64,000 nt of DNA from Pegethrix bostrychoides GSE-TBD4-15B (GTDB lineage: Bacteria; Cyanobacteriota; Cyanobacteriia; Elainellales; Elainellaceae): the NCBI GenBank assembly GCA_019359155.1, contig JAHHHV010000003.1, positions 1 to 64,000 of the forward strand, written 5' to 3'. The notes beneath the pieces were generated by a model. The model was not told where the DNA came from, searched no databases, and was given only the letters and a program-made list of their open reading frames with translations. A program made the translations under genes and the position numbers. Each line of letters starts with the position of its first letter. Within the stretch, counting starts at the first letter, position 1. Shown here one piece after another: positions 1-64,000 of the stretch.

Positions 1-58
1 CTGTGCGACGAGTATCACAGAGGTCGGCAAAGGCTTCGACGATAGCAAGTTGAGGCAT
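1..58 (-). CDS. N-terminal end of an unidentified gene, possibly an ISAs1-type transposase (partial)
   Basis: Reading leftward from an ATG at 58-56 gives MPQLAIVEAFADLCDTRRT before the window ends. The 'F-x-DL-x-D-x-R' pattern near the start resembles the N-terminal associated domain of ISAs1/H-repeat transposases, which begin with a similar 'hF-LDPR' segment. Only 19 residues are visible, so this is a weak family guess and any other protein is possible. No ribosome-binding site was clear. From 59 to 183 I see no gene. Confidence 0.3.
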   Translation of the reverse strand, partial: MPQLAIVEAFADLCDTRRT

Positions 59-183
59 CGAGGTCAGGGTTTGAGAGATGGCCTAACTACCATATCAGTT
101 TCACAATTGGAATGAAATAGCCCTGCGCCAAAATCATCGAAGCCAGCAGCAGACTCTGCCTCTAAATATCTTGATCAAACAGC

Positions 184-213
184 AGCAGGGTGGCGGAGCA
201 GCTGAACCCTGCT
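184..213 (-). terminator. Hairpin at the 3' end of the GspE-like gene, possible terminator
   Basis: AGCAGGGT at 184-191 pairs perfectly with ACCCTGCT at 206-213 (8-bp stem, 14-nt loop). The stem overlaps the stop codon of the gene at 212. On the minus strand it is followed by GCTGTTTG, only a poor T tract, so it is a weak intrinsic terminator or a 3' mRNA-stabilising hairpin. Confidence 0.3.
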
Positions 214-1939
214 AAACTACGCTAGAGAGACGAGCTGAATGCAGCGGACGTTCGCTAGATTTCTGATGAAAGGCGCTGTGGGGCAGGACGCGCCGCACTT
301 CTTCCACCGTAGTGATGCCAGCGGTAATTTTGGCAATCGCGCCCATCCGAAACGAAATAAAATCGCTCTCGTAAAGATAGCGACGCAGCTGAGTCAGCGT
401 GCCTTCGTAGATCAGCTGGCGGACTTTGTCATCAACGTTGAGCAGTTCAATCACCGCCTCGCGTCCCTGATAGCCCGAATTAAAGCAGTGCTCGCAGCCT
501 CGGCCTTTGCGCCACTGGTCAGCGCTGGCCTCCTCGCGGCGTAGCCCCAAGAGCTTTAGGTCAGCCGCAGTCGGGCTGTAGGGTTCGGCGCAGTGGGGAC
601 AAACTTTGCGCACTAAGCGCTGTGCCACAATGCCCAGCAGCGCGTCGCTGATTAAGCCTGGATCAGGGCCAATGTCTTTGAGCCGGGGAATCACGCCAAT
701 TGCGTCGTTGGTATGCAGCGTCGTCAGCACCAGATGCCCGGTCAGGGCAGCTCGCACGGCAGTTTCAGCAGTTTCGTGGTCGCGGATTTCGCCCACCATA
801 ATAATGTCGGGGTCTTGGCGTAGAATTGCCCGCAGTCCGCCTGCAAAGGTCATGCCTGCCACCTCATGCACCTGCGTTTGGGTGATATCCGGCAAAATAT
901 ACTCTACTGGGTCTTCTACTGTAACAATGTTGACTGACTCGGTAGCAAGCGTTTGTAAACTGGTATAAAGCGTACTGGTTTTGCCTGATCCGGTGGGGCC
1001 TGTAAAAATCACCATGCCCTGCGGCTCTTGCAGCCAGCTTTCGTAGGTTTGCAGCGCTGCCTCCGAAAATCCAATGTCTTTAATCGTAGCAAACGAGTTT
1101 TGCTGACGCAGCAGCCGCAGCACCACCTTTTCGCCCGGTTCGCCCTTCCGACTGCTGACACAGGGCAACGTACTCACGCGCATATCCAAACCCTGCTGCT
1201 GCTGTGCGGCCATATATTTCTCACCAATCCGACCATCTTGCGGGCGGCGGCTTTCAGCAATATCCATATCGCTCATCACCTTCAGCGAGACAATCACCTT
1301 CCGGCTAATCTCAGGCGGCAGCGTCGTGATATGGCGTAGAATGCCGTCGATCCGAAACCGGACGCGCAGCCCATCAGATGCCGGGGCGAGGTGAATGTCG
1401 CTGGCACGGTTTCGCAGAGCACTGGAAATCAAGGTTTTGATCCGCTCAATTTGGTTGTCGGTTTGCGATAAATACAGCTCAGCAATTTCGGTGATGTTTT
1501 CGCGCTCTAGCTCGCCCGTCAGCGGATTGACCAGAGCGGTGCTGCTGAGCTGTCCGGCATCCAGACTTTGCAGCCGATGCCAGTGGCGGTAGCTTTTTTC
1601 GGAGATGGCAATAATTTGAATTTCGGCGTTCAGCCGATCGGTCAACTGCTGAACTGCGGCGGGGCTAAGCGTCACCGGACTGCCCAAATAGTAGCAGCCG
1701 CGCCAGAGCAGCAAGGGCATCACAATCGGCAAGCTGCTGCCCGAACGACTGCCAAAATGCCGCCAGAAGCGCTGGCTCACTTCAGGATCAAGCCGCTCTA
1801 GCTGCACCTGCCCTGTAGGATCTACCAACAGCGCAATCGCCTGCTCGCAGCTAATCTGCTTTTGCTTGAGCTGTTGCCAAGCACTGAGGCTGGTTTGCGG
1901 ATTTATCTGTGAGTTGGCCTGCATAAGATTTGCCTGCAT
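212..1939 (-). CDS. GspE/PilB-family secretion or type IV pilus assembly ATPase
   Basis: Hexameric ATPase of the type II secretion/type IV pilus extension class, expected at the cytoplasmic face of the inner membrane. A short N-terminal region of about 150 residues is followed by the 'ASDIHLAP' segment (Asp box start), Walker A GPTGSGKTS near residue 320, an EDPVEY Asp box, 'GEIRDHETAETA' (Walker B), a 'GHLVLTTLHTN' His box, and two zinc Cys pairs (CPHC and CEHC) separated by about 30 residues, which is typical of GspE and PilB and absent from PilT. At about 575 aa it is shorter than normal cyanobacterial PilB, which has a longer N-terminal module, so it may be a paralogue rather than the main pilB. 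A GTG at 1948 extends the frame, but ATG 1939 has an AGGTGA Shine-Dalgarno at good spacing. It lies 51 bp after the small secreted gene, last in a minus-strand run. Confidence 0.85.
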   Translation of the reverse strand: MQANLMQANSQINPQTSLSAWQQLKQKQISCEQAIALLVDPTGQVQLERLDPEVSQRFWRHFGSRSGSSLPIVMPLLLWRGCYYLGSPVTLSPAAVQQLTDRLNAEIQIIAISEKSYRHWHRLQSLDAGQLSSTALVNPLTGELERENITEIAELYLSQTDNQIERIKTLISSALRNRASDIHLAPASDGLRVRFRIDGILRHITTLPPEISRKVIVSLKVMSDMDIAESRRPQDGRIGEKYMAAQQQQGLDMRVSTLPCVSSRKGEPGEKVVLRLLRQQNSFATIKDIGFSEAALQTYESWLQEPQGMVIFTGPTGSGKTSTLYTSLQTLATESVNIVTVEDPVEYILPDITQTQVHEVAGMTFAGGLRAILRQDPDIIMVGEIRDHETAETAVRAALTGHLVLTTLHTNDAIGVIPRLKDIGPDPGLISDALLGIVAQRLVRKVCPHCAEPYSPTAADLKLLGLRREEASADQWRKGRGCEHCFNSGYQGREAVIELLNVDDKVRQLIYEGTLTQLRRYLYESDFISFRMGAIAKITAGITTVEEVRRVLPHSAFHQKSSERPLHSARLSSVV

Positions 1940-1990
1940 GAAATTCACCTGTGCCCGTATGGTAATGCTGCTGAAGCTTTCTAGCGCGTT

Positions 1991-2326
1991 CTAGCGTGTA
2001 GTCGGGCAACGTTTGCCCTGATCGTCTAGACCAAAACAAGGTTTAGCGCCCGCGCCGCCTGCGTTGATTTCCAGTCCGCCTAAATTGCTGTAAGGGCTGA
2101 TGCTGGAGGGTGGGGCGACAGTCACCGGGCGGGGCGAGCGGCTAGGGGTGCGGCTGCCGCAAAGTGAGCTAAGGTCAACCGTTCTGCCATCCGCGGTTTG
2201 CATGTAGCAAACCAGATCGCTTTGATTAAATTCTGACTGGGCAACTGCTGGAGCTATCAGCATTCCTAGAAATGTGATCGAGATGGTGAATTTTAGCATT
2301 ATCTTAAAGTGTCTAAGTTTGGCCAT
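1991..2326 (-). CDS. Small secreted hypothetical protein with conserved 'DGR-x-VDLSSLCG' motif
   Basis: A 111-aa protein with an N-terminal hydrophobic signal peptide ending near AVAQS, so it is exported. The mature part has QTADGRTVDLSSLCG, a short motif I recall from small secreted cyanobacterial proteins of unknown role, a Pro/Ser linker, and a C-terminal segment with two cysteines (KPCFGLDDQGKRCPTTR). Together with the cysteines at 'LVCYM' and 'LCG' this makes four Cys in the mature protein, compatible with disulfides. The start could also be the Met at codon 10, directly before the signal sequence. It begins 6 bp after the NicO gene stop, so the two are probably co-transcribed. The function is unknown. 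Confidence 0.65.
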   Translation of the reverse strand: MAKLRHFKIMLKFTISITFLGMLIAPAVAQSEFNQSDLVCYMQTADGRTVDLSSLCGSRTPSRSPRPVTVAPPSSISPYSNLGGLEINAGGAGAKPCFGLDDQGKRCPTTR

Positions 2327-2332
2327 TTAAGT

Positions 2333-3772
2333 TTATCGACCCGCAATTTGCAGAGCGGCCTGTGCCGAAAGCCCAATGCCAATCACCACAATGCCAATAG
2401 CGCTGAATGTAGGCAGCAATCTAGCCGCGCCTTTAGGAGTCGGCAAGTGACGAAACAGCGGCTTTGCATAGACCATCAGCAGCCCCAGTCCAGTCAGCAC
2501 AGCCGCCAAGCCGAGGCTAAAAGCCAGCACCAGCAACAGACCCAGCCCAACATTGCCTAACGCAATACAGCTCAGCAGCAGCACCAGCGCCGCCGGACAG
2601 GGAACCAGACCGCCCGAAACACCTAACGCTAGAAGACTGCGCCAAGTAATCGGTGAACCGTCTGCATCAGGCGGCAAGTGGGAATGACCTGAGTGATGAC
2701 TATGGTCATGGTGATGGCCGTGATCATGGCCATAATGCTCATGCCTGTGATGCTGATGATCGTGATGCTGATGAGTAGGCTCTAATAGTTTAGTCTGAAC
2801 AGTCCCATGGACGTAAGCCATAGTCTGTAAATCTAATTGTGATTTGTGATCATGCGTATGAATATGATGCAAATGACCCGCATGAGATTGATACCCAAAG
2901 AACTTTTGAAATCGACTCCAGAATAAATTGCCACCAATCACTGCCACCATCACCCCAGAAACCAAATTCATCCAGGGATAGAGCTGTTCAGGCAAAATAT
3001 AGCGCGAGGCGAAAACTGCAATGAGTCCCAGCGCAAAGATGCCCAGCGTATGCGTTACGGTCGTCGTCAGTGCCAGAAAAACAGCGTGTTTTGCCGTCGC
3101 CCTTGCCCCCACCAAATAAGCTCCCACCAGCGTCTTGCCATGACCGGGCGACAGAGAATGCATCGCGCCCCAAACAATCGCACCGCCAACTGCCAGCAAA
3201 ATGCCGCCGCTGCCAAATCGATCTAGACCGGGCGCAATTGCAAACACCTGCTGCTTGGGCGTAAATACGAAGGTTTTGAGCTGCTGATTTTGCAAAATGG
3301 TCGCTAGACAGCTCGCTGTCGAAACGCCCGGTAAAAACAAGCCATAGCGAATTTTCAACGCCTGCACAGGCTGCGGCCAACTGTAGGTAAGCTGAAGCGT
3401 ACTGTGCGTGTTTTGCGGCGCGGCCTGAATTACCGGAGAGGCGGTTCCCTGCGGCAGTGGCTGCACCGTCAAGCTGCCCACCTGAGCGCCGTTAGTCAAC
3501 TGAATTGCCGCTGCCAGAAAGTCGGTTAGCTCGCGCTGATGTGCCATCACTTCGCCGCTGGAAAGCTGACCGTTGCGATCATCGTCCGCAAAGGGCGTGA
3601 GTCCAGTCGGGTAGGTGAAATTCATCTGGGCGCTGGACTGCTCCAGCAAAATTTCAGCCGCCGACATATCCGACCAGTGAGCCTGACTGGGTAGCGCCGC
3701 GATAGCCCAGATAAACAGCGCTGAAACCAGAAATAACACAAAATAGCAAGCCGATCTAATTTTAGAAGACAT
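2333..3772 (-). CDS. NicO/RcnA-family nickel/cobalt transporter with His-rich loop and EF-hand-like N-domain
   Basis: A 479-aa membrane protein. Residues 1-31 are a signal/anchor ending SQAHW. A periplasmic domain follows, with an exact EF-hand-type loop DDDRNGQLSSGE at residues 63-74. The transporter core begins around residue 185 with AMHSLSPGHGKTLVGAY, the first NicO signature. It continues through helices to an extremely His-rich cytoplasmic loop, roughly residues 295-370, with dozens of His in H-D-H and H-H patterns. GGLVPCPAALVLLL, the second signature, and three C-terminal helices follow. The family moves Ni2+ or Co2+; export (RcnA-like) versus uptake cannot be told from sequence. The gene is 20 bp after the TPR gene and downstream of a DUF4331 gene, a grouping I recall from other bacteria. 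The calcium-type loop is unusual for a Ni/Co permease. Confidence 0.88.
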   Translation of the reverse strand: MSSKIRSACYFVLFLVSALFIWAIAALPSQAHWSDMSAAEILLEQSSAQMNFTYPTGLTPFADDDRNGQLSSGEVMAHQRELTDFLAAAIQLTNGAQVGSLTVQPLPQGTASPVIQAAPQNTHSTLQLTYSWPQPVQALKIRYGLFLPGVSTASCLATILQNQQLKTFVFTPKQQVFAIAPGLDRFGSGGILLAVGGAIVWGAMHSLSPGHGKTLVGAYLVGARATAKHAVFLALTTTVTHTLGIFALGLIAVFASRYILPEQLYPWMNLVSGVMVAVIGGNLFWSRFQKFFGYQSHAGHLHHIHTHDHKSQLDLQTMAYVHGTVQTKLLEPTHQHHDHQHHRHEHYGHDHGHHHDHSHHSGHSHLPPDADGSPITWRSLLALGVSGGLVPCPAALVLLLSCIALGNVGLGLLLVLAFSLGLAAVLTGLGLLMVYAKPLFRHLPTPKGAARLLPTFSAIGIVVIGIGLSAQAALQIAGR

Positions 3773-3792
3773 AAATCTAAGAAAGTAAAGGG

Positions 3793-5238
3793 CTACGAAC
3801 CGAGTCCAGCGCCAAGACTGACGGCGCGGCGGGCATTGTCGTTAAACTGCGGGTCAATTTGCTGCATTTTTTGCCGATAAGCATTTACCTGAGTCGCGTT
3901 GCCCAACGCCTGCTCAACAGCGGCAGCTCGGTCATACAGCCCAGCACTCCGCACCCCTGATGCCATCGCTTCCTGAACTGCCGCCTGCGCCTCCGGCCAG
4001 CGCTTGGCCTCAAACAGCGCCCAGGCGTAAGTATTCAGCGTTTCGGCATCGCGGCGGTGCTGCACCTCAGCCTGCATCAGCGTCACGGCTTCCGGGATAT
4101 CTTGGGTTTGACCGCGCTCCAGCAGCAGCCTTGCCAAATCGCGACGATGTCCAAACGAGCTGTCGCCCAAGCTTTGCCGCAGCAGGGTTTCTGCCTCCGT
4201 CCAGAGCGCTTCGGCTCCAGTCCGGTCGCCCTGCAAAGCCTTGATCTGTGCCCGACCTCGCAAAATTAGCGGGTCGAACAAAGTGGGTGCGCCCTGCGAA
4301 AGTTGGTTCATCCGCTGGTAGCGTTGCTCAGCGACCTGATAGTGGCCTTGACGAATCGCAAGCTGGGCTTGATTCAGCAGCGCTTGCGAATAGTCGGGCA
4401 GGATATTGAGCGCCTCATCATAAAAGTCACCCGCCCGTTTCAGATCGCCGCGCTCGTAGTAAAATCGCCCCAGCAGGGTGCGTGTCCGGGCTGAGCTGCT
4501 GAGTTCGCCTGCTTCTTCCACCTCCAGCGCATAGTCAAAGCTCTTCAGCGCCGCCTCGTCCTGCCCCTGCGCCGTCTGCACCAAGCCCAGCAGACTGAAA
4601 GCATTCTGGCTCAAGGTCTGGTCAACCAGCGTATCTGCCGCCTGACGTGCCGCAGTCAATTTACCCAGCGCCAGATTTGACGTAGCTTGAATCGAGAGCG
4701 TTTCGGTGGGCTTGGGAATCTGCTGGGCAAGCCGCAAAGCCTCTGCAAAATCATGCTTGGCCTCCGTGACTCGCGCCATCACCGACAGCGCCTCAGCGTT
4801 TTCAATGGGCAGAATGGCCAGCGACCGTTGCGCCGTCTGTTCAGCTAGCAAATACCAGCTGCCCTCACCCGTCATCCGAGCTGCTCTCAAATATGCCGCA
4901 GCCAAAGCCGCCTGATCCAGCGCCCGATCGGGATACTGCCTCACCTGCATTTGATAAAAGCCAATCTCCTGCTGCAACCGCGCCATAGGACGACGTTCGC
5001 CCTGACTCAGCGAGTCATAAAACGGGTAGCGATAGGGTTCTTTAAGCGGACTCAACAAGCGGCTCTGTAAAGCGGCCACTTTCACCGGAAAGTTGGGCTG
5101 CGTCACAATTAGCAAACCGCTGGCAATCGGCAAGCCAATCAGCGCGCTCAGGCTAATCTGCTGCCAATATTTCGACTTCCAGAATTTCGACTTCCAGAAT
5201 TTTAGCGATACTGAATCCAGATAGATGCTACGTTTCAT
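3793..5238 (-). CDS. Membrane-anchored tetratricopeptide-repeat protein
   Basis: About 481 aa. A transmembrane anchor near residues 30-46 (LSALIGLPIASGLLIV) is followed by a periplasmic array of TPR-like helices from about residue 70 to the end, for example 'ARTLLGRFYYERGDLKRAG' and 'SQALLNQAQLAIRQGHYQVA'. TPRs are protein-binding scaffolds, and here the likely partners are the DUF4331 and NicO neighbours. ATG 5238 is chosen over an upstream TTG (5244) because GAGAAGG lies nine bases before it. The N-terminus contains a 15-bp tandem duplication (TTCGACTTCCAGAAT on the plus strand near 5170-5199) giving FWKSKFWKSKYW. The role is inferred from context. Confidence 0.8.
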   Translation of the reverse strand: MKRSIYLDSVSLKFWKSKFWKSKYWQQISLSALIGLPIASGLLIVTQPNFPVKVAALQSRLLSPLKEPYRYPFYDSLSQGERRPMARLQQEIGFYQMQVRQYPDRALDQAALAAAYLRAARMTGEGSWYLLAEQTAQRSLAILPIENAEALSVMARVTEAKHDFAEALRLAQQIPKPTETLSIQATSNLALGKLTAARQAADTLVDQTLSQNAFSLLGLVQTAQGQDEAALKSFDYALEVEEAGELSSSARTRTLLGRFYYERGDLKRAGDFYDEALNILPDYSQALLNQAQLAIRQGHYQVAEQRYQRMNQLSQGAPTLFDPLILRGRAQIKALQGDRTGAEALWTEAETLLRQSLGDSSFGHRRDLARLLLERGQTQDIPEAVTLMQAEVQHRRDAETLNTYAWALFEAKRWPEAQAAVQEAMASGVRSAGLYDRAAAVEQALGNATQVNAYRQKMQQIDPQFNDNARRAVSLGAGLGS

Positions 5239-5300
5239 ACACAAAAGCCTTCTCAGATGCGTTTGAGATCTTTAGTTCCTGATTTCTATACGGGCGAACC

Positions 5301-5384
5301 GATCCCCCTAACCCCCTTAAAAAAGGGGGATTAGAGTTAGAACTGGTTTGAAGTCCTCCTTTTCAGGAGAAATCTAGGAGGATC
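5301..5384. repeat. Cyanobacterial palindromic repeat (MITE-like) bounded by GATC
   Basis: An 84-bp element beginning GATCCCCCTAACCCCCTT and ending in the complement of GATCCTCCTAGA. Each half folds on itself (CCCCCTTaaaaAAGGGGG and TCCTCCTTttcAGGAGA) and the two ends pair with each other. I recognise the pattern as a common short palindromic repeat of cyanobacterial genomes. A related, more damaged copy is at 56011-56124. It sits between the DUF4331 and TPR genes and touches the DUF4331 stop codon, so it may act as a partial terminator or mRNA processing site. Confidence 0.7.
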
Positions 5385-6646
5385 TAATTCGGCAGCGCCA
5401 GATATGGGAAATTCGCGTCTAGCGGATCATGTCCCTGACCTGGATTGCCCGATACGCCCTCATAGCTGACGTTGTCGGTCGTGACCGCGCCGTTGGAGAG
5501 CACAGATAGCGCGATGTCCACCACATCATCAGTCAACATCCGGCCTCGAATCGGTGAACCTTGGGCATTGAGAGCATTGGCAAACCCGCTAGGGCCAGTG
5601 GTGTCAAACCGCATCACGTCTGGGATAAAGGCTCCCAGCAGGGCTGTAGCTCTCTCTGGACTGTTGCCCAACGCCAGCAGCGTGTTGGTGGCTTCAGCCG
5701 CCACAGAGGGCGGCACGACACGGCTGGGCTGCGTGCGGTTGTAGCCTGCTAGGCTGCCCTGCGAAATCAGCAGCACTTCGTTAATGCCGGGACGCGCCAA
5801 CTGCTCAGTCTGGACAAACTGCTTCGTGCGCGGATCTTGCACCAGCAGCGAGAGCCAGACATCAAACGTGGTGGCAGGGCTCTCGCCTTGCAAAAATCTG
5901 CGGGGGACGCGCACCACGACTGTGTTCACGTTATAGCCTGTTGCAAAATCTACAGCCTGCTCTGGCGGACGGAAGCCAACCGCAGGGCCAAGTCCTGCTA
6001 GCCCTGCCCGCACCCGGAAAAACTGCTCCACGTCGAAATAAAACGGATCTTCGCGCAAGCCCGCAAATACGGTGAGCCTGCTGCCTCTCGCGGCAACGGT
6101 ATTAATGGTTGGGCTGTTATTCAAGGAGGTGGTGAACAGTGACTTATTGTCCACCGTTTTGTCCACCACCTGCGTGCCTTTGCTGTCCAGCACCGTTATC
6201 GTAATTTTTTGGCGGCGATTTGAGCCTTGCGGACGGCCAAAGGTGAACCGCAGCGTTGTATCAGGCGTGGCGGTGGGTGTCGCGTCGTTGTTTCTCACCC
6301 GCGAAAACCGAAACTCGTAGCGGGCTTCGCTGCTAAAAAAATACTGCTGCCGCGCTAGCGAACGCGGGTTGGTATTCATCACGAAAATCAGATCGTCAGG
6401 GCGGGCTGCCGGATTGAGATCGGTTTCTCGAAAAGCATAGAGGTCGGTCAGGCTCAGGGAACGGCTTCTAACATCAATATCGCCATCGTCGTGGTCAGAG
6501 GCTTGAATTGTCTGGGGTTGCAACGCTGTGGCAATTCCCAAAGCACTCAGCGACAGACTTAGCGCTACTGCGGTCAGCCCCAGCAGCTTTTTCGGCTTGA
6601 TGGGCAGCAGGCTCCTGAAAGCTTTGGCTTTCGACTGATTCACCAT
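5384..6646 (-). CDS. DUF4331 secreted protein
   Basis: 420 aa. A long basic N-terminus and signal peptide (hydrophobic stretch KKLLGLTAVALSLSLSALG, residues about 19-37) lead to a cleavage region near QASDHDDGD. The mature protein matches the DUF4331 pattern: the 'SDHDDG...LTDLYAF' opening, 'DDLIFVMNTNPRS', 'FYFDVEQFFR', 'VVRVPRRFL' and a C-terminal 'LTDDVVDIALSVLSNG...PYLALPN'. The family is periplasmic or extracellular, beta-rich and of unknown function. AAGGAGAT lies just before the ATG. It is the first gene of the minus-strand run leading to the TPR and NicO genes, so a metal-linked role is possible but unproven. Confidence 0.88.
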   Translation of the reverse strand: MVNQSKAKAFRSLLPIKPKKLLGLTAVALSLSLSALGIATALQPQTIQASDHDDGDIDVRSRSLSLTDLYAFRETDLNPAARPDDLIFVMNTNPRSLARQQYFFSSEARYEFRFSRVRNNDATPTATPDTTLRFTFGRPQGSNRRQKITITVLDSKGTQVVDKTVDNKSLFTTSLNNSPTINTVAARGSRLTVFAGLREDPFYFDVEQFFRVRAGLAGLGPAVGFRPPEQAVDFATGYNVNTVVVRVPRRFLQGESPATTFDVWLSLLVQDPRTKQFVQTEQLARPGINEVLLISQGSLAGYNRTQPSRVVPPSVAAEATNTLLALGNSPERATALLGAFIPDVMRFDTTGPSGFANALNAQGSPIRGRMLTDDVVDIALSVLSNGAVTTDNVSYEGVSGNPGQGHDPLDANFPYLALPN

Positions 6647-6857
6647 TTCTAGATCTCCTTAAAAGCAGAGTAAATGAGAGCTGCGCTGGAAGCGAGTCTC
6701 TGCAAGCGTTTGAATGTATCAAAACCCCTCAGTCAACGGTCGAGGTTTTCCTCTTATGGGGGTTTACGTAGCCCGGTGGAAGCTGGATTTAAAAAACCAG
6801 CAGATCTTCGGAAGTTTTTGGAAGATGGCTGGCTCTAGCGGCGAATCCAGCAACTAT

Positions 6858-7362
6858 ATCAGTAGATCGCAAATAGGGCAAGAAAGGAGTAGTGTCAGGC
6901 TAAACACATTGAAAATCAGCCATGACAACTCGGTTCTTTGCCTATGCCACAGTTTACTTGGTCTCTCGCCACAAACGTCTGACTCTGGGCATTCATGCCG
7001 TGCATCGCCAAGAGACTTTGGTGGCAACCGTGACGATTCTACTGGCCATGCTGCATCCGTTGCGCGTTGGAGTCAAACGGCTCTATCTCGAGTGAGGCTT
7101 CTACAGTGTGCCCGTGATTCGCTGGCTCAAAGCCCTCAACATCCCATTTATCCTGCCTGCGGTGATTCGGGGCAAAACAGGGGGGACTCGGGCTTTACTC
7201 AGAGGCCGCAAGAGCTATGCCACTCACTACAGCCTCAACAGTCAACTGCATGGGACGGTGAGTTGCCAGATGCAGGTGGTTTGTCGATATCACAAAGGTC
7301 GCTTACAACACAGTCGTCAGTATCGTTCGCGCCTCCAGTACCAAAGCCTTGCTGGTTCATAA
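6858..7362 (+). pseudogene. ISH3-like transposase remnant, internally deleted, with intact left end
   Basis: A frame opens at ATG 6922 (MTTRFFAYATVYLVSRH...) and shows family hallmarks such as 'GIHAVHRQETLVATVT', 'GFYSVPVIRWLK' and 'RGKTGGTRALLRGRKSY'. A TGA at 7093-7095 replaces the Arg expected in the conserved 'LYLDRGFYSV' motif, so it is dead. The non-coding left end from about 6858 and the first codons are nearly identical to another remnant at 59773-60063. That second copy continues with a different 70-residue N-terminal domain, so this copy has lost the segment between its third codon and the RFFAY part. The 3' end is cut at about 7363 by an IS1-type sequence. Family assignment is from motif memory; the shared left end is seen directly. 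Confidence 0.8.
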
Positions 7363-7887
7363 TCACCAAGTTAAAGCAGTCGCGACTGAGGAAGTGAGCG
7401 GTGACGAGATGTGGTCATTCGTGCAAAAAAACAAAAGCAATGTCTGCCCAAAGAACTAGAGGTCGGAGATTGTTGGATTTTAGCAGCGCGAGTGGGGAAA
7501 CACACCGATGCACTGCTTGAGGAGTTGGTGGTGAGTACAGAAGGCAAAACAGCTTGGCAACACTGGAACAATGATGACTGGGGAGGTTATGAACGGGTGC
7601 TGCCGCCTGAGATTGAGCATTACATCGGCAAAGACCAGACGCAACGTTTGGAGCGCACCAACGGCATTGTCAGGCAGCAGACAGGCCGGTGGCACCGACG
7701 GCAGAACAAGTTTGGCAAGTTGTGGGAGCAAAGCAAAGTGACGACGCGCTTAGTGGTGAGTTACTTCAATTGGATCTGGCAGCACAGCCGATTTAAGACA
7801 ACAGCAGCGCAACGAGCAGGGCTGGCTGACCATCCTTGGAGTTGGCATGACCTCGCTACCTTCCCAACAACAATCTGATGCACTACC
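7363..7887 (+). pseudogene. IS1-family transposase remnant, 5'-truncated, frame interrupted at an A7 run
   Basis: The DDE domain of an IS1-type transposase. One frame reads VATEEVSGDEMWSFVQ and stops at a TAG soon after 7431. The -1 frame continues as KKQKQCLPKELEVGDCW to the TGA at 7876-7878, with 'GWGGYERVLPPEIEHYIGKD'-type residues and 'RLERTNGIVRQQTGRWHRR'. The switch is at CAAAAAAAC (A run 7425-7431), which contains an A-AAA-AAC slippery heptamer like the one IS1 uses for programmed -1 frameshifting; a lost A would look the same. The N-terminal zinc and helix-turn-helix part is missing. The right end is probably at TGATGCACTACC (7876-7887), which resembles inverted GGTGATGC-type IS1 ends. 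Confidence 0.8.
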
Positions 7888-7975
7888 GATAGGAGTTTGA
7901 GCCTAAAACTGCCTAAATTCTGTCCGGACTATTGACGAAATAAGACTACCCGGATGAGTTTCGCTGCATGAACAA

Positions 7976-8281
7976 TTACCAATTTCTGGGACTATCGTAG
8001 TACCGCCGATCGAGCCAGATGCGCGTCTCTAGCTCTGAGCTAAAGGTTTTAGAACTCTGCGTAGCTGGATCATAGACTTGATAGTAGCTGCCGTCTTGAT
8101 CGCGTTTTTCGATAATTACAGGCTGCGAGCTTGGCACTAGCAGACTCAACAGCCCATCCCAAAATCTTTCCCACCGCGAAGATCTTTGAGTAGTAAATCG
8201 AGATTTTGAGCGGACGGCTGACTGAAACGGCACAATATTTGATTGTGAATTAGAAAGGGACGTTGGGTTGAAGCTTTTCAT
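7976..8281 (-). CDS. Small conserved hypothetical protein
   Basis: 101 aa. The N-terminal 35 residues are Ser/Asn-rich and low complexity. The C-terminal part (WERFWDGLLSLLVPSSQPVI, then 'SYYQVYDPATQSSKTFSSE' and 'RIWLDRRYY') looks like a small conserved cyanobacterial family in which an aromatic 'Y-x-VYDP' strand is followed by an 'E-x-RIWL' helix. There is no signal peptide or metal motif. The preceding sequence is a long intergenic region and downstream is IS debris, so it appears to be a single-gene unit. The function is unknown. Confidence 0.65.
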   Translation of the reverse strand: MKSFNPTSLSNSQSNIVPFQSAVRSKSRFTTQRSSRWERFWDGLLSLLVPSSQPVIIEKRDQDGSYYQVYDPATQSSKTFSSELETRIWLDRRYYDSPRNW

Positions 8282-8853
8282 GATATGTCCTGAATAAGGG
8301 AAATAAGGGGCAACTAGTCGAATGTTTTTAGTTTAGAGTGACTGCTTCTTTAGATCAAAAGCCTAGACGGATAGCTTCCATGAAAAAAATAGATGGAAGG
8401 CTCAAATCCAATCGTATGGACTCTCTTGCCTAAAACCAATCTATTTTGCTTACCATTAGATCGCAGTCTGAAAACGTTTGAAAAAGTCTGACTTTCTTCC
8501 TGCATAAAGTTGGATCGTTGAGTCAATAGTCAGTTGACAGCAAGTTAAGAAACTAGCGTTTTAGAGATTAATCTAGGCGCTGGAAATTACGCCTTTGAAC
8601 AAGGCTGTGCTCTAAAAGCAGCAACTTAATCTGAACCAAATTTCACCTGAACTACGCTTATTTTCAACTGTGGAATCTGGTTTGCACAGATGCAGTTAGG
8701 CTAAATTGTAATGGTAACAGTTTGGCTTCCAGAAACTGTTATGGTCGTGATCTGTCAAAACTGTATTGGTGCTCTGTTCACTTAAATCTGTATTTTTAAA
8801 TCTGTATTTTTGAGGACAGCCCTCAGTTTCAGCCCCCTCACCCTCATTGCGTT
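8282..8853. other. 572-bp intergenic region; 14-bp tandem repeat near its right end
   Basis: I see no gene on either strand. Two perfect tandem copies of AAATCTGTATTTTT lie at 8784-8797 and 8798-8811, 42 bp before the MocR-type start. They could be an operator or promoter element or simple slippage. The rest is AT-rich upstream sequence shared by the divergent genes at 8281 and 8854. Confidence 0.5.
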
Positions 8854-10299
8854 ATGACCCATCAGCTTTCTCAACCAGCCGACAAAACCCTCTACGAACA
8901 GATTGCCGACCGGATTCAGCGCCTGATTGCCGAAGGTACACTGCAAGTGGGCGACCGCTTGCCATCGGTGCGAAAGCTGCATAATCAGTGGTCGGTCAGC
9001 ATTTCTACCGTACTTGAAGCCTACCGCCTGCTCGAAGATCGGGGTCTGATTGCGGCGCGGCCTCAGTCGGGCTACTACGTTAGGACGGCCTTAAGAGCAC
9101 CCGGCGAGCCGCCGCAGTCCTGCCCTCTGCCCAAAGCGCATCACGTCGATACTTCGCTGGGCTTCCGGGTGATCTGCTCAATCCGCGACTCGCAGACTCT
9201 GCGGCTGGGTGCGGCGATTCCCAGCATGGAGCTATTGCCAATTGCGGCCCTGAATCGGCTCACCGGGCAAGTGCTGCGCCAACATCAGGATTTGGCTCAT
9301 GCTTATGATGTCCCGCCGGGATGTGGTGCATTGCGGCATGAGGTGGCAAGGCGGCTGATGGACGCAGGCTGCTCAGTCACGCCGGATGAAATCGTCACGA
9401 CCAACGGCACCTTCGAGTCGGTGTTTCTGTCGCTACGCGCCGTGACGCAACCCGGCGATACGGTCGCCATTGAGTCGCCCACCTACTACGGATTACTGGA
9501 GGCATTGGAGATCCTGCATTTGAAGGCACTAGAACTACCCACGCATCCCCGCGACGGGATTTCTCTGACGGATCTGGAAGCTGTATTGAAGAAAGGTGAG
9601 ATTGCCGCCTGTGCCATCGTCTCAAACTTCAGCAACCCACTGGGCACCTGCATGAGCGATGAGCGCAAGCAGCAGTTTGTCGAGCTATTGGCTCAGCATG
9701 AAGTGCCGCTCATTGAAGATGACATTTACGGTGACGTATATTTTGAAGGAACGCGCCCCAAAGCCATGAAGGCATTTGATCGAGATGGCCTGGTGCTCTA
9801 CTGTTCCTCTTGCAGCAAGACGCTCTCGCCCGGTCTAAGAGTTGGCTGGGCGGTGGCGGGTCGCTATCAGGCCAAAGTCGAGCAGCTGAAGTGGGTGATT
9901 AACCAAACGACGGCCATTGCGCCTCAGCTGACCGTCGCGGCATTCCTGTCCAACGGCGGCTACGATCGGCATCTGCGGCAGTTGCGCCGCGCCTATCAGT
10001 CGCAAATGCTGCGGATGACGCAGGCGATCTGTGACTATTTCCCTGCCGAAACCCGCGTGACTCGCCCCAACGGTGGGCATGTGCTCTGGGTGGATCTGCC
10101 ACAGGACTTCGACTCGCTGGCGCTGTACGAGCAGGCTTTGCAGCAGCATATCAGCATTGCTCCAGGTTCAATTTTCTCGCCCTCCGGCAGTTACGGCAAC
10201 TGCTTTCGACTCAACGCCGGACTCATCTGGTCAGACGAGATTGATCAGGCGATGCAAAAACTGGGCGAGATGATCCGGCAGCAAATGGCCAGCGGCTAG
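8854..10299 (+). CDS. MocR-type (GntR-HTH plus class I aminotransferase) regulator or aminotransferase
   Basis: 481 aa. A GntR winged-helix domain at residues 1-75 (TLYEQIADRIQRLIAEGTL, 'DRLPSVRKL', 'STVLEAYRLLEDRGLI') is joined to a fold-type-I PLP domain. This carries 'NGTFESVFLSLRAV', 'VAIESPTYYG', 'SNFSNPLGTCMS', 'LIEDDIYGDVYF' and the PLP lysine K322 in SSCSKTLSPGLRVGW. Proteins of this architecture usually regulate amine, vitamin B6 or amino-acid metabolism, binding PLP adducts, and some retain aminotransferase activity. All key PLP residues appear present. An MFS transporter starts 69 bp downstream on the same strand and is a natural regulatory target. Two 14-bp repeats lie just upstream. 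Confidence 0.9.
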   Translation: MTHQLSQPADKTLYEQIADRIQRLIAEGTLQVGDRLPSVRKLHNQWSVSISTVLEAYRLLEDRGLIAARPQSGYYVRTALRAPGEPPQSCPLPKAHHVDTSLGFRVICSIRDSQTLRLGAAIPSMELLPIAALNRLTGQVLRQHQDLAHAYDVPPGCGALRHEVARRLMDAGCSVTPDEIVTTNGTFESVFLSLRAVTQPGDTVAIESPTYYGLLEALEILHLKALELPTHPRDGISLTDLEAVLKKGEIAACAIVSNFSNPLGTCMSDERKQQFVELLAQHEVPLIEDDIYGDVYFEGTRPKAMKAFDRDGLVLYCSSCSKTLSPGLRVGWAVAGRYQAKVEQLKWVINQTTAIAPQLTVAAFLSNGGYDRHLRQLRRAYQSQMLRMTQAICDYFPAETRVTRPNGGHVLWVDLPQDFDSLALYEQALQQHISIAPGSIFSPSGSYGNCFRLNAGLIWSDEIDQAMQKLGEMIRQQMASG

Positions 10300-10368
10300 G
10301 TTCTGCCTCTTGCAGAAACAGCCTTGAATATTTTTGTTTACAATTCTTAGTAATCACACAGGTTGTTT

Positions 10369-11613
10369 ATGAGTCTCTCACTCTCTTTGACCGCTGTGCC
10401 TCGGCAGGTTTGGGTGCAGGCTGCGGGGCGCGGCCTCTATCAGCTCGGTTCGGCAGTGCTGCTGTTTTACATGCCAATTGTGTTTGTCAACTACAGCGGG
10501 TTCTCAGCGACGCAGGTGGGGCTAGCAACGAGCGCGGGCGCAGTATCGGGCTTCTTTGGCAATCTGCTGGGCGGCAGCCTCACCGACTCGCCCCAGTTTG
10601 GACGGCGCAAGACGCTGATTGTCTCTGGAATTGCCGCCATCATTACGGCGACCTTGACGAGCTTTAGCCAAGCGCTCTGGCTGCTAGTGGTCGCCAATCT
10701 GTTCTTTGGAATCAGCACCGGGCTGTACTGGACAGCGGCAGATGCAGCGGTCATGGATGCCACCCCTTCCGAGCAGCGACAGGAAGCTTTTTCGGTGCTG
10801 GGCGTGATGGATAATTTAGGCTTTGGCCTGGGCACGCTGGGCGGCGGGCTGCTGCTGGTGCGCTTACCTTCAGCGATTCAGATTTTTGCGGCGGCGGCGG
10901 TGCTGTTTACGCTGTTTACGCTGCTGATCACAACTGCTGCCGAAGACCAGCGCGATGCTTCAGTTGAGATCCCGGCAGCTCAAGCGGGTTGGAAGCAGGC
11001 GCTCACCGATCGCAAGCTGCTGATTTATCTGCTGGTGAATACGCTGTTTATTGTCTATATGGCCCTAGTCAACGGCTCGCTGCCGCTGTATTTCGTCAAT
11101 TTCATCGGCACGCCAGAGCTGCGGGTCTCCAGTCTGTTTACCTGGGGCTTTATTGGGCTGGGGGCAGTGGTACAGGTGCCGGTCGTTAAGGCCTTGGCGC
11201 GGTTGAGCTATTTGCAGTCTCTGATGCTGTCGCTGGGCATTTGGGGCATGGGCTTTCTGCTGGTTTGGCTGTCGGGGACGCTGGCGCTGGCCTCTAGCTG
11301 GGCAGAATTTGGCATCTTTGCGCTGTTTGCGGTGGCGGCAATCATTTACAAACCCACCTCAGCCGCCTGGATTGCCGAGCTTGCGCCCAACTCGCTGCGG
11401 GGCATCTACACCGCAATTGCCTACCAGTGCTGGGCGATTGGCTACGTGATTGCGCCAATTGCGGGCGGCTGGGCGCTCGATCAGCCGCGTCGCGTTACGG
11501 ATCTGTTTTGGCTGGCGGTGGCGCTGAGTACATTGGCCGGACTGCTGGTTTTGCTAGCCTTGCAGCGTCGCGATCAGGCTGAGATAAAGCCAGTCGCGCT
11601 GCCGGAAGCCTAG
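10369..11613 (+). CDS. Major facilitator superfamily transporter
   Basis: About 414 aa with some 12 hydrophobic segments. The family signature is the loop 2-3 motif 'GGSLTDSPQFGRRKTLIV' (residues about 65-85) and a central loop near residue 200. ATG 10369 is preferred over TTG 10363 because AGGTT precedes it and the hydrophobic region starts soon after. The substrate cannot be deduced. It is 69 bp after the MocR-type gene on the same strand, so it is probably co-transcribed with or regulated by it; amino-acid-like or amine substrates would fit that. Its stop codon overlaps that of the convergent hydrolase gene by 4 bp. Confidence 0.85.
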   Translation: MSLSLSLTAVPRQVWVQAAGRGLYQLGSAVLLFYMPIVFVNYSGFSATQVGLATSAGAVSGFFGNLLGGSLTDSPQFGRRKTLIVSGIAAIITATLTSFSQALWLLVVANLFFGISTGLYWTAADAAVMDATPSEQRQEAFSVLGVMDNLGFGLGTLGGGLLLVRLPSAIQIFAAAAVLFTLFTLLITTAAEDQRDASVEIPAAQAGWKQALTDRKLLIYLLVNTLFIVYMALVNGSLPLYFVNFIGTPELRVSSLFTWGFIGLGAVVQVPVVKALARLSYLQSLMLSLGIWGMGFLLVWLSGTLALASSWAEFGIFALFAVAAIIYKPTSAAWIAELAPNSLRGIYTAIAYQCWAIGYVIAPIAGGWALDQPRRVTDLFWLAVALSTLAGLLVLLALQRRDQAEIKPVALPEA

Positions 11614-12545
11614 TAGGCGCGCAGAAAATTTAGAATCGCGGCATTCAGCGCTGCGGGGTTGCCGCTGGAGGCCACATGGCCGCAGTTAGGGATGAGCTGA
11701 AATTGGGCGTTGGGCAGCTGCTGGCAGAGGCGCTCGCCATCTGAGGCGGGAAACCACTGGTCTTGATCAGCCCAGAGTACCAGCGTCGGCGCGGTAATTT
11801 CCGGCAGCTGTCTCTGAATCTGGCTAATTAAATTGGGCTGCCGCTGCCCGCAGAGCTGAATCTGTTCAGCCGCCTGCTGTAAGTCAACGGCGAACTGGGT
11901 CAGCGTCCCGCGACGATGCAGATAGGGATAGGTGAGCCAGTAGATTTCTGCGTCGGTGATGCTGGCTGGATCCAACACTACCTCAGCACGCACTAAGCGG
12001 GTCAAATATTCGACAATTGGGGCGCAGGGTTGCAGCATGCGCCAGTCATCAACCCGCTGAATGAGCGGCAAAGGCAGCTGCGACAATACCCGCATTCCCC
12101 AATTCGGCAGTTCCTTCGGGAAGATTGGCAGGTTGATCACGATCAGGCGATCGATCAGCGCCGGATAAGACTGGGCGGCAGCCAGCGCGGTCAGTCCCCC
12201 CAGAGATTCAGCGGCTAGGGTCACCGGTTGATCGCTTAACGCCTGAATAATCTGCGCTAGCTCATCCACCTGATGCCCCGCAGTTTCGGGCAGGGGCGCT
12301 GCTTCCGAGAACCCATAGCCTTTGGCATCGACGCAGATGACGCGGTGCTGCTGCGAGAGCGGCTGTACGTTATGCCGCCAGCTATAGCTCCAGCTCCCCA
12401 GGCCATGCAGCAGCAGCAGCGGCGCTCCAGTTCCGGCTTCTCCATAGGCAATGGTCACGGGTCGCCCCGCGCTGTCGGCAATTTCCAGGCGTTGACAGCC
12501 ACTGGGAAAGGTCTGTTGCCACCAGTCTTGGATGTGAGCTGGCAT
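11610..12545 (-). CDS. Alpha/beta hydrolase
   Basis: A soluble alpha/beta-hydrolase fold enzyme of about 311 aa. The oxyanion motif LLLLHGLGSWSYSW is near residues 43-56, the nucleophile elbow AESLGG has its Ser at about residue 114, the acid is in LWADQDQWFP, and the catalytic His is in NCGHVASSGNP near the C-terminus. The 'HG-x-G...DAKGYGFSEA' pattern is typical of esterases and haloalkane-dehalogenase-like members; the substrate is unknown. A GTG at 12569 would add eight residues; ATG 12545 is chosen, although neither has a good Shine-Dalgarno. It is convergent with the MFS gene, sharing 4 bp at the stops. Confidence 0.85.
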   Translation of the reverse strand: MPAHIQDWWQQTFPSGCQRLEIADSAGRPVTIAYGEAGTGAPLLLLHGLGSWSYSWRHNVQPLSQQHRVICVDAKGYGFSEAAPLPETAGHQVDELAQIIQALSDQPVTLAAESLGGLTALAAAQSYPALIDRLIVINLPIFPKELPNWGMRVLSQLPLPLIQRVDDWRMLQPCAPIVEYLTRLVRAEVVLDPASITDAEIYWLTYPYLHRRGTLTQFAVDLQQAAEQIQLCGQRQPNLISQIQRQLPEITAPTLVLWADQDQWFPASDGERLCQQLPNAQFQLIPNCGHVASSGNPAALNAAILNFLRAY

Positions 12546-12730
12546 TTTGGCTGACACTTGAGCTGACACCTAGTGAGCTGAATATCTAGCTGAATATCTA
12601 GCAGACTCTGTAGCTACTGAAATTGTTTCATCCAGTCTTTACGAAATAGAGACAGTTGATTCCAGTTTAAATAAGATGCAGGTAAGCAGGGTCAAATCAT
12701 AGACATTGCTCATAAGCTAGTCATCCAACA

Positions 12731-12763
12731 ATTTGTCACTGATTTGTCACTGATTTGTCACTA
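12731..12763. repeat. Three tandem 11-bp repeats upstream of the GMC oxidoreductase gene
   Basis: ATTTGTCACTG starts at 12731, 12742 and 12753, with the last base of the third copy changed. The 11-bp period is close to one DNA helical turn, as in cooperative activator or repressor sites. The array ends 62 bp before the start codon at 12826. A regulator cannot be named. Confidence 0.6.
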
Positions 12764-12825
12764 ATTCTACTTACTTGTCCTAACTGATTTTCTCCAATCA
12801 TTTTCTTTATAAAAGGGATTAAACC

Positions 12826-14508
12826 ATGATCATTGATGCCTTCACAATTTCGGCAGATGAAGAATTGACAACTGATATCTGTATCGTTGGGGCTGGGCCT
12901 GCGGGTATTACCCTGGCTCGCGAGCTGGCGGGACAGGACTTTCGGGTCTGTCTGCTGGAGAGCGGCGGCTTTGAAAAGCCCGATGCCGCCACGCGCTCGC
13001 TGGGGGAGGTTGAAACCCTGGGCGACTTTGTGCAGATCGGCACTGAAAATCGCAACCGCCGATTTGGCGGCAACTCCAGCTATTGGGGGGTCAACCTACC
13101 CCATACCGAAATTGGCCTGCGCCTGGTGCCGCTCGATCGAGCTGACTTTGAGCAGCGGGACTGGGTACCCCACAGCGGCTGGCCGTTCACTTACGATGAC
13201 CTGCTGCCCTACTATGAGCGGGCGCAGAGCGTCATCGGGTCAGGGCCATTTGCCTATGAAGCCGAGGATTGGGCAGATGCAGATGCGCCTCAGCTCAAAT
13301 TTGCCAGCGACCGCCTGCAAACCCGGATCTTTCAGTTCGGCAACGGGGCGCTGTTTTTTGACCAATATCGCCGCACGCTCAGCCAGTCCAAAAACGTGAC
13401 GACGCTGCTCCATGCCAATGCGGTCGAGCTAGAAACCGACGACTCTGGCCGTACCGTGACGCGGGTTAGGGTGGCAACCGTCGAAGGCAAAGCATTTTGG
13501 ATCCGCGCCCAGCAGGTGATCCTAGCAGCTGGCGCAGTCGAAAATACGCATCTGCTCTTGCTCTCCAACAAAACCCAGGCCAGCGGTTTGGGCAATCAGC
13601 ATGATCAGGTCGGGCGCTATTTTATGGATCATCCGCTGGTGCATGGCGGGCTGTTCATTCCCTCTGATCCCAGCCTATTCAACCGCACAGCGCTCTACGA
13701 TTTGCGCCAAGTCAACGGCGTGTCGATCATGGGCGGACTGACGCTCTCAGATGCAGCGCTACACCGCGAAAAGCTGCTAAACATTGCGGCCTGGATTTTT
13801 CCGCGTGCCAAGCAATTCCGCTCGGCTGAGGCCATCGCTTCTCTGAAGGTGCTGCTGAGCGGCAAAGGCTTGACGGGTGGCCTCAAAACTCTGCAGCATC
13901 ATGCCCAAACCATTATGTCTGGACTGGATGACGTGAGCGAGTCGATCTGGCGTAAAGTCAGCGGTCAGTCGCTCCCCTATTGGCCAACCCTCGCCAACGG
14001 CGGCTGGTCGCATCTCCAAGATCACAAAGAGTCGGTCTACGGCGTATTTGAAGTGCTGCATATTACTGAACAAACGCCCGATCCAGAGAATCGCCTCGTC
14101 TTGGGTGCAGGCACCGATCAGCTGGGACGGCAGGCGATCTGTCATGTCTCTTGCTGGTCAGAGCAAGATAAAGACGGCATCAGACGGGCTTGGCAGGTGC
14201 TCTCAGAGGAAATTGAGCGAGCGGGACTAGGGCAGTTTATTCCAGAAACAGAGGACGGCGAGTTTATCTTGGCCTCGCCCGGTGCTTCGCATCATATTGG
14301 CGTGACCCGAATGCACAACGACCCGAAGCAAGGCGTCGTCGATGCCAACTGTCAGGTGCATGGTCTCTCCAACCTGTTTATCTCCAGCAGCTCGGTATTC
14401 CCCACAGGCGGCTATGCCAACCCGACGCTAACCATTGTGGCGCTGTCTTTACGCCTCGCCGATCGGATTAAGGCAATGATGCAGTGCCGAGTGCTGGAGC
14501 GCTGCTAG
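12826..14508 (+). CDS. GMC-family FAD-dependent oxidoreductase
   Basis: 560 aa. The N-terminal FAD-binding fold is DICIVGAGPAGITLARELAG (GxGxxG at residues 22-27) with the acidic ribose-binding E45 in LLESGG. 'RRFGGNSSYWG' follows, typical of the GMC N-domain, then 'LAAGAVENTHLLLLS', the second GMC signature. The GMC C-terminal domain is near the end, with SPGASHHIGVTRM, 'LFISSSSVFPTGGYANPTLT' and the H/N catalytic pair (His of ASHHIG and Asn of YANPT). These enzymes oxidise alcohols, sugars or sterol-like substrates; closest in style are cyanobacterial choline-dehydrogenase-like members of unknown substrate. AAAGGGA precedes the ATG. It appears to be a single-gene unit, with a three-copy 11-bp repeat upstream. 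Confidence 0.88.
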   Translation: MIIDAFTISADEELTTDICIVGAGPAGITLARELAGQDFRVCLLESGGFEKPDAATRSLGEVETLGDFVQIGTENRNRRFGGNSSYWGVNLPHTEIGLRLVPLDRADFEQRDWVPHSGWPFTYDDLLPYYERAQSVIGSGPFAYEAEDWADADAPQLKFASDRLQTRIFQFGNGALFFDQYRRTLSQSKNVTTLLHANAVELETDDSGRTVTRVRVATVEGKAFWIRAQQVILAAGAVENTHLLLLSNKTQASGLGNQHDQVGRYFMDHPLVHGGLFIPSDPSLFNRTALYDLRQVNGVSIMGGLTLSDAALHREKLLNIAAWIFPRAKQFRSAEAIASLKVLLSGKGLTGGLKTLQHHAQTIMSGLDDVSESIWRKVSGQSLPYWPTLANGGWSHLQDHKESVYGVFEVLHITEQTPDPENRLVLGAGTDQLGRQAICHVSCWSEQDKDGIRRAWQVLSEEIERAGLGQFIPETEDGEFILASPGASHHIGVTRMHNDPKQGVVDANCQVHGLSNLFISSSSVFPTGGYANPTLTIVALSLRLADRIKAMMQCRVLERC

Positions 14509-14542
14509 AGCGTCATGCTTAGAACGCCCCCTAAAACGCCCC

Positions 14543-15400
14543 CTAAAACGCCATATACTGCAAGACCTGGAGCGCCATCCCGGCCAAGCCGCCAATCACG
14601 TTGAGGATATTGCCGCCCGCGCTGCCGCCGTTGACGCGCCGCTTTTGCTCATCGGCATAGGCTTCATCCGCCTGCTGAATTCCGGTGGCAAACTGGGAGG
14701 CAATTTGCTCACCCTGGCTGTTGTTTTGAGCCGTGTACAGCCGATTAGCCTCTTGAGCATCCACCATGGCTCCAGAGCGGTCAGCTAGCCGATAGCGAGC
14801 GATACTGCGCGCCATATAGGCATGGGCAAAGTCGGGCTTGAGGCTAATCGCCTGGTCGTAGTAGTAGACCGCATCTCGGAAGTTACCGCGTCCGGCTTCC
14901 TGCATCCCCCAGCGGTAGTGATTTTCAGCAGTCGCCACTGTCTCTGGTAGCCCGACCGCGCCTAAGAGCATCGTGTCTTGCAGATTCGCGCCCTCCAGGT
15001 TGGCATTCAGCAAGATCGCGTCCCGCAGGTCTGCGCCGCTGAGGTCTGCGCCGCTGAGGTTGGCTCCAGTCAGGTCAACGCTGTAGAGCGCCGCGCCCGT
15101 TAGCCGAGCGCCGCTGAGGTTAGCTCCGCTCAAATCTGCATGGCTGAGATTCGCCTGAATTAAGTTAGCCTCAGAGAGATTGGCGCCGCTGAGATTGGCA
15201 TGAACCAAACCTGCTTTGTTCAGCTCGCACTTGGCACAGTCTCTGGTGTTGAGCAGCTGCTGAGTCTGCTCCAGGTTTTCGGCTCGCAGCGGCGCAGCCA
15301 GCAAAATCGTCGCGGTGCAGGCGGTGAAAATAGACAGACTAGAGACGCTCAGGATAGAAGTACTCAGGCCAGAGAGAGTGCTAGAGGAGAGGAATTTCAT
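14543..15400 (-). CDS. Secreted pentapeptide-repeat protein with a C-terminal TPR pair
   Basis: 285 aa. An N-terminal signal peptide ends near PLRAENLEQ. Residues about 65-150 form A(N/D)LxG-type pentapeptide repeats (ANLSG-ANLSE-ANLIQ-ANLSH-ADLSG and so on), which fold as a right-handed quadrilateral beta helix. A TPR pair around residues 165-225 follows ('YYDQAISLKPDFAHAYMARS'). The C-terminus 'GGSAGGNILNVIGGLAGMALQVL' is hydrophobic and may associate with membrane. Pentapeptide proteins are abundant in cyanobacteria and often lumenal or periplasmic, with no general biochemical role known. It is convergent with the GMC gene, 34 bp apart; short CGCCCCCTAAAA repeats lie between them. Confidence 0.82.
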   Translation of the reverse strand: MKFLSSSTLSGLSTSILSVSSLSIFTACTATILLAAPLRAENLEQTQQLLNTRDCAKCELNKAGLVHANLSGANLSEANLIQANLSHADLSGANLSGARLTGAALYSVDLTGANLSGADLSGADLRDAILLNANLEGANLQDTMLLGAVGLPETVATAENHYRWGMQEAGRGNFRDAVYYYDQAISLKPDFAHAYMARSIARYRLADRSGAMVDAQEANRLYTAQNNSQGEQIASQFATGIQQADEAYADEQKRRVNGGSAGGNILNVIGGLAGMALQVLQYMAF

Positions 15401-15511
15401 AGGTTCATGCGCTACATCTGCGGTTTCAACATGACCAAAGTGTACTGAAAAACCTAGCTTTTGCCTACGATAAAAAATTAATTTACCAAACTTGGGTTCT
15501 CGATTATTTCT

Positions 15512-17179
15512 CTATTTTTCTTGCGGAAAGAAAACTTCCTGCCAGCTGTCAAACCCAAACTCCTGCTGAAATTCTTCCACTACCCAAGCAATTGACTTGC
15601 CCTGCTGCTGAGCGATTTTGACCAGATAATCCCGGTAGGCATAGCGATCCTGGAGGCTGGGCTGGTCACCAAAAATCGAGCCGAGACACCAGTCAGCTTC
15701 CGGCGAGCAGTTAAACCGCTCAAAAAACAGCCGCTTTGCCCAGTTGGGGGCTGCCCCCTCGCGGAACGCCCGCTGCCGCTGCACCCGAAAAAAGTCTGAC
15801 ATCTTGCGGCGCTCGATCTGGCGCAATAGCTCCTCGCTGTAGACCTCAACGAGATCTTGAGTCTGGATCTGCGGCTGGCTCTCCCAGCGATAGCTACAGC
15901 TAGGGCAGGCCATCACAAAGCCCCAGACCAACCGATTGCAGTCGGGGCACTGCTTAGTGGGTTTGGCCTCGCTGCTGCCTGGTTCTTGGCGAGTTGGCAG
16001 GCGGTATTCCTGGATATCTTCGGGGAAGCCCAGCCGCTTTAAGTTATTGGCCTGATCCAAAATGATCCCAAACTTCTTGCCGCTGGCAGGCGAGATCCGC
16101 ATCACCCGGCCAATCTGCTGGTAGTGCAGCGCCCGTGACTGCGTAGGCCGTAGCAGCAGCCCCACCTCAACGCTCGGTTCATCAAAGCCAATGCTGATCA
16201 CGTTACAGGAGGTCAAAACTTGCAGCCAGCCGCTGCCCAAGTCCCGATAGAGCTGCTGGCGCTCCTTAATGGGCGTGCCGCCCTCGACGACTGCCGCCGC
16301 CACGCCAACTGCCTGAAACGCCTCGGCCACATGCCGCGCATGCTCCACGTCCACGCAGAAAGCAATCGTGCGTTTGCCGGGTGTCAGCCGCTGCCATTCC
16401 TCGACGATCCGCCGCACCAATGCGGGCTGGTCGCAGGCGTTTCGCAGGTCACGCTCGTCGAAGTCACCTGCCACCGTGCGGACTCCAGAGAGATCGATCT
16501 GCGAGTCACTGGGCACGCCGTAATACTGCATCGTAGCCAAAAAGCCGAGCCGCTGTAGCTCAGATGGAACTGGCGTGGAGACAAAGCTTTGCATATGGTC
16601 GCCCAACTGCTCGCGTCCCAGACGGTAGGGCGTAGCGGTCATGGCCAGATGCACGGCGCGCGGGTGGGTTTTGTAGATCATCTCCTGACCAATCTGGCTG
16701 AACACCGTGGTGTGGCCTTCGTCAAAAAACACGACCTGCGCCGGCCAGTCGCGCCACCAGGAGCGCTTTTCCATCGTCTGAATGCTGGCAATTTGAATCG
16801 GCGCGTCTGGGTCTTCGCGCCAGCCCGCCTTGATAAAGCCGCAGCGCAGCCCAAATGCCTGCATTTTCTCGTAGGTCTGCCCCACCAGCACGTCCAGATG
16901 CACCAGAAACATCAGCCGCAGGCCGCGCGCTGCCGTGTCGGCACAGATCTTGCCGCCAATCACGGTCTTGCCTGCGCCCGTCCCGGCAATGATCGCCACC
17001 CGGCGATACCCCTGTCCCAGCTTCACGTAAAGATCTTTGATCACCCGGCTCTGGTAGGAGCGGAGTTGGGGAGGCTGGGGCTGGGGCTGGGCTGCGGACA
17101 TATCTGGCTGCTGCTCTGGCTTCTGTAAACGGCTTCGAGTGAACAAGTGTACCAGATTCAGCCGATAACCCGCCTTCAA
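15512..17179 (-). CDS. Superfamily 2 DEAD/DEAH-type helicase with zinc motif
   Basis: 555 aa. The Q-like motif 'LRSYQSRVIKDLYVKLGQG' and Walker A AGTGAGKT (residues 65-72) are followed by DEGH (DExH box), 'AMTATPYRLG' (motif III) and a helicase-C lobe with 'SCNVISIGFDEPSVEVGLLL' and 'QIGRVMRISPASGKK' (motif VI). A C4 zinc motif CPDCNRL...CPSC near residues 435-452 comes before an all-helical tail. It resembles RecQ/RadD-like ATP-dependent helicases used in DNA repair; RadD is the closest architectural match, but this is not certain. The TTG start at 17179 overlaps the stop of the upstream membrane-protein gene by 4 bp, so the genes look translationally coupled. An ATG at 17101 is an alternative start after a Gln/Pro-rich leader. 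Confidence 0.8.
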   Translation of the reverse strand: MKAGYRLNLVHLFTRSRLQKPEQQPDMSAAQPQPQPPQLRSYQSRVIKDLYVKLGQGYRRVAIIAGTGAGKTVIGGKICADTAARGLRLMFLVHLDVLVGQTYEKMQAFGLRCGFIKAGWREDPDAPIQIASIQTMEKRSWWRDWPAQVVFFDEGHTTVFSQIGQEMIYKTHPRAVHLAMTATPYRLGREQLGDHMQSFVSTPVPSELQRLGFLATMQYYGVPSDSQIDLSGVRTVAGDFDERDLRNACDQPALVRRIVEEWQRLTPGKRTIAFCVDVEHARHVAEAFQAVGVAAAVVEGGTPIKERQQLYRDLGSGWLQVLTSCNVISIGFDEPSVEVGLLLRPTQSRALHYQQIGRVMRISPASGKKFGIILDQANNLKRLGFPEDIQEYRLPTRQEPGSSEAKPTKQCPDCNRLVWGFVMACPSCSYRWESQPQIQTQDLVEVYSEELLRQIERRKMSDFFRVQRQRAFREGAAPNWAKRLFFERFNCSPEADWCLGSIFGDQPSLQDRYAYRDYLVKIAQQQGKSIAWVVEEFQQEFGFDSWQEVFFPQEK

Positions 17180-18834
17180 CCCGGACGGCCATAGATTAAA
17201 TAGTCGCTGTTGCGATAAACGACCGGGAACGGCAGCTCGTGGTTGGTGAGCGTCATGAAGTAGCTGGCCTGATATTTATCCATCAGCGCCGTGACCTGAT
17301 CAGGGCTAAGCTCATAGTAGTTTTGCCGCAGCGTTTCTCTGATCCAGTCACGGTGGTCAACGGTGCGAAGCGGTTCGGGGAGCGGGAAACTGCCGCCGTT
17401 GAGGTCACCTAGCCGCTCATACCAGGCGATGATCCCAGCTTTGGTCTGCGGCAACAGCTTATATTTGGCCACGGTGGGGCGTTCGGCTAGCCAGGTAAAT
17501 TCCACAAAATCTACGGGCGGTGTCACAAACAGACTGCCCGCTGGCGTTTCTTGCTTTGCCCAGGCGCAGAGTTCCTCAAAGGCTGGCTCTGCGATGGGAA
17601 ACTGTCGCAAAGCCAACAGCTGGCTGCCCAGCAGTCCGGTCTGCAAGATCCCAGCCACCAGCAGTAGACCCAGGCAAAGGGGGATGACTCGCGCTTGCCA
17701 TTTCGCTGAAATGCCCTGCTGAATCGCCAAAGCCACCAGCAAATAAGTCGCCAGCGGCAGCATAACATCGCCCACCCGAAACGGATAGTACTGAAGGAGT
17801 TGGCCAGTCTGGTCAAAGGGTGCAGCCAGAAGACCCACCAGAAACGGGATCAGGCTCACCCAGGTAAACCGGGCGAGCTGCATGGGAGCAGGCGCTGGGG
17901 CGTCTGGCGCAGCCTGTCGGCGCAAAACCCGCTCGGTCGCCCAAAACACTAGCAGAACCAGCAGCAGCCGCAAAAACCAGATTGACCAGATCAGCGGGTT
18001 GAGGTGATGCGGCAGCCGCAAAAACACATAGATCTCGGAGGGTGAAATGGCGGCAGCGGGCGCGGTTGCCAGCAGCTGCGCCAGAACCGCCTGGATAGCC
18101 AGCAGACTGGCGCTGAGATAGATCAGCAGCAGCCAGCCGCTCTGCCGAATCAGCCGGGGGCGTGTCTGGGGATCAAGCGTCAGCGTGCCCACCGCAATCA
18201 GCATCGACCAGCCGCCAACTAGCACATGCAACGAGCTGGCAATGCCCAGCAGCAGCGCCATCCAGCGATAGCGACCAGCCAGCAGCAGCCAGAGCGCCAG
18301 CAGCACGAAGCCATAGGCCAATGACTTGGCCTCCAGCCGACCCAGAATCCACTCTGAGGCGATCACGCCCTGACTCGTGCCTAAAATAAACAGCTCAATC
18401 GCCAGCACGAGCGGCAGGAATTTCAGCCGCAGCTGGGCGCCAATCTGCACCAGAGCCGTAGCCACTAGGCCATAGCAGACCAGTCGCCCAATGATTGAGC
18501 TTGCCAAAAAGCCACAGGCTAGAATCAGCCAGCCCGCTAGCGTTTCAAACAGCAGTCGGTAGCTCTCAGGCTGGTTTAAGTACCAGTCGCCGGGAATCCA
18601 GCTGGGCTGAACATGCTGGCGAGCTAGCGGCAAAACATCAGCTTCGTTGACTGGCCCCAGGTTGCCGTCTAACAGCCAGCGCAGGCTGATCAGCGCCATC
18701 ACAATCAAAATCTTGCTCAGCAGCGTGACTGGAACGCCAGTGCTGAAGCGGCTATTGAGCTGCTTTAAGTTGAACACTGCCAATAAAACGCTCCGAGATG
18801 AGCGCTTGACTTTGAAAAACACTTTAAAAAACAA
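17176..18834 (-). CDS. Polytopic membrane protein, DUF6798-like
   Basis: 552 aa with about 10-12 transmembrane helices between residues 35 and 410, then a soluble C-terminal domain. The tail has 'CAWAKQETPAGSLFVTPP', 'FTWLAERPTVAKYKLLPQ' and 'YFMTLTNHELPFPVVYRN', the pattern I associate with DUF6798. The general layout (many helices, then a periplasmic domain) recalls GT-C glycosyltransferases or O-antigen-ligase-type proteins, but no catalytic acidic motif in the first loop was confirmed (NEADVLP after helix 1 is a candidate). The start codon is uncertain (TTG 18834 or a GTG four codons later), because the basic N-terminus has no clear Shine-Dalgarno. It is coupled to the downstream helicase by a 4-bp overlap. 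Confidence 0.65.
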   Translation of the reverse strand: MFFKVFFKVKRSSRSVLLAVFNLKQLNSRFSTGVPVTLLSKILIVMALISLRWLLDGNLGPVNEADVLPLARQHVQPSWIPGDWYLNQPESYRLLFETLAGWLILACGFLASSIIGRLVCYGLVATALVQIGAQLRLKFLPLVLAIELFILGTSQGVIASEWILGRLEAKSLAYGFVLLALWLLLAGRYRWMALLLGIASSLHVLVGGWSMLIAVGTLTLDPQTRPRLIRQSGWLLLIYLSASLLAIQAVLAQLLATAPAAAISPSEIYVFLRLPHHLNPLIWSIWFLRLLLVLLVFWATERVLRRQAAPDAPAPAPMQLARFTWVSLIPFLVGLLAAPFDQTGQLLQYYPFRVGDVMLPLATYLLVALAIQQGISAKWQARVIPLCLGLLLVAGILQTGLLGSQLLALRQFPIAEPAFEELCAWAKQETPAGSLFVTPPVDFVEFTWLAERPTVAKYKLLPQTKAGIIAWYERLGDLNGGSFPLPEPLRTVDHRDWIRETLRQNYYELSPDQVTALMDKYQASYFMTLTNHELPFPVVYRNSDYLIYGRPG

Positions 18835-18914
18835 AAGTCAAGAACTTGGAGAGAACAGCGCCAAGATGCCGCTGACTACGATAATTCTTTCCGAATTCCT
18901 GACTCTTCAACATC

Positions 18915-18947
18915 AAAAAAGGCTCAAGCCTGATTTGCTTGAGCCTT
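18915..18947 (-). terminator. Rho-independent terminator of the RRM gene
   Basis: Perfect 11-bp stem, AAGGCTCAAGC at 18919-18929 with GCTTGAGCCTT at 18937-18947, and a 7-nt loop. On the minus strand it is followed by a run of six T (18915-18920 read in reverse, partly within the stem). It lies 77 bp beyond the stop of the RNA-binding protein gene. Confidence 0.9.
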
Positions 18948-19023
18948 CTTGTCAATGGGCAATTAATGGGCAGTTAGACGCTAGGGCAATCTCTGCCCAG
19001 CTTATCACCTAGAATCCGCGAGC

Positions 19024-19362
19024 CTAGTAGCCGCCGCCACCACGCGAGTAGCCACCGCCACCGCCGCCGCCGCCGCCACGACGACCGCCGCCGCCGCCAC
19101 CAAACGAACCGCCACGATCTTCGCGAGGCTTGGCTTTGTTCACTTTCAAATCGCGACCCATCCACTCAGCGCCATCTAGCGCTTCGATGGCTGCATCTTC
19201 TTCAGCCTCAGCATTCATTTCGACAAAGCCGAAGCCGCGCATCCGTCCGGTTTCCCGGTCGGTGGGTAGCTGAACGCGCTTGACCGTACCGTATTCTGCG
19301 AACACGGTGTTGAGGTCAGCTTCCGTAACGTCATAGGACAGATTGCCTACGTAGATTGACAT
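19024..19362 (-). CDS. rbp: RRM RNA-binding protein with Gly-rich tail
   Basis: 112 aa. A single RRM covers residues 1-80, with RNP2 IYVGNL (3-8) and RNP1 RGFGFVEM (about 43-50). A Gly/Arg/Tyr tail (GGGGGRRGG, ending GGYSRGGGGY) follows. This is the classic cyanobacterial Rbp family, cytoplasmic single-RRM proteins linked to cold response and mRNA localisation near thylakoids. Length and layout are typical. The approximately 250-bp upstream region (19363-19620) has no gene and probably holds the long 5' leader and promoter common to these genes. It ends in a strong terminator at 18915-18947 and is therefore monocistronic. Confidence 0.93.
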   Translation of the reverse strand: MSIYVGNLSYDVTEADLNTVFAEYGTVKRVQLPTDRETGRMRGFGFVEMNAEAEEDAAIEALDGAEWMGRDLKVNKAKPREDRGGSFGGGGGGRRGGGGGGGGGYSRGGGGY

Positions 19363-19620
19363 GGATCTTCTCCAAAATTAGGGCATAGAGAGCGAGATTT
19401 CGGAGAGAAGCCTGCCAAGGTAAAGCGTGAAAAACTCATCAATTACTAAAAACAAACGCTGCAACCGAATACCTATACTCGCTCAACAGTCTAGCATTCT
19501 GATTCAGATATTTTTGCGGTACGCAGGCAGGCGCGGTAAAGAAATATGACGATCCTGTTGCAGTTTTTAATCTAGATGCGTCTGGATCTGTCTAGATGCG
19601 AATGCTTTTTCAGAGCACCT

Positions 19621-20577
19621 CTAAACCTGAGCCAGCAAACCCAGCTTCTCCAGCACCGGACGGGTTGAGACAATATGGCGATCGAGTCCCAAATCATCTG
19701 GACTCACCCCCGCCGCCAGCGCCACGAGCTGCGGCAGATGCAGCACGGGTAGGCCCAGCGGCAGACCCACAGCCTTGGCCACTTCCGGCTGGCGCGAATC
19801 GAGGTTGAGATGGCAGAGCGGACAGGGTGTGACCATGCAGTCTGCTCCAGCAGTAATCGCCTCCTGGATATGTCCACCAGCCATTTTGAAAGAGGCTTCG
19901 GTGGCATAGCTGGAAAGCGGCCAGCCGCAGCATTGGGTGCGTCCCCGGTAGTAAACTGGCGTGGCTCCGACGGTCTGGAAAACATTTTCCATCGACTGCG
20001 GGTTATAGGGGTCATCGTAGGGCAGGTGGTCTTGGGCGCGCAGCAGGTAGCAGCCGTAAAACGCGGCGCATTTCAAGCCTTCTAGCCGCCTCGTGACGCG
20101 AGCCGCCAATGCCTCCAAGCCCAAATCGCCCACCAGCGCCCAGAGCAGATGCTTGACCTCAGTGCTGCCTTGATAGGGCGAGCAGCCTTCTTGCTTCAGC
20201 AAACCGTTCACCTGCTCTAGATAGGCCGGATTGTTTTGCTGAGCGGCCTTCAATCGCTCGTCCACATGGCCAATCACGCCTTGACAGGTGCTGCAATGTG
20301 TCAGCAGCGGCAGATTCAAGGATTCGGCCAGCGCAATGTTGCGGGCGTTGACCGTATCTTCGAGCAGCTGCGACTCTTCTTTGAAGGTGCCAGAGCCGCA
20401 GCAGGAGGCTTTTTTAAGTTCTAATAGTTCAATGCCCAGCGCTCGCGTTAGCGCTTTGGTGGAAAGGTCGAGTTCGCGGCAGGCTCCTTGGGCAACGCAG
20501 CCGGGGAAGTAGGCGTATTTGAGCGGCGGGGATTGGATCGGGGATTGCGGCATGGATCGTGGCGTAGATTGCGGCAT
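19621..20577 (-). CDS. HdrB-like (CCG-domain) Fe-S/disulfide reductase subunit
   Basis: 318 aa with two Cys-rich CCG modules. The first has YFPGCVAQG...[12 protein letters not shown]. The second has '[14 protein letters not shown]' followed by '[15 protein letters not shown]' and '[14 protein letters not shown]'. This matches heterodisulfide-reductase subunit B and succinate dehydrogenase type E subunits, in which the CX(n)CCG-type cysteines bind a non-cubane Fe-S cluster or act as thiol/disulfide centres. No HdrA or HdrC partner gene is adjacent, so it is an orphan subunit whose redox partner lies elsewhere. A short DNA duplication (GCGGCATGGATCGT twice) creates two possible starts, Met1 and Met9; the conserved domain begins after both. 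Confidence 0.82.
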
Positions 20578-20702
20578 GGATCGTAGGTAATCGTGGGGTA
20601 GTCGTCAGCGAAGCGTATCCTCTGCTTCTATGATGGAACGTTACAGCCCGAACTGATGATCACGCCGCAGATCTCTTGGAAAATCAGATTGAAACTTAAA
20701 CT

Positions 20703-21023
20703 ATGCTCTCAGCCACGCTCTACCTGATTCGCTCCAAAGCCGATGGCCAATATCTCGTCGCTCGCCCTCGCGCCGCCAATCCTGATGCCCCACCTGATCC
20801 GGGATTTCTGCTGCTGTTTAAAGAACATGCGGACGCGCTCAGCTACCTGAACACACATGCCTCCGGCTTGATGGATCGCTTTGGCGTAGAGTCAATTCCG
20901 GGTTCGCAGCTCAAAACGCTGATGGGACGCTGGGGATTTACGGGCATTGGCATGGTCCAAGATCCGCTGGTTCCCGAAGTTGAGTTTGCCCGCCCGGATC
21001 ATTCGCTGGGCTTCGGGTTCTAG
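20703..21023 (+). CDS. Conserved hypothetical protein
   Basis: 106 aa with no signal peptide or helix-rich pattern. The sequence (LYLIRSKADGQYLVARP, 'PGFLLLFKEHADALSYLNTH', 'MGRWGFTGIGMVQDPLVPEV') looks like a small folded cytoplasmic protein with alternating strands and helices, and I recall such proteins as cyanobacteria-specific. It lies divergently from the HdrB-like gene and 85 bp before leuB on the same strand. The function is unknown. Confidence 0.7.
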   Translation: MLSATLYLIRSKADGQYLVARPRAANPDAPPDPGFLLLFKEHADALSYLNTHASGLMDRFGVESIPGSQLKTLMGRWGFTGIGMVQDPLVPEVEFARPDHSLGFGF

Positions 21024-21108
21024 ATTTGCAGCCCGCCTTTCGCTCATCAATCGCTGACCAATTCAGGTTATGATACTCAATCGCTAACCTGTTTTATCTG
21101 AACTTTTT

Positions 21109-22188
21109 ATGAGCAACTATCGCATCACGCTGCTTCCCGGCGACGGCATTGGCCCCGAAATCATGAGCGTCACCACCGGAATTTTGAAGCAGGTGGGCGA
21201 GCAGCTCGGCATTGGCTTTGAATTTAAAGAGGCGCTGATGGGGGGGGCAGCAATTGACGCGACGGGTAGCCCGCTGCCAGACGAAACGCTGGCCATCTGC
21301 AAAGACAGCGATGCCGTGCTGCTGGCCGCGATTGGTGGCTACAAGTGGGACAACCTACCCCGGCATCAGCGCCCTGAAACTGGCCTGCTGGGGCTGCGAG
21401 CGGGACTGGGGCTGTTTGCCAATCTGCGACCCGCCAGCATTTTGCCGCAGCTCATCGATGCTTCCAGCCTGAAACGCGAGGTGGTCGAAGGCGTGGACAT
21501 TATGGTGGTACGCGAGCTGACGGGCGGCATTTACTTTGGTCAACCCAAAGGCATCTTTGAAACTGAAACGGGTGAGAAACGCGGCGTGAATACAATGGTG
21601 TATTCCGAAGGCGAAATTGATCGGATTGGCAAAGTCGCGTTTGAAACTGCTCAAAAGCGCAGCGGCAGGCTTTGCTCAGTCGATAAGGCCAACGTCCTAG
21701 ATGTCTCGCAGCTCTGGCGCGACCGGATTACCCAGATGGCCGCTGACTATCCTGATGTAGAGCTGTCTCACCTGTATGTGGACAATGCCGCAATGCAGCT
21801 GATTCGCGCCCCCAAGCAGTTTGATACCATCGTTACAGGCAATTTGTTTGGCGATATTCTCTCAGACGCGGCGGCGATGCTGACCGGGAGCATCGGCATG
21901 TTGCCTTCGGCTAGTCTGGGAGCTGCTGGCCCTGGCGTATTTGAACCCGTGCATGGCTCTGCGCCCGACATTGCCGGACAGGACAAGGCGAATCCACTGG
22001 CGCAGGTGCTGAGTGCCGCCATGCTGCTGCGCTACGGCCTGAATGAACCAGAAGCCGCCAGCCGTCTAGAGCAAGCGGTACAAACTGTGCTAGATGCCGA
22101 CTACCGCACGGGCGATATTATGTCGGCGGGTAAAACGCTGGTGGGCTGTCAGGCCATGGGCGAGGCGTTGAAGCAGGCGTTGGGGTAG
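21109..22188 (+). CDS. leuB: 3-isopropylmalate dehydrogenase
   Basis: 359 aa, the normal size. It oxidises and decarboxylates 3-isopropylmalate to 2-oxoisocaproate with NAD+ in leucine synthesis. The signature features are '[12 protein letters not shown]' at the start, 'RASIL'-type substrate loops around 'LFANLRPAS', '[12 protein letters not shown]' (YFG contact), '[15 protein letters not shown]', the DNAAMQL motif, and '[21 protein letters not shown]' with the metal-binding aspartates. '[13 protein letters not shown]...[13 protein letters not shown]' completes the NAD site. It is transcribed alone toward a convergent glycosyltransferase gene. The last 71 bp overlap that gene's 3' end on the other strand, which is unusual for two apparently intact genes. 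Confidence 0.96.
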
Positions 22189-24145
22189 TTTGGGCTTCTG
22201 GATCGCGAATCTGATAGTTCTCATGGCGACGGGTTAAGTTGGGGTTGTAGTACGGATCGTGCTGCATCCAGTTGGGCCAGCGCTGCCGCATCCAGTCTGT
22301 TTCTTCAAAGAATCTCGCCTGTTTGTCTGGTGCGAGATCTTCGCCGCGACTTTTGGATTCGTAGTGGTAGAGCTGAACATGCGGCAAATAGATATTTCTC
22401 AAACCCAGCTCTAAGAACTTTAAGCAGAGGTCAATGTCGTTGTAGCCAATTGTGAGCGTTTCCTCAAAACCGCCGACTTGCTCAAATAGGGCTTTACGGC
22501 ACATCAGGCAGGCTCCGGTGACGGCTGCATAGTTGCAGATGCTGACGATTTGCCCCATGTAGCCAAAGGCATCTGCCGGGAAATGCTTGTGGCTATGTCC
22601 GGTGGCGGCAGCAATTCCTAGCACGACTCCGGCATGTTGAATCGTCCCGTCAGCGTAGAGCAGCTTGCCTCCTACGGCACCAACTGACGGACGCTGCGCC
22701 TGTTCGACCATTGCGGTCATCCAGTCGGGCGTGATCACTTTAGTATCATTGTTGAGAAACAGCAGGAACTCACCGCTGGCTTTGGTCGCCGCAAAATTAT
22801 TGATTCGGGAATAGTTGAAGGGAATATCGAGCGGATAAACTTGAAATCTGCTTGGCTCTTTGGCCTGCCATTTTTTGAATAGATCTTGCGTTTTCGCTTC
22901 AACGCTGCCGTTATCAATTACGATGACTTCATAGTTAGGATAGTTACTCTCGCCAAAAATAGAGATTAGACAGGGATCGAGTAATTCTGAGAGATCGCGG
23001 GTGGGAATAATAATGCTAACTAACTTCTGTTCTAAAATTTCATAGCGAATGATATAGTGCCCCGGATGCTGAGGAATACTGAGCACCTGTCCCGGCTCTT
23101 GTCGTCGCTGAAGGGCTTCCTGTAAGGCTCGCTCCGAGGCATCGTAAGCATAGGGTTTGGCAGCAGCGCTCTGGGCAATTGAGGCATCGTGAATCCGCCA
23201 GTGATACAGTACTTTGGGAATGTGAAAAACGCGGTCAGTTTGTTCGGTAAAGCGCAGCACCAAATCGTAGTCTTGACTGCCCTCAAAGCCGACTCTCAAG
23301 CCGCCGATAGCGTTGACAATTGAGCGTCGATAAAAGCTGAGATGGCAGGAATACATGCGGCAGAGGAACGAATCGGGCGACCAATCGGGCTTAAAGGCTG
23401 GATTGCTAAAGTCTCCCTGTTCGTCAATTTTGTCTTCGTCGGTATAAATAAAATCAGCTTCGGGATGTTTATTTAAAAGCAGCGCCGCCTCATAGAGGGC
23501 ATCTGGGGCGAGCAAATCGTCGTGATCCAGCAGAGCAACGAACTCGCCAGTTGCCAGCTCTAGCGCTGAGTTGGAGCAGCGGGAGATATGGCCGGTTTCA
23601 GGGCGAAAGGTGACTTTAATCCGCGAGTCTTGGGCGACGTAAGCTTCCAGCAGCGGACGCACATAGGGAGCAGTAGAAGCGTCATCAGCTAAACACAGCT
23701 CCCAGTGGGGATAAATCTGTCCCAGCACCGAGTCGATTGCGGCACGCAGGTAGGGTTCGGGTGGGTTATAGACTGGGACAAGGATGCTGATCAGCGGCTT
23801 GACTGGGAAAATATCGACGGTCTCGGCCATGCGAGCATAGTCGGCAGGACGAGGCGCGTAGGCTCTGCGCCAGCGATCATAGATAGGCTCCTCAGGTTCA
23901 GGCAGGAGTTCAGATACGGGCGGAATATCAGGCAGCTCAGGCTGCCAGTCCAGTAACTCTTGGCCGCCCAGCCGATTTTTGAGCTGCATCCAGCGACGGC
24001 GCAGCTGCCAAAATTTGCTGCTTTCAATCGCTGAAACTCTGCCGCGATACTGGTCGCGTTCGGCTTGAGCCAGCTCCACTTCTCGCTCTAGCTCACGAAT
24101 CCGCTGTGCGAGCTGACGTTCCTGACGGGTAGCTCTAGGGTTCAT
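22118..24145 (-). CDS. Two-domain GT2 glycosyltransferase with N-terminal coiled coil and SSKFW motif
   Basis: About 675 aa. A coiled coil (residues 5-40) runs into [10 protein letters not shown] (codons at 23999-24028) followed by a basic W/K segment. Two GT-A domains follow: the first (about residues 100-330) has '[20 protein letters not shown]', 'CLADDAST' and '[13 protein letters not shown]'; the second (about 370-630) has '[18 protein letters not shown]', 'VIVIDNGS' and '[11 protein letters not shown]'. It should add sugars to a cell-surface glycan at the cytoplasmic membrane face. ATG 24145 overlaps the upstream methyltransferase stop by 11 bp; a TTG at 24178 is less likely. Its Pro-rich C-terminal tail is encoded opposite the end of leuB. 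It is a close paralogue of the C-terminal half of the 1,049-aa neighbour. Confidence 0.88.
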
Positions 24146-25145
24146 TGGACGGCAATCCAAAGGTTTTTTTGAAGGCAAACCAGGATTTTCTCAGCTTCCA
24201 AAACTTGCTGGTTTCCATTGCCTGAATGCGGCTAGAGCAGGCGGAACTCTCGGTCTTTAGACGCTCTATTTCTAGCCGGGCCTTGTCAAGCTGCTGTTTG
24301 AGAGTGCCAATTTCTGCAAAAGGTGAGGCAGACTGCGGTACGGAAGAAACTTGGGTCGGTTGAATTGCTGATTTGGTTGCCAAGAGGGCGAAGGCTGGCC
24401 CGTTGGGATGGTTGGTATCGTCAAAGCAGATCTGAATTTCGCTAAACCCAAAGTGTTTGCAACAGTCGAGAATATCAGCGCGGCTCATCCACTGGCTGTA
24501 AGGGGCGCTACCGCCGCAAAAGCCGTTCCAGCCAAGCGACGCGCCATATTCCTGACGGTAGAGCATATGACTAAATCCTTGATAGGCTGAAGGCTTTCCT
24601 TCAGAGATGCGATGGCTCATAGTGGAATGATTTTTCAGCAGTTCTTCGTCGTAGTAATGCGTCCAGATAAACATTTGATCGGCAGCTTTGGCGATCAGAC
24701 CAATCAGCTCGGCTGGATTTCGCATGTGGTAGAGTACGCCACTGGCAACGCAAAGATCAAACTGCGCTTGGTTGGCTCTGAGAAATTCTATAAAGTCGCC
24801 GTAGAGTAGGCTAAGGCGATCGAGCTGAAACATCTCTTTGATGATCAGACATTTGAGATAGGCGCGCGAGTTTGCTTCAATGGCCAAGATAGACTCAGCG
24901 CCTTTCTGGTGCATCATATAAGAGTGTCCGGCTTCTAGGGGGCCAAGTTCCAGCACCGTTTTGGCTTGAAATCCGCCAATCTGCTCAACAATCCAGTCAA
25001 TCCGGGCATCTTCAAACAGATTGGCTGAGCCTGCTCTGAGATCTGCTAATGGCTCAGGTAGCTTTGATGACCACTCATCTTTGAATAGATCCAGCAGGCT
25101 TTGTAAGCTGGGAGCAGAGGTCGTGTACTCATCCAAAATGGTCAT
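24135..25145 (-). CDS. Class I SAM methyltransferase with C-terminal coiled coil and SSKFW-type motif
   Basis: 336 aa. The Rossmann methyltransferase core has 'TVLELGPLEAGHSYMMHQKGA' (motif I), 'ILAIEANSRAYLKC' with the acidic ribose ligand, 'DLCVASGVLYHMRNPAEL' (motif IV region) and 'MFIWTHYYDEELL'. The 'SLGWNGFCGGSAPYSQWMSR' segment resembles lipid- or sugar-modifying methyltransferases. A C-terminal Leu/Lys/Glu heptad segment ends in METSKFWKLR (residues 310-319) and a basic tail. It is probably a glycan O-methyltransferase of the cluster. It begins 12 bp after the upstream 1,049-aa protein and overlaps the next gene, so translation is likely coupled. Confidence 0.82.
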   Translation of the reverse strand: MTILDEYTTSAPSLQSLLDLFKDEWSSKLPEPLADLRAGSANLFEDARIDWIVEQIGGFQAKTVLELGPLEAGHSYMMHQKGAESILAIEANSRAYLKCLIIKEMFQLDRLSLLYGDFIEFLRANQAQFDLCVASGVLYHMRNPAELIGLIAKAADQMFIWTHYYDEELLKNHSTMSHRISEGKPSAYQGFSHMLYRQEYGASLGWNGFCGGSAPYSQWMSRADILDCCKHFGFSEIQICFDDTNHPNGPAFALLATKSAIQPTQVSSVPQSASPFAEIGTLKQQLDKARLEIERLKTESSACSSRIQAMETSKFWKLRKSWFAFKKTFGLPSNEP

Positions 25146-25157
25146 AGCTGAAAGCTC

Positions 25158-28100
25158 CTACTCATCTACGTTCAAACTACAGTCCGTCCGTCTGCGCGTG
25201 AAGTTTGGATTGTAGCAGGGATCATAGTCAATAAAGTTCTGCCAGTGATCATGCATATATTGAACTTCTTTATGAAACCTAGCCAGCTTTTCAGCAGTAT
25301 CTTCTAGCCCACGGCTTTTGGATTCGTGGTGATAAAGTTTGACATGCGGCGGCAGCACAATTCTAAATCCCTGAGAGATAACTCTGAGACAAAAATCAAT
25401 ATCGTTAAAGGCAACCGCCAACTCGATTTCGTTGAATCCTCCCACCTTGTCAAAGACATCGCGCCTGCACATCAGACAAGCTCCAGTAATAGCGGTGTAG
25501 TTGTTGACGATCATCAGCTGACAGAAGTAGGCCGAGGAGCTGCCGGGAACCTGTGAGAGTAGATGTCCGGCCACGCCGCCAATTCCCATAGCAACTCCTG
25601 CATGTTGAATTGTGTCATCGGGGTAGAGCAGCTTTGCCCCAACCGCACCAATCGAATTGCGCTGTGCCTGCTCAACCATGCCTTCAATCCAATCTGGGGT
25701 GATGACTTCAGTATCGTTGTTGAGAAACAGCAGGTACTCGCCCGTGGCCTGACTGACACCGTAGTTGTTCAGCTTTGAATAGTTGAACGGAATATCGAGG
25801 CTGTAGCAGCGAAACCGCTCTGGCTCTTGCGCTTGCCAGAGCTGAATGACCTCTAGGGCATCAGGCTCGCTGCTGCCGTTGTCAATCAGCACAACTTCGT
25901 AATTTGGGTAACTGCTCTTTGTGAAAATCGACTTGAGGCACTGGTTCAGATCATGCCCCAGATCGCGACTTGGGATAATAATGCTGACTCGCTGGTAGTT
26001 TTTGATCTGGTAGCGAACGTTGAAGTAGCCTACGTATTCTGGTACATCTTGCAGTCTGCCGGGTTCACCTCTGCGTCGTAGCGCGTCACCTACGGCTTTC
26101 TTGGCGGCGATGTAGGCGTAGGGTTTCGCGTCGGTGCCGCTAGCTGCCGACTGCTGGTGAATTCGCCAGTGGTAAAGAATTTTAGGAATATGGAAAATCT
26201 GGTCGGTTTTTTCGGTAAATCGCAGCACCAAGTCATAATCCTGACTGCCTTCATAGCCAGTCCGAAAGCCACCAATATCATTAATGATACTGCGGCGGTA
26301 CGTGCCCAAATGACAGGTGTACATCCGGCTGAGGAATGAATCGGGGCACCAGTCTGGCTTAAAGAACGGATGGCAGCGGTTGCCAATCTCGTCAATTTTG
26401 TCTTCATCGGAATAGATCATGTCGGCTTCAGGATGCCGATTGAGTAGGAATATGACTTCGTAGAGCGCTTCAGGACGCATCAGATCATCGTGATCAAGTA
26501 GCGAAATATATTCTCCAGTGGCTAGCTCTAGCGCTGAATTTGAACAGCGAGAGATATGGCCATTTTCAGTGCGAAAAACCACCTTGATCCGCTGATCTTT
26601 CGCGCTGTATTCTTCTAAAATTTCTCGTACATGCGGTTCACTCGAAGCATCGTCGGCAATACAAAGCTCCCAGTTTGGGTAGAGCTGGTTAATTACTGAG
26701 TCGATCGCTTCGCGCAGGAATGTCTCTGGCGTATTGTAGGTTGGAACAATAACGCTGATCAGCGGCTGGAAGGGCATGAGCTTGAGGGTTTCTCGCATCC
26801 GCTGATAGTCAGATGGGCGCGGCTCGTTTTGCTGCTGCCAGCGTTCGTAGGTTGCTTCGGTTGAGCGCTTGATTGGCTTGGGCTCTGCTAATTTTACAGG
26901 CTCAGGTTGGATAGGCTTGGGGTAGGGGATTTCGGGCTGCCAGAACGGACTCTCTTTGCCGCCGAGCAGCTGGTTTTTGAGGAGCTGCCATTGAGTGCGA
27001 AGCTGCCAAAATTTGCTGCTCTCAATTGCCTGCAATCGACCGAGATACTGATCGCGCCCTGTGGTGGCAAATTGCAGCTCCAGATCACGAAATTGCAGCT
27101 CTGACTCGGTCTGCTGAAGCCGCTGTTGCAGCTGCCGACGCTCTTGCTGGAGCTGTGCCTGCGCTTCTTGAAGCTGGCGCTGAAGCTGATGAATTAAAGT
27201 CAGCCGCTCTTTGCTAGTTGATTCTGCTTGTTTAAGTTTTGTCTGAGAGGCTTGAAGCTGTTCTTGTAGCTGTTGGATTTGCATTTGCTGCTGTGTTTGC
27301 AGCTGTTGAATATGCGCTTGTTGCTGTGTTTGCAGCTGTTGGATTTGTGTCTGCAACTGTTGGATCTGCTCTGCCTGCTGTGTTTCTAGCGTTGGCGGTC
27401 GCTCTAGAGGCTGGCCAAATAGCAAATCGAAATCCTCGTATCGCTCAACGAGAGGCTTGAATTTCTGCTTAAAGTAATCAACTAGCGTGTCAGCATATAG
27501 ATTCGTTGTGCTGAGCATTGAGGATGAATGAACGCGATATTCGCTCAGCACCTCTGGTACAAATCGGCACTCATGTCCCGACTGAGCTAGCTTCAGCCAC
27601 AAATCATAGTCTTCCCAGCCAAACCAACCGTAGTGAATCAGCTCTGATGAATATCCAGACAGCGATAGCAAAATCTGGCGATCAAACATTGCCATTGCGT
27701 CAATATATGGACAGCATACTAGCTCATAAACGTTCCATTCCCGATTTGAGATAAGATTAACTTCCTCGCCACTATCATGATTAAATCTACGAATCATGCC
27801 ATATGCAGCAGCAGATCCTTGAATGGCTTGGTATAGTCTAGTAATACAGTCAAAGTGAATCCAGTTATCAGCATCTAGAATAAAGACATACGGCGCACGC
27901 GCTAGCTTTAGACCCAGATTTCTAGAATCAGCCAGACCTGTATTAAACTGCTTATTGACTAGAGAAATCGGAATATCAGAATGTTTATCGAAATAATCTC
28001 GAACAAGCTGAGCTGAATTATCAGTTGAGCAGTCGTTGATCACCAGAATCTCGAAGCCATCGGGTAAACCGCTAGCATCTGAAGCGCACACGCTGTCGAG

Positions 28101-28307
28101 GCATTTGTGAATATAGGCTGCGTAGTTGTAGAGCGTGATAACGACTGAAACTGAGGCCACCTGCCGCTGTTCATAAGCTTCGTTGCTGATTACAGCCCAA
28201 GGCGCTTTGCCCCATAGCTCCGATAGCTTAGCTAGCTCTAAGCGCTGCATGAAGGCACTACGTAGAGATTCAATCGGGGTTGACATGGGTTTAGGCTCTG
28301 AATTCAT
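25158..28307 (-). CDS. Three-domain GT2 glycosyltransferase with long Gln-rich coiled coil and SSKFW motif
   Basis: About 1,049 aa. An N-terminal GT2 domain ('VSVVITLYNYAAYIHKCLDS', 'EILVINDCSTDNSAQ', 'YVFILDADNWIHF') is followed by a coiled coil dominated by Gln repeats (IQQLQTQ... around residues 310-420) and then [10 protein letters not shown] (codons at 26997-27026). Next come two more GT2 domains: 'PLISVIVPTYNTPETFLREA', 'GEYISLLDHDDLM', and 'RVSIIIPSRDLGHDLNQCL', '[13 protein letters not shown]'. The last two match the neighbouring two-domain GT closely, pointing to tandem duplication. It probably adds three residues of a polysaccharide repeat in one polypeptide. The ATG at 28307 shares one base with the preceding gene's TGA (TGATG), so translation is coupled. 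The Gln repeat is built from simple DNA repeats and may vary between strains. Confidence 0.88.
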   Translation of the reverse strand: MNSEPKPMSTPIESLRSAFMQRLELAKLSELWGKAPWAVISNEAYEQRQVASVSVVITLYNYAAYIHKCLDSVCASDASGLPDGFEILVINDCSTDNSAQLVRDYFDKHSDIPISLVNKQFNTGLADSRNLGLKLARAPYVFILDADNWIHFDCITRLYQAIQGSAAAYGMIRRFNHDSGEEVNLISNREWNVYELVCCPYIDAMAMFDRQILLSLSGYSSELIHYGWFGWEDYDLWLKLAQSGHECRFVPEVLSEYRVHSSSMLSTTNLYADTLVDYFKQKFKPLVERYEDFDLLFGQPLERPPTLETQQAEQIQQLQTQIQQLQTQQQAHIQQLQTQQQMQIQQLQEQLQASQTKLKQAESTSKERLTLIHQLQRQLQEAQAQLQQERRQLQQRLQQTESELQFRDLELQFATTGRDQYLGRLQAIESSKFWQLRTQWQLLKNQLLGGKESPFWQPEIPYPKPIQPEPVKLAEPKPIKRSTEATYERWQQQNEPRPSDYQRMRETLKLMPFQPLISVIVPTYNTPETFLREAIDSVINQLYPNWELCIADDASSEPHVREILEEYSAKDQRIKVVFRTENGHISRCSNSALELATGEYISLLDHDDLMRPEALYEVIFLLNRHPEADMIYSDEDKIDEIGNRCHPFFKPDWCPDSFLSRMYTCHLGTYRRSIINDIGGFRTGYEGSQDYDLVLRFTEKTDQIFHIPKILYHWRIHQQSAASGTDAKPYAYIAAKKAVGDALRRRGEPGRLQDVPEYVGYFNVRYQIKNYQRVSIIIPSRDLGHDLNQCLKSIFTKSSYPNYEVVLIDNGSSEPDALEVIQLWQAQEPERFRCYSLDIPFNYSKLNNYGVSQATGEYLLFLNNDTEVITPDWIEGMVEQAQRNSIGAVGAKLLYPDDTIQHAGVAMGIGGVAGHLLSQVPGSSSAYFCQLMIVNNYTAITGACLMCRRDVFDKVGGFNEIELAVAFNDIDFCLRVISQGFRIVLPPHVKLYHHESKSRGLEDTAEKLARFHKEVQYMHDHWQNFIDYDPCYNPNFTRRRTDCSLNVDE

Positions 28308-30580
28308 CACTCATTCACAGGTAAATTAAGCCGCTTTTTGAGCTTGAACCAGCCTTTGCGGAGCAGCCAGAATTTACTGGTTTCCATGGCATTAATCCGG
28401 TTTTGAGCCTGAATAAGCTGATCTTGAGTCAAGCTTAGCTCTGATTTTGTTTTGGTTAGTTCTGCTCGAGCGCCCTTTAACTTAGCTCGTAATTCTTTGG
28501 TACCAACCTGTTGAGATGGAGATGAAACAGCGACTGGTAAAGCCGCAACCTGCTGTGCATGAAGCTGATTTAGCAGAGTCGGATTGAGCAATGTGCCAAT
28601 TGCATTGACCAGAAAGCGTCGGCTCCACCAAGGCAGCGTTTCGAGCAACGGGCTAATACCAACCATTTGATTGCTATAGCTGCTTGTGATGCGATTGAAG
28701 CCTTCAGCCCGCAGTCTGTATCTGAACAAGAATGCTGGGATCACGTCCATAGAGTATCCCTGAACAACTAAGTTAGCTAACAGCTCTCGGTCTTCATGAT
28801 TCACATCAGAGCGCTCCTTGAAACCACCTAGCTCAGAGAAAACACTAGCCTTGACAATAAAGTTCGTATCCCCTAGAACATTATCGTAGATACTGGCTTC
28901 CAGACATGGCCCCGTCATGAAGCAAGCAAATTTGTACAGATTTGCAGACGGTGGGAGATATTCGTCAAAAATGCGATAGTAGCAGCTCAGACAATCTAGT
29001 TTTGATGTCTGCATACAGTGCACCATCTTTGCTAACATATCCGGCTCGGCAGCATTATCTGAATCTAGAAATACAATGTACTGTCCTCCAGATTTACTGA
29101 CAGCCAGGTTTCGGGCGCTACCTGGGCCGCCATTTTCTTTTTTCAGAAATAGCCAGCCTGAATCGCAGTAGTGTTCTGTAAGTCGATCGAATGCTTCAAG
29201 AGATTTTTGCTCTGTAGAACCATCGTCCACTACAATTACTTCAAAGTTTTTGTAGGTCTGCTTCTTCAATGAAGCTAGTGCATCTGGTAAATATTGGCCG
29301 CAGTTGTAGTGTGGAATGCAGATAGACACTAGAGGTTGTTCTGAAGACTGATTTAGCGCTGAGCCTGTAGAAATCTTGGGTGTATCTACTGCAACCTGCT
29401 CACAGAAATCTCGCCAAAGCTGGCGGCTGTTTTCTATAGAAAATCGTTTTTGAAGCGGCGGTAACCCTGTAAACAAACATTCCCGCAGCTTAACCGTTAG
29501 AGATTTAACCGTTGGAGTGAACAGCCGAGCGTGATCAGCAAACATCTCTGGAATGCCACCTGTGTTCGCAGCAATGATATTAATGCCTAGCTCAAGACAT
29601 TCTAGAACTGCAAAGGGCAGGTTATCAACTAAAGAGGGCGTTACGACTAAAGCACTAGCGTGATCAGTCAAGAACTTTAACGCTTCAGCTTGGGCAAGTT
29701 GATTAAAGATTTCATGTCGATACACATCAGTATAATCTGCAAGCAATGTTTCAATTGTTCTGTTACCTTCGCCATACTGCGTTGTGCCATTTTTGCCCAA
29801 GAAACTAACGCGCAATGTTCTGGCTGACGCTCTTAATTCAGGCGCAAGCCGCTGTAAAGCCTTCAGAAAAACTTCTAGCCCTTTGCGGGTTTCTAGACGG
29901 CCAAAAAAAATCAGATGGTTTCCAGCAAAATTGGCTCTGACTGAATTTATCGAATGCTCAAACAGGTAGGGAATTACCGCATTTTGCTCAGCAATCACCC
30001 AACCACTGTTTCTAGCCCAATCAAACATAGCTTGACTCGGGCTTAACGCATAGTCAGCAAATTCCATGCAGTATCTTTCAGCGTAGTCTAAAATCAGATC
30101 GTCCGCTTGCTGCGTCGGAAAGAGCTGCATGCCCTCGCGAATCCACTGACTAGAACTATGAGCCATACAAACTAGTTTGGTATGATGCAGCGCTAATCCG
30201 GTTCTTTTAGCTTGGATTGAGATAAAACCGTTAGCGTGCCACTCCTGAAAATAGCAGACATCAAAATCCTGATCTTTCAACCAGTGATAAACTTTTTGCG
30301 AGCGTAGGATAAACCACTTACCGCCATGCCCATGTCCATAAAACAGCGGCGACAATTCAGCTTCAGAAATAAACTGGATGCTAAATTCTGACAGATAGTA
30401 TTTGCGCCAGGAATCTACCGAGCCAATTTCAAACGGGCCAGTAAAGACGACTGTGACATCCTGCTGCATCTCCTGAGCTAAGAACTTAGCTAAATAGAAG
30501 CAATGTGTACCAATACCGCCATTTTTTATGGGGCCGATGATATCAGGCGTGATGATACATACTTTCTGCCGACGCGCCAT
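28307..30580 (-). CDS. Fused GT4-GT2 glycosyltransferase with C-terminal SSKFW-type motif
   Basis: About 757 aa. A GT-B/GT4 module at residues 1-400 has 'VCIITPDIIGPIKNGGIGTH', 'HLIFFGRLETRKGLEVFLKAL' and 'LVVTPSLVDNLPFAVLECLE', the GT4 C-domain pattern with the E-x7-E-like acidic pair. A GT-A/GT2 module follows from about residue 405 ('PLVSICIPHYNCGQYLPDAL', 'VIVVDDGSTEQKSL', 'YIVFLDSDNAAEP'). A coiled coil and METSKFWLLRKGWFKLKK close the protein. So two sugar-transfer activities of different fold are joined. ATG 30580 is preferred over TTG 30592 because GGAG lies seven bases before it and the GT4 strand begins at once. The last base is shared with the next gene's start. Confidence 0.87.
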   Translation of the reverse strand: MARRQKVCIITPDIIGPIKNGGIGTHCFYLAKFLAQEMQQDVTVVFTGPFEIGSVDSWRKYYLSEFSIQFISEAELSPLFYGHGHGGKWFILRSQKVYHWLKDQDFDVCYFQEWHANGFISIQAKRTGLALHHTKLVCMAHSSSQWIREGMQLFPTQQADDLILDYAERYCMEFADYALSPSQAMFDWARNSGWVIAEQNAVIPYLFEHSINSVRANFAGNHLIFFGRLETRKGLEVFLKALQRLAPELRASARTLRVSFLGKNGTTQYGEGNRTIETLLADYTDVYRHEIFNQLAQAEALKFLTDHASALVVTPSLVDNLPFAVLECLELGINIIAANTGGIPEMFADHARLFTPTVKSLTVKLRECLFTGLPPLQKRFSIENSRQLWRDFCEQVAVDTPKISTGSALNQSSEQPLVSICIPHYNCGQYLPDALASLKKQTYKNFEVIVVDDGSTEQKSLEAFDRLTEHYCDSGWLFLKKENGGPGSARNLAVSKSGGQYIVFLDSDNAAEPDMLAKMVHCMQTSKLDCLSCYYRIFDEYLPPSANLYKFACFMTGPCLEASIYDNVLGDTNFIVKASVFSELGGFKERSDVNHEDRELLANLVVQGYSMDVIPAFLFRYRLRAEGFNRITSSYSNQMVGISPLLETLPWWSRRFLVNAIGTLLNPTLLNQLHAQQVAALPVAVSSPSQQVGTKELRAKLKGARAELTKTKSELSLTQDQLIQAQNRINAMETSKFWLLRKGWFKLKKRLNLPVNE

Positions 30581-30648
30581 GTGCTGCTCCAAAGTTGAAG
30601 TGAACCATTAAGGCTTGATAAATCCCACAACTCCCTCTTATTAAATCA

Positions 30649-32025
30649 CTACTCAGGCAAGCCTAAACGATTTTTCAACTTAATCCATTGAGTTCTGACC
30701 TGCCAAAACTTGCTGCTCTCCATGGCAGCAATCCGCTCCTTTGCCTGGACAAGCGCACAGTGGGTTTGCTCAGATTGCTGTAATTTTCTCTGTAATTGCT
30801 GATTCTGAGCCTGCACTTGACGCAGCCTAGCCTGTAGTTTTGTCTCATCCGCGCTCACGACGGAGGTAGACTCTAGCATAGCTTTGCTAGCCTCATGTTC
30901 AATCTGCTGTGACTTGGGCTGAGGAGTTATTGAGTGGGCTAGAATTTGCGGTGTCCTATCTAGGGGTAAATTCGGATGCCGTATTGCCGAAAAAATCAGG
31001 GATTCATCAGTCTCGGAAATTATTTTATGAAGGCGTAATGGCGTTTCTGAACTAACTAGGGTTTGAGTATCGCCAGATTGGTTCCGACAGTTGATTACAT
31101 TATTAGCATAGTAAATGTCATATTTATGCAGTTGATCCCAGTTTTGCCGAGTTCCTTCGTTAGTCGCCACTTGAACAACAGCAATACCTTGAGGAGAAAG
31201 CACTGTGGCAAGTTGAGTCATCACTGTCGGCGGATCTTGAGTGTGGTCAAGAGCATTGTTAGTGTACACAAGGTGAAACTTTGCGGATACAGATTTATGG
31301 TCAAATTCTTCAAATCTAACCGAATGCCTCTCACTGGGGAGTAGATGCGGAATCAAGTCGAGTCCATGACGCGCCAGCACTGTTTCATAGACCTCTAATA
31401 GAGGATCAATCCCAGTAACTCGAAGCAACCCCTGAGTTACCCCCCATCTGAGCCAAGAGAGCGGACCGCAGCCCAAGTCAAGCGCCTCAAGGGGAAAGGC
31501 TTGGGTTTGATGCTGAATAGCTAGCAATTCTTGATATACATGAAGGGGAAAAGAGTCTTTTGAGTGTGTCTTGCTCAACAGACGAAGCATATAATGACTA
31601 TACTTAGTCAACTTACCATCCCATTCATTTTTGCCACCAATTTCAAAATCATGATGAGCAACTTCCCGACAGAAATCATTGTCGAGAGTGCCAAATTCAG
31701 GGAAATCACTTGTAATTACAACAACTCCTTTACTTGTGGCCAAATGGGTTATATCACCAAGTTCTGCTTGATCATTTGAGTCAAGCAGAACGAGCACAGA
31801 TGTTACTCGACTACGGGGAGTATCAATAAAGTTAAGTTCTATAGCTTTGGTGAGATTTTCAAATGACACAATTCCAATAACATGCGCCCACGAAGTCCAT
31901 GGTGAGAACATGTTGCGAATGTAAAGCTCGTCAAAGTCATCCCGCTTTGATTTAGCAAAAAGAATGCGAAGCGGTCGAGGGCTCACCTGAGAAAGCTTAT
32001 ATGATGCAATTAGTAGCGGGTTCAT
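30649..32025 (-). CDS. SAM methyltransferase with extra N-domain and C-terminal coiled coil/SSKFW motif
   Basis: 458 aa. Residues 1-150 form a domain I do not recognise; it has a Rossmann-like 'VTSVLVLLDSND' and 'KGVVVITSDFPEF' and could bind a nucleotide sugar or glycolipid. The methyltransferase core starts near residue 185 with ALDLGCGPLSWLRWG (motif I), 'VTGIDPLLEVYE', 'FHLVYTNNALDHTQDPP' and 'LSPQGIAVVQVAT'. After a linker, a Gln/Leu coiled coil leads to MESSKFWQVRTQWIKLKNRLG at the C-terminus. The likely role is methylation of a glycan or polyprenyl-linked intermediate in the cluster. It is 68 bp beyond the stop of the GT2-methyltransferase fusion gene in the direction of transcription. 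Confidence 0.75.
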   Translation of the reverse strand: MNPLLIASYKLSQVSPRPLRILFAKSKRDDFDELYIRNMFSPWTSWAHVIGIVSFENLTKAIELNFIDTPRSRVTSVLVLLDSNDQAELGDITHLATSKGVVVITSDFPEFGTLDNDFCREVAHHDFEIGGKNEWDGKLTKYSHYMLRLLSKTHSKDSFPLHVYQELLAIQHQTQAFPLEALDLGCGPLSWLRWGVTQGLLRVTGIDPLLEVYETVLARHGLDLIPHLLPSERHSVRFEEFDHKSVSAKFHLVYTNNALDHTQDPPTVMTQLATVLSPQGIAVVQVATNEGTRQNWDQLHKYDIYYANNVINCRNQSGDTQTLVSSETPLRLHKIISETDESLIFSAIRHPNLPLDRTPQILAHSITPQPKSQQIEHEASKAMLESTSVVSADETKLQARLRQVQAQNQQLQRKLQQSEQTHCALVQAKERIAAMESSKFWQVRTQWIKLKNRLGLPE

Positions 32026-32093
32026 GCCAGGTATCCTTGCAATTTTGTCAGCTCATTCGATAAGGACTATGAGATAAATTAGTCTATTTGGTT

Positions 32094-34421
32094 TTAAGAA
32101 TTGTGTTTCAACCAATAGCGATATCCCCCAAGAGTTTCCTTGAGCTTAAACCAGCCTTTCCTCAGTTTCCAGAATTTGCTGCTTTCCATTGCCTCAATTT
32201 TCTCCCAGGACTCTCGCAACTCAAAGTCTTTCTGTTTCAACCGCATCTGCAACTTCTGCTTCTGCAATTTCAGTCGTTGAACCTGTTCAGCTTGTCGAGC
32301 ATTGGCAGCCATTTGGACTGAATTTGCTGTCTGAGATTTCTCAAACGCCGTGCGAGAGTGCTCAAGGCTTGCTTGCATCGACTCTATTTGCTCTTCTAGT
32401 CGATTATTTTCTGCTCGAAGCTGCTCAATTTGACGATAGCACTCTTCACTTAAAGCCTGAGATTGCTCCAGTGCTGCTTGCGTAAGTTTGACCTGATTCT
32501 CTAGCCAGTCTTTACCTGACTGAAGCTGCTCAATCCAGAGATGACGCTCTTCACTCAGAGCCTGAGACTGCTCAAGTGCAATTTGAGTTTTTTGCACTTG
32601 CTCACTAGATTGAGCTGTAGCTTTCCATAAGTTTTTTAGTTCGATTTGCTCCGCCCGAACCATATCGCGCAAACGATCTAGCTCCTCTTGGTAGCGGCTC
32701 AATTGAGGATCTATATGTAGTGGTGAATCAACGAGAAAATCTCGTAAGTGCGTTGGGATTTGCCAGAAAACACGAGGGTCGGGCTGATGATCAACAGGTT
32801 CGACATTGCCGCGCCACGCTACGCCCATGATCTGCATAGTTTGATAGATTTTAGTTTGCCAACCTTGCTGCTTCAGATAAGTTAGTCCCTGAGCGACATC
32901 TGGAGAAGTCAAGTCATGAAACAGGATTAAGGCATCCTCTGCAGCAAACTGCTCGCAGACTTGTGCATCTTCTAGGGGGCCTGGAGCATCATGATTACCG
33001 TCAATAAAGATTAGAGGCCATTTACGCTGCGTTTGATCTACTAGCCTGTAGACTTGCTCAGGACTATAGCCGGAGATTAAGTGAACCTGATCCAGCACCC
33101 CTGCTCGTCTGAGTGAGTAGACAATGCTCTCATTAAATTCTGATTTTTCGAGCACCGGATCGATAACATCCAATATGACTCCAGCTAATGCCAAATGGCA
33201 GGCTGACCAACCCAACCAGCAGCCAATCTCTAATGCTGCTTGACCCTTGAATTTAAGCGCCGTATTGTATAGGATATGAGCCTCATCCCGATTGAGAAAC
33301 CCGACTTGAGCACTACGCCGATCAACATACCAGTTGTGCGGAATTTCTCGCCTTAAGTATGGCCAAGAGGCGCTGTTAACATCCCCAGGAATCATGTTTG
33401 GAAAACAATAGTCAGGTTTGACCTGAGCAAATCCAGGAGAGACATAATCATCTTCGGCAAACGGGATTGGATCTGCCGGAGAACCGTAGAGAACAGATCC
33501 TCCCCAATCGGGGGCAGAACTATTACGCTCATCAGGTATAAATTCTGCCTTCTCTAAATCTTGAGACATAAGTGGAGTTGTAAATAGCTCTGCGGTTAGG
33601 GTGGGGAGGTTTTGGCGTTCCTGTTCATAGGCGACCAGCAGCATTTCGTGAAAGTAGTTGATACTGATATCTATAGTATCTTTGTACTTAGGGCTAGAAT
33701 TTTGGCTGACCGCTTGCATCATTTTGATTATCTCTTTAGCCTGCCAAACAGGTTTTTGCGAAGACCAGACGCTATCCTTATGTATTCTATAGACTGACAT
33801 AATCTCGTCAATGTACTTCATCTGACCACACTGAGCATGCAGTAAATGCAGCGGCCAATCTAACATTTTTAGCTCAAATACCCAATCGGGCAGCTGTTGC
33901 ACCAATCCAGCTCTGTATATGACCGAAGCGGTCGGAATGTAGTTAACCTGAAATAGACGTTCTATATCTGGAGTCTCTAGTAGATCGGATGGACAAAACT
34001 TTGTCTCTGGATGTTGCTGGTCTTCAAATACGATCAGAGCATCATGAAAGCAAAGCGCATAGTCTGAATGCTCATCCAGGAAATTAATTTGCTTCTGTAA
34101 CTTTTGGCTTGATACCCAATAATCGTCACCCTCTAGTAGCGCGATGTACTGTCCGCGACAGGCTGTAAAGATCTGCACGAAATTCTTGTGCATTCCCAAA
34201 TTTGTCTGATTTAGAAACAGCTGAATTTGTCCAGGGTGTTGCTGTTGTAGCGAAAGTAAAATACTGGGTGTGCTGTCATTTGAACAGTCGTCACCTACAA
34301 TAATCTCGTAGTCAAAGTTAATCTCCTGCGCTAAAACACTCTCAATCGCTTGAGCGATAAACTTCTCGTGATTATAAGTAATTATTGCTACGCTGACTTT
34401 TGGAGTTAGTGTTTTGTGCAC
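32094..34421 (-). CDS. GT2 glycosyltransferase fused to a class I methyltransferase, coiled coil and SSKFW motif
   Basis: 775 aa. The GT2 domain at residues 1-250 has 'VSVAIITYNHEKFIAQAIES', 'EIIVGDDCSNDSTPSI' and 'YIALLEGDDYW'. A class I methyltransferase follows at about 370-540 with AALEIGCWLGWSACHLALAG (motif I), 'LDVIDPVLEKSEFN', 'KWPLIFIDGNHDAPGPLEDA' and 'ALILFHDLTS', the pattern of Methyltransf_24-type enzymes. From about 590 a long coiled coil contains two near-identical 33-residue blocks (ALEQSQALSEE...), then MESSKFWKLRKGWFKLKE and a short Tyr/Trp tail. One polypeptide therefore couples sugar transfer and methylation. The start overlaps the aminotransferase gene by 16 bp. Confidence 0.85.
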   Translation of the reverse strand: MHKTLTPKVSVAIITYNHEKFIAQAIESVLAQEINFDYEIIVGDDCSNDSTPSILLSLQQQHPGQIQLFLNQTNLGMHKNFVQIFTACRGQYIALLEGDDYWVSSQKLQKQINFLDEHSDYALCFHDALIVFEDQQHPETKFCPSDLLETPDIERLFQVNYIPTASVIYRAGLVQQLPDWVFELKMLDWPLHLLHAQCGQMKYIDEIMSVYRIHKDSVWSSQKPVWQAKEIIKMMQAVSQNSSPKYKDTIDISINYFHEMLLVAYEQERQNLPTLTAELFTTPLMSQDLEKAEFIPDERNSSAPDWGGSVLYGSPADPIPFAEDDYVSPGFAQVKPDYCFPNMIPGDVNSASWPYLRREIPHNWYVDRRSAQVGFLNRDEAHILYNTALKFKGQAALEIGCWLGWSACHLALAGVILDVIDPVLEKSEFNESIVYSLRRAGVLDQVHLISGYSPEQVYRLVDQTQRKWPLIFIDGNHDAPGPLEDAQVCEQFAAEDALILFHDLTSPDVAQGLTYLKQQGWQTKIYQTMQIMGVAWRGNVEPVDHQPDPRVFWQIPTHLRDFLVDSPLHIDPQLSRYQEELDRLRDMVRAEQIELKNLWKATAQSSEQVQKTQIALEQSQALSEERHLWIEQLQSGKDWLENQVKLTQAALEQSQALSEECYRQIEQLRAENNRLEEQIESMQASLEHSRTAFEKSQTANSVQMAANARQAEQVQRLKLQKQKLQMRLKQKDFELRESWEKIEAMESSKFWKLRKGWFKLKETLGGYRYWLKHNS

Positions 34422-35659
34422 TGGAATTCTCCTTGGTTTTCAGCAAAATGAGCGGGTTTCAAAGCTGACTGAAGCTGTTTTCTGATCGAGATTCCATGTG
34501 CTAGTACAAATCGCAGAATCTTGCAGATCAACCGAATATCTGACTCATCAATCGCGGTTCCCGTCGGCAGCACTAGCACTCGCTCGGTTAGGCGTTCAGT
34601 TTCTGGCAGCAACAACCCTGCATGGGGAAAGTAAGAGCGGTAAGGCTCCATGCGATGACAGCCCGGATAGAAATAGCGACGAGCCATCACATTCTCAGCA
34701 TGGAGAATTTTAACGATCTGATCTCGACTTACTTGGGTCACAGACTCCTCCATCTCCACCACAATGTACTGATAGTTGCGCTTTTCAGCTTCGTCATGAG
34801 CATAGAGCTTGAGTCCAGGAATTCCGGCTAGCTCTGATTGATAGCACTTGTAGTTGCGATAGTTGATCTGAGTAAATTCATCCAGGCTTTCTAGAGAAGT
34901 CAGAGCCATGGCGGCGCAAGCCTCGTTCATTTTGCCGTTGACCCCAATATAGGTGACGTTGTCGTAGCCAGCAAAGCCAAAGTTTTTCATCAGGCGAATT
35001 TTGGTGGCTAGATCGTCGTTGTTAGTGACCACCGCTCCGCCCTCAAAGGCGTTGATAAACTTAGTGGCATGAAAGCTGAACACCTCTGCATCGCCAAAAT
35101 TGCCAATCATAGTGCCGTTATGCGAGCAACCAAACGCATGAGAGGCATCAAACATCAGCTTCAAATTGTGTTTGGAGGCAACTTCTGTCAAGGCTTCAGT
35201 GTTGCAAGGATGTCCCCACAGATGTACGCCAACAATGCCAGTTGTCCGAGGTGTAATCATCGACTCAATTCGCCAAGGATTGAGGCAATGCGTCACTGGA
35301 TCAATATCACAAAAGACAGGCGTAATTTCCTGCCACTGAAGCGCATGAGCCGTGGCAATAAAGGTGAAGGACGGCACAATCACCTCACCGGTTAAATCCA
35401 AGGCTCTTGAGGTGATCTCTAGCGCTACGGTAGCGTTGCATATGGCAATGCAGTGCTTGACATCTAGCAGCTTCGCAATTCGCTTCTCCAAATCCTGAAC
35501 ATAAAGGCCATTATTCGATAGCCAGCGCCGATCTAGCATATCAGCAATCCGCTGCAAGATTTGCTCGCGATTGCCAATATTAGGACGCCCCACATAGAGC
35601 TTTTCCTGAAAAGCAGGCGTTCCACCAAAAACAGCTAATTCGTCAATTTGATCTTTCAT
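34406..35659 (-). CDS. DegT/DnrJ/EryC1/StrS-family sugar aminotransferase
   Basis: 417 aa. A fold-type-I PLP enzyme acting on nucleotide-linked keto-sugars to make amino sugars. The family features are 'NNGLYVQDLEKRIAKLLDVK', 'CNATVALEI', 'EVIVPSFTFIATAHALQW', 'GVHLWGHPCNTEAL', 'LMFDASHAFGCSHNG' (Asp holding the PLP nitrogen), 'EVFSFHATKFINAFEGGAVV' with the PLP lysine, and 'NFGFAGYDNVTYIGVNGKMNE'. Length is normal plus a short C-terminal extension. The next gene upstream encodes a hexapeptide acyltransferase, the usual partner that N-acylates the amino sugar, so the pair likely makes an acylamino-deoxy sugar donor. It has no SSKFW-type motif. It is typical of the VioA/FdtB side of the family; the exact sugar is not deducible. 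Confidence 0.92.
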   Translation of the reverse strand: MKDQIDELAVFGGTPAFQEKLYVGRPNIGNREQILQRIADMLDRRWLSNNGLYVQDLEKRIAKLLDVKHCIAICNATVALEITSRALDLTGEVIVPSFTFIATAHALQWQEITPVFCDIDPVTHCLNPWRIESMITPRTTGIVGVHLWGHPCNTEALTEVASKHNLKLMFDASHAFGCSHNGTMIGNFGDAEVFSFHATKFINAFEGGAVVTNNDDLATKIRLMKNFGFAGYDNVTYIGVNGKMNEACAAMALTSLESLDEFTQINYRNYKCYQSELAGIPGLKLYAHDEAEKRNYQYIVVEMEESVTQVSRDQIVKILHAENVMARRYFYPGCHRMEPYRSYFPHAGLLLPETERLTERVLVLPTGTAIDESDIRLICKILRFVLAHGISIRKQLQSALKPAHFAENQGEFQCTKH

Positions 35660-35745
35660 GAATTTGATCTACATCAGTAACTCCTATGACTCTGTCTAGC
35701 ACAATGCCTCAGCAGAATCGCAGAGACTCATATTCTAATCCTGTT

Positions 35746-36273
35746 CTAATCCTGAACCTGCTCCTCTAAGAACCTTGTGTAGGTTGCAAGAATCCCCTCT
35801 CGATTGCGATTTTTATATCTCCGATTGCCAACATATATGCCCCATGGCTCTAAGTTTTTACTGATAACGGAACCTGCACTAACTGAAACGCCTTCTCCAA
35901 TAGTGACTCCTGGCAAGATAACGCTATTTGCACCAACAACACAGAATTTCCCGATATACACTGAATCACGCCTGACATTTCTGTATTTTTCATCAATTGT
36001 AGGGTTTCCAAAGCCCCAGTCTGAAAAGTCCTCTGACCCTGTAAAAATCCTGACACCAGAGGAAAGTCCCGAAAAATCCTCCATAACTAAGCTCTCACCA
36101 CCCGTTATTGAGCTAAATGAAGCGATGTGAACATAGTTACCTATCCTAATTTTGCTCTTTGCGTAGATAAAAACAAAATCATCAATAATTACATCCTTTC
36201 CAAACTCTATATTTTCAATTCCTACGATCTTGGTATGCTCAAAGGTCTGGACATTTGGTATGTCATACTTCAT
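35746..36273 (-). CDS. Left-handed beta-helix (hexapeptide) acyltransferase
   Basis: 175 aa built mostly from hexapeptide repeats: 'IGNYVHIASFSSITGGESLV', 'VVGANSVILPGVTIGEGVSV' and 'AGSVISKNLEPWGIYVGNRR'. This is the LbH fold of sugar O- and N-acyltransferases that use acetyl-CoA. The C-terminal 'PWGIYVGNRRY' is the usual cap with CoA contacts, and an extra loop (residues about 75-105) may bind the sugar. It is 86 bp upstream of the DegT aminotransferase and probably acylates the amino sugar made by it (compare VioB/FdtC-type enzymes). It lacks an SSKFW motif. Its DNA is markedly AT-rich compared with the window ends. Confidence 0.88.
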   Translation of the reverse strand: MKYDIPNVQTFEHTKIVGIENIEFGKDVIIDDFVFIYAKSKIRIGNYVHIASFSSITGGESLVMEDFSGLSSGVRIFTGSEDFSDWGFGNPTIDEKYRNVRRDSVYIGKFCVVGANSVILPGVTIGEGVSVSAGSVISKNLEPWGIYVGNRRYKNRNREGILATYTRFLEEQVQD

Positions 36274-36517
36274 AGTTTTAACTAAATTAGAAAAAGCGAT
36301 CTTAAGTTTTGGTTTCTGCTTGAATGCCTCTGATGTAGTCCCTGTTCTCTACATTGAGGTGCAAAAGACTTTTGCATTTTCGCAGGTTTGCTTATTTTTA
36401 TCTAAGATCAGCATCCTCTATTTCTATCTATGCCTGCTAAATGGATTAAACTGTAGTACCTTACTCTTTAATCGTGTTTTTAATATTTTGTCTGCTGATT
36501 GAAAGGCAAGCTCTGGA
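36274..36517. other. AT-rich gap inside the glycan cluster
   Basis: 244 bp between the acyltransferase and the methyltransferase genes, both on the minus strand, rich in T and A. No gene is credible here. It may carry an internal promoter for the eight downstream genes, but no convincing -35/-10 pair stood out. Confidence 0.4.
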
Positions 36518-37621
36518 TTATGAAAGCTGTTTCAATCGTATCCACCCTGTTCGCAGCCTCCAAAACTTACTGCTCTGCATCGCTGCAATCTCCTGCTCGC
36601 GGTTTGCCAACTCAGCCTGCAAGTTTTGCACCTTCTGCCGAAGCCTTTGCTTATCAGCTTTCAGCCGCTTTAAGTTGGTTCGACTCTGTTTCAACCGCTC
36701 CTGATCTCTGGCCAGCTCAGCCGTAGAGATTTGAACAGCCGTAATTAGCTGAGCCGTAGTGCCTTGAGGATCTTGCTGGAGACTCGGAGCTTTAGGCTCT
36801 AAGGAAATACCTAACAGACTTTCAAGCTGCATCTGCTGGCGAACATTCTCATCTTTACTGAGGTCTAACGCTTCCAGAGCAAGGTGAAATTCGCAGCCTT
36901 CAGGTGGATAAAACTTGATTACTTTAAAGTCAAACAGATTGATTTGAATCAGCGTTTTCAGCAGCTCTGTCAAAGAATCGGGTGTAAACACCCAGCAGTG
37001 AACGTCATGATATGACTCACTTGCCACAACACGGCTCGTCGCCTGCCAAGCTTCGAGATCTGACCGTACCCGCAGCACATCTTCTGATCTAAAGCTTGGA
37101 TCTTGTCCCCAGGCATAGTGCCCCTGCCAAAATCCCATCTGCGAAAAAAACTCAAATACCTGCCGCGGCCCCGGCTTGCGCTGATGTCTCAAATAAGCAT
37201 CCACCACATCAGCAGGCTGCGTGAGTTGCCGAAAGTAATCAAAGCAATAGCGCTTGTCTGGAATCGCCAACGACAAGATGCCGCCCGGTTTTAGCACCGC
37301 ATGAATCTCTTTCAGCCAGCCAATTAAATCCGGCACATGCTCAATCACATGTGAGGCAATCACATAGTCAAAGCGCGTATCGCCGACCAGATCAACCAGC
37401 CGCTTTTCGCCCCAGATGTAGTTCACCTCAACGATGTCTTCAGTCTCGACGTTGGGGTCAGCCGCGTATTTGGCCTGTAGCTCCGCCGTTGTTGCATAGT
37501 CTACATAGCGAATATCGCCCATCTTAGACGTGACAATCGGCTTGCTTAAAGCGCCGATTTCCAGGCCAGTCTGAGTCGCTGGATCGAGGCAGGCCAATAT
37601 CTTTTCCTGTCGAGTCTCCAT
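36518..37621 (-). CDS. Class I SAM methyltransferase with C-terminal coiled coil and SSKFW-type motif
   Basis: About 367 aa. An N-terminal segment 'TQTGLEIGALSKPIVTSKMGDIRYVDYATT' gives motif I with the acidic SAM ligand, then 'FDYVIASHVIEHVPDLIGWL' and 'VLKPGGILSLAIPDKRYCFD', the Methyltransf_11-type core. This protein also keeps a helical insert ('YLRHQRKPGPRQVFEF'). A coiled coil with many Leu/Arg/Gln (about residues 290-345) ends in MQSSKFWRLRTGWIRLKQL. ATG 37621 has an AAGG box upstream; a GTG at 37654 is less likely. It is the first gene of the cluster in transcription order, so its upstream region probably holds the main promoter. The likely role is sugar or lipid methylation in glycan building. 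Confidence 0.82.
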   Translation of the reverse strand: METRQEKILACLDPATQTGLEIGALSKPIVTSKMGDIRYVDYATTAELQAKYAADPNVETEDIVEVNYIWGEKRLVDLVGDTRFDYVIASHVIEHVPDLIGWLKEIHAVLKPGGILSLAIPDKRYCFDYFRQLTQPADVVDAYLRHQRKPGPRQVFEFFSQMGFWQGHYAWGQDPSFRSEDVLRVRSDLEAWQATSRVVASESYHDVHCWVFTPDSLTELLKTLIQINLFDFKVIKFYPPEGCEFHLALEALDLSKDENVRQQMQLESLLGISLEPKAPSLQQDPQGTTAQLITAVQISTAELARDQERLKQSRTNLKRLKADKQRLRQKVQNLQAELANREQEIAAMQSSKFWRLRTGWIRLKQLS

Positions 37622-37739
37622 AAGCACGCCCTTCCCAAACCAGACTGTCAGCACGTCATCAGAGATAGTACCATAGCCCTCAGATATTAGAGCGACCGAA
37701 TCTCTGTCTGCTCAGTGGCGAACTTTGATTCAGTGCTGC

Positions 37740-38294
37740 TTATCTCAACCAGTCAAATATCTGCTCAACAGAAATAGTCCAATCAATGCCAGTCAAGATC
37801 GTTACTGACTCTGCTCCCATAAGCAAATCAGGCAGCCGATCAGGGCGATACAGCAAAACCGAGCGCTCCTCTGGATCAATTAACCACCCTAGCTGGCTGC
37901 CATGCCGGATACAGTGCAGAATCTTGCCTGTAACTTTAGTTTGGCTCTGACGCGGCGAAAGAATCTCGATGACCCAAGGAGGTGCAAAGTCAATGCCGCT
38001 GCTAGAGATTTCGCCTGTTGCATCCAGCGGGATTTGGTCGCCTGAGACGACTACAATATCGGGTACTACTGAGCGACCGCCAAACGTACAGCGCAATTCT
38101 GGAAACGCCTCGTACTGATCACCTGCTTGATCAAGCGCCCCAATGATTCGCTTCTGTAACCTACTGTGTTTGCCGCCACCCATGGGTTTTTGAATCGCCT
38201 CACCGTTGATATATTCCCAGGCTGGCGACTCATCGAGATTGGGGATCTGAAGAAACTGCTCTAAGGTTGGACATTCAGATATTGAGGAAACCAT
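37740..38294 (-). CDS. Uma2-family (DUF820) putative endonuclease
   Basis: 184 aa. PD-(D/E)XK-like Uma2 fold: 'PAWEYINGEAIQKPMGGGKHSRLQKRI', 'FPELRCTFGGRSVVPDIVVV' (the acidic Asp after VP), 'PPWVIEILSPRQSQTKVTGK' (E-x-LSP catalytic strand) and 'HGSQLGWLIDPEERSVLLYRP'. These are highly duplicated in cyanobacteria; nuclease activity is predicted from fold, the biological role is unknown. AGGTG precedes the ATG. It lies 50 bp downstream of a second Uma2 gene on the same strand and 85 bp upstream of the glycan cluster. Confidence 0.9.
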   Translation of the reverse strand: MVSSISECPTLEQFLQIPNLDESPAWEYINGEAIQKPMGGGKHSRLQKRIIGALDQAGDQYEAFPELRCTFGGRSVVPDIVVVSGDQIPLDATGEISSSGIDFAPPWVIEILSPRQSQTKVTGKILHCIRHGSQLGWLIDPEERSVLLYRPDRLPDLLMGAESVTILTGIDWTISVEQIFDWLR

Positions 38295-38344
38295 AGGTCA
38301 CCTGCTGGGTAAGCACAAGATTTGCCTTCTGAAAGCTGAACAAA

Positions 38345-39052
38345 CTAACCGATTGTATCAGGGTCAAGCCCCAAAGCCCTCAACCTCGCTGCTAGATCAT
38401 CCGCTCGCTGCTGTGCCTGCTGCACTTCCAACTGCGCCCGCTGTGATTCTAGCTGCGCCTGCTCTGCCGCTTCTGCCGGAGTCGGAATCAGCTCGCCCGC
38501 CTCGCTCAAATAGCGCAGCTGTCGCTCAACCACGCCCAAATATAGCCCCAACTCCTGACTCCAGAGCCAGCCTGCCGTGTTAGCCTGAATCGGCTGATAC
38601 TGATTGCCCACCAGAGAAAACCCAGCAAACTCCAGCGTCTCCGGCGAAGACCAGAAATACTCTGGCGTATGGAACCGACTGGCATAAAGGTCTTTTTTTA
38701 GCCCCCGGTCGATGGTGGCAGTTGAAGTCGAAAGCAGCTCAAGGATCAGATTTGGATAGCGGCCATCCTCCTCCCAGACCACCCAAGAGTTACGAGGGCG
38801 GCGCTCTGTTTCTTTGACCAAAAAGAGATCTGGCCCTCTAAAATCACGGTTTTTGAGCTGCTGACGGCTAAAATAAACCGTCAGGTTTGCGCCAATGAAA
38901 AAGTCCTGACGGTCGCGCCAGAGCCATTCCAGGCAGCTGACCAGTAGCGCTAGCTGAGCATAGTGCAGCGAACTCTCCAGTTCCGGCTCATCGCTTAAAA
39001 GCTGAGTTGCATCTGGCATTTGAGCTTCTAGCTCTTGGGCAGTCAACGTCAT
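38345..39052 (-). CDS. Uma2-family protein with C-terminal coiled coil
   Basis: About 235 aa. A Uma2 core with 'YFSRQQLKNRDFRGPDLFLV' (acidic Asp), 'GRYPNLILELLSTSTATIDR' (E-x-LS strand) and 'FHTPEYFWSSPETLEFAGF' is followed by a helical tail rich in Gln/Ala (AEAAEQAQLESQRAQLEVQQ) typical of the longer Uma2 subgroup. ATG 39052 is chosen because GGAG lies about seven bases before it; an ATG at 39085 would add 11 residues. It forms a tandem pair with the shorter Uma2 gene downstream. Confidence 0.87.
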   Translation of the reverse strand: MTLTAQELEAQMPDATQLLSDEPELESSLHYAQLALLVSCLEWLWRDRQDFFIGANLTVYFSRQQLKNRDFRGPDLFLVKETERRPRNSWVVWEEDGRYPNLILELLSTSTATIDRGLKKDLYASRFHTPEYFWSSPETLEFAGFSLVGNQYQPIQANTAGWLWSQELGLYLGVVERQLRYLSEAGELIPTPAEAAEQAQLESQRAQLEVQQAQQRADDLAARLRALGLDPDTIG

Positions 39053-39221
39053 GGCTCTACTCCAATCCAGCGCTTCCTTTAGCATAGACGCTTGTCGTCC
39101 GGCGAGCGCTGGCTCCAGGCAACTTGCGGTTACTACGGCAGCGACAGACGGTTCTCCAGCGCTGATTTTTGGGCAGAAGTTCAGCAGACTATAGGCAGAG
39201 ATTCAGAGTCTGTCTAGAACT

Positions 39222-40307
39222 ATGCCGTCATTGCTCAATCCGTTGCCTCAGCCCGCTAGCCCATCTTCTAGCCCGTTACCCAGCCCAGCTCCTCGCCTCT
39301 GGATGCCGGAACAGGTCTTGTTCACGCCCGCCGCGCTGGACGAACCTTGGGGACAGCAGATCTTGCAGCGGGTGCAGGCGCTGAACTTGCCGATCGAAGA
39401 GCTGCCGCGCAATCGACTCACTGGACTGCGGGGCGATACCGAGCGCGAAACCTACGATATCGCTAAGCGGACGCTGGCCGTAGTGACCGCTCCAGCTAGC
39501 CAGCTCAAGCTCAGCCCAATTCCACCCTCCGCCGACTGGCAGTTTCACCTAGCCGAAGGCTGTCCAGCGCACTGTCAGTATTGCTACCTGGCCGGCAGTC
39601 TAAGCGGGCCACCCGTGATTCGCGCCTATGCCAACCTGCCGCAGATTTTGGAGAACCTAGCGCAGTACGAGCAGCCTGGTCGCCCCACCAGCTTTGAGGT
39701 GAGCTGCTATACCGACCCGCTGGGCATTGAGCACCTGACTGGCAGCTTGGCCGAATGCATCCGCTATTTTGGGACGCGCCCACAGGCAGCTCTGCGCTGG
39801 GTTTCCAAGTTTGACGCGGTGGAGAGCCTGCTCGATCTGCCGCATCAGGGTCGCAGCCGCTGCCGAGTTAGCGTCAATGCTGCGCCCGTTTCGCAGCGGC
39901 TAGAGGGTGGCACGGCTCCGGTCGCGGCCAGACTGCAAGGACTGCGACGGCTAGCGCAAGCTGGCTACCCGGTGGGGCTGGTAATTGCGCCGATTATGCC
40001 CATCGAGGACTGGCAGATGCAGTATGTCCTGCTGTTTGAGCAGATTGAGTCAGCGCTAGATTTTGACTGCGATCTGAGCGTTGAGCTGATCTCGCATCGA
40101 TTTACGCCCGGTTCAAAGCAGGTGCTGCAAAGCTGGTATCCGCAGAGCAAGCTAGAGATGGACGAGCAAAACCGCGTCATCAAGCGCAACAAGTTTGGCG
40201 GCATCAAATATGTTTACGACCGCGACACCATGCAGAGGCTCAAGCAGTTTTTTGAGCGCGAGATTGGGCGGCGCTTCCCACAGGCTCAGATCCTCTACTG
40301 GACTTAG
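39222..40307 (+). CDS. Spore photoproduct lyase-like radical SAM protein
   Basis: 361 aa. The 4Fe-4S cluster motif CPAHCQYCY (CX3CX2C) is near residue 115, in FHLAEGCPAHCQYCYLAGS. Flanking features match SplB-type proteins: 'TFEVSCYTDPLGIEHLTGSL'-like sequence after the cluster, 'ALRWVSKFDAVESLLDLPHQG', 'RCRVSVNAAPVSQRLEGGTA', 'PIMPIEDWQMQYVLLF' and 'NKFGGIKYVYDRDTMQRLKQ' at the end. In spore formers this enzyme repairs spore photoproduct; cyanobacteria do not sporulate, so this homologue probably has another DNA or thymine lesion substrate or a different role. A Pro/Ser-rich N-terminus makes the exact start uncertain. Confidence 0.82.
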   Translation: MPSLLNPLPQPASPSSSPLPSPAPRLWMPEQVLFTPAALDEPWGQQILQRVQALNLPIEELPRNRLTGLRGDTERETYDIAKRTLAVVTAPASQLKLSPIPPSADWQFHLAEGCPAHCQYCYLAGSLSGPPVIRAYANLPQILENLAQYEQPGRPTSFEVSCYTDPLGIEHLTGSLAECIRYFGTRPQAALRWVSKFDAVESLLDLPHQGRSRCRVSVNAAPVSQRLEGGTAPVAARLQGLRRLAQAGYPVGLVIAPIMPIEDWQMQYVLLFEQIESALDFDCDLSVELISHRFTPGSKQVLQSWYPQSKLEMDEQNRVIKRNKFGGIKYVYDRDTMQRLKQFFEREIGRRFPQAQILYWT

Positions 40308-40316
40308 TGCGGGCAG

Positions 40317-41078
40317 CTACTGCTGGATGAGCGTCAGTGTCTCCTGCTGCGTTTGCCCCCCATTAGCCGTTGTTAGGCTCATTTCGTAGCGTGTGCCCGA
40401 AATCCCCAATGGCGGCTGAAAGTCAAAGCGGAAGTTGCCCTCCGCGTCGGTCTGGATGTCGCGGTCAAACACATCGCGGTTGATGCCAATTACGCCACCC
40501 AGCGAGTTGTTGGCCTGCACCTTGACGTTGATTGTGGTTTGGGGAACGCTGCGGCCTGTCACCTCGACGTTATCGCCAATCTTAGTGCTGTCGGCTGGGC
40601 TGAGGATTTCCAGCGGGATGGCGGCTGTAGGGGCAGCAGCGGTAGGGGCTGTGGCGGTGGGGGCAGCAGCGCTGGCGGTGGAGCTAGTCAAAGAATTTTG
40701 CAGACGCGCACTGCTAATTTGACTGCCCTGGCTGAGATTGGCGCGGATGATGGTGCTTTCAGAAATTGGGTCACTGCTGCGGATTGTATAGCGGCCTTCG
40801 TAGACCCCTGGCTCGACTTCCCGCATGGTCAAGTTGCTGGCAATATCGCTAATTGTGAAAGTAGCTTGGGCGCTGGGCGTGCCCTGAAGCGTAAACAGCA
40901 GCTCGCTACCGGGGGTGAGCTGAGCAATAGGCTCGACGCTGAAGCTGTCGATTTCGGGGGCGGCTGTCGCGGGCGAAACCTGCTGAGTCGTTGGTGAAGT
41001 CTGGCTTAAACCCGGCGCAGCCATGCCCAAAACCAGACAGACGGCAGCGGCAAATATTCTGGCGTTCTGTAAATTCAT
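40317..41078 (-). CDS. Secreted protein with Ig-like domains and Ala/Thr/Pro linker
   Basis: About 253 aa. A signal peptide ending AAPGLSQT is followed by a beta-rich domain (residues about 40-130, 'IDSFSVEPIAQLTPGSELLFTLQGT' onward) that looks like an Ig-type or filamin-type fold, then an Ala-Thr-Ala-Pro tandem linker, then a second all-beta domain with 'ILSPADSTKIGDNVEVTGRS' and 'DAEGNFRFDFQPPL', again carbohydrate/Ig-like. It is probably an envelope protein. ATG 41078 is used; a TTG at 41090 also opens the frame. It ends 10 bp from the SPL-like gene, convergently. The function is unknown. Confidence 0.7.
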   Translation of the reverse strand: MNLQNARIFAAAVCLVLGMAAPGLSQTSPTTQQVSPATAAPEIDSFSVEPIAQLTPGSELLFTLQGTPSAQATFTISDIASNLTMREVEPGVYEGRYTIRSSDPISESTIIRANLSQGSQISSARLQNSLTSSTASAAAPTATAPTAAAPTAAIPLEILSPADSTKIGDNVEVTGRSVPQTTINVKVQANNSLGGVIGINRDVFDRDIQTDAEGNFRFDFQPPLGISGTRYEMSLTTANGGQTQQETLTLIQQ

Positions 41079-41176
41079 GGTGCTTTTCAATTGCTTCTTA
41101 CAGTCTAGTTAAGAGCGGAATTTAGCCAAATGCCCTCTGCCAGCGGTTAGACATGGCGGCGCAACCTGCTGATCAC

Positions 41177-41974
41177 CTACTCAGAAATTGCGGCTTTAAG
41201 GCTGCGGCAAAAGGTTTCCAGCGCTTTCAACCCCTGGTCGGGCGAGCCTTCGGCCAGCCGTTTGACAAAGGCGCTGCCGACAATCACCGCATCAGCCCCC
41301 CATTCCATTACCTGCTTGGCCTGACTGGCCTCAGAGATGCCGAACCCCACGCCAATTGGCTTGTCGGTGATGCCGCGCAGATCGGTAATCAGCTCCTGTA
41401 CCCGCGACTCCAGCTTGGTACGCATTCCCGTCACGCCCGTGACGCTGACCAGATACAAAAAGCCCTGCGTCTTCTCGGCAATCGTGGCAAAGCGGGCTTG
41501 GGGCGTGGTGGGAGCCACCAGCAGAATAATTTCGATCCCGGCTAGCGCTGCGGCCTGTGAGATTGGCTCGACCTCCTCCAGCGGCAGATCGGGCACGACT
41601 AGCCCTGTAGCTCCGGCAGCGGCAATATCCTGAAAAAACTGCTCAACGCCGCGATTTAAAATCGGGTTGTAGTAGGTGAACAGCACAATGGGCGCGTTGA
41701 GTTCAGGGCTAGTCGCCTTCAACATTGCTAGGACGCTGTCGAGCCGAGTGCCGTTGGCCAAGGCGCGAGTGGCCGCCGCCTGAATCACCGGCCCGTCAGC
41801 CAGCGGATCAGAGTAGGGGACTCCCAGCTCGATTAGATCGGCGCCATTGCGATCGAGAATTTTCAGCGCCGCAGCCGTGGTTTGCAAATCCGGATCGCCA
41901 GCCGTGATAAACGGAATCAGGGCGCATTGACCGCGATCGCGCAGCGCCTCCATGCAGCTCGAAACTGAAGCCAT
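41177..41974 (-). CDS. trpA: Tryptophan synthase alpha chain
   Basis: 265 aa, normal length. It splits indole-3-glycerol phosphate to indole and glyceraldehyde 3-phosphate and channels indole to TrpB. Family marks are '[22 protein letters not shown]', '[21 protein letters not shown]' with the catalytic Glu and Asp, '[17 protein letters not shown]', '[13 protein letters not shown]', '[14 protein letters not shown]' and the phosphate loop '[30 protein letters not shown]'. No trpB is next to it, in line with dispersed trp genes in cyanobacteria. An HIP1-like GCGATCGC octamer is present at 41933-41940 inside the gene. Confidence 0.96.
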
Positions 41975-42056
41975 AGGGGAGTACCGGAAATTAATCGTCC
42001 CCCATTCTACCGTTAGGGGTGCGGCAAATTATGGTTTGGCAGGGTTTGAGAGCGGT

Positions 42057-43298
42057 TCAGCCGCGCTCGCTGGCTTTAGGGCTACGGCGATCCAGCTGCA
42101 TGGCCTGCTCAATTGCTAGCTTTTCACGGGCGCGACGGGCATAGGGCTGGAGCTTTGCCAAATCTTGCCCTGTCAAAATGCTGAGGTTTTCTAGGCTCAT
42201 GCCGCGCATCAGCATTTCAACCGCCCAGGTTTGAGCGGCTTGAGCGAGAGCAGGCGGCTGACTGTCGGGGGTGAGCAGGTCGGCTGTCCAGTCCTGCCAG
42301 CGTTGGGCAATGGCTTCAGCGGTGACTGGCTGGCCATTTTCATCGATAAACAGGGCGGGGTGGCGATCTTTGCGGCTTTTGAGCCATTTGGTCAGCGGAT
42401 TGTTCAGATAAGAACCATAGCGGCTACCCGCGATCCACTGGTTGACGGCCACCTGCCGACTGCCGCTGCTGCTCACGACCTGTAGCAGATGCTGCTGGCT
42501 GCTGCTGATCTGCTGCGATCTTTGTAGGCTAGCCAGTTCATTCGGCGAGAGTCCGGTGGCAAACAGTAGATAGGCTAGCGCGGAATCCTGGGGGCTAGCC
42601 TTGCGCGCCCGCTGCAAAATTTCTTGCACCAGCGGCGCGGGTAGATCGTGGATTTCATGGATTTCGGGGATTTCAGCAGTTTCGGCAGGGGCAATAGAGC
42701 TGGCTGGAGCCACAACTGCGCTCAAGAAAAGCTGGACTAGCCCTTGCAGAAAATCCTCGCGGTCTTGCCAGAGCTGATGAAACTCACTGGTGAACTCAAT
42801 AGCGGCATAGCCCAGCAGCAGCCCATTCAACAGGCTAGCTAGCTTCTCAGGCGGCAGCATGGGGCTGAGGGCTGTTTGTTCAATGACCTGAGCCAGATAG
42901 CGTGTCAGCACCTGGGTGGCTTCGGTCAGCCGAGCCCCAAGCGCCTCACGGTTTTCGGGCGGAAACTGGTTGGCCTCACCAATTAGGGAGCGAATTAGTT
43001 CGGGCACTTGCTCTAGCGAACGCAGGTAGAGGCTGGCATAGGCCATCAGCGCTTGGTCAAAGTGGCTGGCTGAGGTGAGGCGCTGGCTCAGGGCTTCGCC
43101 GAGATGCGTAAAGGGAGTAGACTCCTGAATCACAGCTAAGAGCAGCCCGTACTTGTTACCAAACTGCCGAAATAGGGTGACTTCGTTCACCTCGGCGGCG
43201 GCGGCAATTTGGCGAGTAGTGGTGCTGCTCACGCCTTGAGCCACGAATAGCTCTAAAGCAGCTTGGATCAGGCGCTGTCGCGTCGTTTGAGAGGACAT
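42057..43298 (-). CDS. TetR-family regulator fused to a degenerate tyrosine-recombinase-like domain
   Basis: About 413 aa, more than twice a normal TetR. An N-terminal TetR helix-turn-helix (MSSQTTRQRLIQAALELF, 'TTTRQIAAAAEVNEVTLFRQFGNKYGLL') and an all-helical ligand domain end near residue 200. From about residue 225 the sequence resembles an integrase catalytic domain: 'LAYLLFATGLSPNELASLQ' (normally GLR-x-SEL), 'LNNPLTKWLKSRK...PALFIDENGQPV', and 'AQTWAVEMLMRGMSLENLSI', then LTGQ and PYARRAREKL. The catalytic Arg is Ser, and the His/Arg and LGH residues are lost, while the Tyr remains, so no recombination is expected; it may aid DNA binding or multimerisation. The start is placed at the TetR Met; an upstream TTG at 43346 is possible. 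It is divergent from desC, with two palindromic sites between them. Confidence 0.85.
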   Translation of the reverse strand: MSSQTTRQRLIQAALELFVAQGVSSTTTRQIAAAAEVNEVTLFRQFGNKYGLLLAVIQESTPFTHLGEALSQRLTSASHFDQALMAYASLYLRSLEQVPELIRSLIGEANQFPPENREALGARLTEATQVLTRYLAQVIEQTALSPMLPPEKLASLLNGLLLGYAAIEFTSEFHQLWQDREDFLQGLVQLFLSAVVAPASSIAPAETAEIPEIHEIHDLPAPLVQEILQRARKASPQDSALAYLLFATGLSPNELASLQRSQQISSSQQHLLQVVSSSGSRQVAVNQWIAGSRYGSYLNNPLTKWLKSRKDRHPALFIDENGQPVTAEAIAQRWQDWTADLLTPDSQPPALAQAAQTWAVEMLMRGMSLENLSILTGQDLAKLQPYARRAREKLAIEQAMQLDRRSPKASERG

Positions 43299-43413
43299 TG
43301 CGGAGAAGATGAATGAGCCATGCCTTGAGCTGTGTGGAGCCTGCAAACCTAGATGTAAGCAAATATGTAAGCAAAGCTTGGCACAAAAACTAAAAAACTA
43401 GATGAAGATAACG

Positions 43414-43430
43414 TGCAAGCAGCACTTGCA
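43414..43430. promoter_or_regulatory. Palindromic operator 1 for the TetR/desC region
   Basis: TGCAAGCAGCACTTGCA: 6-bp arms TGCAAG and CTTGCA around a 5-bp centre, followed by TTTT. An identical 17-mer lies 48 bp away at 43462-43478. The size and symmetry match TetR-family operators. It overlaps a possible -35 (TTGCAT at 43426-43431) of a promoter facing the desaturase gene. Confidence 0.75.
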
Positions 43431-43454
43431 TTTTGCGGACGGGGCTGTTAGGAT
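43426..43454 (+). promoter_or_regulatory. Candidate sigma-70-type promoter of desC
   Basis: TTGCAT (43426-43431) and TAGGAT (43449-43454) are 17 bp apart, facing the desaturase gene. The -35 overlaps operator 1 and operator 2 begins 8 bp after the -10, so a bound regulator would cover both sides of the polymerase site. This fits the consensus loosely and is an inference. Confidence 0.45.
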
Positions 43455-43461
43455 AATTTCA

Positions 43462-43478
43462 TGCAAGCAGCACTTGCA
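43462..43478. promoter_or_regulatory. Palindromic operator 2 for the TetR/desC region
   Basis: A second exact copy of TGCAAGCAGCACTTGCA, followed like the first by TTTT-rich sequence. It lies about where transcription of desC would begin, 73 bp before the start codon at 43551. A misleading ATG at 43461 that overlaps this site would lengthen the desaturase frame and is rejected. Confidence 0.75.
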
Positions 43479-43550
43479 TTTTACTATAGCAGTCGTTCTG
43501 TAGCAGTCGTTTACAGTCGGCTCTCATTGCAGGCTGAAAAGGAATTTTCT

Positions 43551-44402
43551 ATGACTTCACTGACCGCTCCTAAACCGGCGCTGAGCTGGGTAAACGTGGG
43601 CTTTTTTGGGGTGTTTCACGCGCTGGCGCTGCTGGCTCCCTGGTTTTTCTCTTGGTCGGCTTTGGGGGTGGCGGTTTTGCTGCACTGGCTGTGCGGCGGG
43701 ATTGGGATCTGCTTGGGCTACCATCGGCTGCTGAGCCATCGCAGCTTTAAGGTGCCGAAGCCGCTAGAATATTTGATCGCGATTATTGGGGCGCTGGCCA
43801 TCCAGGGCGGACCGATTTTCTGGGTGGCGGGGCATCGACAGCATCATGCTCACACTGAAGATTTGGTGAAAGATCCGTACTCAGCGCGGCGGGGCTTTTG
43901 GTGGAGTCACTGGCTGTGGATTCTGTATCCGAGTCCGGAGGCGTTTCGGCAGGAGCACTATGGCAAGTACGCTCAGGATTTGATGCGGCAACCGTTTTAT
44001 CGCTGGCTGAATCACAACTTTTTGATCTTGCAGCTGCCGCTGGGGCTATTGCTCTATGCGCTGGGCGGCTGGTCGTTTGTGATCTACGGAGTTTTTGTGC
44101 GGGCGGTGCTGATTTGGCATTCGACTTGGTTTGTGAATTCGGCGACGCATCGCTGGGGATATCGGACGTTTGCAGCAGAGGATGGGTCGCGGAATCTTTG
44201 GTGGGTGTCGCTATTGACTTATGGCGAGGGTTGGCATAACAACCACCATGCCTATCCGCATTCGGCGCAGTCGGGTTGGCGCTGGTGGGAGATTGATACG
44301 ACTTGGATGATGATTCGGCTGCTGGAGTCGGTGGGATTGGCGACGAAGGTGAATACGCTGAAGTCGGTGGGGGCGGAACGCGGGAGTAAGCTGTCGGGGT
44401 AG
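43551..44402 (+). CDS. desC: Fatty acid desaturase (delta-9 type acyl-lipid desaturase)
   Basis: 283 aa. A membrane di-iron enzyme that inserts a double bond into lipid-bound acyl chains. The three His boxes are HRLLSH (residues 58-63), HRQHH (95-99) and HNNHH (about 235), each with the right spacing, together with several hydrophobic segments and the 'GGIGICLGYHRLLSHRSFKV' and 'YGEGWHNNHHAYPHSA' surroundings of the DesC/acyl-CoA desaturase group. The start is ATG 43551, with AAAAGGA nine bases upstream; an earlier in-frame ATG lies inside the operator. The gene is divergent from a TetR regulator with two operators in between, so control by fatty-acid status (as DesT does in Pseudomonas) is likely. 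Delta-9 specificity is from motif similarity only. Confidence 0.9.
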   Translation: MTSLTAPKPALSWVNVGFFGVFHALALLAPWFFSWSALGVAVLLHWLCGGIGICLGYHRLLSHRSFKVPKPLEYLIAIIGALAIQGGPIFWVAGHRQHHAHTEDLVKDPYSARRGFWWSHWLWILYPSPEAFRQEHYGKYAQDLMRQPFYRWLNHNFLILQLPLGLLLYALGGWSFVIYGVFVRAVLIWHSTWFVNSATHRWGYRTFAAEDGSRNLWWVSLLTYGEGWHNNHHAYPHSAQSGWRWWEIDTTWMMIRLLESVGLATKVNTLKSVGAERGSKLSG

Positions 44403-44412
44403 ATGGTTTGGG

Positions 44413-44790
44413 GGTTGGAGAGAGTCTGGGTTCCGAGCCGAAATGCTTGGGGGCAGGCCCCCAAACCCCCGTCAGGGGACGCTGTCGTCCCCCGACACCC
44501 CCTCACAAAGTGTCGTATCTGTACAGCGCCAGAGATAGGGGATGGCATTGTTTTGTTGCGTTCTATTGTTTGCGTCGCGTATTTGCGTCGCGTAGAACTG
44601 TAAAACTCAGGCAGGTTTCCGGCCTCGCGTCACGGAGGGACAAGTTTAAAACCCCACGAGGCGAAGCGAAACTGAGATACATACAGATATACCCTTAGTC
44701 GGGGTTGTAGGGGCGGACTGCCGTCCCTGCCGAGGGTTTGGGGGCTGCTCGCCCCCAAGCATTTCGGCTCGGAACCCCAAATCTCCAGCC
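44413..44790. mobile_element. MITE-like element with long imperfect terminal inverted repeats
   Basis: The left end (GGTTGGAG...GGGTTCCGAGCCGAAATG, 44413-44470) and the right end (44733-44790) are inverted copies over about 50 bp with few mismatches, for example GGGTTCCGAGCCGAAATGCT at 44428-44447 against its complement at 44758-44777. The roughly 260 bp between them has no gene. Inside, 44471-44496 folds into a strong hairpin (GTCAGGGGAC pairing with GTCCCCCGAC). The intergenic location between desC and gmk and the lack of coding sequence fit a miniature inverted-repeat transposable element. I cannot see a target-site duplication clearly. Confidence 0.7.
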
Positions 44791-44815
44791 ATAAAACAGC
44801 CCCTACCTCACGACC

Positions 44816-45394
44816 TCAAACCGCAACAATCTCCGGCTCAGGAGCCACAAATAGCGCTGCCTCAATCTGATCCAGCGCCCGCTCTAAGCTATCGTTGACC
44901 ACTTGCACATCAAACTCATCTGCGGCATCCACCTCAGCTCTAGCTCGCTCCAGTCGCCGCAAAATTGCCTCTTCCGACTCCGAAGCCCGCTGCCGCAGCC
45001 GTTGCTCCAACTCCCGCATCGAAGGCGGCAAAATAAAGATGCCCAGCGCGTCTGAGAAGCCCTCAAAGATCTGCCTTGCCCCTTCTAGCTCGATTTCCAG
45101 CACCACCCATCTGCCCCGCTGAATCTGCTTCTCAACCGCCAAACGCGGCGTACCATAGCAGTTCCCGGCGAACTCTGCCCATTCCAAAAGCTGCTGATTC
45201 GCCGCCATTCGCTCAAACTCAGGCCGAGACACAAAATAATAGTCTCGCCCATGCAGCTCACCCGCTCGCGGCTGGCGCGTCGTCACTGAAATTGATAGGT
45301 ATAGCTCAGGATGCCGCCGCATCAGCGAACGCAGCAATGTTCCTTTGCCGACCCCGCTGGGGCCGGTCAACACAATGAGTTTGCCTTTTGCCAT
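44816..45394 (-). CDS. gmk: Guanylate kinase
   Basis: 192 aa. It converts GMP and ATP to GDP and ADP. The features are P-loop GPSGVGKGT (residues 11-19), 'LYLSISVTTRQPRAGELHGRDYYF' (GMP-binding arm with the Arg and Tyr contacts), 'EWAEFAGNCYGT' and 'VVLEIELEGARQI' (in place of the usual DIDV-QGA-like segment, where the acidic residue is kept), then the lid arginines 'LRQRASESEEAILRRLERA'. Length is normal. It follows remA on the same strand, an order often conserved in cyanobacteria; 154 bp separate them. Confidence 0.95.
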   Translation of the reverse strand: MAKGKLIVLTGPSGVGKGTLLRSLMRRHPELYLSISVTTRQPRAGELHGRDYYFVSRPEFERMAANQQLLEWAEFAGNCYGTPRLAVEKQIQRGRWVVLEIELEGARQIFEGFSDALGIFILPPSMRELEQRLRQRASESEEAILRRLERARAEVDAADEFDVQVVNDSLERALDQIEAALFVAPEPEIVAV

Positions 45395-45548
45395 GCTTGT
45401 ACCACCCCAAGAATCTCAGATTGTATTTTATTTTACCTAACATCGTCGATTTGCCCAGTCAGTCGCTAAGCTACTCAAAGGCAACAAGCGATAGGATGAA
45501 CCGAGATGAACCGAGCTATGACCTAAGCCTGTGACCTGAGCCTGTGAC

Positions 45549-45812
45549 CTAAGTATCCGTCTGCCCTTCCTTGCTCACCACAAACCGATTCGCCACTGTT
45601 TCTGGCTGAATCGCCGAAAGCACGACATGACCTGAATCTGTAATGATTACCGCTCGCGTCCGCCTCCCATAGGTTGCATCAATCAACTGACCCCGTTCGC
45701 GCGCATCGCTAATGATCCGCTTAATCGGAGCTGACTCTGGACTGACAATCGCAATGACTCGATTGGCAGAGACGATGTTGCCAAATCCAATATTAATTAG
45801 CCGAATATCCAT
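45549..45812 (-). CDS. remA: RemA/DUF370 family regulator
   Basis: 87 aa when begun at [20 protein letters not shown], the start shared by the RemA (DUF370) family. '[13 protein letters not shown]' and '[20 protein letters not shown]' follow. In Bacillus, RemA is a DNA-binding regulator of matrix and osmoprotection genes, folded like an LytTR-type ring; the cyanobacterial role is not established. An upstream in-frame start (45878) would add 22 unrelated residues and is rejected. It lies upstream of gmk and divergent from rqcH, the two starts being 122 bp apart. Confidence 0.9.
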
Positions 45813-45934
45813 AAGTGAACCGAGGTAGCCTAACCAGTCAGACTGCGTGAGAGGATTATTTTTCAATGGTATCGACAAAATTTGCGGACTGCCGCCTCAA
45901 AACTGCTGATTCTCGCATTTCATAATCACTTCAT

Positions 45935-47701
45935 ATGCAGCCTCTTGACTTCACCACCCTTACTGCCGCTGCCGCCGACCTCCGCGCTAGCTGGCTGCCC
46001 GCCCGTCTAGAGCAGGTCTATCAGCGCGATCGGCATCTGCTCTATCTGGGGCTGCGTACCCTAGAGCGGCGAGGCTGGCTGACGCTCTGCTGGCATCCAC
46101 AGGCGGCGCGTATCTGTATTGGCGACTCTCCGCCGCGGATTCCGGACACCTTTACCTTTAGTCAGCAGCTGCGGCATCAGCTGGGCGGGCTGGCGCTGGT
46201 GGCAATTGCGCCCGTGGCCGACTGGGAGCGGGTCGTAGACTTACAGTTTGCTCAGCGCCCCGGCGATCCACTGCTCTGGCATCTCTATGTGGAGATCATG
46301 GGCAACTACAGCAACGTGATTTTAGCAAACCAGGACAATCTGGTGATTAGTGCCGCGCATCAGGTCAGCAGTCAGCAGTCCAGCCTGCGCCCAATCCAAA
46401 CAGGTCAACCCTACGCGCTGCCGCCCGCCCTGAACCATGCCATGCCTGCGCTGGAGGAGTCGTTTGAGCGCTGGCAGGAGCGACTGGCGCTGATCCCTGC
46501 TGCTCTCAAGCGCAGCCTGCTCAAAAACTATCGGGGGCTGAGTAGCTCGCTGGTGGCCTCAATGGCGGCAGAGGCAGGGCTAGATCCAGAGCAGTCTACT
46601 GCTGAGCTAAGTCTGGCCGACTGGCAGCGCTTGTTTGCAGGCTGGCAGGACTGGCAGCAGGCGCTGAAGCAGCAGCAGTTTCAGCCGGGATGGCTAAGCG
46701 AAGCCGGGAGGCGGAGTGGCTATACAGTATTGGGCTGGGGCAAATATCAGCCAGAAAACCTGCAAACGCTTCTGCACCGCTACTACAGCGACGCGCTCAA
46801 CCAGCAGGAGTTTGGGCAGCTGCACCACCAGATTAGGCAGCGGCTGACTCATTTAATTAAAAAGCTCAGCGTCAAGGCGGCAGATTTTCGGGGGCGGCTG
46901 GCGCAGTCGGATCAAGCTGATCGCTACCGGGAGCAGGCCGATCTGCTGATGGCCTATCTGCACGCATGGCAACCCGGCATGAGCGAAATTACGCTGGCAG
47001 ATTTCGAAACCGCAGCGCCCGTCAAAATCAAGCTGGAGCCGGAAAAAAACGCCGTTCAAAACGCCCAGGCTTTTTATAAGCGTCACCAGAAGCTGAAGCG
47101 TTCGCGAGCGGCGGTTGAGCCACTGCTCGTCGAGGTGCGGACGGAGCTGGACTATCTAGAGCAGGTGGAAGCCTCGCTCATGCAGCTGGATAGCTACCAC
47201 AGCCCTGCCGACCTGGCCTCGCTAACTGAGATCCGCGCCGAGCTGATCCAGCAGGGCTACCTAGAGGATCCTGAACAGCGCTACCGCAGCGTCAGTCTGC
47301 CTGAGACGCCCTATCTGCGATACTCTACCCCCAGCGGCTTTGAGGTGCTAATTGGCCGCAACAATCGCCAAAACGATCAGCTCACCTTTCGGCTAGCGGG
47401 CGACTATGACCTCTGGTTTCACACTCAGGAAATTCCGGGAAGCCATCTGCTGCTGCGGGTGAGTCCGGGGGCGGTGGCCGCAGATGCCGACTTGCAGGTT
47501 GCGGCAGATTTGGCAGCTTACTACAGCCGTGCCCGTCAGAGCGACCAGGCTCCAGTCATCTACACCCAGCCAAAATTTGTCTATAAGCCCAAAGGCGCGA
47601 AGCCGGGAATTGCCATTTACAAGCAGGAAACCGTGATTTGGGGCGAACCGCAGCGCGGTAAAACCTATCAGGCTCGGCTAGATGAGCCACCGCATCAATA
47701 A
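45935..47701 (+). CDS. rqcH: NFACT-family ribosome quality-control protein (RqcH/FbpA-like)
   Basis: 588 aa. The N-terminal NFACT-N domain spans about 1-200 ('MQPLDFTTLTAAAADLRASW', 'LWHLYVEIMGNYSNVILAN' with the conserved E-x-MG-x-xSN). A helix-hairpin-helix and a long coiled coil follow at about 280-430 ('QRLTHLIKKLSVKAADFRG'). The NFACT-R domain is at about 460-570, with 'YSTPSGFEVLIGRNNRQND', 'DLWFHTQEIPGSHLLLRV' and 'FVYKPKGAKPGIAIYK'. RqcH adds alanine tails to stalled nascent chains on the large ribosomal subunit. Order and size match. It is divergent from remA, and its 3' end runs up to a truncated glycosyltransferase. Confidence 0.88.
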   Translation: MQPLDFTTLTAAAADLRASWLPARLEQVYQRDRHLLYLGLRTLERRGWLTLCWHPQAARICIGDSPPRIPDTFTFSQQLRHQLGGLALVAIAPVADWERVVDLQFAQRPGDPLLWHLYVEIMGNYSNVILANQDNLVISAAHQVSSQQSSLRPIQTGQPYALPPALNHAMPALEESFERWQERLALIPAALKRSLLKNYRGLSSSLVASMAAEAGLDPEQSTAELSLADWQRLFAGWQDWQQALKQQQFQPGWLSEAGRRSGYTVLGWGKYQPENLQTLLHRYYSDALNQQEFGQLHHQIRQRLTHLIKKLSVKAADFRGRLAQSDQADRYREQADLLMAYLHAWQPGMSEITLADFETAAPVKIKLEPEKNAVQNAQAFYKRHQKLKRSRAAVEPLLVEVRTELDYLEQVEASLMQLDSYHSPADLASLTEIRAELIQQGYLEDPEQRYRSVSLPETPYLRYSTPSGFEVLIGRNNRQNDQLTFRLAGDYDLWFHTQEIPGSHLLLRVSPGAVAADADLQVAADLAAYYSRARQSDQAPVIYTQPKFVYKPKGAKPGIAIYKQETVIWGEPQRGKTYQARLDEPPHQ

Positions 47702-47738
47702 TCTCGCCAGATCTCGCAGCCAGAGCGCGGCTGGTTCA

Positions 47739-47990
47739 CTAATTAATCTTGCCTGTGGCCGCCGCGAATCCGGTGCGGAGTGCCGCGCCTCTGCCGCGAT
47801 TTTGAGGATGATAAAAAATCTGATCGACCCGATCATTGAGCGATTGCAGCAGGTCGCGGATGCCGTCTGTCGAGCAGTCATCGACAACGATAATCTCTAC
47901 GTCTTCAATCGGGCCAGATCGCACAGCCTGCACGATGCGCCCAATTATTCCAAATTCATTGTGGCAAAGAATCACAACCGAAAGCGTCAT
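47739..47990 (-). pseudogene. Truncated GT2 (polyprenol-phosphate mannosyltransferase-like) N-terminal fragment
   Basis: The frame from 47990 reads MTLSVVILCHNEFGIIGRIV...DVEIIVVDDCSTDGIRDLL and ends at a TAG after GAALRTGFAAATGKIN. This is the start of a DPM1-like GT2 domain up to the strand before the DxD motif; a complete domain would be at least 220 aa, so about two thirds is missing. The end lies 38 bp from the rqcH stop, suggesting a deletion joined them. It is the next minus-strand gene after the B12/radical SAM gene (73 bp), so it may have been its operon partner. Confidence 0.7.
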
Positions 47991-48063
47991 GCTAACTGAT
48001 GCTTTAATGGCGCTCTAAATTAGCTGTTCTGATTTTATGATGCCTGCACTCGTCAGCATATTC

Positions 48064-49638
48064 TCAGACGAGAGACTTCGCCCGTTCTGCGGTTTCAGCT
48101 GCCAAAAATTCCGCTACCTGCGCTTCAATTTCAGTGCGGACAATCTGACGATATTCCAGGAAATGCTCAATCTGAGCGCAGACTGCTAGATAGCTGCTCA
48201 CCCCGCCCGGATTATGCCGCATCATGCTGAACAAATTGCGCCAAAACTGCCAGCGGGTTTCACGCCGGATCCCCTGCCGCCAGCAAATTGTCAGCAGCGC
48301 TCTCAGCGTCACCCAGTCCAGCTTTTTGGCCGATTTTTTGCCTTTTTTGGGATAGGTGGCTTCGCCCAAAATCCGGTAGTGGCGATAGGCGCGATCGAGA
48401 AACCGCACCGGATCGTAGAGCTGCCAGAACGCCTCGATATATTCTTGGGCAATCTCTTCAAGCGGACGGGTGGGCACAAAGTTCATCAGGTTAGTTTGGT
48501 TGATGGCCGCTGATTTACTCCGCAGGCGACCTTCTTTCTCTAGTCGATGCCAGAGTGCCGTATCGGGTAAGGCTTGCAGCATACTGAACAGCGCTGTTGG
48601 AATCGCCGTCTGCTCCACAAACTTGACGATGCGCGCCCCGGCTCCCGTCTTTTCGCCGTCAAAGCCGATAATAAAGCCCGCCATGACCCGCAGCCCAGAT
48701 CGGGTAATCGCCAGCACCGCATCGCTGAGTGAGTCGCGCGTATTCTGGTGCTTTTGGGTGAGCGTTAGACTCTCTTCATCCGGCGTTTCGATTCCCAAAA
48801 ACACCGCTCCAAAATTGCACTGCACCATCAAGTCCATCAGCTCTTGATCTTGAGCCAGATCCACGGAGGCTTCGGTAGCAAACGAGAACGGATAGCCATG
48901 CTGCTGCATCCAGGGCTTGAGCTGCTGCAAAAACAGCTTGACGTTGCGCTTGTTGCCGATAAAATTGTCGTCCACCATAAAAATGCTGCGGTTCCAGCCC
49001 AGCTCACAGAGGCGATCGAGTTCGGCCAAGAGCTGCTCTGGGGTTTTGGTGCGCGGCTTGCGCCCATAGAGCACAATAATGTCGCAGAACTCACACTGAA
49101 ACGGACAGCCTCGCGAAAACTGCACCGACATTTCGGCGTAGGCATCAAATTCCAGCAGATCAAAGCGCGGAATCGGCGTTGTGGTCACGTCAGGCCGATT
49201 GCCGTCGGCGCGAAACCTGCCGCTTGGCTTGCCCTGCTCAATTGCCTCGACAAACAGCGGCAGCGTGATTTCGCCCTCGTCCAAAATCAAATAGTCAGCC
49301 CCGGCTTCTGCGGCTTCTTGGGGCAAGGCAGTTGGGTAAGGGCCACCCACGGCGACTCGCTTGTGGCGCTGCTTGGCCTGCCGCACTTGCTCCAGCAGGT
49401 CTGCTTTCTGGACAATCATGGCCGACAGAATCACCAAATCAGCCCAGTCCCATTCGGCTTCGCTAATCTCGCGGATGTTGCGATCCACCAGCTTGAAGCT
49501 CCAGCTCTGCGGCAGAATTGCGGCTACGGTGACCAGTCCTAGCGGCGGCAGCATGGCCTTGCGATTGAGTAAAGCCAGCGTTTTCTCAAATGACCAGAAG
49601 CTCTTGGGAAACAGCGGATAGATCAATAAAACATTCAT
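48064..49638 (-). CDS. B12-binding radical SAM protein with DUF4070
   Basis: 524 aa. An N-terminal cobalamin-binding Rossmann fold ('NVLLIYPLFPKSFWSFEKTL', 'DLVILSAMIVQKADLLEQV', 'VAVGGPYPTALPQEA') precedes the radical SAM barrel with CPFQCEFCD (CX3CX2C) near residue 180, 'SIFMVDDNFIGN' and 'VFLGIETPDEESL'. A C-terminal DUF4070-like helical region with 'FLDRAYRHYRILGEATY' and a basic segment follows. Members methylate or rearrange lipids and tetrapyrrole or hopanoid-like substrates; the substrate here is unknown. The start is at the MNVLLIYP Met. A truncated glycosyltransferase lies just downstream, and IS debris lies upstream. Confidence 0.88.
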   Translation of the reverse strand: MNVLLIYPLFPKSFWSFEKTLALLNRKAMLPPLGLVTVAAILPQSWSFKLVDRNIREISEAEWDWADLVILSAMIVQKADLLEQVRQAKQRHKRVAVGGPYPTALPQEAAEAGADYLILDEGEITLPLFVEAIEQGKPSGRFRADGNRPDVTTTPIPRFDLLEFDAYAEMSVQFSRGCPFQCEFCDIIVLYGRKPRTKTPEQLLAELDRLCELGWNRSIFMVDDNFIGNKRNVKLFLQQLKPWMQQHGYPFSFATEASVDLAQDQELMDLMVQCNFGAVFLGIETPDEESLTLTQKHQNTRDSLSDAVLAITRSGLRVMAGFIIGFDGEKTGAGARIVKFVEQTAIPTALFSMLQALPDTALWHRLEKEGRLRSKSAAINQTNLMNFVPTRPLEEIAQEYIEAFWQLYDPVRFLDRAYRHYRILGEATYPKKGKKSAKKLDWVTLRALLTICWRQGIRRETRWQFWRNLFSMMRHNPGGVSSYLAVCAQIEHFLEYRQIVRTEIEAQVAEFLAAETAERAKSLV

Positions 49639-49829
49639 GGAGGGAGCATCTTTAAAGGCATTGGAGATTTAGAGCTAGAACCGGGCAGCTAGGTTCCCCA
49701 AGCTCAAAGCCGCAAGCTAAGCCTATCGTCAGTCTAGCGTCTATAGGTGACGAGATTAAATTAGGCATCAAAGAGCAGCAATTCTCACTTTAAAACGCTT
49801 GTACTAAAAACCGAGGCTTCATGCACAGC

Positions 49830-50250
49830 ACGCTAACAAAGGAATGCGGGTTTCAGATACCTGAGTTTTTTCAAAATAGCAAGTTTTGGATTGAGAGTTG
49901 CCCACCATTGCTCTACTATATCCACAATAAAATATCTACAATAAAATCACTCGTTTTATAAGAACTCCCAAAACTAATGTGCAGTGCCCCAGTATCTTTA
50001 TCGACGATGCCACAGGGAATATATTTTTCTTCGCAACCCATGTCATGATCACTCGCTAGAGAATTGCCTCTTTCCTACCTTTAGCATAATCCCCAATACT
50101 GATCACTGCTTTGCAATCGACACTTAATCGCTTAACACTAACATTATTTCGCTGTTCATTGTAGCGGGTAATATTTTTGAAAATCTCGTTCGTTTCTAGC
50201 AGTTTTCTTGGTTTTGCTTTGACCACTTTCCTCAGACGATATCCCATTCA
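49830..50250 (-). pseudogene. ISAzo13-like transposase remnant, frameshifted
   Basis: Read on the minus strand from 50247: MGYRLRKVVKAKPRKLLETN and 'VKRLSVDCKAVISIGDYAKG', then after a frame break 'SDHDMGCEEKYIPCGIVD' and 'FGSSYKTSDFIVDI'. I recall these as the DDE region of ISAzo13-type transposases. A roughly 17-bp tandem duplication (TTTATTGTnGATA) near 49920-49945 breaks the frame before DIVEQWW, and nothing further is complete. The family name is from memory, but decay is evident. Confidence 0.6.
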
Positions 50251-50344
50251 ATTCAGGATTTCTGCCATCGTGCTTGGAGCAGGTAATTGTTCTGGCTCAA
50301 AGCCTAGCGTTGCGTAATGAAGGGATGAATTGAGGTTGGTTGTG

Positions 50345-50638
50345 ATGCAATGCCCAGAGTGCAAATCTACGCATATCTGGAAAAATGGTAACCGAAGATG
50401 TAAACAAAATCACATTTCTGTGGAAGGTGGCCGACAATTCATCGAACATTACACCTCCCGTTAAGGTTACAGCAATGAAGTCAAACACGAATGTCTCAAC
50501 ACGGATGTCTCAAATGTATGTCAATGCCGACTGCACCGCAAGACATTGTGCTATTCAAAGACAGTAGAAAGGCTGAAGCACTCAGTTCGGTTGCTACTTC
50601 ATTATCTTAAATTCTGGGATGTCCCGGTGCCTACCTAA
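50345..50638 (+). pseudogene. IS1-family remnant with internal deletion
   Basis: From ATG 50345 one frame reads MQCPECKSTHIWKNGNRR (zinc-binding CxxC of the IS1 N-terminus), then 'GGRQFIEHYTSR', an in-frame TAA at 50462-50464, 'GYSNEVKHECLNT', and finally 'RKTLCYSKTVERLKHSVRLL' and 'HYLKFWDVPVPT' to TAA 50636-50638. The last part matches the C-terminus of IS1-type transposases, so N- and C-termini are joined in frame with the whole DDE middle deleted. It is a different IS1 lineage from the one at 7363-7887. Confidence 0.75.
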
Positions 50639-50856
50639 TTCATCCTGCTATTCAGCAACGCCTTTTTTGGAGAGATGGACGAGCGGGTTTGTGGAAGGAT
50701 TCAACAATCGGGTCAAGGTGATGAAGCGACGATGCTACGGTATTTCTGATGTGAACCGACTCTTTCAGAGACTGTCACTCGACCTCGATGGCTATGACAA
50801 GTTTGGCATCACTAAACACCATACCTAGCGCGTTCCACGGCAATTCCGGGAGAGCC
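50639..50856 (+). pseudogene. ISL3-family transposase C-terminal remnant and right end
   Basis: The segment 'ERWTSGFVEGFNNRVKVMKR' followed by 'RCYGISDVNRLFQRLSLDL' is the characteristic ISL3 C-terminus. About 80 residues remain in an open frame to about 50828. Beyond it, ATTCCGGGAGAGCC ending at about 50856 resembles the inverted right end of ISL3 elements (GGCTCTCCCGGAAT in the other direction). The N-terminal three quarters are absent. Confidence 0.75.
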
Positions 50857-51161
50857 TTTCAACCAGAGCTTCTGGACGGCGGAGCCAAAAACCGATGAGT
50901 GAACTATCAGGTGCTGAACTGGAAAAGAGTTGATAAGCCTGAAATTGAGGGTCGTGTCCTGAAGGGCAGGGAGAGTAGGAACTAAAGGAGCCGAAAGCTA
51001 GATTCTCTAAAGGTTCTATGCTTTTGATTCAGCTTCTACCCTTACCTTCAGGACACTACCGGCGGCAGCTGGCGTTACCTAAACTGCAACGCCGCTCAAC
51101 TAGCCTGATAGCTACGCTGATAATAACGGTCAGCTCATGCAACTCACCTGGACTACTGCCT
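50857..51161. other. Intergenic region between the ISL3 remnant and the RnfD-like gene
   Basis: About 305 bp. It allows a 48-codon in-frame extension of the RnfD-like gene (from 51018), but that extension has no conserved look. There is no gene, repeat or clear promoter that I can support. Confidence 0.4.
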
Positions 51162-52055
51162 ATGCTGATCGCTGACGCTCGATTTTCGCAAATCTTCTGT
51201 CTGCTGCTGTTTTTAGGTCTGGGCATCTTCACCAGAGACTGGTCGCTTCAGCCTGTGAATATTGGCGTGACGATTCTGACTTGTCTAACTGTCCAAACGG
51301 GCTGGATGCTGGCCTGCCGCCGTGAGGTTAGCGCGCTGGTTTCTAGCCTGCCAAGCGCGCTGATTACCTCACTGGGCTTGAGCTTGCTGCTGCGTGCGGA
51401 GAGCTGGCTGCCGATGGCGTTGGCTGGCAGTATCGCCATTTCTAGCAAGTTTCTGTTCAGGGTCAACCACAAGCATCTATTTAACCCCAGCAATTTTGGC
51501 ATTGTGATTGCCCTGACGCTGACCTCTGCCTGGGTGTCGCCCGGTCAGTGGGGCGAAGAGAGCAGCTATGCACTGCTGTTCTTGGGGCTGGGCGGGCTGG
51601 TGACAAAATTGGCGGGTCGCTGGGATACAACGGGCCTGTTTTTAGGCAGCTATGCCGGACTGGAGGCGGCTCGCAACCTATGGCTGGGCTGGAGCTGGGA
51701 TGTTTGGCTACATCGCTTGAGCAGTGGCTCTCTGCTGGTGTTTGCCTTTTTCATGATCACCGATCCGCGCAGCATCCCAGACTCGCGAACCGGACGGATG
51801 ATTTGGGCTCTGGGAATTGCTGGCCTCACCTTCTGGCTGCGAAATTTCTGCTTCATCTCGACGGCAGCATTTTGGGCGCTGTTTCTGCTCGCGCCGTTGG
51901 GCAGCTTGATTGATCGGCTCTGGCCTGCGGCTCGCTTCACCTGGCAACCACCTATCAAGGCAGATGCAAAGTCAGATGCCAAGCCAGACGCTAAATCTGA
52001 ATCTGAAGCTAACGTAACATTACAGTATTCGCAACATTCACCTGGAATTCTATAG
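51162..52055 (+). CDS. RnfD-like membrane protein (RnfABCDGE complex subunit D family)
   Basis: About 297 aa with seven or more hydrophobic helices. The opening MLIADARFSQIFCLLLFLGL is the usual start of cyanobacterial RnfD-like proteins, so ATG 51162 is preferred to 51018. 'FLFRVNHKHLFNPSNFGIVI' and 'FFMITDPRSIPDSRTGRMIW' are family signatures; in true RnfD the DP-x-S-x-P-type segment is near the flavin attachment site. No other Rnf subunit is present, and many cyanobacteria carry such orphan copies, so a function in Na+ or H+-coupled electron transfer is not assured. Its stop is 2 bp from the next gene, so the two form one operon. Confidence 0.82.
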   Translation: MLIADARFSQIFCLLLFLGLGIFTRDWSLQPVNIGVTILTCLTVQTGWMLACRREVSALVSSLPSALITSLGLSLLLRAESWLPMALAGSIAISSKFLFRVNHKHLFNPSNFGIVIALTLTSAWVSPGQWGEESSYALLFLGLGGLVTKLAGRWDTTGLFLGSYAGLEAARNLWLGWSWDVWLHRLSSGSLLVFAFFMITDPRSIPDSRTGRMIWALGIAGLTFWLRNFCFISTAAFWALFLLAPLGSLIDRLWPAARFTWQPPIKADAKSDAKPDAKSESEANVTLQYSQHSPGIL

Positions 52056-52057
52056 CT

Positions 52058-53419
52058 ATGAATCTGATTCGTTCACTCTGGATTGCGCTAATCGTTAGTA
52101 TGTTCTGCGCCATTGCCACCCCCGAAGCCTCAGCTTTCTGCGGCTTTTATGTGGCTAAAGCCGATGCTCAGCTCTATAACCAAGCCTCGCAGGTGGCAAT
52201 TGCTCGCAGCGGGAGTCAAACTGTATTAACGATGGCCAACGACTATCAGGGCGAGGTCAGAGATTTTGCTATGGTGGTGCCCGTACCTGTGGTTTTGCAG
52301 CCCGATCAGGTGCAGGTGGCTGAGCCCAGCATCATGGCGCGACTGGACGCCTTTAGCGCTCCGCGCCTAGTCGAATATTTTGATCCTGATCCCTGCGCTC
52401 CGCCTGACTTTGAAATCTGGGATCGGTCGAGTGCGGCAGCTCCTCTAGCCGAGGCTCCAGTCCAAAAAAGCAGCAGTCGGGCATTGGGGGTGACGGTTGA
52501 ATCGCAGTTTTCGGTGGGCGAATATGAGATTGTGGTGCTCAGCGCTCGTGAGTCGCACGGATTAGCAACCTGGCTGCGCCAAAACGGCTATCGGATGCCA
52601 GCAGGCGCAGATCGCTTGCTACAGCCCTATATCCGCCAGAATCTCAAGTTTTTTGTGGCCAAGGTCAACCTAGAAGAATATGAGTCATCTGGGTTTCAGG
52701 CGCTGCGTCCGCTGCAAATCCAGTATGAGTCGCCTCGGTTTATGCTGCCAATCCGGCTGGGGATGCTGAATGCAACCGCAGCGCAGGATCTAATTGTCTA
52801 TATTCTGTCGCCTGAAGGGCAGGCAGAAGTGACCAACTACCGCACGGTCAAGATTCCTTCAGATGCCGAACTGCCGCTGTTTGTGCAAGATGAGTTCAGC
52901 GGGTTTTATAAGGCAATGTTTGGCAAAGCCTACGAGCGCGAGGGGCGCAACGTAGCGTTTTTGGAATATGCCTGGGACATGGCTGGCTGCGATCCCTGTT
53001 CGGCAGAGCCACTGACCCCCGCAGAGCTGCGGCAGGCTGGCGTATTTTGGCTGCCCAATCCCAATCGTGCTCCTGACTGGAGCCGCCCGACTAGCGTTTT
53101 CCTCACCCGACTACATATCCGCTACAGCCGCGACCGCTTTCCAGAGGACTTAAGCTTTCAGCAGACGGGCAACCGCAGCTTTTTCCAGGGACGCTACGTT
53201 TTGCGCCATCCGTTTACAGAAACGACAGAGACGGCTCGCTGTCCTGCGGGTCGCCAGTATCAGCGAGAGCTGCCGCGTCGCTTTGAGCAGCAGGCGCAGA
53301 CTCTAGCGCAGCTCACAGGCTGGCAGCTCTCTGATATTCGCCGTCGGCTGCCATCTATTCAGATTACACCCATTTCGCTCTGGCAGCGGCTTTGGACTGC
53401 TGTTTGGGGTTTGGGGTAG
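52058..53419 (+). CDS. DUF2330 secreted protein
   Basis: 453 aa. A signal peptide ending ASAFCGF leads into a large periplasmic beta-rich domain with 'CGFYVAKADAQLYNQASQVA', 'DFAMVVPVPVVLQPDQVQVA', 'YFDPDPCAPP', 'LVIYILSPEGQAEVTNYRTV'-like sequence and 'AWDMAGCDPCSAEPLT', the Cys-rich pattern of DUF2330. The C-terminus has a short hydrophobic stretch (LWQRLWTAVWGLG) that may anchor it. The function is unknown, but pairing with an RnfD-like gene, 2 bp apart, suggests a shared membrane redox or metal role. I recall the same pairing in other cyanobacteria. Confidence 0.88.
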   Translation: MNLIRSLWIALIVSMFCAIATPEASAFCGFYVAKADAQLYNQASQVAIARSGSQTVLTMANDYQGEVRDFAMVVPVPVVLQPDQVQVAEPSIMARLDAFSAPRLVEYFDPDPCAPPDFEIWDRSSAAAPLAEAPVQKSSSRALGVTVESQFSVGEYEIVVLSARESHGLATWLRQNGYRMPAGADRLLQPYIRQNLKFFVAKVNLEEYESSGFQALRPLQIQYESPRFMLPIRLGMLNATAAQDLIVYILSPEGQAEVTNYRTVKIPSDAELPLFVQDEFSGFYKAMFGKAYEREGRNVAFLEYAWDMAGCDPCSAEPLTPAELRQAGVFWLPNPNRAPDWSRPTSVFLTRLHIRYSRDRFPEDLSFQQTGNRSFFQGRYVLRHPFTETTETARCPAGRQYQRELPRRFEQQAQTLAQLTGWQLSDIRRRLPSIQITPISLWQRLWTAVWGLG

Positions 53420-53511
53420 CCTGCTTGTCTCAGGGTTGAGCTGGCGTTTTTGAGAGAGTTCAAGAGACAGTAGCCCAACTCAACCCTAGCCTGCTATACT
53501 TACTAATCGAT
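53420..53511. other. Long-loop inverted repeat between DUF2330 and tRNA-His
   Basis: AGGGTTGAG near 53432-53440 pairs with CTCAACCCT near 53480-53488, with about 40 nt between. It has no T tract, so it is more likely a folded leader or chance pairing than a terminator. Confidence 0.3.
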
Positions 53512-53585
53512 GGCGAGCGTAGCCAAGTGGTTAAGGCAGCGGATTGTGATTCCGCCATTCGAGGGTTCAAGTCCCTTCGTTCGCC
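53512..53585 (+). tRNA. trnH: tRNA-His (GTG anticodon)
   Basis: The cloverleaf is complete. The acceptor has eight base pairs, GGCGAGCG with CGTTCGCC, the eighth being the G-1 to C73 pair that identifies tRNA-His; one G-T pair occurs. The D arm contains AAGTGGTTAA, the anticodon stem is GCGGA/TCCGC around TTGTGAT with GTG at 53546-53548, and the T loop is TTCAAGT on a GAGGG/CCCTT stem. No CCA is encoded. It stands alone between the DUF2330 gene and pnp. Confidence 0.95.
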
Positions 53586-53855
53586 CTAGTTCTAGTAAAA
53601 ATCTGATTTTAAGGCTTGGTCTAGCTTCCCTACAGCATCTGTTGTATTGACTCTAGGGCAGCGGTTTTGGCCTGCACTAACCCTGCACTACCCTGATTGA
53701 GCAATAGTTAAGGCATACTGCAAGCTAGCTGCCGGAAGGTCGCTATTCCTGTGAGTATCGCTATTTCTATGAGTTTGGCATCAGTACAATAGCATCGATG
53801 TTACGATTGCTTCATTAGAAGAAGTAAGAAGTTAATTGGAAGGATTGAGCGCTTC

Positions 53856-56009
53856 ATGCTGCAAGAAGTAGATAAGTCATTATCCATCGATGGAAGGGAT
53901 ATTCGACTCAAGGTAGGTTTACTCGCGCCCCAAGCAGGCGGTTCGGTTTTGGTTCAGTCGGAAGACACCGCAGTTTTGGTGACCGCTACAAGAGCGTCAG
54001 GACGGGAAGGGATTGATTTTCTGCCGCTGTTGGTTGATTACGAAGAGAGACTCTATGCCGCTGGACGCATTCCAGGCGGCTTTTTGCGGCGAGAAGGCCG
54101 CCCGCCAGAGCGCGCCACGCTAATTAGCCGCCTGATCGACCGTCCGATGCGCCCGCTGTTTCCCGGCTGGATGCGTGACGACATCCAGATTGTAGCGACT
54201 ACGCTGGCGCTAGATGAGCGAGTGCCACCAGACGTGCTGGCCGTGACGGGCGCTTCGATCGCGACGCTGCTGGCCAAGATTCCGTTTTATGGCCCGATGG
54301 CAGCTGTGCGCGTTGGCTTGGTGGGCGATGACTTTATCATCAACCCCACCTACCAAGAAATTGAGACGGGCGATTTGGATCTAGTTGTGGCTGGTTCCCC
54401 TGATGGCGTGATCATGGTGGAAGCTGGAGCCAACGAGCTGCCAGAGCAGGACATCATTGAGGCGATTGACTTTGGCTACGAGGTCGTGCGCGATTTGATT
54501 CAGGCCCAGCGCGATTTGATCGCCGAGCTGGGCATTGAGATTGTCACCGCCGAGCCGCCGGAGGTTGACCCGACGCTAGAAAACTTTATCACCGAGAAAG
54601 TCAAAGACTCGGTGAAGCAGATTTTGGCCAAGTTTGAGTACACCAAGCCAGAGCGCGACGAGGCGCTAGATGCGGTGAAAGCCACCGTGGTGGCCGAAAT
54701 TGCCGAGATGCCGGAAGAAGACCCGATCCGCGTCGCCGCCGCCAGCAACCCCAAGGCGCTTAGCAACACCTACAAAGACATCACCAAGAAACTGATGCGC
54801 CGTCAAATCGTCGAAGACGGCGTGCGTGTCGATGGTCGTAAGCTCGACCAGGTGCGTCCTATCTCCTGCCGCACGGGCATTCTGCCCAACCGGGTGCATG
54901 GCAGCGGCCTGTTTCAGCGCGGGTTAACGCAGGTGCTCTCGATTGCAACGCTGGGTACTCCAGGCGAGGCGCAGGAACTCGACGACCTCAACCCCGACGG
55001 TCAGAAGCGCTATATGCACCACTACAACTTCCCGCCCTACTCAGTGGGCGAAACCCGCCCGATGCGCTCTCCCGGAAGACGCGAGGTGGGTCACGGGGCG
55101 TTGGCTGAGCGGGCGCTGTTGCCGGTCTTGCCGCCCCGTAGCGAATTCCCCTACGTGCTGCGCGTCGTCTCTGAGGTGCTGTCTTCTAATGGCTCAACCT
55201 CAATGGGTTCGGTCTGCGGCTCGACGCTGGCGCTGATGGATGCAGGCGTGCCGATTACCAAGCCCGTCAGCGGCGCGGCGATGGGACTCATCAAAGAGAG
55301 TGACGACGAGGTGCGAATTCTCACTGACATTCAGGGCATTGAGGACTTTTTGGGCGACATGGACTTTAAGGTGGCGGGCACCGACAAAGGGATCACGGCG
55401 CTGCAAATGGACATGAAAATCACCGGTCTACCGATGGAAACGATCGGCGAGGCGATTAACCAAGCCCGTCCGGCGCGGATGCATATCCTGGAGAAAATGC
55501 TGGGTGCAATCGACAAGCCGCGCGAGGAGCTGTCGCCGTTTGCGCCGCGTCTGTTGACAATTAAGATCGAGCCAGACCTGATTGGTATGATCATTGGCCC
55601 CGGCGGTAAAACCATCAAGGGCATCACCGAGCAGACCGGCGCCAAAATCGACATTGAAGATGACGGCACGGTGACGATTTCAGCAGTTGATGGCGTGAAG
55701 GCAAAACAGGCGCGCGGCATCATCGAAGGCATGACCCGCAAGCTGAGCGCGGGCGATGTCTACGTCGGCAAGGTGACGCGGATTATCCCGATTGGCGCAT
55801 TTGTCGAGTTTCTCCCCGGCAAGGAGGGGATGATTCACATCTCGCAGCTAGCCGACTACCGCGTGGGCAAGGTCGAAGACGAGGTGGCGCTGGGCGATGA
55901 GGTGGTGATTAAAGTCCGCGAAATCGACAGCCGGGGTCGGGTCAACCTGACTCGGCTGGGCATCCACCCGGATGAGGCGGCGGCGGCTCGCGAAGCGGCG
56001 GCAAGCTAG
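53856..56009 (+). CDS. pnp: Polyribonucleotide nucleotidyltransferase (PNPase)
   Basis: 717 aa, full length. A 3'-5' phosphorolytic exoribonuclease (and, in cyanobacteria, RNA-tail polymerase) working as a trimer. Two RNase PH-like domains are seen ('[19 protein letters not shown]', '[20 protein letters not shown]', '[26 protein letters not shown]', '[22 protein letters not shown]'), with a helical linker between them, followed by a KH domain at about 570-620 ('[20 protein letters not shown]') and an S1 domain at the end ('[29 protein letters not shown]'). The start is preceded by GGAAGGATTG, somewhat far from the ATG. It probably ends at a palindromic repeat (56011-56124) serving as terminator. 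Confidence 0.97.
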
Positions 56010-56010
56010 A

Positions 56011-56124
56011 GATCACCCAAAGTCCTCCTTCAAAAGGGGGACTTAGAAAAGACTTGGGAAGTCTCAGCTCGGTTCCCCCTTTTTCTAGGCCTCGCCTTCC
56101 CGAAGGGTAGGGGGCTAGGGGATC
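56011..56124. repeat. Degenerate cyanobacterial palindromic repeat after pnp, with an inner insertion
   Basis: Begins GATCACCC and ends GGGGATC, with AAAGTCCTCCTTcaaAAGGGGGACTT hairpin sequence and a GTTCCCCCTTTTTCTAGG half, matching the element at 5301-5384 in design. Between its right-hand halves, CCTCGCCTTCCCGAAGGG is an extra short GC-rich repeat inserted inside. The first hairpin directly follows the pnp stop codon and may end its transcript. Confidence 0.6.
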
Positions 56125-56179
56125 TTCGGCTAGCGTTGGTGTGGAGCCAGAGAAAATAGCTGTTTGGATATGTGCCTAG

Positions 56180-59100
56180 ATGGCAACCTTACATGGTAGC
56201 TGGCTGCTTCAGCCTCAACTCAAAACTGACTCAGATGCCCCAGCGTCCTTGAGCGGTTTTTTGGTGTGGGGTGAAACTTGGCGACGGATTGAGCCAATGC
56301 AGGATGAGGCATCTAGCCTAGAGCATCCGTTTAACTCTACCGAAGCTGAACTGTTGCCCCTCCTGCGGTCATTGGAGCAGCAGCAGCGAATCCGCTGGCC
56401 GATCGCTGAGGCGCAGCTTGCGACGGCAGGTCGCTCCCGCAAGAAGCGACCTGAGCCGACTTCCGAGCGATGGCGTTCGGCGCTCTGTGCGGTTCCGACT
56501 TATCAGCGAGAGGGGGCACTACTGCCGCAGCATTCAGAGGCTGGAGCTGTACAGACAGTTGCAGAGACAGTCGCAGAGACAGTCGCAGAGACAGTCGCAG
56601 GAGAGACAGCCGCAGAAGCAGCCGAAACGAGCCTAGAGCTGCGTGACTGGCAGATCCAGGGCTTTTTGTTACATCCGCTGGAGGCGGTGCAGTTTTTGCA
56701 GTCGCTGCCGCTGAGTTCGGTGCAAGACGATAGCTTGAGCTGGCTGGGAGCTGATTTGCGCTTTTGGTCGCATGTAGTACGCTGGCGACTGGATCTGCTG
56801 GCGCGGAGCAAATTTCTGCCGGAACTGGTGACACAATCTGATGGCAGGAAGCTGGCCTGCTGGCGGGTATTAATCGACAGCGCTACCGACCGCAGCCGAT
56901 TGGAGCTGTTTGCACGGCAGATGCCGGGAATCTGCAATACTTACCGACCCATAGCAACCCCACCAGATCCAGACCGTTCGCCCGCCCGCCTGATTTTAGA
57001 ATTTCTCAACAGCACCATCGACGCGCAGGTGCGGCAAGCAGCTCATCAGCCCTTAGCGCCTGCCATTGCCGTCAAAGAGGTTGCCCTACGTGAATGGGGA
57101 CAGGCGTTGGGGCAAGCTGCTCCTGTTGTCGCCGCTGAGCCACAGAAGCTAGAGCGACTCGCAGCCAGCCTCAGCCAGTGGATGGCTCCGGTGCAGCGTC
57201 AGACTGAAGTTGCGGCCTTTCGGCTCTGCCTCTATCTGCATCCGCCCGCCTATGGCAATGACTGGACGCTGGAATATTTCTTGCAGTCTACGCATGAGCT
57301 AGCCTTTTTGGTCAGCGCCAAAGTAATCTGGAATAACCCAGTCGATCGGCTCGACTATATGGGGCGCACGATTCGCGCTCCCCAGGAGACCTTGCTCACT
57401 GGCTTGGGGCTAGCCTCGCGCCTCTATCCGGTGCTCGAACCCAGCCTGCAGGCCGCTCAGCCCAAAGCTTGTCAGCTCAACCCACTGCAAGTTTACGAGT
57501 TTATCAAATCTACGGCATGGCGCTTGCAGGACAGCGGGTTTGGCGTGGTGCTGCCGCCCAGCTTGGCGAATCAGGAGGGCTGGGCAAACCGACTGGGACT
57601 GCGCGTTCAGGCCGAAGCCCCCAAGCCCGGAAAGCAGCTTGGCTTGCAGAGTTTGCTCAACTTTAAGTGGGAACTCACGATTGGTGGCCAGCGCCTCACC
57701 AAAACCGAGTTTGACCGACTAGTGGCACTGGGTACGCCACTGGTGGAAATCAACAGCGAGTGGGTGGAGCTGCGTCCGCAGGATATTCGCTCAGCGCAGG
57801 CGTTTTTTGAGAGCCGCAAAGATCAAATGTCGCTGTCGCTGGAGGATGCGCTGCGAATTAGCACGGGCGACACGCAGATGATTGAAAAGCTTCCCGTACT
57901 GGGCTTTGAGGCATCTGGCTCGCTGCAAGAGCTAATCAACACGCTCACCTCCGGCAACCAGAACGTCGAGGCCATCACGCCGCCTAAAAGCTTCCAAGGC
58001 GAGCTGCGGCCTTATCAGGTGCGGGGCGTTTCTTGGCTGGCGTTTCTGGAGCGCTGGGGACTCGGAGCCTGCTTGGCCGACGATATGGGCTTGGGCAAAA
58101 CGCCACAGCTGATTGGCCTGCTGCTGTATCTGCAAGAGCAGGGGACGCTAGATCAGCCCAGCCTGCTAGTTTGTCCGACTTCGGTGCTGGGCAACTGGGA
58201 GCGCGAGGTGAAGCGGTTTGCCCCTAGCCTGAAGCTGCTGGTGCATCACGGCGATAAACGCTCGCAGGGCAAGGCGTTTGCTAAAGCAGTGGCAGACAAG
58301 CAGATCGTTATGACCAGCTATTCGCTCGTCCACCGTGACCTGAAAGACTTACAGAGCATTTCCTGGCAGGGGCTGGTGCTGGATGAAGCCCAAAACGTCA
58401 AAAATTCGGAGGCCAAGCAGTCTACCGCGATCCGCGAACTCGACGCGCAGTTTCGGATTGCCCTGACCGGCACGCCTGTCGAAAACCGCTTGACCGAACT
58501 CTGGTCGATTATGGATTTCCTGAATCCCGGCTATCTCGGCCCCAAAAACTTCTTCCAGCGGCGCTTTGCTATCCCGATTGAGCGCTATGGCGATACGGCC
58601 TCGCTACGGACGCTGCGTTCACTCGTGCAGCCGTTTATCCTGCGACGGCTGAAAACCGACCGCAGCATTATTCAAGATCTGCCTGAAAAGCAGGAGATGA
58701 CGGTATTTTGTGGTCTGTCGGCAGAGCAGGCTTCACTCTATCAGCATTTGGTTGAGCAGTCGCTGGTCGAAATTGAGTCAGCTGAAGGTATTCAGCAGCG
58801 GGGGATGATTTTGGCGCTGCTCACAAAGCTGAAGCAGGTCTGTAACCATCCGGCGCTGTTCAAACCGGAAGCTGCTAGACCCGACGAGAATCTGGCCGAC
58901 TTCCGGCTGGCTTCTGGCAAGCTTCAGCGGCTGGAAGAGATGCTGGAGGAAGTGCTGGCTGAGGGCGACCGCTCGCTGATTTTTACGCAGTTTGCGGAGT
59001 GGGGGAAATTGCTTCAGCCCTACCTCAGCGAGAAATTCAACCGTGAGGTGATTTTCCTTTACGGCAACAGTTCTAGAAAGCAGCGTGAGGAAATGATCGA

Positions 59101-59464
59101 TCGCTTCCAGAATGATCCGCAGGGGCCGCGCATTTTCATCCTCTCGCTGAAGGCAGGCGGCGTTGGACTTAACCTGACTCGCGCGAATCACGTCTTCCAC
59201 TATGATCGCTGGTGGAATCCGGCGGTGGAAAATCAGGCGACGGATCGGGTCTTTCGGATTGGTCAAACTAAGAACGTGCAGGTACATAAATTTGTCTGCA
59301 CAGGAACATTAGAAGAACGCATTCACGAAATCATCGAGAGCAAAAAAGCGCTGTCGGAACAGGTGGTGGGAACGGGCGAAAACTGGCTGACTGAGCTGGA
59401 CACCAACGCTCTGCGCGACCTACTGTTGCTAGATCGGGCGGCGGTGATTGATGACGGGGATTAG
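56180..59464 (+). CDS. SNF2-family ATPase/helicase
   Basis: 1,094 aa. Residues 1-590 form the cyanobacterial/actinobacterial N-terminal extension (SNF2-associated, DUF3670-like) with 'FLQSTHELAFLVSAKVIWN' and 'GLASRLYPVLEPSLQAAQ'. The SNF2 motor follows: 'LRPYQVRGVSWLAFLERWGL', Walker A DDMGLGKT, 'LVCPTSVLGNWEREVKRFAP', DEAQ box LDEAQNVKN, 'ALTGTPVENRLTELWSIMDF', 'LRRLKTDRSIIQDLPEKQE', then helicase-C 'LIFTQFAEWGKLLQPYL', 'ILSLKAGGVGLNLTRANHVF' and 'DRVFRIGQTKNVQVHKF'. It may remodel DNA-protein or RNA-polymerase complexes, as RapA-type relatives do. A variable 12-bp repeat (56555-56602) inserts ETVA units in the N-terminal part. Confidence 0.92.
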   Translation: MATLHGSWLLQPQLKTDSDAPASLSGFLVWGETWRRIEPMQDEASSLEHPFNSTEAELLPLLRSLEQQQRIRWPIAEAQLATAGRSRKKRPEPTSERWRSALCAVPTYQREGALLPQHSEAGAVQTVAETVAETVAETVAGETAAEAAETSLELRDWQIQGFLLHPLEAVQFLQSLPLSSVQDDSLSWLGADLRFWSHVVRWRLDLLARSKFLPELVTQSDGRKLACWRVLIDSATDRSRLELFARQMPGICNTYRPIATPPDPDRSPARLILEFLNSTIDAQVRQAAHQPLAPAIAVKEVALREWGQALGQAAPVVAAEPQKLERLAASLSQWMAPVQRQTEVAAFRLCLYLHPPAYGNDWTLEYFLQSTHELAFLVSAKVIWNNPVDRLDYMGRTIRAPQETLLTGLGLASRLYPVLEPSLQAAQPKACQLNPLQVYEFIKSTAWRLQDSGFGVVLPPSLANQEGWANRLGLRVQAEAPKPGKQLGLQSLLNFKWELTIGGQRLTKTEFDRLVALGTPLVEINSEWVELRPQDIRSAQAFFESRKDQMSLSLEDALRISTGDTQMIEKLPVLGFEASGSLQELINTLTSGNQNVEAITPPKSFQGELRPYQVRGVSWLAFLERWGLGACLADDMGLGKTPQLIGLLLYLQEQGTLDQPSLLVCPTSVLGNWEREVKRFAPSLKLLVHHGDKRSQGKAFAKAVADKQIVMTSYSLVHRDLKDLQSISWQGLVLDEAQNVKNSEAKQSTAIRELDAQFRIALTGTPVENRLTELWSIMDFLNPGYLGPKNFFQRRFAIPIERYGDTASLRTLRSLVQPFILRRLKTDRSIIQDLPEKQEMTVFCGLSAEQASLYQHLVEQSLVEIESAEGIQQRGMILALLTKLKQVCNHPALFKPEAARPDENLADFRLASGKLQRLEEMLEEVLAEGDRSLIFTQFAEWGKLLQPYLSEKFNREVIFLYGNSSRKQREEMIDRFQNDPQGPRIFILSLKAGGVGLNLTRANHVFHYDRWWNPAVENQATDRVFRIGQTKNVQVHKFVCTGTLEERIHEIIESKKALSEQVVGTGENWLTELDTNALRDLLLLDRAAVIDDGD
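56555..56602 (+). repeat. Four tandem 12-bp repeats in the SNF2 gene (ETVA units)
   Basis: ACAGTTGCAGAG at 56555-56566, ACAGTCGCAGAG at 56567-56578 and 56579-56590, and a fourth, slightly changed copy to 56602. In frame they encode (TVAE)n. Because the unit is a multiple of three, copy-number change would alter protein length without breaking the frame. Confidence 0.85.
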
Positions 59465-59539
59465 ATGGAGCGGTAGCTACAACTAAAACTAACGGAGAAA
59501 TAACGGTGGTATAAAAGTCTCTTTGGGCGGAAAAGCGAG

Positions 59540-59695
59540 ATGAAGCTAGAGTTCATAAAGAAAATAATGCGTTGTACCTGTGCTTAGACGATACTGCAAT
59601 TGTCGAGTCCGAAGAAATGAGCGATGGAATTGTCTTGGATTACAAAGCTGAGGGTAAAGTTTTTGGGATCGAGATGATGTACATAACGATTCTCA
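59540..59695 (+). pseudogene. DUF2283 gene with single-base deletion
   Basis: ATG 59540 opens MKLEF, then the frame is lost; adding one G after TTC (59554) restores MKLEFDKENNALYLCLDD...VESEEMSDGIVLDYKAEG, with 'GKVFGIEMMYI' at the end, the DUF2283 pattern. These small proteins often pair with DUF4258 toxin-like genes; none is seen here. The reading beyond about 59695 is unrelated. A sequencing error at this base is an alternative. Confidence 0.7.
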
Positions 59696-59772
59696 AGCTA
59701 GCGAAGCACAGCCAATGCTCGCCTAGCAAGGGCTTCGGACTGAAAACGTACTGCACTTGGTCGGGAACCGCT
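59696..59772. other. Short segment between the DUF2283 remnant and the IS remnant
   Basis: About 77 bp with a CGCCTAGCAAGGGCTTCGG-like short repeat. It contains no gene that I can support. Confidence 0.3.
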
Positions 59773-60063
59773 ATAGCGGATGCCGTTGCCGCTAGGCACT
59801 CCTTGAAGCTGTCGTACCGTAGGTTCGATGTTATCGCCGCAACTGGCAGCTCGCAGCAAGAGTTCAAACAGTTCTTGAGGACTTAGCCACCCTCCATTTG
59901 AATCGGCAGGTGTTGTTGCACACAGTTGAGAGCAACTTCCAAGGTGGCTTCATCAGTCAAGGCCGGGGCTGTAGATAATGGAGAGAGGTAGGTTGTCATA
60001 GCTTATTTTCAATGCGTTTAGCCTGACCCTATCCGTTTCTTCCTCAATTTGCGATCTACTGAT
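59773..60063 (-). pseudogene. ISH3-like transposase N-terminal remnant and left end
   Basis: Read on the minus strand, the left end from about 60063 to ATG 59999 matches the copy at 6858-6930 over roughly 70 bp (ATCAGTAGATCGCAAAT, then GTCAGGCTAAACnCATTGA to the ATG). The protein starts MTTYLSPLSTAPALTDEATL and, after one frameshift at GGTGGCTAAG (about 59889), continues SPQELFELLLRAASCGDNIE and 'VPSGNGIRY', where homology ends at about 59773. The left end lies within the upstream reading-frame extension of uvrC, which argues for a later uvrC start. Confidence 0.8.
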
Positions 60064-60186
60064 TTTAGATATAACTCGCACGATTTCAGTTTCGGCTCAA
60101 ATTCGCATCGGGTCGGAGCAACCGTTCCGGCAAGCAACCTGCCAACAGAGTATGCTGAAGAAGTGCTGGTCAATCGATGCAAGCCC

Positions 60187-62121
60187 ATGCCTACTCAGTC
60201 TGTCTCGCTGGTCAAAGATCCAGAGAAGCTTGAAGCGCGTCTCAAAGAAATCCCGCCAGAGCCAGGGGTTTATTTTATGCGGGACGCGACAGATCATATT
60301 CTCTATATCGGCAAATCCAAAAAGCTGCGCTCGCGGGTGCGCTCGTATTTCCGTGACGACTCAGAGCGCAATCCCCGAATTGCCCTGATGGTGATGCAGG
60401 TGGCCGAAATTGAGTTCATCGTCACCGACACCGAAGCCGAAGCACTGGCGCTAGAGGCCAATTTAATTAAGCAGCACCAGCCGCATTTCAACGTGCTGCT
60501 CAAAGACGACAAAAAATATCCTTACCTCTGCATTACTTGGAGCGAAGCATATCCGCGCATTTTTATCACCCGCAAGCGGCATTCCGGCAAGGCCAAAGAT
60601 CGCTACTACGGCCCTTACGTGGACGTTTACGCGCTCCGCAGCACGCTGAGACTGATTAAGCGAATTTTTCCGCTGCGTCAGCGTCCCCAGCCCTTGTTTA
60701 AGGATCGCCCTTGTCTTAACTACGATATTGGCCGCTGTCTGGGAGTTTGCCAGAAAATGGTTTCGGCAGAAGAATATCGCAAGATGATCCAGAAGATTGC
60801 GATGATTTTTCAGGGTCGCACCAAAGAGCTAGAAGACTTGCTGGTGCCACAGATGGAAAAGGCGGCAGAAGAGCTGAACTTTGAACATGCGGCGCGGCTA
60901 CGTGACCAGATCCAGGCGCTGCAAACCCTGAACTCTGAGCAAAAAGTGGCGCTACCCGACGATACGGTTTCCCGCGACGCGATTGCCCTGATGGCAGATG
61001 ATCATCATGCCTGCATCCAGCTCTTCCAGGTGCGGGCAGGCAAGCTAGTCGGGCGCTTGGGCTTTGTAGCGGACGCACAGTCGGGTAGTCCCGGCGCAAT
61101 TTTGCAGCGGGTGCTGGAGGAGCATTACTCCACGGTGGAGGCGGTGGAGATCCCGGCAGAGATTTTGACCCAGCATGAATTGCCCGAAGCCGAGATGCTA
61201 GCCGAGTTTCTCTCAGGCCGCAAGGGGCGCAAGATTAGCCTCTACGTGCCGCAGCGCCAGAGCAAAGCCGACTTGATTGAAATGGTAGAGCGCAACGCTG
61301 GCTTTGAACTCGCTCGCACTCAGCGCTTCGCGGATCGCAACAACCAGGCGATGCTCGATCTGGCAACGCTGCTCGACCTGCCCGATCTGCCGCACCGCAT
61401 TGAAGGTTACGACATCTCGCATATTCAAGGTTCAGATGCGGTCGCTTCACAGGTGGTTTTTGTCGATGGATTGCCTGCCAAGCAGCATTACCGCCACTAC
61501 AAAATCAAAAACCCGACTGTGCGAGCTGGCCACTCGGACGACTTCGCTAGCCTGGCTGAGGTAATTCGCCGTCGCTTCCGTAAGTACGACAAAAGCCAGG
61601 ATAGCCTCAGCTCAGAGCCAGGAAAAACCAGTGTTCTCGCGCCCAAACCGGGCGGTGATTTTCCCGATCTGGTGATGATTGACGGCGGCAAGGGGCAGCT
61701 CTCGGCGGTGGTGGAAGTGTTGCGCGAGATGAACCTGCTAGAAGAGGTGAAGGTGGTGAGTCTGGCCAAGCAGCGCGAAGAAATCTTCCTGCCCGGAGAG
61801 TCACTGCCGCTCGGCTCTGAGGCCGAACAGCCCGGAGTTCAGCTCTTGCGACGGCTGCGCGACGAGGCACACCGCTTTGCGGTCAGCTTTCACCGTCAGC
61901 AGCGCAGCGACCGGATGCGGCGTTCGCGGCTCGATGAAATTCCGGGGCTGGGGCATCATCGCCAGAAGCAGCTCTTGGCGCATTTTCGCTCGATCGACTA
62001 CCTGCGCGAAGCTTCGCCCAAGCAAATTGCCGAGGTGGACGGGATTGGCCCCAAAATGGCACAGCAAATTTACAACTATTTTCATCCCCAAATGGTTACA
62101 GATGAGGCAGCCTCTGGCTAG
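60187..62121 (+). CDS. uvrC: UvrABC system protein C (excinuclease subunit)
   Basis: About 644 aa. It makes both incisions in nucleotide excision repair. A GIY-YIG nuclease lies at the start ('[22 protein letters not shown]', '[19 protein letters not shown]'), a Cys-rich linker follows with '[13 protein letters not shown]' and '[14 protein letters not shown]' (UVR motif), then the RNase H-like C-terminal nuclease ('[20 protein letters not shown]', '[20 protein letters not shown]') and a helix-hairpin-helix pair at the end ('[19 protein letters not shown]', '[15 protein letters not shown]'). ATG 60187 gives the expected length. A longer frame from a TTG at 60049 would add 46 residues whose first codons come from an IS end, so I reject it. 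Confidence 0.95.
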
Positions 62122-62171
62122 AGCTACGCCTGAGGTGGGGCTCGCCTAGGGCGAAAACTCAGTCTGAATGT

Positions 62172-62189
62172 GAGCCTTTGGAAAGGCTC
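62172..62189 (+). other. Hairpin after uvrC
   Basis: GAGCCTTTGGAAAGGCTC folds into a 7-bp stem with a tetraloop, 50 bp past the uvrC stop. It has no T run, so it is at best a weak terminator or processing hairpin. Confidence 0.3.
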
Positions 62190-62280
62190 TGGCTGATCCT
62201 TTGGGTGGAGGCATGAAGCTGTTAACAATCGTTAATCTATTGAGAGAACGAGACAGTTAAACGCTCAAGGATTCAAAGCT

Positions 62281-62895
62281 ATGAAATTTCAAAAGAACAA
62301 CTCAGGGATTAAAACAGGAACTAAGACGGCGAAATTTATGGGTATGGGTATTGTTGGGCTGAGCGCTGCACTACTAATCGGCTTGCCCAGCTCTGCTCAA
62401 GGCTCTGCTCAAGGCAACTCAGACAGCAGTTCTGGCGGTTATGCCAATCCGGGTCAATCGCCCGCTGGGTCAGTTGATTCGCCTTCTGACTCGGTCAACT
62501 ACCCGACCAATCCGAACTACGGCGAGCCACAAGACGGCAGCACTACCTCTGGCTTTAGCTCCGATGCAATGCGCAGCGACTCAACACAGCCGACAGGCGG
62601 CGAAGTGAGAGGTCCCAGCGCAGTGGGCGAAGGTTTCCCAGGCCCCAGCGAAGCCCCAGCAGGTAGCCCTAGCTCTGGTACTTCTATTGAAGATCCGACC
62701 CGCCGCCCTTCGAGCAATCGTGATAGCTCGACGAGTGGAACAAGGGGCGATTCAATGAACAATCAGCAGATGGCGCCTGATGACGAGGTAGAAGGCCCCA
62801 GCGCAGTAGGCGAAGGTTTTCCAGGCCCCAGTGAAGCCCCAGCAGGTAGCCCTAGCTCTGGCACTTCTATCGAAGACCCAACACGCGCCAACTAA
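62281..62895 (+). CDS. Secreted Ser/Gly/Pro-rich protein with two near-identical 35-residue repeats
   Basis: 204 aa. A signal peptide (hydrophobic MGMGIVGLSAALLIGLP, residues about 20-36) ends near SSAQGS. The rest is low complexity, rich in Ser, Gly, Pro and Asp. Two copies of EV-x-GPSAVGEGFPGPSEAP, extending through AGSPSSGTSIEDPTR, lie at about residues 113-146 and 169-202 and differ at only one or two positions. It is likely disordered and exported to the periplasm or outer surface. The gene lies 159 bp after uvrC on the same strand and ends before a strong terminator. Confidence 0.78.
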   Translation: MKFQKNNSGIKTGTKTAKFMGMGIVGLSAALLIGLPSSAQGSAQGNSDSSSGGYANPGQSPAGSVDSPSDSVNYPTNPNYGEPQDGSTTSGFSSDAMRSDSTQPTGGEVRGPSAVGEGFPGPSEAPAGSPSSGTSIEDPTRRPSSNRDSSTSGTRGDSMNNQQMAPDDEVEGPSAVGEGFPGPSEAPAGSPSSGTSIEDPTRAN

Positions 62896-63017
62896 TTCAG
62901 CAGAGCCGCTCGACCAGAGGTTTGCTGTTAACAAACTTGTCTGTTAGCGAGCCACTGACAGGCTAACCCTAGCTGCTCTTAGTATGAGCCTTCATCGCTT
63001 GGAGCCACAGATAAACC

Positions 63018-63059
63018 AAGACGGACTGGACAGGATTAATTTCCGCCAGTCCGTCTTTT
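63018..63059 (+). terminator. Intrinsic terminator after the repetitive secreted-protein gene
   Basis: A 12-bp perfect stem, AAGACGGACTGG at 63018-63029 with CCAGTCCGTCTT at 63046-63057, around a 16-nt loop. TTTT follows on the plus strand. It lies about 125 bp past the stop and 24 bp from the end of the convergent peptidase gene, so it may serve both sides. Confidence 0.85.
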
Positions 63060-63082
63060 GCATGAAGCTCGTTTAGCTCATT

Positions 63083-63763
63083 CTAGACTGCACTTTTGCT
63101 CTGATCAATCGCTAGACAACAGGTTTCCACAGGCTGACGTTGCGACATCGCTAAAACAAGTGCTTCGTAGGCTGGACGCTGCTCTTCTAAAAGCGTTTTA
63201 GCCTGCAATATTGCCCAGCGTTCTTTCAAAGCTCCTTCGCTGTCGGGGCGCTGTAGCTGTGACCACAACAGCCGTAGCTGCTGACGGTCATCGCCGCCCC
63301 CCTCCGCCTTGCCATAGGCCAATGTTTCAGCCGCTATCCCAGCCATCCAGACCATGCAGAGCCGATCAACAAGCTGACTGGATTTGCCCTGTAGCTCCAC
63401 GGCTAGATCCGGTAAGGCAAAGCTCACCCCACCTCGACCAGACTGCCCCTGCCGAAACGCTTCCCAGGCACTGAGGCTGTAGCCCGTAACCGGAATATCC
63501 AGCAGGTGAGCCACCAGAAAATGTCCGGCCTCATGCTGCAAGACTCGCATCCGATGCTCTGGCGAAAAGCTATCTACCCAGCCTACCAGCAGCGTTCCAG
63601 CTTTTCCCTGCCAGTTAAAGGTATCCAGCGTTGCAATCCCCAGAATCCCAATCGTGGCGGCGGCTGGAATAAACGGCGAAATATGCAGTAGCGGCCCCAG
63701 CAGACTAGACATAACTAGCGTAAACAGGGTAATTGCAACCAAATTCAGCGTCGTTTGACTCAT
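63083..63763 (-). CDS. Membrane M41-like (HEAGH) zinc peptidase domain protein without AAA module
   Basis: About 226 aa. The two N-terminal hydrophobic segments (residues about 8-60) are followed by LQHEAGHFLVAHLLDIPVTG, an HExxH zinc site as in FtsH (M41) proteases, then 'GGVSFALPDLAVELQGKSSQ' and 'VDRLCMVWMAGIAAETLAYG', where an acidic residue later supplies the third ligand. 'GGGDDRQQLRLLWSQL' is the usual continuation. It lacks the AAA ATPase part of FtsH; cyanobacteria and plastids have such short proteins. ATG 63763 is the most compact start; ATG 63787 and GTG 63808 are possible. Proteolytic activity is predicted only. Confidence 0.8.
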   Translation of the reverse strand: MSQTTLNLVAITLFTLVMSSLLGPLLHISPFIPAAATIGILGIATLDTFNWQGKAGTLLVGWVDSFSPEHRMRVLQHEAGHFLVAHLLDIPVTGYSLSAWEAFRQGQSGRGGVSFALPDLAVELQGKSSQLVDRLCMVWMAGIAAETLAYGKAEGGGDDRQQLRLLWSQLQRPDSEGALKERWAILQAKTLLEEQRPAYEALVLAMSQRQPVETCCLAIDQSKSAV

Positions 63764-63835
63764 AGCAGCAGACTCAAATGGAGCCATATGAACGGCAGTA
63801 GTTTCCACTCTACCGCTCTGGCGCTCTGGCTGCCC

Positions 63836-64000
63836 CTAGTTCTCTGAGGCTGAACCAGAATCAGAATCTGCGGGCGAGTTCTGAGGAGTCAGTGTGCTGT
63901 CTGATCTGGCGCGATAGAAAGTTTCAAGACTCTGGCTGTCGCCGACAAACCGCCAGTGCCAGGGTTCGTAGCTCACACCCTTCAGATTGTCCTTGGGAAA
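63836..64000 (-). CDS. VanY-type D-alanyl-D-alanine carboxypeptidase, C-terminal part (partial)
   Basis: The last 54 residues of a gene running off the right edge: FPKDNLKGVSYEPWHWRFVG and a Ser/Asp-rich tail to TAG 63836-63838. The 'SYEPWHWRFVG' segment is the conserved C-terminal zinc-site motif of M15B VanY-like D,D-carboxypeptidases, which trim peptidoglycan stem peptides in the periplasm; the His in PWHW is a zinc ligand. The rest of the protein, including the first two ligands and the signal peptide, is outside the window. Confidence 0.85.
   Translation of the reverse strand, partial: FPKDNLKGVSYEPWHWRFVGDSQSLETFYRARSDSTLTPQNSPADSDSGSASEN

Follow-up and report, generated by a model that had tools for sequence, protein, structure and literature searches.

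The two identical palindromes lying between a TetR-type regulator gene and the divergent desaturase gene desC of Pegethrix bostrychoides GSE-TBD4-15B are very probably paired operators through which the regulator represses the desC promoter. The window, a 64,000-nucleotide stretch of this genome, contains the 17-mer TGCAAGCAGCACTTGCA at 43414-43430 and again at 43462-43478 of the forward strand, 48 bp from start to start, exactly where the first-pass annotation had placed the two copies. Each copy has the arms TGCAAG-N5-CTTGCA and the spacer CAGCA and is followed directly on its 3′ side by TTTT, as that annotation had also noticed, so that the perfect direct repeat extends over 21 bp and contains a 6-N5-6 palindrome in each unit. 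These copies are referred to as sites 1 and 2 (no strand assigned) and are both predicted operators.

Further genomic copies of the 17-mer were sought, as had been suggested at the outset. The whole 5.7-Mb genome contained only these two exact copies, both at the desC locus, and the exact arm pattern TGCAAG-N5-CTTGCA was likewise restricted to this locus. With no more than two exact copies, the 17-mer cannot be counted among the common repeats of the genome, which the first-pass annotation had named as a refuting outcome. The window contained 13 perfect 6-N5-6 palindromes versus approximately 19 expected, and the twin pair was the sole one of these with arms recurring within 200 bp, an arrangement that was produced in any form by 1 of 200 simulated 64-kb sequences. 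The identity of the two spacers is peculiar to the Pegethrix genome; a close relative, G013, has the same 48-bp distance with spacers that differ between the sites (CGCTA and TGATG). A third, degenerate palindrome, TGTAAGCAAAGCTTGGC at 43366-43382 (no strand assigned), matches at 9 of 12 arm positions and keeps the 48-bp register of the twin sites. A local alignment of its region to the site 1 region was equaled by 6 of 2,000 shuffles, and the third palindrome was absent from G013, the nearest relative. As judged from this alignment, it probably arose by tandem duplication of the site 1 region and has since decayed, and it is doubtful whether it has a function.

The sequence between the twin sites contains a promoter directed at desC. 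The −35 element TTGCAT (43426-43431, forward strand) is located inside site 1, whose right arm supplies it, and is separated by 17 bp from the −10 element TAGGAT (43449-43454), which is preceded by TGT to give an extended −10 (43446-43454, forward strand). The first-pass annotation had described a −35-like element overlapped by the first palindrome and a −10-like element ending just short of the second; both placements were confirmed, and the former overlap was conserved in relatives. From the conserved geometry of the −35 and extended −10 elements, the desC transcription start is predicted to fall at approximately the first base of site 2, which would therefore cover it. Downstream of site 2 is an element, ACTATAGC (43483-43490, forward strand; family pattern ACTnTARC), which is conserved across loci, being present 2 to 12 nt 3′ of site 2 in 87 of 132, and which is partly duplicated in tandem here as a 14-bp unit (43484-43511). 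The first bases of site 2 also include an ATG in frame with desC, and initiation there (43461-43550) would add 30 residues to DesC; most relatives have ATGTAAG at site 2, so that the ATG is followed immediately by a stop codon.

The arrangement was then examined across the cyanobacteria. The regulator gene was located beside desC in 26 of 36 genomes of the same order, and two palindromes were detected at all 26 of these loci. A phylum-wide search with one genome per species detected full-length fusions of the regulator in approximately 40 of 386 sampled genomes, belonging to 12 families, and a separate search found a fusion in a 13th family, giving conservation over at least 13 families. A scan of named genomes provided 80 loci (Nostoc, Calothrix, Scytonema, Acaryochloris, Spirulina, Leptolyngbya, Oculatella, Xenococcaceae, and others). 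The additional loci obtained with the regulator as query in these searches numbered 110, and every one of them had an adjacent, divergent desC and twin sites. The footprint was compiled from 132 distinct loci with paired sites between a TetR gene and a divergent desC. The arms, TGYAAG-N5-CTTGCW, were nearly invariant over these loci, the central bases varied, and the distance from site to site was 46 to 48 bp in 120 of them. An extended −10 of the form TGnTAnnnT, directed at desC, was present between the sites in 130 loci, with a spacing from the TTGCA of site 1 of 17 bp in 111, 18 bp in 16, and 16 bp in 3. Site 1 coincided with the desC −35 in nearly all of the 132 loci. A palindromic operator (predicted) overlapping the promoter of the adjacent divergent gene, as looked for in a TetR-type system, was thus found throughout this set.

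In loci where the regulator lies farther from site 1 (Pegethrix, L106, L193, and others), both sites stayed with the desC promoter, and both were also kept in L038, which has an extra 12 bp between the −10 and site 2. In L202, site 1 is located 85 bp from site 2 and upstream of a separate promoter (TTGTCA-17-TAAGCT) and is still conserved; conservation away from the −35 indicates that site 1 has been retained for operator function and not merely as a −35 element. In most genomes the two arms of site 2 are not symmetric, the left arm being TGTAAG in 116 of 132 and the right arm CTTGCT in 70 of 132, and this asymmetry may give site 2 an affinity different from that of site 1.

Another explanation for the conservation of the palindromes is that they act as RNA, with the desC mRNA beginning in a hairpin that serves as an attenuator, stability element, or terminator. 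The mRNA would start with site 2, a G-U pair is retained after the frequent C-to-T change at the third arm position, and in the Pegethrix genome a T tract follows the site. Site 1, however, has the same motif but precedes the desC start, 70 of 132 site 2 copies have lost the outermost pair, and the motif is strictly linked to the TetR gene and absent at desC paralogues, all of which make a hairpin role hard to credit.

This linkage was investigated by scanning the 386 genomes blindly for the strict twin pattern. Matches were obtained in 11 genomes, all of them immediately upstream of the gene for this regulator and none elsewhere. Conversely, 26 desC-family genes without the regulator, including a second gene of this genome (L062, 75% identical) and genes of G015, G023, and G026 that are 63 to 70% identical, had no upstream site, even with up to 2 mismatches allowed. 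Among the 10 members of the order that lack the regulator, 7 also lack the linked desC subfamily. The sites could in principle belong to another, unlinked DNA-binding protein, as their assignment to the neighboring protein rests on sequence comparison. Such a protein is very unlikely, since twin sites occur solely where the regulator gene adjoins and DesC2 relatives without the regulator have none. The palindromes are almost certainly the own operator pair of the neighboring TetR-type regulator, as proposed in the first-pass annotation and as judged here from the 132-locus footprint, the 386-genome specificity, the siteless regulator-less desC genes, and the TetR-only lineages described below.

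A wider regulon was considered and rejected. In the Pegethrix genome, sites with one mismatch numbered 16 versus approximately 13 expected by simple counting, and in the 36 genomes of the order the pattern TGYAAGYNNNRCTTGCA was detected at 9 places outside the regulator locus, about the same as a reversed control pattern. With degenerate sites elsewhere at the control level and a second conserved target not found in these genomes, the circuit appears to have one target, desC.

The target gene, desC (43551-44402, forward strand), encodes a protein of 283 aa with a match to FA_desaturase (Pfam, E = 1.5e-19), in agreement with the initial description of a desaturase. The assignment was refined with the histidine boxes of clade delta9-1, GICLGYHRLLxH, Wx3HRxHHAx3D, and YGEGWHNNHHx2Px5Gx2WWE, as given in PMC2593844. 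In a scan with the motifs of that paper, allowing K or R before SF in the first box, the window desaturase had 3 of 3 clade delta9-1 boxes and 0 DesC1 (clade-2) boxes, while a paralogue in the same genome (L063) had 3 of 3 DesC1 boxes. A tree separated the DesC1 and DesC2 groups with full support and placed all tested TetR-linked desaturases in the DesC2 group. The target is, hence, classed by sequence as a DesC2-type, clade delta9-1 acyl-lipid delta-9 desaturase, with a presumed action at sn-2. It shares the clade delta9-1 boxes with DesC2 of Nostoc sp. SO-36, described in the available parts of PMC4390868 and PMC2593844 as an sn-2 delta-9 acyl-lipid desaturase; those parts mention no regulator of the Nostoc enzyme. 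The second DesC2-type gene, L062 (contig C82), has no operator and has approximately four tandem copies of TTTTATCCATTCTG just upstream. Between desC and a guanylate kinase gene is a MITE-like element (44420-44785) with 35-bp inverted arms, 91% complementary and 296 bp apart; elsewhere in this genome, contig C77 has two facing copies of the arm sequence (91689-92005) and C23 has a single copy.

The regulator gene (42057-43298, reverse strand) encodes 413 aa and combines a TetR part with a degenerate tyrosine-recombinase-like domain. Pfam detected TetR_N (PF00440) with an E value of 3e-14 and 53 bits against a cutoff of 24, and the N-terminal helix-turn-helix was also evident by AlphaFold and Foldseek. 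The C-terminal half matched Phage_integrase slightly below the cutoff (E = 6.9e-06) and, weakly, the XerC/XerD models of NCBIfam. Within the TetR part (residues 1 to 200; 42699-43298, reverse strand) is the recognition region VNEVTLFRQFGNK, in which VNEVTLFR (residues 37 to 44) was invariant in 47 aligned fusions and kept in the TetR-only relatives that were read. Paralogous TetR proteins have VAEGTLFRHFENK or similar in this region, unlike VNEVTLFR.

Lineages in which the regulator consists of the TetR part only made it possible to separate the contributions of the two halves. In G030 and G031, both sites are kept and neither genome has a match to the recombinase-like domain; this loss is nested among fusions. 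TetR-only forms in family f25 likewise keep the sites and the recognition helix, with long branches in the tree of domain gain and loss. In six TetR-only genomes of one genus (g74), only one site is kept, a perfect palindrome located on the −35, and site 2 is lacking, while one relative, G422, is TetR-only with two sites. A rule by which the second site depends on the recombinase-like domain is therefore not supported, G030, G031, and G422 being TetR-only with two sites. Because TetR-only lineages keep both operator and recognition helix, the TetR half would suffice to explain the operator and probably reads the palindrome, and the C-terminal domain would be dispensable for operator recognition. 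As a separate observation, loci L198, L199, and L259-L264, all from one genus, are TetR-only with one operator and an apparent remnant of the left half of site 2, and this genus looks like a natural one-site version of the circuit.

The C-terminal domain was analyzed by profile, structure prediction, and residue counts. The part resembling an Int/Xer catalytic domain (residues 218 to 405; 42084-42647, reverse strand) matched the XerC-like protein 4a8e in an hmmsearch profile comparison (E = 7.4e-07). An AlphaFold model built with 47 sequences was confident, with a mean pLDDT of 89 and with most of the C-terminal domain exceeding 95, and Foldseek returned XerA (5hxy) first (E = 2.5e-06) and TetR regulators next. 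Both the 4a8e profile and the 5hxy match thus identified the Int/Xer catalytic-domain fold. The R...HxxR...H/W...Y active site was not retained in an alignment of the 47 fusions to 4a8e. The first catalytic Arg (residue 251) is Ser in 36 of 47; the catalytic His (residue 352) is Glu in 23 and Ala in this protein; the second catalytic Arg (residue 355) is Gln in 35 and Ala here; and the H/W position (residue 378) is Trp in 23 and Gln here. At the Tyr position (residue 386), 43 sequences have Tyr, 3 have Phe, and 1 has Leu. By sequence, the domain is a pseudo-recombinase that is predicted to be catalytically dead. It resembles XerA, XerC, and XerD in profile and fold of the catalytic domain but differs from them in lacking the active-site R-H-R and the N-terminal core-binding domain and in having a Tyr that is not strictly kept.

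A fused domain with an Int/Xer fold and a mostly conserved Tyr, together with near-identical sites flanking a promoter, could point to twin palindromes that are recombination sites, for example of an invertible promoter. However, the two arginines and the histidine of the active site have given way to other residues, TetR-only lineages retain the sites, and the promoter is directed at desC in 130 of 132 loci; for these reasons the proposal was rejected, its probability being close to nil. Conservation of the domain over 13 families nevertheless argues that it has some role. Xer/Int proteins form tetramers, and by analogy the four C-terminal domains of two TetR dimers could clamp the 46- to 48-bp promoter and make repression cooperative, an idea that we regard as speculative and rather unlikely. 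If it were true, a domesticated recombinase fold would be a working part of a repressor, and site 2 would become less necessary once the domain was lost.

The sequences themselves show the sites, the promoter geometry, their conservation, linkage, and specificity, and the domain composition of the regulator, whereas binding by the regulator, repression (from the geometry), autoregulation, and a ligand are parts of the circuit that we infer from these comparisons. In the preferred reading, one TetR dimer on site 1 would cover the −35 and one on site 2 the start point, and the two together would block RNA polymerase, switching the DesC2-type desaturase off. As site 1 is located 5 to 20 bp upstream of the regulator start in most relatives, the regulator would probably limit its own expression too. 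No convincing promoter for the regulator gene was detected on the reverse strand, between or beyond the sites, and with this promoter not recognizable, autoregulation is only a guess. A ligand reporting the state of membrane lipids or acyl chains would presumably release the regulator, and the circuit would thereby set the level of membrane unsaturation. The main live rival is that the regulator activates desC, by DNA bending or by recruitment of polymerase from the two sites. TetR-family activators exist, and the desC −35, TTGCAT, is far from ideal; on the other hand, sites on the −35 and +1 constitute the classic geometry for blocking, seen in 130 of 132 loci, and an extended −10 is present, so that activation is considered improbable.

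Control of a delta-9 desaturase by a TetR protein would be a known kind of system. DesT of Pseudomonas aeruginosa is a TetR repressor of the desCB acyl-CoA delta-9 desaturase and senses acyl-CoA saturation. The first-pass annotation had proposed repression as in DesT but with a distinct operator; the distinct operator was upheld, while the likeness to DesT holds as an analogy only. Both systems have a TetR-family regulator with an operator (predicted here) at a delta-9 desaturase promoter, but the present one differs in having a cyanobacterial acyl-lipid DesC2-type target, a palindrome of its own (TGCAAG-N5-CTTGCA), twin sites, and a recombinase-like C-terminal domain. The 60 PDB sequence matches listed included no chain named DesT. 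Because the desaturase here is of the acyl-lipid type, acyl-CoA, the ligand of DesT, is not to be taken for granted as the ligand. FadR- and PfmR-type regulators of fatty-acid metabolism (Bacillus subtilis, Bacillus halodurans, and Thermus) share the TetR fold and were among the closer structural neighbors of the TetR half by Foldseek, but their identity is 17 to 21% and they are without the C-terminal extension. The operators and targets of these FadR- and PfmR-type regulators also differ from those described here.

The searchable literature, outside which most subscription papers fall, contained no description of this operator, the twin layout, a cyanobacterial DesC2 target, or the fusion, and no cognate transcription factor for a cyanobacterial delta-9 desaturase was found in it. 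For such a desaturase, the present analysis provides a predicted regulator-operator pair whose conservation extends over at least 13 families, and it brings to light a fusion of a TetR protein with a domesticated recombinase domain that, by its residues, would be catalytically dead. It also offers a compact, predicted single-target repressor-promoter pair, and it opens the control of lipid desaturation, presumably at sn-2, to direct tests in Nostoc or Leptolyngbya, which are genetically tractable.
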